In this document: piece by piece, positions 1 through 37,759 of the stretch
How the letters are laid out: every line of letters begins with the position of its first letter
Numbering within the stretch: the stretch's first letter is position 1
From: an uncultured Holdemania sp.
Lineage (GTDB): Bacteria; Bacillota_I; Bacilli_A; Erysipelotrichales; Erysipelotrichaceae
Direction of reading: 5' to 3'
DNA: 37,759 nucleotides
Assembly: GCA_947037125.1 (NCBI GenBank)
Contig: CAMQTJ010000016.1
Span: 1-37,759 of the forward strand
Translations under genes and position numbers: made by a program
The notes under the pieces: generated by a model
The model's input: the letters and a program-made list of their open reading frames with translations, nothing else
Told to the model about the DNA's origin: nothing
Databases searched by the model: none

Positions 1-987
1 TGCACCATGCCATATTCCTGTCAAAATCCAGACACAAAGCAAATTTCTAACCATAATATCCTTTTTTTTAACCCTAGATCCACCTAATGGAAAGTACACA
101 TAACTCTTAAACCAATTTCCAAGTGAAATATGCCATCTTCTCCAAAATTCCGATATCGACTTTGATATATATGGGAAATTAAAGTTCTCTTCAAATTTAA
201 AACCGAACATAAGACCTAAACCTATTGCCATATCTGAATATGCAGAAAAATCAAAAAATATTTGAAATGTATATGCAATTGATCCCAACCAAGCAAGAGA
301 CACAGGAATTGGACCCAATTCAATAAAAGAATAAATTGAATCAGTAACAATTGCCATATTATTAGAAATAATTATTTTTTTTGCTAGTCCTGTTATAAAC
401 CGACAAAAACCAATTGAAAATTTATTAATTGATTCTTTTCTATATAATATTTGTTCCGCAACTGACTGATATCGTATTATTGGTCCTGCGATTAGCTGAG
501 GAAAAAATGAAATATACAAAGCTAAATTAAATATATTTTTCTGCGGATACGCATCTTCGCGATAAACGTCAATAACATAAGACATCGCTTGAAATGTAAA
601 AAATGAAATACCTATTGGCAACGCAATTTTAGGAATGAGCATGTTAACACCAAACCCATTATTTATGCTTTCAATCGTAAACGCTAAATACTTAAAAACA
701 AACAATATTCCAAGATTAGCTATTATCATTATCATTAAAATCATTTTTGATTCAAATTTTTTATTGTCTCTTTTTTTACGAGTACTTATAAGTAGCCCAA
801 GTATATAGTTAATTAAAATTGACATTAACATAATTAATACAAAAGAAGGTTCTCCCCAAGCGTAAAAAATTAGACTGAAAATTAGTAATATCATATTTTT
901 TGCGAAAATATTTTTAATAAAAATATAATATAATATTAAAATAGTTGGTAAAAAGCAGAATAAAAATATATTACTAGAAAATAACAT
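1..987 (-). CDS. MBOAT-family O-acyltransferase, AlgI-like (partial, C-terminus outside window)
   Basis: The frame is open from ATG at 987 to base 1, giving the first 329 residues. It is a polytopic membrane protein with the AlgI/PatA signature: a PIGISFFTFQ block, FFPQLIAGPI, DFSAYSDMAIGLG, an EFWRRWHISL segment with His286, and TGIWHGA with the conserved His327 at the very edge. The family moves acyl, usually acetyl, groups across the membrane onto extracellular polysaccharide. The ATG directly abuts the stop codon of the previous gene (988-990), and its ribosome binding site AAGGAGG lies inside that gene's last codons, so the two are translationally coupled. As the fourth gene of the cluster it probably decorates the glycan made by the synthase at 2082-4394. 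The acyl donor and substrate are inferred. About 130 C-terminal residues are missing. Confidence 0.9.
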   Translation of the reverse strand, partial: MLFSSNIFLFCFLPTILILYYIFIKNIFAKNMILLIFSLIFYAWGEPSFVLIMLMSILINYILGLLISTRKKRDNKKFESKMILMIMIIANLGILFVFKYLAFTIESINNGFGVNMLIPKIALPIGISFFTFQAMSYVIDVYREDAYPQKNIFNLALYISFFPQLIAGPIIRYQSVAEQILYRKESINKFSIGFCRFITGLAKKIIISNNMAIVTDSIYSFIELGPIPVSLAWLGSIAYTFQIFFDFSAYSDMAIGLGLMFGFKFEENFNFPYISKSISEFWRRWHISLGNWFKSYVYFPLGGSRVKKKDIMVRNLLCVWILTGIWHGA

Positions 988-2082
988 TTAGCTATCCTCC
1001 TTTTTTTTACTTGATAAATGATTCCAATAATAGTATAAGCAGCAAATAGCAATCGTCATAATAACCAATAATAATCTAATTAAATTAATATTGTTTCTGA
1101 TGTTTAAATAAAATAAAGAAGTTTTTTTCATAATTATTTCTTCAGGAGTTGTTATATTTACTATTTCACCATCAATATTAATGTAAGAATCTGTATTCTC
1201 TAACTCAAATTCTAAATCTATATCCAATGACAAAATATCATTCAGCCTAATTCTTAAAATTGCGTCTTTACTTTCAACCTTATTAGTAACTACAAGTCTT
1301 CCATTATTTGAAACAAACATTTTGTCATCATCTGATATTAATTGAAAGCTTACAGGTTGAATGTTTCCTGTTACCTGGTATTTAACTATATTTTCACCAA
1401 CTTTAGGTACATTAATTGAATTCTGTCCAACTACAGCAATATCATTGGCCTCAAAAAACATTTTTGTTTGGTCGTGAGTGTAGGCCGAAAGGCTATCGAA
1501 TTTGATCTTTTGTTCTAATCCATATTTTGTTTCGAGTGAAATTCCTAATGAAATTATATTTTCAAGATTTTTCATATATTCATCTGTTTTATCATTAGAA
1601 AGACTTGTGAATGGGACTAATAATTTACCACTAAAATTTTTAGGTATCACTATGTAATTGTCTTGTATTTTATTTGCTATATACTTATTTTGACTTTCAA
1701 ATATAACAATTGAATCGTCTTTACAGCTTACAGCTTCTCCTGCACTATTTTGCAAGTGGAGTTTCAATTTTATTTCTTCTTCACTATAATTAACAATATT
1801 TAGTTCAATGCCATCATATTTAGCTAAGTTTTTTTTCATATTTTGATGCAAATAAACAAATGCATTTTTTTCAAATGCTTCTATGCTGTATGTAGAATCT
1901 GACCCATCATTTTCTATATTTATATTTGTATTATTTTCAGTAATATCAAAATCTGTTTCGATTGGATGATTGATATTTTTTGCAACAACACTATCAACTA
2001 AATAAAAGTTTAAAAGAAAAAACCACACAAAACATAAAAATAATAATGTTATAGTCTCACTATAATTAATTCTTTTCTTCAT
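988..2082 (-). CDS. Membrane-anchored extracytoplasmic protein of the exopolysaccharide cluster (BcsB-like role possible)
   Basis: A 364-residue protein with an N-terminal hydrophobic segment (about residues 12-34), a long Asn/Ser/Asp-rich, beta-rich-looking region (about 35-325), a second hydrophobic segment (about 333-352) and a short basic tail. This topology puts most of it outside the cell, tethered at both ends. I recognise no catalytic motif. Its start overlaps the synthase stop by one base (2082), and its end abuts the acyltransferase start, so it is one translational unit with both. By position it could play the role of BcsB, the extracytoplasmic partner of bacterial cellulose synthases, but it is about half the usual BcsB length and I see no sequence signature proving this. 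Divergent Clostridia-type cellulose-like clusters carry comparable accessory proteins. The role is an inference from context. Confidence 0.7.
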   Translation of the reverse strand: MKKRINYSETITLLFLCFVWFFLLNFYLVDSVVAKNINHPIETDFDITENNTNINIENDGSDSTYSIEAFEKNAFVYLHQNMKKNLAKYDGIELNIVNYSEEEIKLKLHLQNSAGEAVSCKDDSIVIFESQNKYIANKIQDNYIVIPKNFSGKLLVPFTSLSNDKTDEYMKNLENIISLGISLETKYGLEQKIKFDSLSAYTHDQTKMFFEANDIAVVGQNSINVPKVGENIVKYQVTGNIQPVSFQLISDDDKMFVSNNGRLVVTNKVESKDAILRIRLNDILSLDIDLEFELENTDSYINIDGEIVNITTPEEIIMKKTSLFYLNIRNNINLIRLLLVIMTIAICCLYYYWNHLSSKKKEDS

Positions 2083-4394
2083 TATACGTACTCCATAATA
2101 TCAAATTCTTTAATTTCAGTTTCATCTTTTGTAATATCAATTGATGGTTTGCTTACTTTATTTTCATTAATCCACTGTATTATTGCAATTTTATTTTCTA
2201 CATTTTTTAAAAATTCCTCAATATTTGTTAATTTATATAATTCTACTTCATGACTTTTAACTATATTTGCTTTTTGCGCTTTTAATATAATTATATCATT
2301 AATTTTAATTTCAATATTTTCATTATATTGGCAATTAATTTTTTTGTTTACAGACAAGAATTGATAATTAAAATCAACCAAGTTAATTTTATTACCATGT
2401 CCATCTTCACAGTCATAATTAATATTAATACGTGGAGTAGTTCTTGAAAAATAAGTCGTTTTCTTCATTCTATATTGGATATTAACTTCTAAGTCTTCAT
2501 AAAAACCAAACGACCCTTCAATAGTTTCAGGATGTGTTGGATTTCTATCATGAACAATCAAATACCATGAATCAAGCATATTATCTTTTATTTCATCAAT
2601 TTCACAGGCATATTTCCACTTATTATCTAGTTCTATAACTTGCACTATTTTTGCTGTAAATTCACTACTATAACTACCATTTTCAAACACCATATTTATT
2701 TTAGTGAAAAATGGAATATCAGGATTAATATAAATTGGATTTTCTAAAATAAATGAAAAGCCTTTTTCCGATATATCATCAGTTTTACATTTTAAATTTA
2801 AACTATCTTGAGATATATTCATATCTAGATTTGCTTTAAACCGTTCAAATCTTCTTAACTGTTTTCTGCTTAATAGGAAAAATAAAGCCATCAATAAATT
2901 AAATAAATTACCAATTAACCAAAATAAAGCTACAAGGTATTCAATACTTTCAGTTGAAATTATTTGCCACAAAGTATTAATAATTCCTATAAAAGATAAA
3001 GAAGCAAAAATAATAAATGGTAAGGACAGCCATAAACGATATTTACTATCATCTTGTTGATTCCTAGTTTTTTTTGTGACAGAAAACTTATTTTTTGAAA
3101 TACAAAATGTTTCTAATATAACACATAACATTAAAGGCGGAAATAATATAGTTTCATAAATATTTGTCCATCTCGTATTTCTTATATTTCCTGAAAACTT
3201 TTTAAGACAGTAACCTGTTAGTACATATGATGGTAGCCATAATATAATAATTTCTATAAAGCTACACTCCAAGATTTGAATACCAAAAACAGCATAAAGA
3301 ATAGGACATAAAATATAAATAAAACGCTTAATACTACCATACCAATATGTAACAGAGGCAAAATAGCTCAATTTTTGACCTATACTAAGACCTTTTAGAA
3401 ATAATAAATTAACTCTTCTAGCCGTTTGTATGCATCCTCTTGACCAACGCTCCCTTTGCTTAATAAGACTTCTCATATCATCAGGGGACAGACCTGATGC
3501 ATGAATATCTTTTAATGCATAACAAGTATATTTCTTACTTTGAATTAACATTCCCGTAGCAAAATCTTCTGTGATAGAGTTTGTGTAAAATCCGCCTACT
3601 TCTTCTAATGCCTCGCGCGAAATAACAGTATTACTACCGCCGTATATTACAGTGTTATTAGCATTTCTTGCACTTTGTATATCTCTATAAAAATAATCTT
3701 GTTCATTAGGAATTCGATTTTCAGAGTACAAATTATATTGAAATAAATCCGTATTGTAAAAACTTTGAGGTGTTTGCACAAATCCTATTTTCGGATTAAT
3801 TTCTTTTATTCCATTTTTTTTACATTGTTCATTTTTCAAAAAATATGGTACTGTAGCAAGTAAAAAATCATGCATAGGAATCATATCAGCATCTAATGTT
3901 GCAATAAGTGGAGAACTCGAATATTTCATAGCATTATTCAAATTACCAGCTTTTGCACCCTCATTATCTTCTCTTGTGATATAATTTATTCCATATTTTT
4001 CTGCTAAAACTTTCATTTCACTTCGATTCCCATCATCACATAAAAAGATATTTACTTTTTCTTTATCAGGATAGTGAAGATGTATACAGGCATTAATAGT
4101 TTTTCTAACCAACTCTAATGGTTCATTATAAGTTGCAATAAAAATATCAACTGCAGGAAACAATTCTTTATCAATTTCTGGTACTTTCGGCACTTCTTGC
4201 TTAACTAACCCAAAAAAGTTAACGAATAACTCTATTAAACCAACTATTTCTACAATTAGTAAAGCCATTGCGAAAAATAAAGATATAAAACCTTTACCTT
4301 TTGGTATTGTAAAAAATATTCTCCACACTATATAAACTATATTAACTATTATTGTTGCAATTAGTAGAATTTTTTTTGAATCGAATTTTTTCAT
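2082..4394 (-). CDS. Cellulose-synthase-like processive glycosyltransferase (GT2) with C-terminal PilZ region
   Basis: A 770-residue membrane protein. Two membrane segments (about 8-30 and 36-64) precede a GT2 domain with all processive-synthase motifs: DDG (120-122), DAD (168-170), FVQTPQ (205-210), TED (275-277) and QRERW (313-317). Further membrane segments lie at about 340-375, 378-398, 415-432, 455-478 and 484-508. A PilZ domain follows, with RKQLR (510-514) and DISEKG (540-545), matching the RxxxR and [D/N]xSxxG c-di-GMP contacts known from BcsA. A further beta-rich region (about 611-750) begins with another RxxxR (RTTPR) but has no DxSxxG. The sugar donor is probably UDP-glucose, as in cellulose synthases, but this is not provable from motifs. 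It lies downstream of the AbrB-type regulator (50-bp gap). Product: an extracellular beta-glucan-like polymer controlled by c-di-GMP. Confidence 0.92.
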   Translation of the reverse strand: MKKFDSKKILLIATIIVNIVYIVWRIFFTIPKGKGFISLFFAMALLIVEIVGLIELFVNFFGLVKQEVPKVPEIDKELFPAVDIFIATYNEPLELVRKTINACIHLHYPDKEKVNIFLCDDGNRSEMKVLAEKYGINYITREDNEGAKAGNLNNAMKYSSSPLIATLDADMIPMHDFLLATVPYFLKNEQCKKNGIKEINPKIGFVQTPQSFYNTDLFQYNLYSENRIPNEQDYFYRDIQSARNANNTVIYGGSNTVISREALEEVGGFYTNSITEDFATGMLIQSKKYTCYALKDIHASGLSPDDMRSLIKQRERWSRGCIQTARRVNLLFLKGLSIGQKLSYFASVTYWYGSIKRFIYILCPILYAVFGIQILECSFIEIIILWLPSYVLTGYCLKKFSGNIRNTRWTNIYETILFPPLMLCVILETFCISKNKFSVTKKTRNQQDDSKYRLWLSLPFIIFASLSFIGIINTLWQIISTESIEYLVALFWLIGNLFNLLMALFFLLSRKQLRRFERFKANLDMNISQDSLNLKCKTDDISEKGFSFILENPIYINPDIPFFTKINMVFENGSYSSEFTAKIVQVIELDNKWKYACEIDEIKDNMLDSWYLIVHDRNPTHPETIEGSFGFYEDLEVNIQYRMKKTTYFSRTTPRININYDCEDGHGNKINLVDFNYQFLSVNKKINCQYNENIEIKINDIIILKAQKANIVKSHEVELYKLTNIEEFLKNVENKIAIIQWINENKVSKPSIDITKDETEIKEFDIMEYV

Positions 4395-4444
4395 AAGTAT
4401 TACATCCCCATATTTATTATTACGATAACCTAAGCTTTTAATAG

Positions 4445-4960
4445 TTAGCTAACAAAAGCAACCAAAGAATCTATTATACTATTACTACTATCTGTTAGGC
4501 TTGATTCTTCATTATTATCTACAATAACTAATGATCCTTGTTCCATTGAAATAATTCGCTTTACAATAAATTTTTTACTTGAATCAAATAAATAAATTTT
4601 CTCATTTTCATTTGCATATATATAATCTTCTTTTAAGATACCCATTTTAATTACTTGTTTAGATAATTTTTTACTTATACAAAAATCTTTGTCTTTACTA
4701 CTTTCTAAATTAGTCAAGTTGTGATTTTTCTCGTAATAACAACATCTAAATCCTGTTTTTTCTTGTATAATTTTACAAAGTTTATTTACCGTTTGGATTT
4801 TTTCATTCATTAATTCAACTTTTCTAAAACACAATGAATTTTCATTTATGTAAATCTCTAAATCATCACCATAATCAATATCAAACTTATCTCTAAAATG
4901 TTTAGGTATAACTATTCTTCCTACTTGATCTACTTTTCTTATAACTCCTGTATTATTCAT
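4445..4960 (-). CDS. AbrB/SpoVT-family transcriptional regulator
   Basis: 171 residues. Residues 1-50 are a SpoVT/AbrB swapped-hairpin DNA-binding domain, with the typical order GxIRKVDQxGRIVIPK, FRxxFxIxxGDDLEI and a following beta strand. The remaining 120 residues resemble the length and layout of the GAF-like sensory half of SpoVT-type proteins and hold several cysteines (CCYYE near residue 75). The start is supported by AAAGGAG a few bases upstream of ATG at 4960. It is the first intact gene of the minus-strand run into the polysaccharide synthase, 50 bp upstream of it, so it is likely a local regulator of that cluster and perhaps of itself. The ligand is unknown. Proteins of this shape often act at the switch between growth and stationary phase; that is family knowledge, not seen here. 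Confidence 0.85.
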   Translation of the reverse strand: MNNTGVIRKVDQVGRIVIPKHFRDKFDIDYGDDLEIYINENSLCFRKVELMNEKIQTVNKLCKIIQEKTGFRCCYYEKNHNLTNLESSKDKDFCISKKLSKQVIKMGILKEDYIYANENEKIYLFDSSKKFIVKRIISMEQGSLVIVDNNEESSLTDSSNSIIDSLVAFVS

Positions 4961-5007
4961 TTTTTCTCCTTTAGTTTATTTGGTCTTTAAATTAAACAAA
5001 AAAATTG

Positions 5008-5320
5008 CTATATCACATTAGCCTTTTCTTTTATATAATCATTATAATAATCATTATAATCATTGCTCTTTACAATTTCGATTAAATTACATCTCACTGT
5101 TAATCTTTTTGTTGCACTTAAAATTACATGTGAATAATGTTAAGCCAGAATTACCATCAATCATTTCTTAAACATCATCCGCTGATATTCTGACAAACTC
5201 TGTAACTTCATACTACTATAATAAGCTTTTTTCATCTTCATTATTATTGTAATTATATATGCAAGCAATACTAACAAAAAAATCCGATAAATAATAAATT
5301 AAACTTTTAACATTTTTCAT
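5008..5320 (-). pseudogene. Decayed sortase gene (class B-like): N-terminal anchor plus catalytic C-terminus
   Basis: An ATG at 5320, six bases after GGAG, opens a 34-codon frame (5216-5320) ending in two stops. It has a hydrophobic stretch and a polar YNYNNNEDEK tail, like a sortase signal anchor. The same frame continues through the stops into YEVTEFVRISADDV, another stop, then MIDGNSGLTLFTC, which matches the sortase strand ending in the catalytic Cys (TLxTC). After a one-base frame shift it reads SATKRLTVRCNLIEI, matching the strand with the catalytic Arg, and ends at 5008. The whole relic is about 313 bp against roughly 650-750 bp for a complete class B sortase, so most of the middle is deleted. 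Inactive. The class assignment rests on the TKR-hydrophobic pattern and is tentative. Confidence 0.65.
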
Positions 5321-5430
5321 ATTTCACTCCGTTTTTTTCTTGTAAATTTGTTTTTGTGAATTTTATTTCTTGTTAAAATAAGTATTATCACATTTATAAT
5401 AACAGTTAGTTATGACTAAACAATACCAAT

Positions 5431-5460
5431 TGTTGTGAATAAAGGTTTTAATGTTGTAAA
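5431..5460 (+). promoter_or_regulatory. Direct repeat, candidate LytTR operator
   Basis: TGTTGTGAA (5431-5439) and TGTTGTAAA (5452-5460) are nine-base direct repeats, both followed by T, whose starts are 21 bases apart, two helical turns. AgrA-type LytTR regulators bind pairs of nine-base direct repeats with a 12-13 base gap, and here the gap is 12. The second repeat ends three bases before a TTGACA (5464-5469), the usual place for an activator site. The bases fit the AgrA consensus only loosely, so autoregulation of the downstream LytTR gene is a proposal. Confidence 0.4.
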
Positions 5461-5463
5461 TTA

Positions 5464-5541
5464 TTGACAATTTTATGCTTTTATTTTTTTATTTAATTAA
5501 AATGTTTATCTGTTGCTTTTTGTATTAATTTTATGTAGAAT
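5464..5541 (+). promoter_or_regulatory. Candidate promoters for the LytTR response regulator
   Basis: Two sigma-A-like candidates. One is TTGACA (5464-5469), a 17-base gap, then the weak TTTTAT (5487-5492). The other is TTGCTT (5513-5518), a 17-base gap, then TAGAAT (5536-5541). The first lies against the direct repeats and has a poor -10, as expected for an activated promoter. The second is better balanced and gives a leader of about 55 bases. In that leader CTGATTT and AAATCAG (5557-5584) can pair just upstream of the ribosome binding site. Confidence 0.4.
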
Positions 5542-5603
5542 AAGGATATATTTTTTCTGATTTTTATTTTACTCTTTAAATCAGGAATTTGGAGGAAATA
5601 ATT

Positions 5604-6329
5604 ATGCTAACCATATATTTATGTGACGATGATCATATTACGGCAAAAAAATATAGTGAAAAAATTACTGATATATTTTCGAAAAATGGAATCATTAACA
5701 CAATTCATAACTTTGTAAGTGGAGATGATTTAATAAGATTTCACATAAATCAACAAAATAGTCCTGATATATTATTTCTCGATATTGAAATGGATAAAAT
5801 GAACGGAATAGCCGTTGCAAAAAAATTAAGATCTTTAAATTTTGTAGGTATTATTGTATTCCTAACCTCATCTAAAGATTATTTGCTAGATTCATTCGAT
5901 GTTGATGCTATGCATTATATTATTAAAGGTCACACAACGCCTGATAAATTTCAAGAAATTATTTTAAAAGCTGCTAATTTATGTTCTAAAAAAATAAGTC
6001 AAACTTTCGTTTGTGAAAGTAAAGGTACTATAAAAAATATACCAATTGATAATATAAGTCATTTTGAAATCACTAATCGAATTGTTACAGTATTTTTCTG
6101 TAACGAGCAATTTAAATTTTATAGCACATTAGATAAAATATTAGAAAACATTAATAGTCTGGACTTTATAAGGTGTCACAGATCATTTTTAGTTAATATG
6201 AAATACATAAAATCTATCAAAAAAGATTATTTACTTACTAACGATAATCATAATATCCCCATTGGGATACGATATAGTGAGGAAATGAAAAAAAAGTTTT
6301 CAAAACATCATTCGTCATTTTTACTTTAA
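5604..6329 (+). CDS. LytTR-type response regulator (AgrA-like)
   Basis: I place the start at ATG 5604, eight bases after GGAGG (5591-5595). The longer frame from TTG 5589 starts upstream of that site. This gives 241 residues. The receiver domain (1-120) has the acidic triad DDD (8-10), phospho-acceptor Asp60 in LFLDIEM, and a late conserved Lys in IIKG. The C-terminal LytTR DNA-binding domain (about 138-236) has the typical FIRCHRSFLVN motif and IPIG. Such proteins are cytoplasmic activators phosphorylated by HPK10-type kinases, usually in peptide quorum-sensing or bacteriocin circuits. Its likely partner kinase lies convergently at 6411-7769. No agrB-like protease and no convincing peptide precursor gene are in the window, so the signal is unknown. 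Confidence 0.88.
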   Translation: MLTIYLCDDDHITAKKYSEKITDIFSKNGIINTIHNFVSGDDLIRFHINQQNSPDILFLDIEMDKMNGIAVAKKLRSLNFVGIIVFLTSSKDYLLDSFDVDAMHYIIKGHTTPDKFQEIILKAANLCSKKISQTFVCESKGTIKNIPIDNISHFEITNRIVTVFFCNEQFKFYSTLDKILENINSLDFIRCHRSFLVNMKYIKSIKKDYLLTNDNHNIPIGIRYSEEMKKKFSKHHSSFLL

Positions 6330-6340
6330 ATATTGATTAA

Positions 6341-6378
6341 AAAAAAGATGTAACCTAGATATTGGTTACACCTTTTTT
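6341..6378. terminator. Bidirectional terminator between the convergent response regulator and kinase genes
   Basis: A-run plus GATGTAACC (6341-6355) pairs with GGTTACACC plus T-run (6364-6378): 14 of 15 positions pair, with an eight-base loop. The A-run and T-run flanks give a U-tract in either direction, so it serves both genes. Confidence 0.85.
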
Positions 6379-6410
6379 GTTATCATTGTATTTTTATACT
6401 TGTATTTATA

Positions 6411-7769
6411 TTATTCAATAATAGGTAAATGTATACTTGTAATAAACTCATTATCATCCCAATTATATTCAATAATGCCATCATATTTTTCTATAGTTTC
6501 ACTTATATATCTTGTTCCATACCCATGTTCATACTGATTATCTTTTGTTGTAACCAAATGTTTATTAATTATTTTTACATTTCCATCAAAAGAATTTTTA
6601 ATCACTATGGTATTCCATTTTTCATTTATATTTGACTCTACTTTTATATACCTTAATTTTTCGTCAATTTTGATGCAAGCTTCTATACAATTTCCAAAGA
6701 TATTAGTAAATAATCTACATATTTCTAAATCTTCAATTTTAATCTTTTCACTGTAATTAACGACTGCTTCAAATTTTATATTTTTTTCAAGTGAATATAT
6801 GTATGTATCGTAAATAATAGATTGAATAATTACATTGTTTGAAAATTCTCTATAAGTCTCAAAATATTTTTCACCTACATTATTGGTCTGTCGCAAGATT
6901 TTATTAAGTTCATCATATTTTTCATTTTCTACTAGTCTATTCATAATATTAATTAAATTATTAAAATCATGTTTAAACTTCTTAACTTCAACTATTTGTT
7001 TACTTTGTGCTTTATAGTTAACCATCAAAACTTTCATTTGTTCAGCAATTACTTTATATTGTATATCATCATAATAATTATAACTTGTTGTTATTACATT
7101 ATACAAAACTATTCTATATGAAATAATTAAGGAAATCGTTAAAGCTAAATGATACGCATTCATATACATTGAATCGATCCCTTGGTATTTTAAATAACTT
7201 ATATAATAAAATAAAATAATTATTATTTGAAATGAAATTAATCCTGTCGCATTTTTTCTAAAATAAATAAAGCGATTCCATTCTGCTACTCCTATTGATT
7301 TTATATTGAATATATAAAGAGCTATAATCGTTAAAATAAATACAAAAATAATTCTAACTATATTTAGTTCTACAGTATATTGCATAATATTTCGATTAAA
7401 TAGCACTTCTATCACTACTTGACCGATTGAGTCACATATAATTAAGATAATTAAAAAATCATTTGCTAGTAAAGCAGATAATTGAAATTTTATTATATAA
7501 AGATGTCTATACAAAAAAATTAAAGCAAAGATAACAGCAATAAAACCAAAACTTCCATAATCTACAAAAAAACAGCTTAAATACACAGTAAACCCAAATA
7601 CTAAAAACTTTAGAAAATTACTTAGTTCGCTTTTTTTTGATTTTAAAATTTTATTATAGTGCCGGATTTTTAAAAAGCAATACCATGTTAAAGTCATTAA
7701 TAATATAACATTTAAAATGTATAATAACCATCCATTTATATGTACTAATTCAATTAACTCATTTATCAT
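6411..7769 (-). CDS. AgrC-like sensor histidine kinase (HPK10 type)
   Basis: The frame opens at GTG 7781, but ATG 7769 is preceded by GAGG six bases upstream, so I use it: 452 residues. The N-terminal half holds about six membrane segments (roughly 12-33, 52-70, 72-90, 100-124, 138-156, 176-194, with another near 205-225), as in peptide-sensing AgrC/ComD proteins. A short linker leads to the phospho-acceptor motif KKFKHDFNN with His267. The ATPase domain has an N-box (FTNIFGNCIEAC) and a G-box (GYGTRYI), and lacks the classic D-box spacing, as HPK10 kinases do. It is convergent with the LytTR regulator at 5604-6329, an unusual layout, since agrC and agrA are normally co-directional. Their pairing is inferred from adjacency and family match. 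Confidence 0.87.
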   Translation of the reverse strand: MINELIELVHINGWLLYILNVILLMTLTWYCFLKIRHYNKILKSKKSELSNFLKFLVFGFTVYLSCFFVDYGSFGFIAVIFALIFLYRHLYIIKFQLSALLANDFLIILIICDSIGQVVIEVLFNRNIMQYTVELNIVRIIFVFILTIIALYIFNIKSIGVAEWNRFIYFRKNATGLISFQIIIILFYYISYLKYQGIDSMYMNAYHLALTISLIISYRIVLYNVITTSYNYYDDIQYKVIAEQMKVLMVNYKAQSKQIVEVKKFKHDFNNLINIMNRLVENEKYDELNKILRQTNNVGEKYFETYREFSNNVIIQSIIYDTYIYSLEKNIKFEAVVNYSEKIKIEDLEICRLFTNIFGNCIEACIKIDEKLRYIKVESNINEKWNTIVIKNSFDGNVKIINKHLVTTKDNQYEHGYGTRYISETIEKYDGIIEYNWDDNEFITSIHLPIIE

Positions 7770-7781
7770 ATAGGTCCTCAC

Positions 7782-8407
7782 AAATTGTAAAAATATTTTT
7801 TATAAAAATTTACAAAGTTTCATATATATTCGTACCTATTCTAGCACTTAATTGTTTATTAAATCAAGTAATATTTCACTCAACAAAATTTTTAATTATA
7901 TTTTTTTAAAAGATGAATTTATTTTATTGCATATTTATAGTCAAGTAACATTACATTATTGATTTTTGGTACTATCAAGAAATATAATCTCATTATCAAT
8001 TCTAAAATCATAACAGTCGCGAAAATTAATATTGCACCTTATAATAAATCCATTAACAGTGTATTCAAAAATTTCATATGGAATGTATAATATTTTCAAT
8101 AATTGTATCAACGGCGGTTATTAAAAAATGATATTATTTTATTGTGAACGAAAGATTTAATCTATAAAATGATATCATATTGATAAGGTTGTTCGAATAT
8201 TAAATTATATTATTTTGGGAAAATGTCATTCCTACATCACTTCAATATTTTTTATATTACTATTTTTTAAAATCATTCAAATAATTTTGCACATCGAATA
8301 TTTTGTATTTAACAACTGCATTTTTATTCGGATATTACAAAATTAAAACAAAGTTACTTACATGATTTCAAAACAAATCAAAGCTTACACTAAATTAATA
8401 TATCAAA
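7782..8407. other. Gene-free AT-rich spacer with a possible gene remnant
   Basis: No gene with a start and ribosome binding site is visible on either strand. On the minus strand an uninterrupted frame without a start codon runs from about 8121 to the stop at 7956. It reads protein-like (for example YTVNGFIIRCNINFRDC), so it may be the tail of a decayed gene. I do not recognise it. The promoter of the kinase gene must lie in the first part of this stretch, but I see no clear -35/-10 pair. Confidence 0.35.
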
Positions 8408-8437
8408 ATAAAAAAAGCAAGTCACAAGGACCTACTT
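8408..8437 (-). terminator. Terminator of ychF
   Basis: Read on the minus strand, AAGTAGGTC (8429-8437) pairs with GACTTGCTT (8415-8423) across a five-base loop. That is nine pairs including two G-U, followed by a T-run just past the ychF stop. Confidence 0.75.
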
Positions 8438-8444
8438 AAGTTTG

Positions 8445-9545
8445 TTATACGTTAAATCTAAAGTGTAAAACATCACCATCTTTAACGATGTATTCTTTAC
8501 CTTCTGATTTTAGTTTACCATTTTCTTTTAATGCAAGTTCTGATTTATATGTCATTAAATCATCAAAACTATATGCTTCAGCACGGATAAATCCACGTTC
8601 GAAATCACTATGAATAATACCAGCACATTGAGGAGCACTCATACCTTCATTAAATGTCCAAGCACGAACTTCTACTTCTCCAGCTGTAAAATATGTTTTA
8701 AGACCTAAAATGTCATAAGCACATTTAACTACTGCATCAAGACCACTTGTATTAATACCTAATTCTTCTAAAAACATAGCTTTATCATCTTTATCAAGAG
8801 TTGATAATTCTTCTTCAATTTTAGCGCAAATTGCAATTACGTCATTATGTTCTTCATCCGCAAATGCTTTTACTTTACTAAAATATTTATTTTCCATTGG
8901 ATTAGCTACTTCTTCTTCTGACATATTAGCAATGTAAATCATTGGTTTAGATGTCAACATTTGATATTGGGCAGCAATAATAATTTCATCTTTTTCAAGT
9001 TCAACTGTTCTTGCACTTTTACCTTCTAGTAATGCACCATTCAATTTTTTTAATACTTTTAATTCAGCAACTGATTCTGGATCTTTTTGATTAGCTTTTC
9101 TTTCAAGTTTTTTAATACGATTTTCAACACTTTGAAGATCAGCCAAAATTAATTCAAGATTAATTATTTCAATGTCACGAATTGGATCTACTGATCCTTC
9201 AACGTGAGTAATATCTGAACTATCAAAACATCTAACTACATGACAAATTGCATCAACTTGTCTGATGTGAGATAAAAATTGATTACCAAGCCCTTCACCT
9301 TTACTAGCCCCTTTAACAAGACCTGCAATATCTGTAAATTCAAATGCAGTGTAAATTGTTTTCTTTGGTTTTACTAATTCACATATTTTTTCAATTCTTT
9401 CATCTGGTACTTCAACCATTCCAACGTTTGGATTGATTGTAGCAAACGGATAGTTTGCTGCTTCAACGCTACTTTGTGTAATTGCGTTAAATAATGTTGA
9501 CTTACCAACGTTTGGTAGTCCTACGATTCCTGCTGTTAATGCCAT
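8445..9545 (-). CDS. ychF: Redox-regulated ATPase/GTPase YchF (Obg family)
   Basis: 366 residues from ATG 9545. The GTG three codons upstream (9554) overlaps the AGGTG ribosome binding site and is not used. The N-terminal G domain has a P-loop GLPNVGKST (9-17), DIAGLVKGAS (G3 region) and NMSE in place of the NKxD specificity motif, the hallmark of YchF, which prefers ATP over GTP. A coiled, Lys-rich helical insert lies at about 130-165. The C-terminal TGS domain ends with the typical GDVLHFRFNV. YchF is a cytoplasmic ribosome-associated ATPase with roles in stress and translation. The length equals that of other YchF proteins. It is a single gene with its own terminator and no obvious operon partner. 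Confidence 0.97.
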   Translation of the reverse strand: MALTAGIVGLPNVGKSTLFNAITQSSVEAANYPFATINPNVGMVEVPDERIEKICELVKPKKTIYTAFEFTDIAGLVKGASKGEGLGNQFLSHIRQVDAICHVVRCFDSSDITHVEGSVDPIRDIEIINLELILADLQSVENRIKKLERKANQKDPESVAELKVLKKLNGALLEGKSARTVELEKDEIIIAAQYQMLTSKPMIYIANMSEEEVANPMENKYFSKVKAFADEEHNDVIAICAKIEEELSTLDKDDKAMFLEELGINTSGLDAVVKCAYDILGLKTYFTAGEVEVRAWTFNEGMSAPQCAGIIHSDFERGFIRAEAYSFDDLMTYKSELALKENGKLKSEGKEYIVKDGDVLHFRFNV

Positions 9546-9799
9546 ATTTATCACCTCATGCCTATATATATTACATTAATTTAGTTAATTTATCAAATAA
9601 AAACGCTATTAAACTACATATTGATGTTTAATCTTAACAATTATTTAAGCTATTGGATATATTGTTGGTTATATCAATGATTTTAAAGATAAATTAACTA
9701 TCTATTATTGTATTAAATCACTGCATGTATGATAACAGATTTGAATTTTTCACTTAAAAATTCTTTAATAAATGTAATAATAACATCATATCAATTCAA
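9546..9799. other. Intergenic spacer upstream of ychF
   Basis: AT-rich and without a supportable gene. It should contain the ychF promoter, but no clear hexamer pair stands out. The other side is bounded by the terminator at 9800-9839. Confidence 0.4.
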
Positions 9800-9839
9800 A
9801 AAATAGTTTAAAACATTTATTACTGTTTCAAACTATTTT
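9800..9839 (-). terminator. Terminator downstream of the membrane-protein pair
   Basis: AAAATAGTTT (9800-9809) and AAACTATTTT (9830-9839) pair fully. Inside them AAAC (9811-9814) pairs with GTTT (9825-9828). On the minus strand it is followed by a T-run, 42 bp after the stop of the 260-residue membrane protein. Confidence 0.65.
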
Positions 9840-9881
9840 AATTGATAATTATTTAGATTAATTAATAATTAGCTAACATAA

Positions 9882-10664
9882 TCAAATATTAACTTTTGGG
9901 CATCTTTTGTTTATATTCTCAATACTAAGTCCTATAATAATAAATAAAAACGAATAAGCAATAAAAATACCAGCAATGAGAATAAAGATAATACTATTAT
10001 ACGTAGTCATAAAAATCATAGCAGTTATTGCTCCTACAAATAAGCTGTATTTTGAAATAATAAACATTTTAGCTTTTATTTTAATATTTTGTATAATAAA
10101 ACTATAAATGAATGCTGTGATACTTATTATACTTGCAGAGCATATTATGATAAATTCGGCGATATATCCATCATTTTGGCTTTGTATAAAAATAAAATAT
10201 AAAATCACAATTATAAAATGAAGTGCTACTGCCATAAAAAGATATAGATAATCTACTTTATTTATTCTTCTTTGTATGTCATCATTAATTTGAACGTTTA
10301 TAACCTCTTCTTTTATTTCGATATATTTATTCGTAATTAATGAAATGGTTCCACTTGTTAATACAAGTAATGTGTAAAAAAATGTATACTCATTTATCAT
10401 TAAATTTGCTAACAAAAATAACATAGAAAATGAGAAATTACACATTCTATAAGATACTTTAGACAAAAATACTTTTTTGACTTCATCTTTAAGATTATAA
10501 ATATAAATATATATAAATGTGCCAACTATATTAATTGCTATAATTAAAAATAACTGTTCTTTCATTTTAATATCTTTTGTTGATAAAATATATGTGGAAA
10601 TAACCATCATTAAAATCGTAAGAACTGAAACCATTATTGTATTTCTTTTTTTAGTATTAATCAT
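9882..10664 (-). CDS. Polytopic membrane protein of unknown function
   Basis: 260 residues with about eight hydrophobic segments (roughly 10-27, 37-54, 73-92, 96-110, 138-160, 168-190, 203-220, 222-246). There is a short charged loop near 112-130 (NKYIEIKEEVINVQINDD). I recognise no family motif, catalytic residues or transporter signature. AGGA upstream of the start codon (ATG 10664) supports it. It follows a 56-residue single-span membrane protein by 63 bp on the same strand and ends at a good hairpin terminator, so the two probably form a small operon. Very high Ile/Phe content and poor motif conservation are typical of fast-evolving accessory membrane proteins. Confidence 0.75.
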   Translation of the reverse strand: MINTKKRNTIMVSVLTILMMVISTYILSTKDIKMKEQLFLIIAINIVGTFIYIYIYNLKDEVKKVFLSKVSYRMCNFSFSMLFLLANLMINEYTFFYTLLVLTSGTISLITNKYIEIKEEVINVQINDDIQRRINKVDYLYLFMAVALHFIIVILYFIFIQSQNDGYIAEFIIICSASIISITAFIYSFIIQNIKIKAKMFIISKYSLFVGAITAMIFMTTYNSIIFILIAGIFIAYSFLFIIIGLSIENINKRCPKVNI

Positions 10665-10727
10665 AAGTATCCTCCATAAGTTTATTTAATATTTAGTAAT
10701 TCTATTACATAACTCAATATAATTATT

Positions 10728-10898
10728 TTAATATTTGATAGCTATTCCAAAAATTACTGTGATTACTACTGCAACTAAAATGATTAAAAATCCTATTTCC
10801 CTTAGTTTTATTCTTTTTTCCATATCGAATGTACTCTGATTTGTAGGATCTATTAGTGCATGTAAGATAAAATCGAAAAATAATAGAAAAGCATCCAT
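10728..10898 (-). CDS. Small membrane protein of unknown function
   Basis: 56 residues from ATG 10898, chosen over ATG 10931 because AAAGGAGC lies seven bases before it. An N-terminal amphipathic or hydrophobic stretch (MDAFLLFFDFILHALI) is followed by a short polar loop, a charged segment (MEKRIKLRE) and a clear transmembrane helix (about 32-54). It precedes the 260-residue membrane protein by 63 bp and is probably cotranscribed with it. There is no known function. It could be a regulatory or stabilising partner of the larger protein, which is speculation from position only. Confidence 0.65.
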   Translation of the reverse strand: MDAFLLFFDFILHALIDPTNQSTFDMEKRIKLREIGFLIILVAVVITVIFGIAIKY

Positions 10899-11146
10899 TA
10901 AATTTGCTCCTTTCATTAGATTAATCATCATATACTTAGTTTGTAATTCTATTAGTAAATATTTTTAATAAGTGCATATTTACATATTAGACCTTAAATA
11001 ATATTTTTCAATTTAAATTTAAATTCATAACTGATGAACATTTTATAATATCTAATATTAAATCATTTGATTAGCTTGTGATAAAATTACTATATCATAG
11101 ATACAAACACTATGCAATAAAGTTGATCTGAATTAATGCTTATTTG

Positions 11147-11173
11147 AAAAAAAAAAAAAAGGATTTCTCCTTT
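11147..11173 (-). terminator. Terminator of murA
   Basis: Directly after the murA stop codon, AAAGGA and TCCTTT form a six-pair stem closed by GAAA (read on the minus strand), followed by a run of 14 T. The stop codon abuts the stem. Confidence 0.9.
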
Positions 11174-12436
11174 TTAATCAACCATTTCCCTGGTAATATT
11201 TGCACCAAGTTTTTTAAGCTTTCCATCTAGATCATCATAACCACGATCAATATGATAAATTTCATGTATTTCTGTAGTTCCTTCAGCAATTAATCCTGCA
11301 ATTACTAAAGCAGCACCACATCTTAAATCAGTTGCTGTTACGCGCTGACCATATAAATCAGTCTTACCTTTAACAACAGAACTTCCTTGAGTTACATCTA
11401 TATCTGCACCCATACGTTGCAATTCATTACAATTTTTAAATCTTTCAGGATAAATGGTATCAATAACTTTAGAGTCACCAATTGCCTGAGTTAAAAGTGT
11501 TGTTAAAGGTTGTTGAAGATCTGTTGCAAATCCTGGATAAGGTAATGTTTTTAAATCTATTGGTTTCAAATTTTCATTACCACGAATTGTAACACAATCA
11601 ACATCAATATCCATATCAACATCCATTTCCTGCAATTTACTTAATAAAGATTCTAAGTGTTGTGGAATTATATTTTTAATAGTCATTTCTTTTGCTGCAG
11701 CTGCTGCCATTATAATAAATGTACCAGCTTCAATTCTATCAGGAATTATTTCATGGAAACAACCGCCTAAATCTTTTACACCATCAATTGTGATAATATT
11801 AGTTCCTGCACCTCTAATTTTTGCACCCATTTTATTTAATAATGAAGATACATCAATAATTTCAGGTTCCTTTGCAGCATTTTCAATAATTGTTCTACCT
11901 GTTGCATGAACTGCAGCCATCATAATATTGATAGTTGCACCAACAGATGAAATATCTAAAAATACTTTATTGCCAATTAATTCTTCAGCCTTTATAACAT
12001 AATAGCCTTTTTCATATTCAACAGTTGCACCTAATGCTTCAAATCCTTTTAAATGCAAGTCAATTGGACGAGGTCCTAAATAACAGCCACCAGGCATCTT
12101 CATTTTAACTTCTTTGTACTTACCTAATAGTGCACCCATAAAATAGTATGAAGCTCTAAGTTTTGATACTGAAGGATGATCTAATGGAATATTTTTCATA
12201 TTCGTAGGATCGATAATAATATGATCATCAGCTTTTTTAATAACTTCTACACCAATCTCTCTTAAAAGAATTGATAATGATTCAACATCTGAAATATTTG
12301 GAACTCCACATATTGTAACAGGACCACTTGCTAAAATAGCAGCCGGAATTAGAGCTACCGTTGCATTTTTAGACCCACTAATTTTAACCTCACCGCATAA
12401 TTTTGTTTTACCGACTATTTTTATTACTTCTTCCAT
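11174..12436 (-). CDS. murA: UDP-N-acetylglucosamine 1-carboxyvinyltransferase
   Basis: 420 residues, the usual MurA length. The enzyme transfers enolpyruvate from PEP to UDP-GlcNAc, the first committed cytoplasmic step of peptidoglycan synthesis and the fosfomycin target. Visible features are the substrate residues Lys23-Asn24 in SGSKNAT, the active-site loop [15 protein letters not shown] with Cys118 (so it should be fosfomycin-sensitive at this position), and the late GFATDLQQP motif with the catalytic Asp. RBS AAAGGAG precedes ATG 12436. A single gene with a strong terminator, and no divE/spoIID partner beside it as seen in Bacillus. Firmicutes often have two MurA paralogs; which of the two this is cannot be decided here. 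Confidence 0.97.
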
Positions 12437-12516
12437 AAGTTCTCCTTTGTGATACTATATTTTATTAACATTTATTTAATGTGTGACAATTACCTAGAAT
12501 ATTCTATCATTGTATG

Positions 12517-13170
12517 CTAATAATTACTAGACTTTATTATATCAATGATCTCAGTTAATCCATTTATTATAATATCTGCATTGCTTTGATCAATTGAAAA
12601 GATTTGATCCTTTAATGCTACGGTATAAATATTTGCATTTTTACCTGCAGCTATTCCCATATTAGAATCTTCAATCACCATACATTCATCAATTTTTACA
12701 TTTAATTTACTAACAGCACTTAAATATATTTCAGGATTTGGCTTACTATGTGTAAATTGATCTCCACTTACAATATAGTCAAAATATGATTCAATATTAC
12801 AAACTTTAACAACATCTTTGATTGTTTTTAACGGACTTGATGAACACAATGCTATTTTGATCTCGTTTGACTTTAAATATTCTAGCACATCAATAATTCC
12901 ATCATTCATAATGTCTGCATAATTTAAAGGATTATCCTCAAAATATTTTTCATTCATTGCTTCCACTTCTTCAACCGTATATTTATTATTCAACATTTTA
13001 GCAAGCATTACGTGAGTAACTGCCATTGTAGTGCCGATAATCGTACATATTTCTTTTTTATCACCTTCAAAGCCAATTTGTTTCATCCAATCAAGAGTTC
13101 CTGCCATATAATATTGCTCACTTGCAATAATAACACCATCCATATCCCATAAAACTGCTTTAATTTTCAT
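12517..13170 (-). CDS. HAD-family sugar-phosphate phosphatase / beta-phosphoglucomutase-like
   Basis: 217 residues with a full HAD core: DMDGVI with nucleophile Asp9 and acid/base Asp11, CSSSPLKT (motif II Ser), SKPNPEIY with the motif III Lys, and EDSNMGIAAGKNA (motif IV acidic pair). A helical cap (about 18-85) places it in the subfamily I group with YniC and beta-phosphoglucomutase-like enzymes. It likely dephosphorylates a small sugar phosphate in the cytoplasm, but the substrate cannot be read from sequence. Start ATG 13170 has AGGAG upstream. It sits just behind the fba terminator, so it probably depends on its own promoter or on read-through. Confidence 0.85.
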   Translation of the reverse strand: MKIKAVLWDMDGVIIASEQYYMAGTLDWMKQIGFEGDKKEICTIIGTTMAVTHVMLAKMLNNKYTVEEVEAMNEKYFEDNPLNYADIMNDGIIDVLEYLKSNEIKIALCSSSPLKTIKDVVKVCNIESYFDYIVSGDQFTHSKPNPEIYLSAVSKLNVKIDECMVIEDSNMGIAAGKNANIYTVALKDQIFSIDQSNADIIINGLTEIIDIIKSSNY

Positions 13171-13212
13171 ACTATGTCTCCTACTTCTTAATTAATATTT
13201 GTATTATAACAT

Positions 13213-13250
13213 AAAAAATCCTTTAAGATATAAATCTTAAAGGATTTTTT
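13213..13250 (-). terminator. Terminator of fba
   Basis: A 17-pair perfect inverted repeat (arms 13213-13229 and 13234-13250) with the loop ATAA. The outer A/T runs supply a U-tract in both directions. It lies 18 bp after the fba stop. Confidence 0.9.
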
Positions 13251-13268
13251 TATTATTAAGTAAGAAAA

Positions 13269-14135
13269 TTAAGCTTTGTTAGCAGAACCAAATTCAGCCA
13301 TCATAGCATTAACTTTAGCTCTGATTGCAGAAGCACCTGGAGCTAATAATTTACGAGGGTCAAAACCTTTACCACTTAAGTCTTTACCAGCTTCAACATA
13401 TTCACGAGTTGCAGCAGCAAATACTAGTTGTAAATCAGTGTTAACATTGATTTTTGAAACTCCTAAAGAAATAGCTTTAGCGATTTGGTCAGCAGGAATT
13501 CCTGTTCCACCATGTAATACTAATGGCTTACCATTAGTTGCGATTTCGATTGCAGCTAATGCTTCAAAGTTTAAACCAGTCCAGTTTTCAGGGTATTTAC
13601 CATGAATATTACCAATACCAGCAGCAAGCATATCAACACCTAATTCAGCGATGATTTTACATTCGTTAGCGTCAGCAACTTCACCAGCACCAATAATACC
13701 ATCTTCTTCTCCACCGATTGATCCAACTTCACATTCGATTGATAAGTTTTTAGCGTGACATAATTCTATGATTTCTTTTGATTTAGCTAAGTTTTCTTCA
13801 AATGGATAATGAGAACCATCAAACATAATTGATGAGAAACCAGCTTCGATACAAGCTTTTGCACCTTCGTATGAACCATGATCTAAATGTAAAGCTACAG
13901 GAACTGTAATGTTAAGTGAATCAACCATTGCAGAAACCATACCAACTACTGTTTTAAATCCTGTCATGTATTTAGCAGCACCTTCAGATACTCCTAAGAT
14001 AACTGGTGAATTTGATTCTTGTGCAGCTAGTAAAACTTCTTTAGTCCATTCTAAATTGTTAATATTGAATTGACCAACAGCGTAATGACCTTCATGTGCT
14101 TTTACAAGCATTTCTTTTGCAGATACTAATCCCAT
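13269..14135 (-). CDS. fba: Class II fructose-bisphosphate aldolase
   Basis: 288 residues. It catalyses reversible cleavage of fructose-1,6-bisphosphate to glyceraldehyde-3-P and dihydroxyacetone-P in glycolysis. Zinc-dependent class II features are HLDHGS with catalytic Asp85 and zinc ligand His86, ECEVGSIGGEEDG (Glu), GNIHGKYP (His) and VLHGGTGIP (His), then the phosphate-binding INVNTDLQ segment. RBS AGGAGG precedes ATG 14135. Codon choice is noticeably more optimised than in the neighbours (many GCT/GCA, GGT), as expected for a highly expressed glycolytic gene. It is transcribed alone from a good promoter into a long-stem terminator. Tagatose-bisphosphate aldolases share the fold, but the context and the housekeeping-type expression signals favour Fba. 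Confidence 0.95.
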   Translation of the reverse strand: MGLVSAKEMLVKAHEGHYAVGQFNINNLEWTKEVLLAAQESNSPVILGVSEGAAKYMTGFKTVVGMVSAMVDSLNITVPVALHLDHGSYEGAKACIEAGFSSIMFDGSHYPFEENLAKSKEIIELCHAKNLSIECEVGSIGGEEDGIIGAGEVADANECKIIAELGVDMLAAGIGNIHGKYPENWTGLNFEALAAIEIATNGKPLVLHGGTGIPADQIAKAISLGVSKINVNTDLQLVFAAATREYVEAGKDLSGKGFDPRKLLAPGASAIRAKVNAMMAEFGSANKA

Positions 14136-14165
14136 TTTAATTTCCTCCTATTAAATTGCAAATTT

Positions 14166-14194
14166 ATTATATAACAAATACCACCGAATTTAAA
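14166..14194 (-). promoter_or_regulatory. Promoter of fba
   Basis: On the minus strand TTTAAA (14189-14194), a 17-base gap, then a perfect TATAAT (14166-14171), about 30 bp before the fba start. Confidence 0.6.
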
Positions 14195-14398
14195 GCCTTT
14201 TAACTATATTTTAATTATTTGTTTATCCTATATCGATATATTTACCATATTTGTTAATATAAGACTAATTTTATTTAGACTTTGTTTAGATTTGTATTTA
14301 TAATAAAATCATCTAATTTAATTGTATACAAGTTAGATATTTTATTGGTTATATTTAAATTTATTTTTATAGCTATATCTTGTATATAAACTAACTTA

Positions 14399-15379
14399 TT
14401 ACCACTGGTTCTCTACAAGATTTTTAATATACTTGTCATACAAATTAGTTACTGCATCCATTTGTTCTTTAGTTAAATCTTCAAGATTTGCAGCCTTCAC
14501 ATTTTCAATTACTTGATTTGCACTACTAGCACCTGGAATTACAACAGTTACATCTTCATGCATCAATATCCATTTTAATGCGTACTTGGCAATTTCATCA
14601 CTTTTGAAAATTACTTTTAACTTTTCTACCATTTCTAATCCTAAATCATAATCAATTCCTGAAAATGTTTCTCCTTTATCAAATGATTCACCCTTACGAT
14701 TATATGTACGATGATCTTTAGCTTCAAACTTTGTATCTTTTGTAAACTTACCAGTTAATAAACCACTAGCTAAAGGAACACGTGCAATTATTGCAATTCC
14801 CTTTTCTTTAGCTAAAGGAAACAATTGTTTAATTGGTTTTTGTCTAAAGATATTAAATATTACTTCAATTGTTGAAATATCATACTTCATTGCTTCAATT
14901 CCAAGTTCAACCTTTTCAATACTTACGCCATAACCTTTAATTTTACCGTCAGCTTTCAACTTATCTAATGCATGAAAAACCTCATCTTTGCTATAAACAA
15001 GTTCTGGTGGACAGTGCAGTAAAACCATGTCTAAACATACAATATCAAGACGTTGCAAACATTCTTCAACATAGTTATTGATATTTTCTTTTGTATAATT
15101 TTCCGCTATATGTGGATTTATTTTTCTTCCGATTTTAGTTGTTATATAAAAAGCATCACGATGTAGCTTAATAAAACGACCTAGTGCAAGTTCACTATTA
15201 CCATCATTATATATATCAGCTGTATCTATAAAATTAATTCCATTTTCTAAAGTTGTTTCTAATATTCTTTGAGCCTCTTGTTCATTAAATTCTTCGCCCC
15301 ACTTTGCCCCTAACTGCCAAGTTCCAAGACCAATTTCACTAACCATCACATTTGATTTTTTTACTAATCTATTATTCAT
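14399..15379 (-). CDS. Aldo/keto reductase
   Basis: 326 residues forming an AKR TIM barrel. The catalytic tetrad is visible: Asp52 and Tyr57 in FIDTADIYNDG, Lys82 in ITTKIGRK, and His122 in LLHCPP. The NADPH-binding C-terminal segment includes VIPGASSANQV. Such enzymes reduce aldehydes or ketones with NADPH in the cytoplasm. The sequence pattern resembles general stress or YhdN-type AKRs of Firmicutes, but no substrate can be assigned. Start ATG 15379 has GGAG at a proper distance. It stands alone, in the same direction as fba, separated from it by 263 bp that contain the fba promoter. Confidence 0.9.
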   Translation of the reverse strand: MNNRLVKKSNVMVSEIGLGTWQLGAKWGEEFNEQEAQRILETTLENGINFIDTADIYNDGNSELALGRFIKLHRDAFYITTKIGRKINPHIAENYTKENINNYVEECLQRLDIVCLDMVLLHCPPELVYSKDEVFHALDKLKADGKIKGYGVSIEKVELGIEAMKYDISTIEVIFNIFRQKPIKQLFPLAKEKGIAIIARVPLASGLLTGKFTKDTKFEAKDHRTYNRKGESFDKGETFSGIDYDLGLEMVEKLKVIFKSDEIAKYALKWILMHEDVTVVIPGASSANQVIENVKAANLEDLTKEQMDAVTNLYDKYIKNLVENQW

Positions 15380-15748
15380 ATGATCTCCTTTACATATCCG
15401 CGATACTTTATTATTATAACTGCATTATTAATGAATATAAACATAATTAATTTTAAAAGGCAATTTTGTCGTATTACTTACACTAAATTTTCATGTGAGT
15501 GAAACTATAATGATATTAATTTATAGTTTTTCTCTAAATTTTTGTTTGATTTAATTACAGCTAATTAATCCATTATTTAAAATACTAATAATTATGTACG
15601 TTAGGTTAAATAGTCAGTTATTAAGATAATTTAAGTATACATATTATCATTTAAATCTATAAAAAAATATTAATTTAAATACTAAAATTCATTATTTCTC
15701 CCTATATTATGTCGTTATGAAATCTCCTAGAGGAGGATTTTTTTAGAA
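15380..15748. other. Intergenic spacer between divergent genes
   Basis: About 370 bp, strongly AT-rich, with no gene. It holds an isolated inverted repeat, AAACTATAA (15502-15510) and TTATAGTTT (15521-15529), and a possible -10 (TATTAT, 15705-15710) for the lipoprotein pseudogene. CTCCTAGAGGAGG (15724-15736) forms a hairpin with the ribosome binding site of that gene. Confidence 0.45.
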
Positions 15749-16172
15749 ATGAAAATTATTATCTTTATTATTAGTATTAACGCTTGTTGGTTGTACAACT
15801 CCAAAAGCTCCAACACCAACAGAAACACCTACTACTTAAGTAAAAGCATTTTATGGTGATATGTCAGATTTTGGAACACCAAAAATCTTTATTACTTTCG
15901 CTGACGGGGCAATTGAAACTTTATTAATTTATGCTGAAAACAATAGCAAAATCGAATTAGGGGATGAATATGCACCAGCCGCTTTTACTGCAGGTACTTG
16001 GACTGAGCAAGTTAAAGCTTTAGAAACATATATTATTGCAAACGGTATTGATGATGTTTTAGTTGATGAAGCAGGTCTTGTAACAAACGAAGATTTAAAA
16101 ACTTCTGTTACTATTAATGTATCTGATTATGTTACAACTGTAAACAACGCTGTTGCAGTATTAAACAAATAA
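15749..16172 (+). pseudogene. Broken paralog of the adjacent Thr/Pro-linker lipoprotein
   Basis: The sequence is co-linear with the intact lipoprotein gene at 16478-16960. After ATG 15749 two bases are missing in the A-run, so the signal peptide with its VGC lipobox is out of frame with the start. The Pro/Thr linker is then interrupted by TAA (15837-15839). The rest (15861-16172) is an open 103-codon frame closely matching the paralog, including the shared run TNEDLKTSVTI. It lacks the six-residue-longer loop seen in the intact copy (IDADGVSS region). The 103-residue frame has no convincing ribosome binding site. The intact state of the distal part suggests recent decay. A sequencing error could explain one lesion but hardly both. 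Confidence 0.8.
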
Positions 16173-16190
16173 TAAACAATTTAATTATAT

Positions 16191-16233
16191 AAAAAAGTAG
16201 AGATTTAGTTAGCACTATAATCTTTACTTTTTT
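16191..16233 (+). terminator. Terminator after the lipoprotein pseudogene
   Basis: A 15-pair stem (16191-16205 with 16219-16233, one G-U pair), loop of 13, ending in a T-run. Confidence 0.8.
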
Positions 16234-16422
16234 TTAACTTAAGATATTTTTTATAATATTAACACATTTGATAAAATATAACATAATTCAAATTTAATTA
16301 GTTAGTGAACAATAAATGCTCAATAACCCTTTAAACAATGATAAAATTCAACTTATATAAACTTATATTATAATACATAATTTTCCATTTTGTGTGTTAG
16401 TTGTGTGAAATATGCAAAATAG

Positions 16423-16451
16423 TTGCATTTTTTTAAAAATAATAATATAAT
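16423..16451 (+). promoter_or_regulatory. Promoter of the intact lipoprotein gene
   Basis: TTGCAT (16423-16428), a 17-base gap, then a perfect TATAAT (16446-16451). Transcription should start near 16458, only about 20 bases before the ATG. The message therefore begins inside CTCCTAAGGAG (16457-16467), a palindrome that contains the ribosome binding site. Confidence 0.7.
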
Positions 16452-16477
16452 ATGGACTCCTAAGGAGGAAATTATAC

Positions 16478-16960
16478 ATGAAAAAATTATTAGCACTATT
16501 ACTAGCATTAACGCTAGTTGGATGTTCAAGCGAGAAAACTCCAGAACCAACTGTTACTCCTACTACAACTCCAACTGCTGAAGCTACACCGGATGCTACA
16601 CCTTCAGTTGACCCAACTGCTTTTGTTGGAGAAACTGGAACATACGGAACACCTAACGTTATCGTAACTATGGATGGTGAAAAAATCGCTACTTTAGTAA
16701 TCGATGAAATCGACGCTGACGGTGTAAGCAGTAAAAAAGAAATGGGTGATACTTACGCACCTGATGCTTTCCCTGCTGGATCATGGTCTACACAAGTTGC
16801 TGCTTTAGAAGCATTCATTATTGAAAACGGTGTTGAAGCTGTTGAACTTGATGAAACTGGTAAAGTAACTAACGAAGATTTAAAAACTTCAGTAACAATC
16901 GCTGTTTCTGATTATGTTGCAACTGTTAATGCTGCTATCGCTGCATTATCTGCTGAATAA
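16478..16960 (+). CDS. Lipoprotein with Thr/Pro-rich linker and a conserved C-terminal domain
   Basis: 160 residues. A signal peptide with lipobox LVGC (lipidated Cys16) is followed by a low-complexity linker of Thr, Pro, Ala and Glu (about 17-50) and a compact acidic domain (about 52-160). That domain has GTYGTPNVIVTMDGEKIATLV, GDTYAPDAFPAGSW and EDLKTSVTIAVSDYV. The last two blocks recall the tail of FMN-binding-like repeats, but the full flavin motif is not visible, so I give no function. It is surface-exposed on the membrane. The strong RBS (AAGGAGG), consensus promoter and biased codon use imply high expression. A decayed tandem copy lies directly upstream, and a lipoprotein of similar layout but unrelated domain is at 30153. 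Confidence 0.85.
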   Translation: MKKLLALLLALTLVGCSSEKTPEPTVTPTTTPTAEATPDATPSVDPTAFVGETGTYGTPNVIVTMDGEKIATLVIDEIDADGVSSKKEMGDTYAPDAFPAGSWSTQVAALEAFIIENGVEAVELDETGKVTNEDLKTSVTIAVSDYVATVNAAIAALSAE

Positions 16961-16966
16961 AATTTT

Positions 16967-16996
16967 AAAGAAGCCATATTGGCTTCTTTTTTTATT
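16967..16996 (+). terminator. Terminator of the lipoprotein gene
   Basis: AAAGAAGCCA (16967-16976) and TGGCTTCTTT (16980-16989) form a ten-pair stem with a three-base loop, followed by more T, starting 7 bp after the stop codon. Confidence 0.9.
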
Positions 16997-17105
16997 ATTT
17001 ATTGAAATTCTTCCATGCCTCTATAGGATTTTATCAACATCTCGTCATAAATTATCAATTCCCCTTTAAATTATGAACATTTATATATTAATCTAGCTTA
17101 TAATT

Positions 17106-17114
17106 TGATATAAT
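17106..17114 (+). promoter_or_regulatory. Extended -10 promoter of the DUF1846 gene
   Basis: TGATATAAT is a perfect extended -10 (TGnTATAAT). No good -35 is seen 17 bases upstream. It lies 24 bp before the ATG at 17139. Confidence 0.5.
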
Positions 17115-17138
17115 TAAATTTGAAAGTTTGGTGATAAT

Positions 17139-18626
17139 ATGAAAAAAGTAGCTTTTGACAATAATCTATATATTAATATGCAATCAGAAAAAATTGCTGA
17201 AAGAATTAAAATGTTCGACAATAAATTATACTTAGAATTTGGTGGTAAACTTTTTGATGATTATCATGCATCTAGAGTATTACCAGGTTTTGAACCTGAT
17301 AGTAAAATTAAATTATTATTAGAAATGAAAGAAATAGCTGAAATACTTATTGTAATAAACGCTGAAGATATAGAAAAAAATAAAATCAGAGCAGATATCG
17401 GAATATCATATGATCAAGATGTTTTAAGATTGATTGATGCCTTTAGAAGTTGTGATTTATTTGTGGGAAGTGTTGTTCTTTCTCAATACGGAAATCAAGC
17501 ATCGGCAGATAATTTCAGAAAAAAATTAGAATCATTGGGAATTAAAGTTGCAACACACTATAAAATTGCTGGATATCCTAGTAATATTCCTTTTGTTGTT
17601 TCTGATGAAGGATTAGGTACTAATCAATATATCGAAACAACTCGTGAATTAATAGTGGTTACAGCACCAGGTCCTGGTTCTGGCAAATTAGCGACATGCC
17701 TGTCTCAAATTTATCATGACCATAAACACGGAATTAGTGCTGGTTATGCAAAATTTGAAACTTTCCCTATATGGAATTTACCACTAAAGCATCCCGTTAA
17801 TTTAGCTTATGAGTCTGCAACAGCTGATTTGAACGATGTTAATATGATTGATCCATTTCATTTAGAACATTATAATGAAATGACGGTTAATTATAATCGA
17901 GATGTGGAAGCATTTCCATTATTAAATACATTATTTCAAAAAATTGTTGGGACATCACCATATAAATCACCTACCGATATGGGTGTTAACATGGTTGGGC
18001 ATTGTATTATTGACAATGAAGCTGCAAAAGATGCATCTTACGATGAAATAGTACGACGTTATTATGAAGCTATTTGTAATTATCGTTTAGATAAAGGAAC
18101 ATTACAAACAGTTGAAAAGCTTGAACTTGTGATGAATCAAGCAGGAATAACTAAAGATTTTCGTAAATGTGTACAACCTGCAATTGATAAGGCTGAGGAA
18201 ACACAAGCACCTGCATGTTCTATTCAATTAAATAACGGTCAAATAATTACAGGAAAAACATCATCATTATTTGGTGCTTCTAGTGCATGTTTAATCAATG
18301 CCCTAAAAATCCTTGGAAATATTAGTGATGATTTCCCATTAATTGCCCCAATTGTTATTGAACCAATTCAAAAACTTAAAATTGATTGCTTAAGAAATAG
18401 AAATCCTAGATTGCATACGGATGAAGTGCTAATAGCAATCGCTATTACAGCCACTACAAGCCCAATTGCTCAAAGAGCAATAGATATGCTACCTAGATTA
18501 AAAAACTGTGAAATGCACTCTACTGTGTTATTATCAGAGGTTGATAAAAACACATTAAAAAAGTTAGGTATCAATTTAACAACTGAACCATTTTACCAAA
18601 CTAAAAAACTTTATCATAAAAAATAA
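17139..18626 (+). CDS. DUF1846 / UPF0371 family protein
   Basis: 495 residues, the typical length of this conserved Firmicutes/Actinobacteria family. The N-terminus (KVAFDNNLYINMQSEKI) and the block FGGKLFDDYHASRVLPGF (about 34-51) identify it. A P-loop-like TAPGPGSGK (175-183) suggests nucleotide or phosphate binding, and MVGHCIIDNEAAKDASYDEI is another conserved segment. It is soluble and cytoplasmic by composition. Structures exist for family members, but to my knowledge no firm biochemical role does, so I leave the function open. GGTGAT lies before the ATG, behind an extended -10 promoter, and a terminator follows. Single-gene unit, codon use like its neighbours. Confidence 0.9.
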   Translation: MKKVAFDNNLYINMQSEKIAERIKMFDNKLYLEFGGKLFDDYHASRVLPGFEPDSKIKLLLEMKEIAEILIVINAEDIEKNKIRADIGISYDQDVLRLIDAFRSCDLFVGSVVLSQYGNQASADNFRKKLESLGIKVATHYKIAGYPSNIPFVVSDEGLGTNQYIETTRELIVVTAPGPGSGKLATCLSQIYHDHKHGISAGYAKFETFPIWNLPLKHPVNLAYESATADLNDVNMIDPFHLEHYNEMTVNYNRDVEAFPLLNTLFQKIVGTSPYKSPTDMGVNMVGHCIIDNEAAKDASYDEIVRRYYEAICNYRLDKGTLQTVEKLELVMNQAGITKDFRKCVQPAIDKAEETQAPACSIQLNNGQIITGKTSSLFGASSACLINALKILGNISDDFPLIAPIVIEPIQKLKIDCLRNRNPRLHTDEVLIAIAITATTSPIAQRAIDMLPRLKNCEMHSTVLLSEVDKNTLKKLGINLTTEPFYQTKKLYHKK

Positions 18627-18631
18627 AATTT

Positions 18632-18677
18632 AAAACTACAAATAATCTATATAATATAGAGCATATGTAGTTTTTTT
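18632..18677 (+). terminator. Terminator of the DUF1846 gene
   Basis: AAAACTACA (18632-18640) pairs with TGTAGTTTT (18666-18674), enclosing a smaller hairpin, and is followed by a T-run. Confidence 0.75.
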
Positions 18678-19162
18678 ATTTACTTAAATAAATTTTTTAA
18701 ACACTAATACCTATACATCTAATTTTAGCGATTAAGATAACTAGATTGGATAATTAACTGGTTTCATTCTTTTTTTCAAATTGTAGTTTTAAATGTTCGA
18801 ATGTCAATTATCATTACTTTTTATGATGAATATATTATAGAGTTAGTCATTAAGCATCAATCTTATGTAATGTATATATTATAAAAAAACTATAATTTGA
18901 TTCTATCCTATAAAATAATATATTTATTATCAGATATAAAATTTACAATTCATATTAAGATTAACTAATTATCTTTTTTGAGATAAATAGAAATAATTCA
19001 TTAAAGTAAGAGACGTTGATTAATCATTTATACAAAAACAATGTGATAATTAATTTATGAATTATTAGGAATAAATACTATAATAATTTCAAAATAATAG
19101 TAGTATTTGAAAACAATATTTACCATTGCACATTATGTCTTTAAATAAAGATATAACAACAA
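18678..19162. other. Gene-free spacer between convergent units
   Basis: About 485 bp of very AT-rich sequence between two convergent transcription units. I see no start codon with a ribosome binding site, no recognisable protein remnant and no strong repeat. Confidence 0.5.
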
Positions 19163-19209
19163 AAAGAACCATCAGCTATATATGTATGTAGTATAGCTGA
19201 TGGTTCTTT
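19163..19209 (-). terminator. Terminator of the nan operon
   Basis: An 18-pair perfect inverted repeat (19163-19180 with 19192-19209), loop of 11, with a T-run on the minus strand. It lies 60 bp after nanK. Confidence 0.9.
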
Positions 19210-19269
19210 AAATTTATAATATTTTTGCATTAGACATCTACGTTATAATCTATAATATTTACTAAAAAA

Positions 19270-20142
19270 TCACAATATAAAAGGTGAAACAGCTCCATAA
19301 AGACCTGCATCATTTCCAAGCTTTGCAGTTTTAATCACAACATTACGATAGTTTGGCATTAATCTTTCATAAATTTTATCATTAATACTTTCAATAACTA
19401 GTTTATTTGCCATAATACCTCCACCTAAAATTATACAGCTAGGATTAAACAAATGTGTTAATGAAACAAGACCTATAACAATCTCATCAATCCAATTATT
19501 AAAAACATCTAATACTTCTTGTTTATTGATATTTTCGAGTATAATTTTACCATTATCATATTCAGCATTTAATAATAAAGCACTATTCACTAAAGCTGTA
19601 GTAGACGCATATTTTTCATAAGCACCTTCAAAATAATTCCATGTAGCCTTATGATCATTACCATGTGTGATTAGTGCACCAAATTCACCTGCGGAATAAT
19701 TTAAGCCATGAAAGATATTATGGTTAATAACAATAGCTCCACCGATTCCTGTTCCATATGTTAGGCATAAAAAATCTTGTTCGCTAGTAGCTGCACCAAA
19801 ATGAGCTTCACCAAGAGCTGCTGCATTAACATCATTTTCAACACTAACAGCAACTTTATATAAATCTTCAAGTCTTGTTTTATATTGCAACCCTGTATAA
19901 TTAGGAATGTTTTCATTTGCGAAAATTACATAGCCTTCATCCGAATTTATTTGACCAGCACTACTTATACCTATGCAATCAAAATTATTATAAGAATTAA
20001 TTAATTCGCAAACTTTATTAAATATGTGTTCTCCACCTTTAAGAGCTTCTGTATCAATTTCTTTTTTTTTACATAATTTATTGTCAATAAACAATCCAGC
20101 TTTAATTGATGTTCCACCAATATCTATCGCAACAGCTCTCAT
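19270..20142 (-). CDS. nanK: N-acetylmannosamine kinase (ROK family)
   Basis: 290 residues. A ROK sugar kinase with the ATP phosphate motif AIDIGGTSIKAG (5-16), the sugar-binding ENDVNAAALGEAHFG segment with catalytic Asp, and LTYGTGIGGAIV. It phosphorylates ManNAc to ManNAc-6-P in the cytoplasm, feeding NanE. The zinc cluster typical of ROK proteins (CxCGxxGCxE) is absent: the corresponding region reads HGNDHKATWNYFEG. Staphylococcal NanK is likewise a zinc-less, non-canonical ROK kinase, so this supports rather than weakens the call. It is the last gene of the eight-gene operon, 53 bp after nanE, directly before the terminator. The substrate is assigned from this context; from the sequence alone it could be another hexosamine kinase. 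Confidence 0.9.
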   Translation of the reverse strand: MRAVAIDIGGTSIKAGLFIDNKLCKKKEIDTEALKGGEHIFNKVCELINSYNNFDCIGISSAGQINSDEGYVIFANENIPNYTGLQYKTRLEDLYKVAVSVENDVNAAALGEAHFGAATSEQDFLCLTYGTGIGGAIVINHNIFHGLNYSAGEFGALITHGNDHKATWNYFEGAYEKYASTTALVNSALLLNAEYDNGKIILENINKQEVLDVFNNWIDEIVIGLVSLTHLFNPSCIILGGGIMANKLVIESINDKIYERLMPNYRNVVIKTAKLGNDAGLYGAVSPFIL

Positions 20143-20195
20143 ATACTCTCCTTATTTATAATAGAATTTTTCTATTATTGATTACATTTTAACCA

Positions 20196-20885
20196 CTAAT
20201 CTTTTATTGCTTTTACAAAGTATTTTGTTATCTCCATAGGACGAGTTATAGCACTTCCCATTACTGCACAATGAATTCCTGTTTTAAATACTGAACTCAA
20301 AGCTTCAACAGTCCAAATTCCGCCTTCTGCAATTACTAATTTACCACTATCTTTTGATAACTTTTCTAATAATTCAATATTAGGTAGTGATGTTCCTTTA
20401 GTTTCTTTTGTGTAACCACAAAGTGTTGTCCCGATAAAATCGAAACCTATTTTCGCAGCATGCATTCCTTCTTCATAAGTTGAAACATCTGCCATAAATA
20501 ATTGATTAGGATATTTATCTTTAGCACTAGCAAAAAATTCATCTAAAGTTTCGCCATTTGGTCTGCTTCCAAATGTCGCATCGGTAGCAATAATTTCCGC
20601 ACCAACCTCAACTAATGCAGTAATTTCTTTTAAAGTTGGGGTAATGTAAACATCACAACCCTCTATTACATTTTTTATTATACCAATTACTGGTAAATCT
20701 ACTTCTTTTTTGATTGCCTTAATATCTTCTACATAATTTGCTCTTATTCCTTGCGCCCCACCAAGCATAGCTGCATATGCCATTTTTGACATTATATATG
20801 AGCTTTCCAAAGGTTCACCCTTCACCGCTTGACAAGATACAACTAAGCCACCTTTAATTTTTGCTATAACTTGTTTGTTATTCAT
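20196..20885 (-). CDS. nanE: N-acetylmannosamine-6-phosphate 2-epimerase
   Basis: 229 residues, the usual length for NanE, a TIM-barrel enzyme that converts ManNAc-6-P to GlcNAc-6-P. Recognised blocks are GGLVVSCQAVKGEPL near the N-terminus, GAQGIRANYVEDI, LPVIGIIKN with the catalytic Lys, ATDATFGSRPNG, and the C-terminal phosphate-binding VIAEGGIWT and GIHCAVMGSAITRP. AAGGAG precedes ATG 20885. It lies between the transporter ATPase gene and nanK in the same operon. Its product would be deacetylated and deaminated by NagA and NagB, which are not in this window and must be elsewhere. Confidence 0.96.
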   Translation of the reverse strand: MNNKQVIAKIKGGLVVSCQAVKGEPLESSYIMSKMAYAAMLGGAQGIRANYVEDIKAIKKEVDLPVIGIIKNVIEGCDVYITPTLKEITALVEVGAEIIATDATFGSRPNGETLDEFFASAKDKYPNQLFMADVSTYEEGMHAAKIGFDFIGTTLCGYTKETKGTSLPNIELLEKLSKDSGKLVIAEGGIWTVEALSSVFKTGIHCAVMGSAITRPMEITKYFVKAIKD

Positions 20886-20944
20886 ACTATATTACTCCTT
20901 TTCATAAAATAAGAACGTTAATATTATCCAAAGAACTGCATTAG

Positions 20945-21988
20945 TTATGCTATTTCTTCACCTTTTTTAAATTTTTCATATATTTCATTAGCGAAATGGC
21001 AGGCAACAAGATGTTGTTTTCCATCAATTATAAATTCATTTAATGGCGGTTGTTTTTCTTTACATATCTGTTGACATTGAGTACATCTTCCATGAAAATG
21101 ACAGCCACTTGGCGGATTTATTGGAGAAGGTACATCACCTTCTAATAAGATTCTCTTTTTTTTATGATTTACATCAGCAACTGGTATAGCCGACAATAAA
21201 GCCTGAGTATAAGGATGGATTGGGTATTTGTATAACTGATCTGTTGATGATAATTCCACGATTTTACCCAAGTACATAACAGCAATTCGATCACTAATAT
21301 ACTCAACTACACTCAAATCATGCGTAATAAAAACATATGTTAATTGTCTTTCTTTTTTTAACTTTTTCAATAAATTTAAAACTTGTGCTTGGATAGATAC
21401 ATCCAATGCACTAACAGCTTCATCACAAATTACAAGTTCTGGATCAATACAGAGTGCTCTTGCGATTCCAATTCTTTGACGTTGTCCACCCGAAAATTCA
21501 TGAGGATAGCGATCCATATATTCTCTTCGCATATTAACTGATTCTAGTAAGTCACCTATAATTTTACGACGCGATTCTTTTGTTTTATATCCAAATTTCT
21601 TTAACGGATCACTTAAGGATTGGTAAACTGTAAAAGATGGATTCAATGAAGAATGTGGATCTTGAAAAACTATTTGAACTTTTTTTCTAACTTTATCCAA
21701 TTGCTTATTGTTCATCTTTGTTAAATCTTCAAAACCTTCATCAAATTTATATAGAATTTCACCCTCAGTAGCTTTATACAATTGTAGTATTGTCTTACCA
21801 AGTGTAGTTTTTCCACATCCTGATTCGCCTACTAGTCCAAGTGTTTCTCCTTTATATATCTTCAAATCAATCCCATTAACTGCTTGTACATTAGTTATTT
21901 TTTTACGTATGAAACCTTGAGTAATTGGGAAATATGTTTTCAAACCTTTAAGTTCCAATAAAACTTCCTGTTTTTTGTTTTCCTGCAT
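20945..21988 (-). CDS. ABC transporter ATP-binding protein, OppF/DppF type (sialic acid uptake)
   Basis: 347 residues. Walker A GESGCGKTT (54-62), Q-loop VFQDPHSSLNPSF, signature FSGGQRQRIGIARAL, Walker B LVICDEAVSALD and switch His in VFITHDLS. The C-terminal oligopeptide-transporter extension has [12 protein letters not shown] and a Cys cluster (CHFHGRCTQCQQIC) that in some relatives binds an iron-sulphur centre. It starts 6 bp after the stop of the OppD-type gene, so the two are coupled. By sequence alone this is a peptide-type importer. The nan genes around it point to the SatABCD/SiaEFGI class of sialic acid importers, which belong to this family. Cytoplasmic, forming a heterodimer with the partner ATPase. 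Confidence 0.9.
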   Translation of the reverse strand: MQENKKQEVLLELKGLKTYFPITQGFIRKKITNVQAVNGIDLKIYKGETLGLVGESGCGKTTLGKTILQLYKATEGEILYKFDEGFEDLTKMNNKQLDKVRKKVQIVFQDPHSSLNPSFTVYQSLSDPLKKFGYKTKESRRKIIGDLLESVNMRREYMDRYPHEFSGGQRQRIGIARALCIDPELVICDEAVSALDVSIQAQVLNLLKKLKKERQLTYVFITHDLSVVEYISDRIAVMYLGKIVELSSTDQLYKYPIHPYTQALLSAIPVADVNHKKKRILLEGDVPSPINPPSGCHFHGRCTQCQQICKEKQPPLNEFIIDGKQHLVACHFANEIYEKFKKGEEIA

Positions 21989-21993
21989 ATCTT

Positions 21994-23004
21994 CTAATTA
22001 ACTCCTTTCATATCACTACAAAATAAATTACATCTTACCATATGTGTTTTACCAACTAGTTGTTCTTCTGGCATGATTTCATCACACTTTTCAGTTCGCT
22101 TATCGCATCTTGGAGCGAATTGACATCCTTTAGTTCTATTTAGTGGATCTGGAGTAGAACCTTTTATCGGGTTCAAATTTTGATTGGCACCTTTACCAAG
22201 CATTGGAATTGATTTTAATAGTGCTTGAGTATATGGATGTTGGGGATTACCTAACAATTCTTGTGCTGAACCACTTTCAATTATATTCCCCATATACATA
22301 ACTACTACATCATCTGCAAGTTCACAAACAACACCCATGTCATGTGTTATTAACATAATCGCTGTATTATAATTTTCCTTTAGCTCATCCATAAGTTTAA
22401 ATATTTGAGCCTGAACAGTAACGTCTAAAGCTGTTGTAGGTTCATCCGCAATTAACACTTTAGGATTGCAACTCATTGCCATTGCAATCATAGCACGTTG
22501 TCGCATTCCACCTGAAAATTGGTGAGGATACTCATCTACTCTTTTTTCTGGATTCGGTATTCCCATCGATTTTAAAAGATCAATGGCACGAAGTCGAGCT
22601 TCTTTTTTCGATATTTTTTCATGAGCCCTAATCATTTCACTAATTTGCCACCCTATTGTATAAACAGGATTTAGTGCCGTCATTGGATCTTGGAAAATCA
22701 TCGCAATATCTTTACCTCTAAGTGATCGCATTACCTTACCATTTCTTTCAAGATCTTGAATGGCAATATCACCACGATCTTCACTATGGTAAATTATTTC
22801 ACCTTGCTCAATTCGACAAAGCTTTGGAAGAAGCTGCATTATAGAAGATGCAGTTACACTTTTCCCGCAACCTGACTCACCTACAACACATAAAGTCTTC
22901 CCTCTTTTAATTTCTAAAGACACTCCATTAAGTGCGCGGTTACATCTTTGATTTGTATAAAAATATGTATTAAGATTTTTTACTGTAATTATAGTATCGC
23001 TCAT
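21994..23004 (-). CDS. ABC transporter ATP-binding protein, OppD/DppD type (sialic acid uptake)
   Basis: 336 residues. Walker [10 protein letters not shown] (42-50), Q-loop [11 protein letters not shown], signature [15 protein letters not shown], Walker [13 protein letters not shown], switch His in LITHDMG, then the family C-terminal [15 protein letters not shown] and a Cys cluster ([15 protein letters not shown]). It is the partner of the ATPase encoded immediately downstream and of the permeases upstream, with 13 bp between it and the OppC-type gene. It energises import by the complex, probably of N-acetylneuraminate rather than peptides given the operon. Peptide or nickel transport cannot be excluded from the sequence. 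Confidence 0.9.
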
Positions 23005-23017
23005 ATTGTTAGCCCCC

Positions 23018-23944
23018 TTATCCTTGTTGTGATGGATCTGTAGTATCTCTTAGCCCATCACCAACGAAATTGATGCTCATTACAAATAGCGAAATGGTAA
23101 TACCGACTGGTAACCAAGCCCACCAATAATTTTGAAGTGTATGTAATTGCTGTGATGAATTTAATATATTTCCCCATGTTGCAATTTCTGGAGCTACTCC
23201 TAAACCTAAATAGCTTAATGCCGCTTCTTCTAATATAAACATTGCAGTACTAAGTGTTATGTTTACCAAGATTGGTCCTAATGCATTTGGCATCATGTGC
23301 TTATAACAAATAATTAAGTCATTGATTCCAAATACTTTTAAAGACTGTACATATTCTTCTTCACGTATTGATAACATTTGAGAACGTACCATACGAAATA
23401 CTGATCCCCAACCTGTAAGAATAAAAATAAATATAATATTTGAAGCACTACGCCCTATAATTGCTGCTAACATAAGAACTAAAATCAATTGAGGAAATGC
23501 CATAAAGACTTCTGATATTCTAACCAGCACTTTATCGATAAGGCCTCCCTTAAAACCACTATAACAACCTAATAAAACACCTACAGCAGCACATCCTAGT
23601 GCACTACCAAAACCTATCATAATCGATATTCTACCACCATATAATATTCTTGTAAATATATCTCGCCCTACTTGATCTGTTCCTAATATATTAGTCATTG
23701 AAGGAGCTTTTGATATCTTTGTCATATCAATTGCTAGTGGATCATAACTTGTAAAAAGTGGAGCAAAAAAACACATAATGACAATTATAGCGAAAACAAT
23801 TCCACCTATAACAGCCAATCTATTATTTAATAATTTTCTTAGTGCTCTATTACTTTGTTTTTTATTAGCACTTTGAGAAATTTTTGTATCTCTAATTTTA
23901 TCAAGTTTTTTATCAAATCTTTTTTTGCTAGATAAAGTAATCAT
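23018..23944 (-). CDS. ABC transporter permease, OppC/DppC type (sialic acid uptake)
   Basis: 308 residues. An N-terminal cytoplasmic basic stretch (about 1-42, many Lys/Arg) is followed by a first membrane helix (about 44-68), a periplasm-side loop with TSYDPLAIDM and LGTDQVGRDIFTRILYGGR, then five further helices. The EAA loop for ATPase docking is EEEYVQSLKVFGINDLIICYKHMMPN. This matches the C-type permease of the peptide/nickel/sialate importers. It follows the B-type permease by 8 bp, and AGGAGG precedes its ATG. Together the two form the channel of the complex. Confidence 0.92.
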   Translation of the reverse strand: MITLSSKKRFDKKLDKIRDTKISQSANKKQSNRALRKLLNNRLAVIGGIVFAIIVIMCFFAPLFTSYDPLAIDMTKISKAPSMTNILGTDQVGRDIFTRILYGGRISIMIGFGSALGCAAVGVLLGCYSGFKGGLIDKVLVRISEVFMAFPQLILVLMLAAIIGRSASNIIFIFILTGWGSVFRMVRSQMLSIREEEYVQSLKVFGINDLIICYKHMMPNALGPILVNITLSTAMFILEEAALSYLGLGVAPEIATWGNILNSSQQLHTLQNYWWAWLPVGITISLFVMSINFVGDGLRDTTDPSQQG

Positions 23945-23952
23945 ATAGCCTC

Positions 23953-24915
23953 CTATTTCTCCAACTTAACACGAGGGTCAAGTAGTGCTGTAATAATATC
24001 TACAAAAGTACTTGCAAATAGAACCATGAACACAAATATTAAAGCTATCATCATTACTAAGTTATAATTTGATGCTCTAATCGCTGAACTAAATGTATTA
24101 CCTATACCAGGCCATTGAAATATTGATTCAATTACAACAGATCCTGCAATAAGGGTTGGTAATCTAAAACCAACCAATACAATAACTGGAGTTAATGATA
24201 CTCTAAATCCATGAACAAGATTTACACGCCACTCAGGTATTCCTTTGCTTCTTGCAGTTCTTATATACTCTTTATTCATTGTATCAAGCATACTACTTCT
24301 TGCATATCTCATAACACCTGCTGTCATCGTTATTCCTAAAACAAGAGATGGTAATACTAAATATTGAATCCTATCAAAAAAATTCACAACTGATGGATCA
24401 GTTCGTCCACCAACAGGTAACCATTCTAAATTTAAAGAAAAAATTAATATACAAACCATACCAAAGAAAAATTGTGGTATAGAAACACCTATCATTCCGG
24501 CAAAGGTCAATAAATTATCAGTCATAGTACCTTTTCTTATTGCACCTAAAACTCCTAAAACACTTCCTAAGAATGTTGAAATAAATAATGCGGCTATCGC
24601 TAGCTCAATTGTAGCCGGAAGAGCCCTTCCAATAATCGTACTAACCGGTACCCCACTTGTAATACTTGTTCCAAAATTACCTTGCATTATTTGGAATAGC
24701 CATTTAAAGTATCTGATAATAAAGGGATCATTTAATCCATATAATTCCCTTATAGCTGTTAACTCTTGTTCCGATAATCTTGCAATAGCCTCTGGATCCA
24801 TCATGCGTGATACTGCATCTCCAGGTGTCATTTCCAACAATAAATAAATCAGAAATGTTATTATAATAAGCATAGGAATCATGCCTATAATTTTCTTAAT
24901 TATATACTTAAACAT
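23953..24915 (-). CDS. ABC transporter permease, OppB/DppB type (sialic acid uptake)
   Basis: 320 residues with six membrane helices: one at the N-terminus (about 9-29), a long extracytoplasmic loop with GDAVSRMMDPEA, then five more from about residue 97. The hallmark PGDA motif and the EAA loop (NKEYIRTARSKGIPEWRVNLVHGFRVS, with the conserved Gly) are present. AAGGAGG lies before ATG 24915. It is the first gene behind a hairpin that separates it from the binding-protein gene, so it should be expressed at a lower level than the latter. Confidence 0.92.
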   Translation of the reverse strand: MFKYIIKKIIGMIPMLIIITFLIYLLLEMTPGDAVSRMMDPEAIARLSEQELTAIRELYGLNDPFIIRYFKWLFQIMQGNFGTSITSGVPVSTIIGRALPATIELAIAALFISTFLGSVLGVLGAIRKGTMTDNLLTFAGMIGVSIPQFFFGMVCILIFSLNLEWLPVGGRTDPSVVNFFDRIQYLVLPSLVLGITMTAGVMRYARSSMLDTMNKEYIRTARSKGIPEWRVNLVHGFRVSLTPVIVLVGFRLPTLIAGSVVIESIFQWPGIGNTFSSAIRASNYNLVMMIALIFVFMVLFASTFVDIITALLDPRVKLEK

Positions 24916-24991
24916 ACTTAGACCTCCTTATTAATATTATTTTAAAATTAAGTAGAATGTTTATTATAATAACATCTACAAATAAATAGAA

Positions 24992-25015
24992 AAGGTGTAC
25001 TATTAAATACACCTT
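24992..25015 (-). terminator. Intra-operon attenuator between binding protein and permease genes
   Basis: AAGGTGTA (24992-24999) and TACACCTT (25008-25015) form an eight-pair stem with an eight-base loop, followed on the minus strand by TTCTATT, a broken U-tract. Hairpins here commonly allow partial read-through and protect the upstream message, giving excess binding protein over permease. Confidence 0.7.
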
Positions 25016-25060
25016 CCTTTTATCAAGCTTTAACACAATGATAATGAAAGCTTTATTATC

Positions 25061-26665
25061 TTATTTACCTAGTTCCCAATTTTGAATATCCCAATTATAG
25101 TTCCATTGAGGATTTCCAACAGCTGGTGCACCTTTAGTAATCTTATCACTAGTTACTACAAATACTGGTTGATAGTATAAAGGTAAAACAAATAAATTCT
25201 CATTTTCATAACGTTGTAATGCATGGAAAGCTTCTGTTATTTCTGTAGGATCTAATGTATTATTAGTTGCTTCAATTAATGCATCTAATGTTGGGTCAGA
25301 TGGAGTGTGTGAATTTATAGCTTGACCAGTTTGGTAACGGTCATAATATTCATGTAATGATAATGCAGCATTAGCAGCATAACAAATATCCCACTCAACA
25401 GCTGATGGACCATTTACAGGATCAGTTGGTGCAGACCATAATATTGAAGCTAAATCACCCTCAACAAGGCGGAATTCCATAGTAACTCCAACTTGACTCC
25501 AGTAACTTTGGATAATTGTCATTAAGTCAACAGTAAGTTGATCAGTGTAGTAATAAACAACATCTAATACTGTGTCTGGATTCCAATTTGCTTCAGCAAG
25601 TAACGCTTTAGCTTTTTCAACATCGTACTCATAATTATTCAAGTCTGTTGGTTTGTCAGCAGCATTTGGAGTTAAACTATTTGCAGGATTTGCAGCTCCA
25701 TCAAATACACCATCTAAAATAGCTTGCATATCTAATGCATATAATAATGCTTGTCTTACTTTTACATCTGCAAGTGGAGAATCTCCATCAGCATTTGGAA
25801 ATTTATTTAAAAAGAATAATCTTGTATAACGAACATCAACTTGCTCAATGTTCATACCTTCAACACCTTCTAATGCCTTAATATCGTCAATGCTTCTTGT
25901 ATAACCATAATCCATTTTTCCAGCTTGAGCATTTGCTACAAAGTTTTCATCACTGTCCCCAGCGCTTGGAGAAAGTTGGATTGTATAATCAGCAGCACCA
26001 CCCCAGTACTCAGGAAATGCTTCTAAAGTTGTATAGTTGTTCATTTGTACTTCTTTAACTTTAAATGGACCTGATCCAACTGGACTTTGCCAGAAATCAG
26101 CTTGTTGGAATCCTGCAGGCTCAACATCTACAAAATATTTTTGTGGTAATGGTGAAAATTGTGTAAATGCTAATAAAGCATCTGGTGCAAGTTTACTAAA
26201 ATTTACTGTTAGTGAATTACCATCTATTGTCATTTCTGAAATAGCACTAAATGTACTATTAATTACAGGATTTAATGCAGGTACTAATTGTGCATATTCA
26301 ATGCTCCATTTAATATCTTCTGGTGTAATTGCCTCTCCATCATGCCATGTAATACCTTCTCTTAAATTAAATTTAATTGACATACCATCTTCACTTACTT
26401 CGTAAGTTTCAGCTAGTTGTCCTTCACCCTCGATAGTCATTAAGTTTTCATCAGCTACAATTAAGCGATCAAACAGTACTTTATTATAAAAGAATGTACC
26501 CGGATTTAACCATGGTGTTTCAAAAAATTCAATAGGTCCTCCATTTGTGTATAGAACATTAGTTTCAGTAGCGTCTGTAACTTCAGGTGCTTTTTCTCCA
26601 CCTGCTCCACATCCTGTTAAAAACAGCATCGACGCAAGCAGTACAGCTAGTAGTCTTTTTTTCAT
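25061..26665 (-). CDS. Family-5 extracellular solute-binding lipoprotein (sialic acid uptake)
   Basis: 534 residues. A lipoprotein signal peptide with lipobox FLTGC (Cys19) precedes a full-length family-5 (OppA/DppA/NikA) binding protein. Signature elements are LAETYEVSEDGMSIKFNLREGITWHDGEAITPEDIKWS (split here only for description), SGPFKV, VRQALLYALD and the C-terminal NLFVLPLYYQPVF. It captures substrate outside the membrane and delivers it to the two permeases. It is encoded second in the operon, 18 bp after the YhcH-type gene. Family-5 proteins usually bind peptides, but the SatA/SiaE branch binds N-acetylneuraminate. Operon membership with nanE, nanK and a NanQ-like gene, and a divergent nanA, favours that here. 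Codon use suggests strong expression. Confidence 0.9.
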   Translation of the reverse strand: MKKRLLAVLLASMLFLTGCGAGGEKAPEVTDATETNVLYTNGGPIEFFETPWLNPGTFFYNKVLFDRLIVADENLMTIEGEGQLAETYEVSEDGMSIKFNLREGITWHDGEAITPEDIKWSIEYAQLVPALNPVINSTFSAISEMTIDGNSLTVNFSKLAPDALLAFTQFSPLPQKYFVDVEPAGFQQADFWQSPVGSGPFKVKEVQMNNYTTLEAFPEYWGGAADYTIQLSPSAGDSDENFVANAQAGKMDYGYTRSIDDIKALEGVEGMNIEQVDVRYTRLFFLNKFPNADGDSPLADVKVRQALLYALDMQAILDGVFDGAANPANSLTPNAADKPTDLNNYEYDVEKAKALLAEANWNPDTVLDVVYYYTDQLTVDLMTIIQSYWSQVGVTMEFRLVEGDLASILWSAPTDPVNGPSAVEWDICYAANAALSLHEYYDRYQTGQAINSHTPSDPTLDALIEATNNTLDPTEITEAFHALQRYENENLFVLPLYYQPVFVVTSDKITKGAPAVGNPQWNYNWDIQNWELGK

Positions 26666-26683
26666 TGTCTTTCCCTCTCTTTT

Positions 26684-27136
26684 CTAGTCTATTTTTATTT
26701 TAAAAATAGCTTTTTTAATTTGAATCATTTCGTTTATTGCGATTCCAACCTTGTGTACATCATTTGGATAACATAAGCATAAGTTCTCTTCGTACATCTT
26801 CACAAAAATTCTTGGATTACCTTTTGCTGGTAAATAGTCGTCGTTTTCAACATACATACCAATCTCCATATTTGCAATATCATTTATTTGAATTTCTTCT
26901 TCTCCTGATATCATATAGTGAAGATCAACGTACTGTTTATGCGCTTCCCAATTTCTAGTCTCTTGCGAACTTGTTTTAAAAGAAACTACATTTACAAATA
27001 AATTAGACCCCTCGATTTCATGAATCCCTAAGTCCAAATTTAACATATCCGTGTTTTCAATATATTTTTTGCACTCTAAAATCCTTTTTTTCATGACACC
27101 TGTTACTTCAAGTCTATCAAAAAAATATTCATTCAT
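26684..27136 (-). CDS. YhcH/YjgK/YiaL (DUF386) family protein, NanQ-like
   Basis: 150 residues, the typical size of this cupin-fold family. Conserved signals are EAHKQYVDLHYMISGEEEI (metal-ligand His and Glu region, about 64-82) and CYPNDVHKVG (about 123-132). E. coli YhcH, renamed NanQ, speeds the anomeric conversion of sialic acid, and members of the family occur in sialate and other sugar operons. It is the first gene of the operon, with its ATG at 27136 preceded by GAGGG. By analogy it would open or equilibrate the imported sialic acid for the lyase. The activity is inferred from family and context. Confidence 0.85.
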   Translation of the reverse strand: MNEYFFDRLEVTGVMKKRILECKKYIENTDMLNLDLGIHEIEGSNLFVNVVSFKTSSQETRNWEAHKQYVDLHYMISGEEEIQINDIANMEIGMYVENDDYLPAKGNPRIFVKMYEENLCLCYPNDVHKVGIAINEMIQIKKAIFKIKID

Positions 27137-27158
27137 AACGTTTCCCTCTTAATTTTTT

Positions 27159-27172
27159 GTGATTACAATCAC
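27159..27172. promoter_or_regulatory. Palindrome, candidate repressor operator of the nan operon
   Basis: GTGATT AC AATCAC is a perfect 14-base palindrome. It lies just downstream of the -10 box of the minus-strand promoter, at about +4 to +17, a classic place for a repressor to block transcription. No regulator gene is in the window. Confidence 0.45.
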
Positions 27173-27182
27173 TTACGAATAC

Positions 27183-27211
27183 AGTATACAATTTGATGTA
27201 AGCGTTGTCAA
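27183..27211 (-). promoter_or_regulatory. Promoter of the nan/transport operon
   Basis: On the minus strand a perfect TTGACA (27206-27211), a 17-base gap, then TATACT (27183-27188), about 47 bp before the YhcH-type start codon. Confidence 0.8.
27196..27211. promoter_or_regulatory. cre-like site (CcpA) over the -35 box
   Basis: ATGTAAGCGTTGTCAA fits the catabolite-responsive element consensus WTGNNARCGNWWWCAW at all but one defined position (G at 27207). It covers the -35 box and part of the spacer, so CcpA binding would exclude RNA polymerase. This predicts repression of sialic acid use by preferred sugars. Confidence 0.6.
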
Positions 27212-27544
27212 TTGCTTTTATTTAATTTTTTTTATCTCATTTTGAGTCATTAATTAATTTGAGTTAATTAATGATATACTAGTTTTTTTAAAAATTAATA
27301 AAGTAATATTGCATTACACAATATAATATAAATACTTCGTTTTTTTGATTAAAGTGTTTTAAACACTATGATTTTAAACTGTTTTATTTATCACAAATTA
27401 GGACTTGCTAAAATATAATCTTAATGGTATGGTATATTTATCTTACATGAGATATGGTAATTATTTTAGTTATTTAGATAATTTAATTCATTTTAAATTC
27501 AATTATTACTGATTTATCGCACTAAAAAAGGTGCAAATTAGTAA
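27212..27544. other. Divergent control region of the sialic acid island
   Basis: About 330 bp of AT-rich DNA between the minus-strand promoter and the large palindrome before nanA. I see no gene. A TATAAT at 27322-27327 lacks a properly spaced -35. The promoter of nanA is not clearly identifiable. Confidence 0.4.
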
Positions 27545-27581
27545 ATAATTATGAAAGTTTTACTAAAACTTTCATAATTAT
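27545..27581. promoter_or_regulatory. 37-bp perfect palindrome upstream of nanA
   Basis: Two 17-base arms (27545-27561 and 27565-27581), perfectly complementary around ACT, with TGAAA and TTTCA inside. No U-tract follows, so it is not a typical terminator. It lies 43 bp before nanA. TGAAA-TTTCA cores are common in operators of RpiR-family sugar regulators, to which several NanR proteins belong. It could also act as an RNA hairpin in the leader. Confidence 0.55.
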
Positions 27582-27624
27582 ACATAACTAAACCCATGTA
27601 TGTATAACTTCAAAGGAGAAGAAG

Positions 27625-28536
27625 ATGAAAAAATATCACGGCATTATATCAGCTTTATATGCATCATATGATGAATTAGGTTGTATTAATCTTGATGGAA
27701 CAAAAGCACTAACACAGCATTTAATCGACAAAAAAGTTACAGGAGTATATGTTGGAGGATCATCTGGTGAATGTATTTACCAAAGTGTCTTTGAACGCAA
27801 ACAAGTCCTTGAAAGTGTTATGGAAGTTGCTAAAGGTAAAATTAGAGTCATTGCTCATGTTGCTTGTAATAATACACAAGACAGCTGCGAGTTAGCTAAA
27901 CACGCGGAATCTTTAGGTGTTGATGCAATTGCTGCTATACCACCTATTTATTTTCGCTTACCAGCATATTCTATAATTGAATATTGGAATGAAATTTCAA
28001 ATGCTGCACCTAACACAGATTTTTTCATATATAACATACCTCAACTAGCAGGATCTGAGCTAACACCTGATATGCTAAAAGAAATGCTTAAAAACCCTTT
28101 AGTAAAAGGAGTAAAAAATTCATCAATGCCTGTAATGGATATTCAAAAATTCAAATCAATTGTTGGCGAAGACTTATTTGTTTTTAATGGTCCAGATGAG
28201 CAACTTCATTCAGGATTAGCTGCTGGTGCTGATGGTGCAATTGGTGGAACTTTTGGGGCAATGCCTGAACTATATATTGAAATTGAGAAACTATTCAATA
28301 ATGGTGAACATGCAAAAGCGACACTTATTCAAAATGACGCTTGCGAAATAATTTATAAAATGTGCAGCTGTAAAGGTAATATGTACGCTGTAATTAAAGA
28401 AATATTAAGAAGACGTCACAATGTAGATTGTGGTGGAGTTAGAAAGCCTCTTCAAAATCTTTTCGAAGAAGATATGGAAATCATCGATGTTTGCGTTACA
28501 ATGATTGACACAGCAATTTCAAAATATATTGATTAA
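27625..28536 (+). CDS. nanA: N-acetylneuraminate lyase
   Basis: 303 residues, a DapA-type TIM barrel. It splits N-acetylneuraminate into N-acetylmannosamine and pyruvate in the cytoplasm. GGSSGE (44-49) binds the pyruvate carboxylate, Tyr136 lies in YNIPQLAG, and the Schiff-base Lys164 in KGVKNSS; these fall within one residue of the E. coli NanA positions. FNGPDEQL and GAIGGTFGAMPELY follow as in true sialate lyases rather than dihydrodipicolinate synthases. AAAGGAG precedes the ATG. It is the first gene of a plus-strand pair divergent from the transport operon and 14 bp before the SGNH hydrolase gene. Confidence 0.96.
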   Translation: MKKYHGIISALYASYDELGCINLDGTKALTQHLIDKKVTGVYVGGSSGECIYQSVFERKQVLESVMEVAKGKIRVIAHVACNNTQDSCELAKHAESLGVDAIAAIPPIYFRLPAYSIIEYWNEISNAAPNTDFFIYNIPQLAGSELTPDMLKEMLKNPLVKGVKNSSMPVMDIQKFKSIVGEDLFVFNGPDEQLHSGLAAGADGAIGGTFGAMPELYIEIEKLFNNGEHAKATLIQNDACEIIYKMCSCKGNMYAVIKEILRRRHNVDCGGVRKPLQNLFEEDMEIIDVCVTMIDTAISKYID

Positions 28537-28550
28537 CATAAGGTAATCTT

Positions 28551-29189
28551 ATGAATATATTATGTTTTGGTGATTCAAACACACATGGTTATAATCCGAC
28601 CGACGGTAGTCGATATGATCGAAATACAAGATTCACTGGAATTTTACAAGCAATGTTACCTAATGATTACATTATTGAAGAAGGCTTAAGTGGTAGAACT
28701 ACAGTATTTAATGATCCTATCAACAAACAACTTGCTGGAATTGATTATATTACACCGTGCTTATCTAGTCATGAACCTCTTGATTTGGTAATTGTTATGC
28801 TTGGAACAAATGACACAAAAGAACGTTTTTGTGCTAGTGCAGAAGTCATTAATTTAGGACTTATTTCATTAATTAAAGAGATAAGAAATAATAATGTTGC
28901 TTTCAGGAATCAAAAAGCTGAGGTATTAATCATTGCACCTGTTCCAATTCTAGATTCTATTAGTCAAAATCCATTTGTACTGACTATGGGGGAATTATGT
29001 AGTGATAAATCAAAAAAAATTATACCTTTATTCAAACAAACAGCCATTGATACTAATTGTTTTTTTCTAGATCCATCTACAAAAATTAAATGTAGTGAAA
29101 TTGACTGTGTTCATTTAAGTACTCAAGCACATCAAATAATGGCTAATTTAATTTATGAATCAATAATCGATATTAAGAAAAAATTATAA
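28551..29189 (+). CDS. SGNH/GDSL hydrolase, candidate sialic acid O-acetylesterase
   Basis: 212 residues with all SGNH blocks: GDSN (7-10, nucleophile Ser9), the Gly block in EEGLSGRTT, GTND, and the C-terminal catalytic DCVH pair. There is no signal peptide, so it acts in the cytoplasm. It follows nanA by 14 bp and shares its terminator, so it is cotranscribed. Host sialic acids are often O-acetylated and must be de-acetylated before the lyase, so an O-acetylesterase role is likely; NanS-type enzymes do this elsewhere. The overall pattern (FGDSNTHGYNP, RFTGIL) is that of the arylesterase-like SGNH group, and the substrate is inferred only from the operon. Confidence 0.85.
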   Translation: MNILCFGDSNTHGYNPTDGSRYDRNTRFTGILQAMLPNDYIIEEGLSGRTTVFNDPINKQLAGIDYITPCLSSHEPLDLVIVMLGTNDTKERFCASAEVINLGLISLIKEIRNNNVAFRNQKAEVLIIAPVPILDSISQNPFVLTMGELCSDKSKKIIPLFKQTAIDTNCFFLDPSTKIKCSEIDCVHLSTQAHQIMANLIYESIIDIKKKL

Positions 29190-29204
29190 TGATATAAATG
29201 TATT

Positions 29205-29238
29205 AGGTATTCAAGATTTATTTTGAATACCTTTTTTT
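29205..29238 (+). terminator. Terminator of the nanA-esterase operon
   Basis: AGGTATTCAA (29205-29214) and TTGAATACCT (29223-29232) form a ten-pair stem with an eight-base loop, followed by T6. Confidence 0.92.
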
Positions 29239-30110
29239 CATATCAATAAAAAAATATATAACATTAATAATTAAATTTTAATATTTATAATTATCTAACT
29301 GACCATCAGACTCCCCAATTTTTTTATGACTCTCAGAAAATGTTGTATGTAAGAAAAACAGTTTTGTGGTGCTGGAACGGAATTATATATGTACTAATAT
29401 ATTTTATTCATTATTTGATATCAAGTAAATCTATGATTTACTTTCAATTGTTGCTCAACTAAAGATAATAGTTGATAGCTTTTTGCAACGCGATGATAAA
29501 TACAAGTTATATTATTCTTTATATTTCCTATTATTGTATTAATCCAATATGAACAATGAATATTAATCTCATACGTTATTTTTTTGCTTTTCGAATCTAT
29601 TTTATTTTTTAGTATCTTATATGTATTTTATTAACTGTATTAACTCTGCGTTTATTACCAAACTTTTAACTTCTAACTTTTTACATTTATTTTTTCATAT
29701 ATTCTCATAATTATTAAATGGGATTACGTATATTTTTAAATATGAAGGAAAACTATTTTAAAGCTTTGTAGAAAACATAAATAAATCAAGTTACTGTTGA
29801 GCTCCACAACTTTTATAACTTGAATTCTTACTTTCAAAACCAATATATGCTGTATCTAACTCATAAAATATCGAAGCAAATAAATTATACCAATTAGATT
29901 TAGCTAAAAGTAATCTATATAGTATTCTCTTATCAATATTAAAATTTTATATTCATAAATATTAAAAATTGGTGAAAATAATACTTTACCTGAATAATTA
30001 CATTTATGTTATATTATAATTGCTGTTATTTTTTATAGTTAAATATTTTAAAATTTTAGTGTCAGTGCATATAAATGTGTATGGTTTATTGCTTTAAGTA
30101 AAAAAAAGTT
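29239..30110. other. Gene-free stretch with transposase debris
   Basis: No intact gene. The middle is occupied by the minus-strand IS1595-type transposase relic (29421-29946). Between 29283 and about 29390 further short minus-strand frames read protein-like (for example HTTFSESHKKIGESDGQ) but I do not recognise them. The region is rich in TA runs and has no long inverted repeat that I could pair as insertion-sequence ends. Confidence 0.45.
29421..29946 (-). pseudogene. Decayed IS1595-family transposase
   Basis: Two start-less open stretches on the minus strand match consecutive parts of ISXO2-like DDE transposases. The upstream one (29791-29946) contains FYELDTAYIGFESKN and a following KSCGAQ. 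These mirror the first catalytic block VDExYIGGKxKN and GRGAQ, with the catalytic Glu changed to Thr. The downstream one (29421-29627) contains WINTIIGNIK and IYHRVAKSYQLL and ends in VNHRF. These mirror WVNTxIxNxK, TYHGVxKKYLQ and the terminal RFNRRF. Stops and a lost stretch lie between them. It is inactive. Recognition is by motif memory, without alignment. Confidence 0.5.
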
Positions 30111-30116
30111 TATAAT
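30089..30116 (+). promoter_or_regulatory. Promoter of the lipoprotein gene
   Basis: TTGCTT (30089-30094), a 16-base gap, then a perfect TATAAT (30111-30116), 36 bp before the ATG. Confidence 0.55.
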
Positions 30117-30152
30117 TAGGATTAAGAAAGCAAATATTCGGAGGACATAATT

Positions 30153-30782
30153 ATGAAAATAAAAAAGATAACTTATTTAATATTAGTACTAGTCTTGCTT
30201 AACGGCTGCACAAAAGATTCACCTATTAAAAATACACCTACTCCTTTACCTAGTTTTACACCAACTGTAATACCTACAAAATTACCTACAAATACACCTA
30301 CTTTATCACCTGAATTATTATCTGAAAACGATACAGATAGAACATCAGATAAAATAGTAAACACATTATTAAGTAAAGGTTGGGTATTTGAAACAGATAA
30401 TAGCGGTATGAATTATTTAGCCTATTATGAAAATGATGAAGATACAAATCCAACAAACATTAGTAGTGTATATGTATGGGTTAAATCGATTGATCGTATG
30501 AATAGCTTTAGAATATTACAAGATTCTCAATCCTTAATTGCTGTAAAATCAAACGATAGTATGGAAGCTTGTGAATATGATTATACCGACAAACAATATC
30601 ATGAAGTTTACATGGATTATGATCTACCAGGTGAAAAACCTGTGGTAGAGTGTAGCGAAGAAATGAAAATCATTACTGATGAAGTGATTGAAGAATTTAA
30701 TCAATGGCTTAATAGTTTTGGACTTATTTATGAAGATATTTTAACTTTAGATAGTTCAGATATTTGGTATAACATTAAATAA
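30153..30782 (+). CDS. Lipoprotein with Thr/Pro-rich linker, function unknown
   Basis: 209 residues. The signal peptide ends in lipobox LLNGC (Cys19). A linker of alternating Thr and Pro (about 27-52) leads to an acidic domain (about 58-209). That domain has aromatic pairs (GMNYLAYYEND, VYVWVKSID) and a DEVIEEFNQWL helix near the end. I recognise no family. GGAGG precedes the ATG. The layout (lipobox, Pro/Thr spacer, compact acidic domain) repeats that of the lipoprotein at 16478, but the domains look unrelated. It is convergent with the rpoE-argS operon and shares its bidirectional terminator. It may sit on the outer face of the membrane with the spacer crossing part of the wall. Confidence 0.8.
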   Translation: MKIKKITYLILVLVLLNGCTKDSPIKNTPTPLPSFTPTVIPTKLPTNTPTLSPELLSENDTDRTSDKIVNTLLSKGWVFETDNSGMNYLAYYENDEDTNPTNISSVYVWVKSIDRMNSFRILQDSQSLIAVKSNDSMEACEYDYTDKQYHEVYMDYDLPGEKPVVECSEEMKIITDEVIEEFNQWLNSFGLIYEDILTLDSSDIWYNIK

Positions 30783-30816
30783 TTAATCAGATAAACTATA
30801 AAAATATTAATGATAA

Positions 30817-30852
30817 AAAAAGACTAAACCTTAATTAAGATTTAGTCTTTTT
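30817..30852. terminator. Bidirectional terminator between lipoprotein gene and rpoE
   Basis: AAAAAGACTAAA (30817-30828) pairs with TTTAGTCTTTTT (30841-30852). The loop can form an inner CTT/AAG stem. A and T flanks serve both strands. Confidence 0.88.
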
Positions 30853-30859
30853 AATTATT

Positions 30860-31213
30860 TTATTGTTCAGTGTCACTTTCTTTAGGTGCAACAACTACAA
30901 CTACATTACCATCATCATCATATACTACACCTTCATCATCATTTTCATCGATATCGATAATTAATTTAGATGTATCAAAATGTGTTTCTTCATAAGTTCT
31001 ACGTGATCTTAAATCCCACTTATTTTCTTCAAGTCTTGCAAATCTTGTATCTAACATAAGATTTGAATAAAAACTTGCGATTTTCTTTGCCGCCATATCA
31101 TCGCTATATCCCATAATTTGACTAACTTCTTGCCAAAGTTTCGCAAAAGCTACTGGTTTTTTCTTTTTGTTAAGCAGCTCATAAGCTGTGTCGCACATTG
31201 AACTTGTAATCAT
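30860..31213 (-). CDS. rpoE: DNA-directed RNA polymerase delta subunit
   Basis: 117 residues. The N-terminal HARE-HTH fold (about 5-75) shows the delta pattern: AYELLNKKKKPVAFAKLWQEV, then FYSNLMLDTRFARLEENKWDLRSR. The C-terminal part is acidic (many Asp/Glu from about 85), as expected for the RNA-displacing tail, but it is shorter than the Bacillus subtilis one (173 residues in total). Delta is a Gram-positive RNA polymerase subunit that promotes recycling and discriminates between promoters. AGAGGA lies before the ATG. It is the last gene of the DUF1934-argS-rpoE operon, 15 bp after argS. Confidence 0.93.
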   Translation of the reverse strand: MITSSMCDTAYELLNKKKKPVAFAKLWQEVSQIMGYSDDMAAKKIASFYSNLMLDTRFARLEENKWDLRSRRTYEETHFDTSKLIIDIDENDDEGVVYDDDGNVVVVVAPKESDTEQ

Positions 31214-31228
31214 AATAAAATCCTCTTT

Positions 31229-32875
31229 CTACATTCTTTCAGGGGCACTAACACCAATTAGTTTAAGTGCATTTTTAAGTGTTGTTTGTGTTGCTTTAAC
31301 TAATGCAAGTCTTTGTTGTGATAATTCAATATTTTCACGATCAATTACTTTACACTCTCCATAAAAACTATGGAAATAAGCAGCAAGTTTACTGATATAA
31401 TTGCATACTTTGTGTGCCTGACGACTTTTTGCAGCGTCAATTACAACATTAGTAAATTCATTAATATGTTTACAAAGATCTATTTCTTTGGCATTTGTAA
31501 TTAATTCATAACTATTTGCTATTTCTATATCACTTCCAGCACTCAAAATTGAGCACATTCTAGCATGAGCATATTGTGCATAATAAACAGGATTTTCGCT
31601 AGTTTGACGTTTAGCCATATCAATATCAAAATCCATTTGTGTATCGGCAGCACGTGATGCAAAGAAATAACGAACAGCATCAACTCCTGCTTCTTCGATT
31701 AAGTCTTTTAATGCAACTGATTTACCTGAACGTTTAGATAGCTTAAATTCTTCACCATCTTTAAGCATTCTAGCCATTTGTGTTATATCTACACTTAATT
31801 TATCCGATTCATATCCTAATGCTTGGATTGCAGCTTTTAAGCGAGTTATGTAACCATGATGATCAGCACCAAAGAAATTAACTAACTTATCATAACCACG
31901 ATCAAGTTTATCTAAATGATAAGCAATATCTGGTGTTAAATAAGTGTAACTTCCATCACTTTTTCTTAATACACGGTCTTTATCATCATTAAAGTCTGTT
32001 GTTCTTAACCATAATGCTCCATCTAATTCATAAGTCATGTTTTGTTCAATTAGTTTAGCTAATGCTTTTTCAACTAATCCACGAGTATAAATACTTGTTT
32101 CTGATGTCCAAACATCAAATTTCACATTAAATAACTCTAAGTCATTTTTAAGTTTTAATAATTCTTTTTCTAATCCGATTTCTCTAAAAGTAGCTATCGT
32201 TTCAGCTGAATTATCATTAATGAATTTATCACCATAAACTTCTTTTATTTCCTTGGCAATATCAATTATATCACCACCAAAATAACCATTCTCAGGAATT
32301 TGTGCATCTACACCAAATTCTTGTAAGTATCTTGCTTGTACTGAAAGTGCCATGTTGTTGATTTGATTACCTGCATCATTTACATAATACTCACGAGTAA
32401 CATCATATCCTGCAAAACTCATTACATTAGAAACACTATCACCCATTGCAGCACCACGTGCATGACCTGGATGTAAGTCTCCTGTAGGATTTGCTGAAAC
32501 ATATTCTAAATTAACTTTGACTTTTTTACCAAAATCACTAGAACCAAATAATTCTTTTTTCTCTAATACTTTCGCAATAACATCAGTAATTGAATTACTA
32601 TTCATAAAAAAGTTAATAAATCCTGGACCTGCAATTTCACATTTTGTGATATTTGCACTTTCGTTATCAATATTTTCAATTAATGTTGAAGCTACAACTC
32701 TTGGATTACTTTTAAGTTGTTTTACTAGACGCATAGCAACATTAGTTGAATAATCCCCATGTGCCTTTTCTTTTGGAATTTCAATAACAATGTCTTCAAT
32801 ATTGATTTCTACATCAAAACTCTTTAATACAGCACTTTTAATAGTGCTTTTTAAATTACTCTCTAAATCATTCAT
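31229..32875 (-). CDS. argS: Arginyl-tRNA synthetase
   Basis: 548 residues. I take ATG 32875, preceded by AAGGAGG, instead of the upstream in-frame codon at 32917. This class I synthetase charges tRNA-Arg. It shows an N-terminal Arg-tRNA-binding domain with HGDYSTNVAMRL, the HIGH-type VSANPTGDLHPGHARGA, the KMSKS-like KLSKRSG, then TDIAYHLDKLDRGYD-type motifs (here TPDIAYHLDK) and a C-terminal anticodon-binding DALR domain (about 420-548). The start overlaps the upstream DUF1934 gene by eight bases (ATGAATGA), so translation is coupled. Confidence 0.97.
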   Translation of the reverse strand: MNDLESNLKSTIKSAVLKSFDVEINIEDIVIEIPKEKAHGDYSTNVAMRLVKQLKSNPRVVASTLIENIDNESANITKCEIAGPGFINFFMNSNSITDVIAKVLEKKELFGSSDFGKKVKVNLEYVSANPTGDLHPGHARGAAMGDSVSNVMSFAGYDVTREYYVNDAGNQINNMALSVQARYLQEFGVDAQIPENGYFGGDIIDIAKEIKEVYGDKFINDNSAETIATFREIGLEKELLKLKNDLELFNVKFDVWTSETSIYTRGLVEKALAKLIEQNMTYELDGALWLRTTDFNDDKDRVLRKSDGSYTYLTPDIAYHLDKLDRGYDKLVNFFGADHHGYITRLKAAIQALGYESDKLSVDITQMARMLKDGEEFKLSKRSGKSVALKDLIEEAGVDAVRYFFASRAADTQMDFDIDMAKRQTSENPVYYAQYAHARMCSILSAGSDIEIANSYELITNAKEIDLCKHINEFTNVVIDAAKSRQAHKVCNYISKLAAYFHSFYGECKVIDRENIELSQQRLALVKATQTTLKNALKLIGVSAPERM

Positions 32876-33266
32876 ATATTGCCTCCTTATATTTAAACTC
32901 TTTGATAAAATGCTCAACTATATTTATACCATCAACAATTGCATAATCAACTTTTATGTAATTATCCAATACAACTATTTCAAATACATCAATATCGATT
33001 ATCATTTCACCTTCACCAGTAATTATTTTCGCATTACTATTATCATTAAGATTTAAATTTAAACTTAACTCATAATTAGTAATGATACGATTAATTAAAA
33101 TTTTTTGTGAATCAAACATAATTTCTACTTGTGCAAATGGTTCTTTTTTTTCAGTATATGTCATCATATTTTCAACTATATTTGCTTTTCCTATATACTC
33201 AGTTTTAGTAATATTATCACTTAAATCAGTACTTGTTACACGCAAATTATATACTCTTTTATTCAT
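32868..33266 (-). CDS. DUF1934 (YwiB-like) beta-barrel protein
   Basis: 132 residues, mostly beta-strand in character, matching the DUF1934/YwiB family in length. Alternating hydrophobic strands include TYTEKKEPFAQVEIMFDSQ and an IVVLDNYIKVDYAIV strand near the C-terminus. The molecular function is not known. In Bacilli the family is regularly encoded directly before argS, as here, which itself supports the call. It is first in the operon, behind a near-consensus promoter, with GGTGG before the ATG. The stop codon is embedded in the argS start (ATGAATGA, 32868-32875). Confidence 0.82.
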   Translation of the reverse strand: MNKRVYNLRVTSTDLSDNITKTEYIGKANIVENMMTYTEKKEPFAQVEIMFDSQKILINRIITNYELSLNLNLNDNSNAKIITGEGEMIIDIDVFEIVVLDNYIKVDYAIVDGINIVEHFIKEFKYKEAIYE

Positions 33267-33290
33267 TATAAAACCACCTTTTACTCTTGT

Positions 33291-33318
33291 ATTATAAATA
33301 TTTTTAACTTCTTGTCAA
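33291..33318 (-). promoter_or_regulatory. Promoter of the DUF1934-argS-rpoE operon
   Basis: On the minus strand a perfect TTGACA (33313-33318) and a perfect TATAAT (33291-33296) separated by 16 bases, 24 bp before the first start codon. I see no T-box or other structured leader; the 5' untranslated region would be under 20 bases. Confidence 0.8.
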
Positions 33319-33368
33319 TAGTTAGTTTAACTTTTTGTTTTTTGGCAACAATAAATATAGGTGATAAT

Positions 33369-35240
33369 ATGAAAAAATGGATGAAATATAGTATTAGTTT
33401 TGCTTCAATTGCATTAATCTTTACATTAGGTTTTTCGACCTATATGATGTTTTCTAACCCCGTAATTTTAAAGGAAGAATCAAGTCTTGTCATGTATGAT
33501 ATTAATGATGAAGTCTTTTATGAATCACGTTATCTACAAAATTCTAATTGGACAACAAGTGAAAATATACCTTCATTAATTAAAGATTGTACAGTAAGTG
33601 TTGAAGATAAACGTTTTTATGATCATTTTGGTATTGATCCAATAAGATTAACAAAAGCTTTAATTACTAACATTAAACAACAAAGTATTGTTCAAGGCGG
33701 TTCTACTATAACACAACAAATGATTAAAAACTTGTTTTTAACACAAAGTCAAACAATGCAACGAAAAGTTACGGAAATGTATATGTCTTTTAATGCAGAA
33801 ATGAACTATAGTAAAGACTTTATTTTAGAAACTTATTTAAATACTATTTATTATGGTCATGGTGTTTATGGTGTTACAAATGCTGCAACCTATTTCTTTG
33901 ATAAAGAATTAGATGAATTAAATATTGCAGAAGTTGCAATGCTTGTAGGAATTCCTAACAGTCCTAATAATTATTCGCCATTTATTAATTTTGATAAATC
34001 GAAAAAACGTCAAAAAATTGTTTTAAATGTCCTACTTAATAATGAAGAAATTAGTGCAAGTGAATATGAACAAGCCTTAAATACACAATTAGTTTTAACT
34101 ACCAAAGAGGTACGTGATGAAAAACAAATTAGTGGGTATTTTAAAGATGAAGTAATTCGTCAATGTAAAGAGAAAAATTTGTGTAATGCACAACAAGATA
34201 TTTTAATTCACACAACATATAATCCGCTTTATCAACAATATTTACAAGATAGTATAAATAAATATACCAAAGATAGTGATCAACAAGTAGCCGGTATTTT
34301 AATTGAACCATTTACTTTTAATGTAATGGCAATATCAGGTGGTAAAGAATATGGTGAATCACAGTATAATAGGGCCTTGTCGTCCTCAAGACAGGTAGGG
34401 TCTACTATTAAACCTTTACTATACTATTTAGCCTTAGATCAAGGTTTTACCCCCTCTACAACCCTAACTAGCACCCCAACATCATTTAGAATTGATGAAC
34501 AAGTAATATATACCCCTGAAAACTACTTAGAACTATATACAGATGCCCCAATATCATTAACTCACGCAATATCAACTTCTGATAATATTTATGCTGTAAA
34601 GACCCATTTAATGCTTGGAACAGAATCATTATTAGGAGCACTAGAAGCTTTTGATATAAAACAGGATATGGCAACCCCTTCAATGGCTTTAGGCACAACC
34701 GATTTTCCATTGATTGATTTAGCTAAAATATATAATACTTTCGCATCAGTTGGACTATATGATGAAGTTAGTTTTATTGAAAAAATAGTTGATGTTAATA
34801 ACAATGAACTATATGTAAGAGAACAAGATTTAAAACAATTATTAAAAGTTGATGAAACTTTAGTACTAACATCACTTTTAAGGGCACCATTTGATATAAA
34901 AAACTTAAATGTATCTGCACCATCACTTTTAAGTTATGAACCTTTTACTACAGTTGCAGCCAAATCTGGTTCTAGTGATTGGGATAGTTTAATTGCAGGT
35001 TACAATCCTCAGTTAACAATGGTTGTTTGGAATGGTTATGATGAAAATCAACCCTTAACAACCGGCGATGAAAGAAAAATATCAAAACAAATATTTCGAA
35101 ATGTCTTTAATACAATTTATCCTAAAAATCATACAGGTCCTTGGTATGAAAAAAATGATAATATAATGGAAGTAAAAATTGATCCCATTAGTGGAGAAAT
35201 TGATAATAATGGATCAAAGTATTGGTTCATAAAAGAATAG
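33369..35240 (+). CDS. Class A penicillin-binding protein (PBP1-type transglycosylase/transpeptidase)
   Basis: 623 residues from ATG 33369, which has AGGTGAT upstream. The longer frame from 33312 has no such site and would add an unlikely leader. One membrane anchor (about 8-29) is followed by a GT51 glycosyltransferase domain with EDKRF (catalytic Glu79), GGSTITQQ (110-117) and YLNTIYYGHGVYGV. A penicillin-binding transpeptidase domain follows with SxxK as STIK (Ser345-Lys348), SDN (404-406) and KSG (532-534). It polymerises and crosslinks peptidoglycan outside the membrane. The domain is shorter than E. coli PBP1a and lacks extra C-terminal modules. It is divergent from the argS operon and has its own terminator. 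Confidence 0.95.
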   Translation: MKKWMKYSISFASIALIFTLGFSTYMMFSNPVILKEESSLVMYDINDEVFYESRYLQNSNWTTSENIPSLIKDCTVSVEDKRFYDHFGIDPIRLTKALITNIKQQSIVQGGSTITQQMIKNLFLTQSQTMQRKVTEMYMSFNAEMNYSKDFILETYLNTIYYGHGVYGVTNAATYFFDKELDELNIAEVAMLVGIPNSPNNYSPFINFDKSKKRQKIVLNVLLNNEEISASEYEQALNTQLVLTTKEVRDEKQISGYFKDEVIRQCKEKNLCNAQQDILIHTTYNPLYQQYLQDSINKYTKDSDQQVAGILIEPFTFNVMAISGGKEYGESQYNRALSSSRQVGSTIKPLLYYLALDQGFTPSTTLTSTPTSFRIDEQVIYTPENYLELYTDAPISLTHAISTSDNIYAVKTHLMLGTESLLGALEAFDIKQDMATPSMALGTTDFPLIDLAKIYNTFASVGLYDEVSFIEKIVDVNNNELYVREQDLKQLLKVDETLVLTSLLRAPFDIKNLNVSAPSLLSYEPFTTVAAKSGSSDWDSLIAGYNPQLTMVVWNGYDENQPLTTGDERKISKQIFRNVFNTIYPKNHTGPWYEKNDNIMEVKIDPISGEIDNNGSKYWFIKE

Positions 35241-35279
35241 CCATTTACATTTTAAGCGTTAATCATTAAGCCCACACAC

Positions 35280-35305
35280 CCAGACTTTTCACAAGTCTGG
35301 TTTTT
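35280..35305 (+). terminator. Terminator of the PBP gene
   Basis: CCAGACTT (35280-35287) and AAGTCTGG (35293-35300), a five-base loop, followed by T5. Confidence 0.92.
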
Positions 35306-35412
35306 ATATAGAAATAAGATATATTTATTATTTCTTTAACAAGCAATATACTTATATTCATATTAGTGCTATGATTAGCATATATTTATACATTAATACT
35401 ATAGGAGATCAT

Positions 35413-35799
35413 ATGAGTAAAATAATTGTAACGACAGGTGATTTAAAAAAAGATTATGAAATTATTGGTCCAGTTTATTTTCAAGTATCTAATAAAGGTT
35501 TTTTTGGGAGTTCGTTGGATAAATATGTAACAACGTACACAAACCAAATTAAAGAAATGCAAAATAATAATACAATGGATGTCGACAAAACGGATTGGGG
35601 CTTTTTGTATGGTGAATGGTCTGTTGGTCAAAGTGCATTTGAAAAAGCTTTCTTTATTGCAACTGAAGAATTAAAAAAGCGTGGTGAAATGGTCGGCGCA
35701 GATGCTATTATATGTATGCGTCAAGATATTGATATGGATACTAATGGATTCGCTTATTTTTACTTACAAATGTATGGAACAGCAGTAAAGTTTATTTAA
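35413..35799 (+). CDS. YbjQ/UPF0145-like protein
   Basis: 128 residues from ATG 35413, which has AGGAG upstream; the frame extends to 35371 without a better start. It begins with IIVTTGDLKKDYEIIGPVYFQ, and its second half has EELKKRGEMVGADAIICMRQDID, a spacer, and YLQMYGTAVKF. The order 'leave entry strand, helix, GADAI strand, GTAV strand' is that of the YbjQ/UPF0145 pentameric family, sometimes called heavy-metal-binding-like, with a longer middle loop than usual. The function is unknown. Soluble and cytoplasmic. Monocistronic between two terminators. Confidence 0.72.
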   Translation: MSKIIVTTGDLKKDYEIIGPVYFQVSNKGFFGSSLDKYVTTYTNQIKEMQNNNTMDVDKTDWGFLYGEWSVGQSAFEKAFFIATEELKKRGEMVGADAIICMRQDIDMDTNGFAYFYLQMYGTAVKFI

Positions 35800-35820
35800 T
35801 ATAAATAATTTATAAACATT

Positions 35821-35849
35821 AAAAGTGATACAACATGTTCACTTTTTTT
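35821..35849 (+). terminator. Terminator of the YbjQ-like gene
   Basis: AAAAGTGA (35821-35828) and TCACTTTT (35839-35846), ten-base loop, followed by more T. Confidence 0.82.
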
Positions 35850-35933
35850 ATTTAGAATGTAATAGGTAGTTTATAAATATTTATATTATAATTGATTCTA
35901 TTGTTTTGCTTTCAAATATCAAAATACAAATAC

Positions 35934-35964
35934 TTGACATAATAGTTTGGAAAAGGCATTATAT
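35934..35964 (+). promoter_or_regulatory. Possible promoter of the sigma/anti-sigma operon
   Basis: A perfect TTGACA (35934-35939) is followed after 18 to 19 bases by ATTATA or TTATAT (35958-35964). The spacing is slightly long. The leader would be about 85 bases. Confidence 0.4.
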
Positions 35965-36053
35965 ATCAACATAAATACAAAAATAAAATTTATTTTAATT
36001 TGATGCAATAAAATGATTACTTCGTGCATTAATATAGTGAAAGAGGAAAAGTT

Positions 36054-36629
36054 ATGAGTCTACTAAGTATATTAAAAAAGAATGAAAATGTTGATAGTAA
36101 GCTATTAGATGCTTATCTTTTTAATATCGCAAATAATGATAAATTATCATTGGAAAATCTTTATACCGATACACAGCATGCAGTATTTGGTTTTGCTTTT
36201 TCAATATTAAAAAATATGGATGATGCTCAAGACGTTTTGCATGATACATATATTAAAATTTATTCATCTGCGCCTTCGTATAAATCACAAGGTAAACCAA
36301 TGGCTTGGATTCTTACAATAACAAGAAATTTTTGTTTAATGAAAATAAGACAAAAAAATAAAGTTATTGATGTTTGTTTTGAAGATTTAGAAAAATCGTA
36401 CACAATCAATGAAAACATTAAAGTTGAAGATAAAATTGTACTGAACACATGTCTAAAACAGTTGAGTGAAATAGAATACCAAATAATAACATTGCATGCA
36501 ATATCAGGTCTTAAACATCGTGAAATTGCGAAATTATTATCTATTCCATTATCAACTGTCCTTTCAAAATATAATCGAGCATTAAAAAAATTAAAAGTTT
36601 TATTAATAAAGGAGAATTTTTATGAATAA
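36054..36629 (+). CDS. ECF-type RNA polymerase sigma factor
   Basis: 191 residues. Region 2 (about 35-105) has the -10-binding pattern FAFSILKNMDDAQDVLHDTYIKIY and AWILTITRNFCLMKIR. Region 4 (about 130-185) has a clear helix-turn-helix (GLKHREIAKLLSIPLSTVLSKYNRALKKLK, quoted in part as LKHREIAKLL and PLSTVLSKYNRALKKL). There is no sigma-70 region 1 or 3, so it is a minimal group IV factor. AGAGGAAAAG precedes the ATG. Its last eight bases overlap the start of the anti-sigma gene (ATGAATAA), the usual arrangement for stoichiometric synthesis. It is probably an envelope-stress or surface-signal responsive factor, kept inactive at the membrane by the next gene product. Confidence 0.9.
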   Translation: MSLLSILKKNENVDSKLLDAYLFNIANNDKLSLENLYTDTQHAVFGFAFSILKNMDDAQDVLHDTYIKIYSSAPSYKSQGKPMAWILTITRNFCLMKIRQKNKVIDVCFEDLEKSYTINENIKVEDKIVLNTCLKQLSEIEYQIITLHAISGLKHREIAKLLSIPLSTVLSKYNRALKKLKVLLIKENFYE

Positions 36630-37759
36630 TAAATCTAGCGAAAAACAAATACGTGATGCTTATATAAATGCTACACCAAATATTCTTAATTCTATTCTCA
36701 AAGATTGTGATAAACAAGAGTATATTAGCCAACAAAAATATGTTGATATAGAAAGTGAAAATATAAAAATGAAAAAATATAATAAAAATAGTAACAAAGT
36801 TATCGGTTTAGCATTATCTTTTGGTGCATTTGTTGCATTAATGTTCGGATTTAATACTTATTCAACTAATTATTCAGTTGCGTCTGTTGTGTCATTTGAC
36901 GTTAACCCTAGTATTGAAATATCAGTTAATTCTAAAGATAGAATTTTAGATGTAACAGCATTGAATGAAGATGCTATGATTGTTATTTCAGATATGGATT
37001 TAAAAAATACAGATATTGATGTAGCAGTAAATGCAATTATTGGTTCTATGCTTAAAAATGGCTACATTGATGCAAGTGCAAATTCAATCTTGATTTCTGT
37101 TGAAAATGATGATGCAATAAAAGGTAGTGAATTACAAACTAAATTAACTAATGAAGTAGTACAAATATTAAATACTGATGCATTTAGTGGTTCTGTATTA
37201 AGTCAAACAGTTTCGTCAAATGAAAGTTTGCAAGCATTAGCAAATACTCATAATATTAGCTTAGGAAAAGCTCAACTTATTCAACAAATTGCAGCACAAA
37301 ATTCTTTATATAAAGTTGAAGATTTAGCCAAATTATCTATCAATGAACTTAATTTATTAACGGATTCTAATAGTGTTAATTTAGATAACACAGATAAAAT
37401 TGGTTCTGCAAGTTCTTCATCTTATATTGGAAATGAAAAAGCAATAAGTATAGCTTATAGTCATGCAAATATTACTTCAACACAGGTATTAAATAGTAAA
37501 ATTAATCTAGATATGGAAAACGGTGCTATGGTTTATGAAGTTAAATTTAGCACAAAATCTGATGAATTTGATTATGAAATTGATGCAACAACAGGTAATG
37601 TAATAGATTTTGAAAAAGAAATAAATGATAGTGATGAACAAGAGATTTGTGAAGATTGTGGACAACTTGAAAGTATTTGTAATGATAGTTGCGATATAGA
37701 CGAGGATGCCCAAGAGATTTGTGATGATTGTGGACAACTTGAAAGTATTTGTAATGATA
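36622..37759 (+). CDS. RsgI/PepSY-type membrane anti-sigma protein with Cys-rich repeat tail (partial)
   Basis: The frame is open from ATG 36622 (AAGGAG upstream) to the window end: 379 residues, C-terminus missing. A short cytoplasmic domain (1-58) includes AYINATPNILNSILKDC, a pattern seen in anti-sigma proteins paired with ECF factors. One membrane helix follows (about 60-78). The outer part has the RsgI-like block SVVSFDVNPSIEISVN and ILDVTALNEDA (about 88-118), a helical middle, and a PepSY-like domain (about 272-333, YEVKFSTKSDEFDYEIDATTG). It then enters an acidic, Cys-rich tandem repeat (CEDCGQLESIC, then CDDCGQLESIC). The role, sequestering the sigma factor and sensing an outside signal, is inferred from operon structure and topology. 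Confidence 0.85.
   Translation, partial: MNNKSSEKQIRDAYINATPNILNSILKDCDKQEYISQQKYVDIESENIKMKKYNKNSNKVIGLALSFGAFVALMFGFNTYSTNYSVASVVSFDVNPSIEISVNSKDRILDVTALNEDAMIVISDMDLKNTDIDVAVNAIIGSMLKNGYIDASANSILISVENDDAIKGSELQTKLTNEVVQILNTDAFSGSVLSQTVSSNESLQALANTHNISLGKAQLIQQIAAQNSLYKVEDLAKLSINELNLLTDSNSVNLDNTDKIGSASSSSYIGNEKAISIAYSHANITSTQVLNSKINLDMENGAMVYEVKFSTKSDEFDYEIDATTGNVIDFEKEINDSDEQEICEDCGQLESICNDSCDIDEDAQEICDDCGQLESICND
37639..37759 (+). repeat. 72-bp tandem repeat coding for a Cys-rich motif
   Basis: The 49 bases from 37639 recur from 37711 with one mismatch; the period is 72 bases (24 codons). Each unit encodes CxxCGQLESIC with acidic flanks. The second copy is cut by the window edge, so the true copy number is not visible. 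Confidence 0.85.

Follow-up and report, generated by a model that had tools for sequence, protein, structure and literature searches.

An ECF sigma factor gene and the gene for its putative anti-sigma factor lie at the end of the window, the 37,759-base stretch of DNA analyzed here, which is a complete contig (C16) of an uncultured Holdemania sp. genome (2.49 Mb, 95.7% complete). We give about an even chance to the reading in which this pair is an ECF switch with a self-cleaving anti-sigma factor whose C-terminal end, a PepSY domain followed by two cysteine repeats, is a candidate module facing metals or thiols. The scaffold of this switch is already known, and the Cys tail is a species-level variant of it. 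RsgI-type anti-sigma factors are mainly known as sensors of polysaccharides or of the envelope, and among open-licence papers we found no description of an RsgI protein with a Cys-rich tail.

The sigma/anti-sigma gene pair

The sigma factor (36054..36629, + strand, 191 aa) scores above the Pfam cut-offs for Sigma70_r2 (E 2.5e-13) and Sigma70_r4_2 (E 1.3e-11), and these are its only Sigma70 regions, which places it in the ECF class. Its gene overlaps by 8 bases the anti-sigma gene, which starts at 36622 and is still open at the end of the window (36622..37759, + strand). Another contig of the same genome, C17, opens with the exact 55 bases that close the window (C17:1-55 versus 37705-37759), and joining the two at this overlap (L002) completes the anti-sigma factor to 394 aa. 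C16 and C17 are both exactly 37759 bases long and share these 55 bases inside the Cys repeat; their equal sizes would fit a 75,463-base contig that was cut in the middle so that both parts kept the same 55 bases. Upstream of the operon, a sigma-70-type promoter-like site (35934..35962, + strand; TTGACA, 17 nt, CATTAT) scored 10/12 in a consensus scan; it is a weak candidate, since the scan returned 11 sites in the region against 8.7 expected. Downstream of the operon, C17 carries a small toxin-antitoxin-like pair on the reverse strand (580-1147), which by eye is RelE/ParE-like and RelB/DinJ-like.

The architecture of the anti-sigma factor was analyzed with Pfam profiles and with an AlphaFold2 model, built from 12 sequences on the protein of a second record of the operon (L015; CAMRBO010000066.1, labeled uncultured Mycoplasma sp.), with a mean pLDDT of 59. 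A single transmembrane helix is predicted at residues 58-84 of the model (36793..36873, + strand; low pLDDT), preceded by a Lys-rich flank. No other long hydrophobic segment was seen in the protein, and its Lys-rich N terminus is predicted to lie inside. An RsgI_M (SEAL-like) domain occupies residues 88-222 (36883..37287, + strand; PF23750, E 3.8e-28, 99.2 bits against a cut-off of 25.3) and contains a predicted autocleavage site, Asn95-Pro96, within the motif DVNPS (36904..36909, + strand). This site is conserved in all 12 sequences of the alignment and is flanked in the model by strands at 88-93 and 97-102. By a fixed pattern, the NP motif was found in 147 of 155 RsgI_M proteins, and three of the eight misses keep NP with a different next residue. 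A PepSY domain follows at residues 272-329 (37435..37608, + strand; PF03413, E 1.3e-7) and is confidently modeled (pLDDT about 79-91 in most blocks). The top PDB matches of the outer part in Foldseek were Bacillus subtilis RsgI (8t9n, E 4.5e-6) and Clostridium thermocellum RsgI2 (8hdj); the first ten also contained the Clostridium difficile lipoprotein 4exr, and YpeB (5boi, E 0.039) came next. The PF23750 score, the Asn-Pro site, and the SEAL fold together indicate that the anti-sigma factor is probably of the self-cleaving RsgI_M/SEAL type.

The sequence-only reading had proposed an ECF sigma factor with an RsgI/PepSY anti-sigma factor bearing paired cysteines outside the membrane. The ECF, RsgI-like, and PepSY parts of this proposal held, and one helix after a Lys-rich N terminus does predict an outside location for the cysteines. 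Judged by its sequence, the anti-sigma factor is nevertheless not RsgI proper, because it has no match to RsgI_N (PF12791) up to an E value of 1 and its partner is an ECF sigma factor, with no SigI-type sigma beside it; a SigI-type RsgI protein (L167) scores 5.6e-12 with the same profile. It shares with the SEAL-containing RsgI proteins of B. subtilis (8t9n) and C. thermocellum a single-pass topology, the RsgI_M domain, the NP site, and an extracellular C-terminal part; however, this part consists of PepSY and Cys repeats in the window and of carbohydrate-binding modules in C. thermocellum. Redox-responsive ZAS anti-sigma factors of the RsrA type carry a cytoplasmic HxxxCxxC motif. This motif is absent from the window protein, which has only one cysteine (C29) ahead of its transmembrane helix.

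The cysteine repeat tail and its distribution

The tail is built from a 24-residue unit with four cysteines per copy, spaced C-x2-C-x6-C-x3-C, which corresponds to a period of 72 in the DNA. Copy 1 (37633..37704, + strand) reads DEQEICEDCGQLESICNDSCDIDE, and copy 2 (37705..37759, + strand), which begins DAQEICDDCGQLESICNDSCDID, is cut by the contig end and goes on in C17 by way of the overlap. A 49-nt stretch compared between the copies contains one mismatch, so that the repeat stands as the sequence-only reading described it. Tandem Repeats Finder did not list the Cys repeat in the window, probably as a result of the truncation of copy 2. The sequence-only reading also suggested extending the sequence past 37759 and took the repeat to be recent and possibly variable in copy number. 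With C16 and C17 joined, the tail reads CEDCGQLESICNDSCDIDEDAQEICDDCGQLESICNDSCDIDDDSDESDDND and then stops, giving two copies and eight cysteines in 394 aa, with an acidic end (DDDSDESDDND) after the second repeat.

The L015 record differs from the window record at 20 of 3534 ungapped bases, has no indel, and also carries exactly two copies; variation in copy number is thus unsupported. Four of the positions that distinguish copy 1 from copy 2 do so in both records, which argues that the duplication is older than their split and leaves its claimed recency unsupported. A long or expanding array is likewise rejected on the two copies in both records, with the reservation that the two records have the appearance of short-read metagenome assemblies and that the contig breaks inside the repeat, so that hidden, collapsed copies are possible. 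The 180-nt tail holds 6 of the 20 differences between the records (Fisher P value, 3.4e-4), located in linkers and flanks. Five of the six changed bases alter residues and none affects a cysteine; all eight cysteines and both CxxCGQLESICNDSC cores are identical in the two records. The unchanged cysteines are a hint of constraint, which is short of proof because two near-identical records are few. In the L015 model, the tail appears unstructured (pLDDT about 28-40), with no fold predicted. No Pfam metal-binding domain, zinc ribbon or other, scored above its cut-off in the tail (best, 14.9 bits against 24), and a PDB sequence search with the tail gave matches at chance level only.

Some match to the anti-sigma factor was found in 76 of 145 family genomes, the closest relatives having 52, 49, and 46% identity, and in none of three other genomes of the same genus. 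The closest family relatives carry further PepSY-type extensions where the window protein has its Cys tail. The named ECF/RsgI_M/multi-PepSY pairs of Clostridia and Bacilli (L016-L026, L029-L033) have the same genes and domains at about 37-52% identity; they differ in having further PepSY-like domains and acidic linkers and no Cys-rich tail. In L016-L026, PepSY-type extensions stand at the place of the tail. Queries with the tail against 314 other genomes of the order and 394 others sampled from the class gave no convincing match, and a scan of viral contigs found no relative. Outside its own genome, the tail returned only weak rows (E 0.0056-0.042), all of which were rejected. The matched frames in G059 and G203 carry stop codons; by eye, the G276 match (L062) resembles an aldo/keto reductase and has ferredoxin-like Cys motifs, and the G674 match (L232) is a Fur/rubrerythrin-like frame. 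Among the genomes searched, the Cys tail is therefore confined to one species at the level of detectable sequence similarity. The repeats end after two copies, and no conservation of the tail is seen outside the species, an outcome that the sequence-only reading had itself named as counting against its proposal of a surface sensor.

This narrow distribution bears on a somewhat unlikely alternative, in which the tail would be a low-complexity extension that arose recently in this lineage and does little or nothing. Its restriction to one species, its disorder in the model, and its fast-changing linkers would fit such an extension, as would the low-complexity acidic ends that are common among relatives. 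Most relatives, however, have no cysteine at all after the RsgI_M domain; the identical Cys cores in both records also speak against an idle tail, two near-identical records being thin evidence of selection.

The acidic composition of the tail bears on a second alternative, that of a flexible acidic handle that would anchor the outer half to wall or host material or cross-link a surface protein, with the cysteines serving structure or attachment and with mechanical or envelope stress as the signal. RsgI proteins use extracellular modules for substrate sensing, according to PMC12203970; where the window protein has its tail, relatives carry acidic linkers and PepSY domains in several copies, and the second gene upstream of the window's pair encodes a class A penicillin-binding protein. 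The penicillin-binding protein gene is not necessarily connected, however, and counted against a handle of this kind are Cys cores that stay while linkers change and relatives whose acidic linkers lack cysteines. We consider this alternative unlikely.

Cysteine-rich elements in other RsgI_M systems

PF23750 matches were found in 83 of 208 genomes of the order that are at least 90% complete. Together, the loci of this survey, the named relatives, and the family-genome loci gave 155 distinct RsgI_M proteins, leaving out one at a contig edge (G070:C17). The number of cysteines after the RsgI_M domain was 0 in 119 proteins, 1 in 23, 2 in 4, and 3 in 3; 4, 5, 6, 8, 14, and 36 cysteines were found in one protein each. 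The protein with eight is that of L015, which also represents the window. The protein with 36 (L154/L166; G250:C59:6380-7552) is lipoprotein-like, contains DnaJ-like CxxCxGxG-type motifs, has no sigma gene seen adjoining, and has no full-length relative in the 69 further genomes of that genus. The protein with 14 (L037) is a SigI-type RsgI. L037 and L167 resemble the window protein in being RsgI_M anti-sigma factors whose extracellular tail consists of Cys-rich tandem repeats; in contrast, their repeat is a 17-residue C-x9-C-x6 unit, RsgI_N is present, and the partner is SigI-type. The protein with five (L160/L168; G107:C3) is lipoprotein-like, has a Cys/His tail, and is the second RsgI_M protein of its locus. 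At this locus, genes for a SigI-type sigma factor, an RsgI_M protein, the Cys/His-tailed RsgI_M protein, and a ZIP zinc transporter (PF02535, E 4.4e-36) follow one another on one strand. The tails of L154, L037, and L160 are unlike one another by eye, so Cys-rich ends on RsgI_M proteins seem to have arisen several times. As a separate observation, SigI-type loci often have two tandem RsgI_M genes, the second without a directly preceding sigma gene (for example, L117, L118, L123, L127, L128, and L131).

A further extracellular Cys-rich element was found beside ECF-type RsgI_M proteins of the short type, defined as having fewer than 60 aa after the domain (n = 27). Upstream genes were scored for an open reading frame of 60-210 aa with a hydrophobic N terminus, no second hydrophobic stretch, at least 3 Cys, and at least 6% Cys plus His. 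Such a gene precedes the sigma gene in 24 of the 27 short operons, which by genome labels cover 16 genera and include several near-duplicates. Of the three misses, L080 and L126 have secreted proteins with Asp/Cys repeats that stay below the criterion, and L120 has none. Of the long ECF-type loci, 36 had the 1200 or more upstream bases needed for scoring, and the count among them was 0 of 36. The sequence available upstream of another 26 was too short to score, as it was for 67 of the 155 proteins overall. In the other groups, the criterion was matched at 0 of 5 long SigI loci, 2 of 17 long loci without a sigma gene, and 2 of 3 short loci without one (L050 and L054). The background was 3 matches per 175,038 strand-bases, one of them the window genome's own case. 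Because the criterion was set after the pattern was seen, the contrast between groups outweighs the absolute rate. Across the phylum, 54 of 344 sampled genomes had a match; among the 30 loci read from them, seven had the secreted gene, all of them short members of the window's order. Among open-licence papers, we found no description of a secreted Cys/His protein encoded in an ECF/RsgI_M operon.

The small secreted proteins contain YVDENGDGICDNC-like and CDVCGSTQHYNAEC motifs and often end in His; Pfam searches with four of them gave nothing above cut-off. The window genome has a second ECF/RsgI_M pair of this short type (L170; G000:C23, about 1249-2776, reverse strand), and the gene before it encodes a secreted protein in which HNFIDTDSDGYCDND is repeated. 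The window anti-sigma factor is of the long type, and no gene for a secreted Cys/His protein lies beside its operon. Its operon is like the 27 short ones in linking an ECF/RsgI_M pair to an extracellular Cys-rich element; in the short operons, however, this element is a separate secreted protein, and PepSY is lacking. The tail shares with the secreted proteins the style of CxxCGQ and of acidic Asp runs before ICDxC. In a profile test of the tail against the secreted Cys/Asp motif, the window gave P values of 0.013 and 0.020 and L015 gave 0.14 and 0.17, and for this reason we propose an analogy between the two sequence patterns rather than homology.

A candidate mechanism and its implications

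The favored reading, an ECF switch with a metal- or thiol-facing candidate module, can be set out as follows. By gene order and family, the cytoplasmic N terminus of the anti-sigma factor would hold the ECF sigma factor, and one helix would span the membrane. The outer SEAL-type RsgI_M domain, given its motif and fold, would cleave itself at Asn95-Pro96 with the halves staying together, as known for RsgI. Pulling off or destabilizing the outer half would let an intramembrane protease, followed by ClpXP, release the sigma factor; in RsgI, the autocleavage, RseP, and ClpXP steps are described in PMC12203970. The C-terminal PepSY domain and the two CX2CX6CX3C modules in their acidic chain would form the ligand-facing end, in which the Cys modules may bind a soft metal (such as Zn or Cu) or undergo thiol-disulfide exchange, either of which would load or brace the outer half.

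We favor this reading because of the domains and gene order, the fold match to 8t9n and 8hdj, the invariant N95-P96, and Cys cores that are unchanged while linkers differ between records. Extracellular cysteines are otherwise rare in the family and yet unrelated Cys-rich tails recur, and the upstream secreted Cys/His/Asp-rich gene divides short operons from long ones; these tails and secreted proteins give the redox- or metal-sensing idea circumstantial support. Counted against it are the lack of a Pfam metal domain, the chance-level PDB matches, the unfolded tail in the model, its presence in one species, and the fact that the window and its long-type relatives are without a secreted Cys/His gene.

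If the tail were specifically a redox sensor, its surface thiols would form disulfides on exposure to oxygen and thereby alter the cohesion of the outer half. The cysteines suit this role in being eight, an even number, with half of them in CxxC pairs and a predicted location outside. However, a search of the window genome for two thiol oxidases found no VKOR, and its single DSBA match lies on a contig (L233; G000:C108) with DsbA-like and outer-membrane-protein-like genes by eye that looks like a Gram-negative contaminant in the bin; the match was set aside for that reason. This result leans slightly away from disulfides. Related operons, moreover, combine Cys with His and Asp, which are better suited to cations. 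A redox sensor is improbable, and for the tail modules of the favored switch, metal binding appears somewhat likelier than disulfide sensing. A precedent for an ECF system with its own metal-sensing extension is OrbS, an iron-starvation ECF sigma factor with an on-board iron sensor, as reported in PMC9023288; unlike in OrbS, where the sensor sits on the sigma factor, the candidate module of the window is at the outer end of the anti-sigma factor.

More broadly, and as a tentative proposal that we regard as rather doubtful, the order may have a lineage of cation- (or thiol-) responsive self-cleaving anti-sigma switches whose ligand receptor is an extracellular module rich in Cys, His, and Asp, either secreted separately from just upstream of the sigma gene (short operons) or fused to RsgI_M as a tail (window, L037, and L160), with metal binding controlling whether the outer SEAL half comes off. 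If outer modules of this kind, whether fused or secreted, do make some RsgI-type anti-sigma factors sensors of metals or thiols, an uncharacterized family of switches would gain a testable input, and the small secreted Cys/His/Asp-rich proteins would gain a role.
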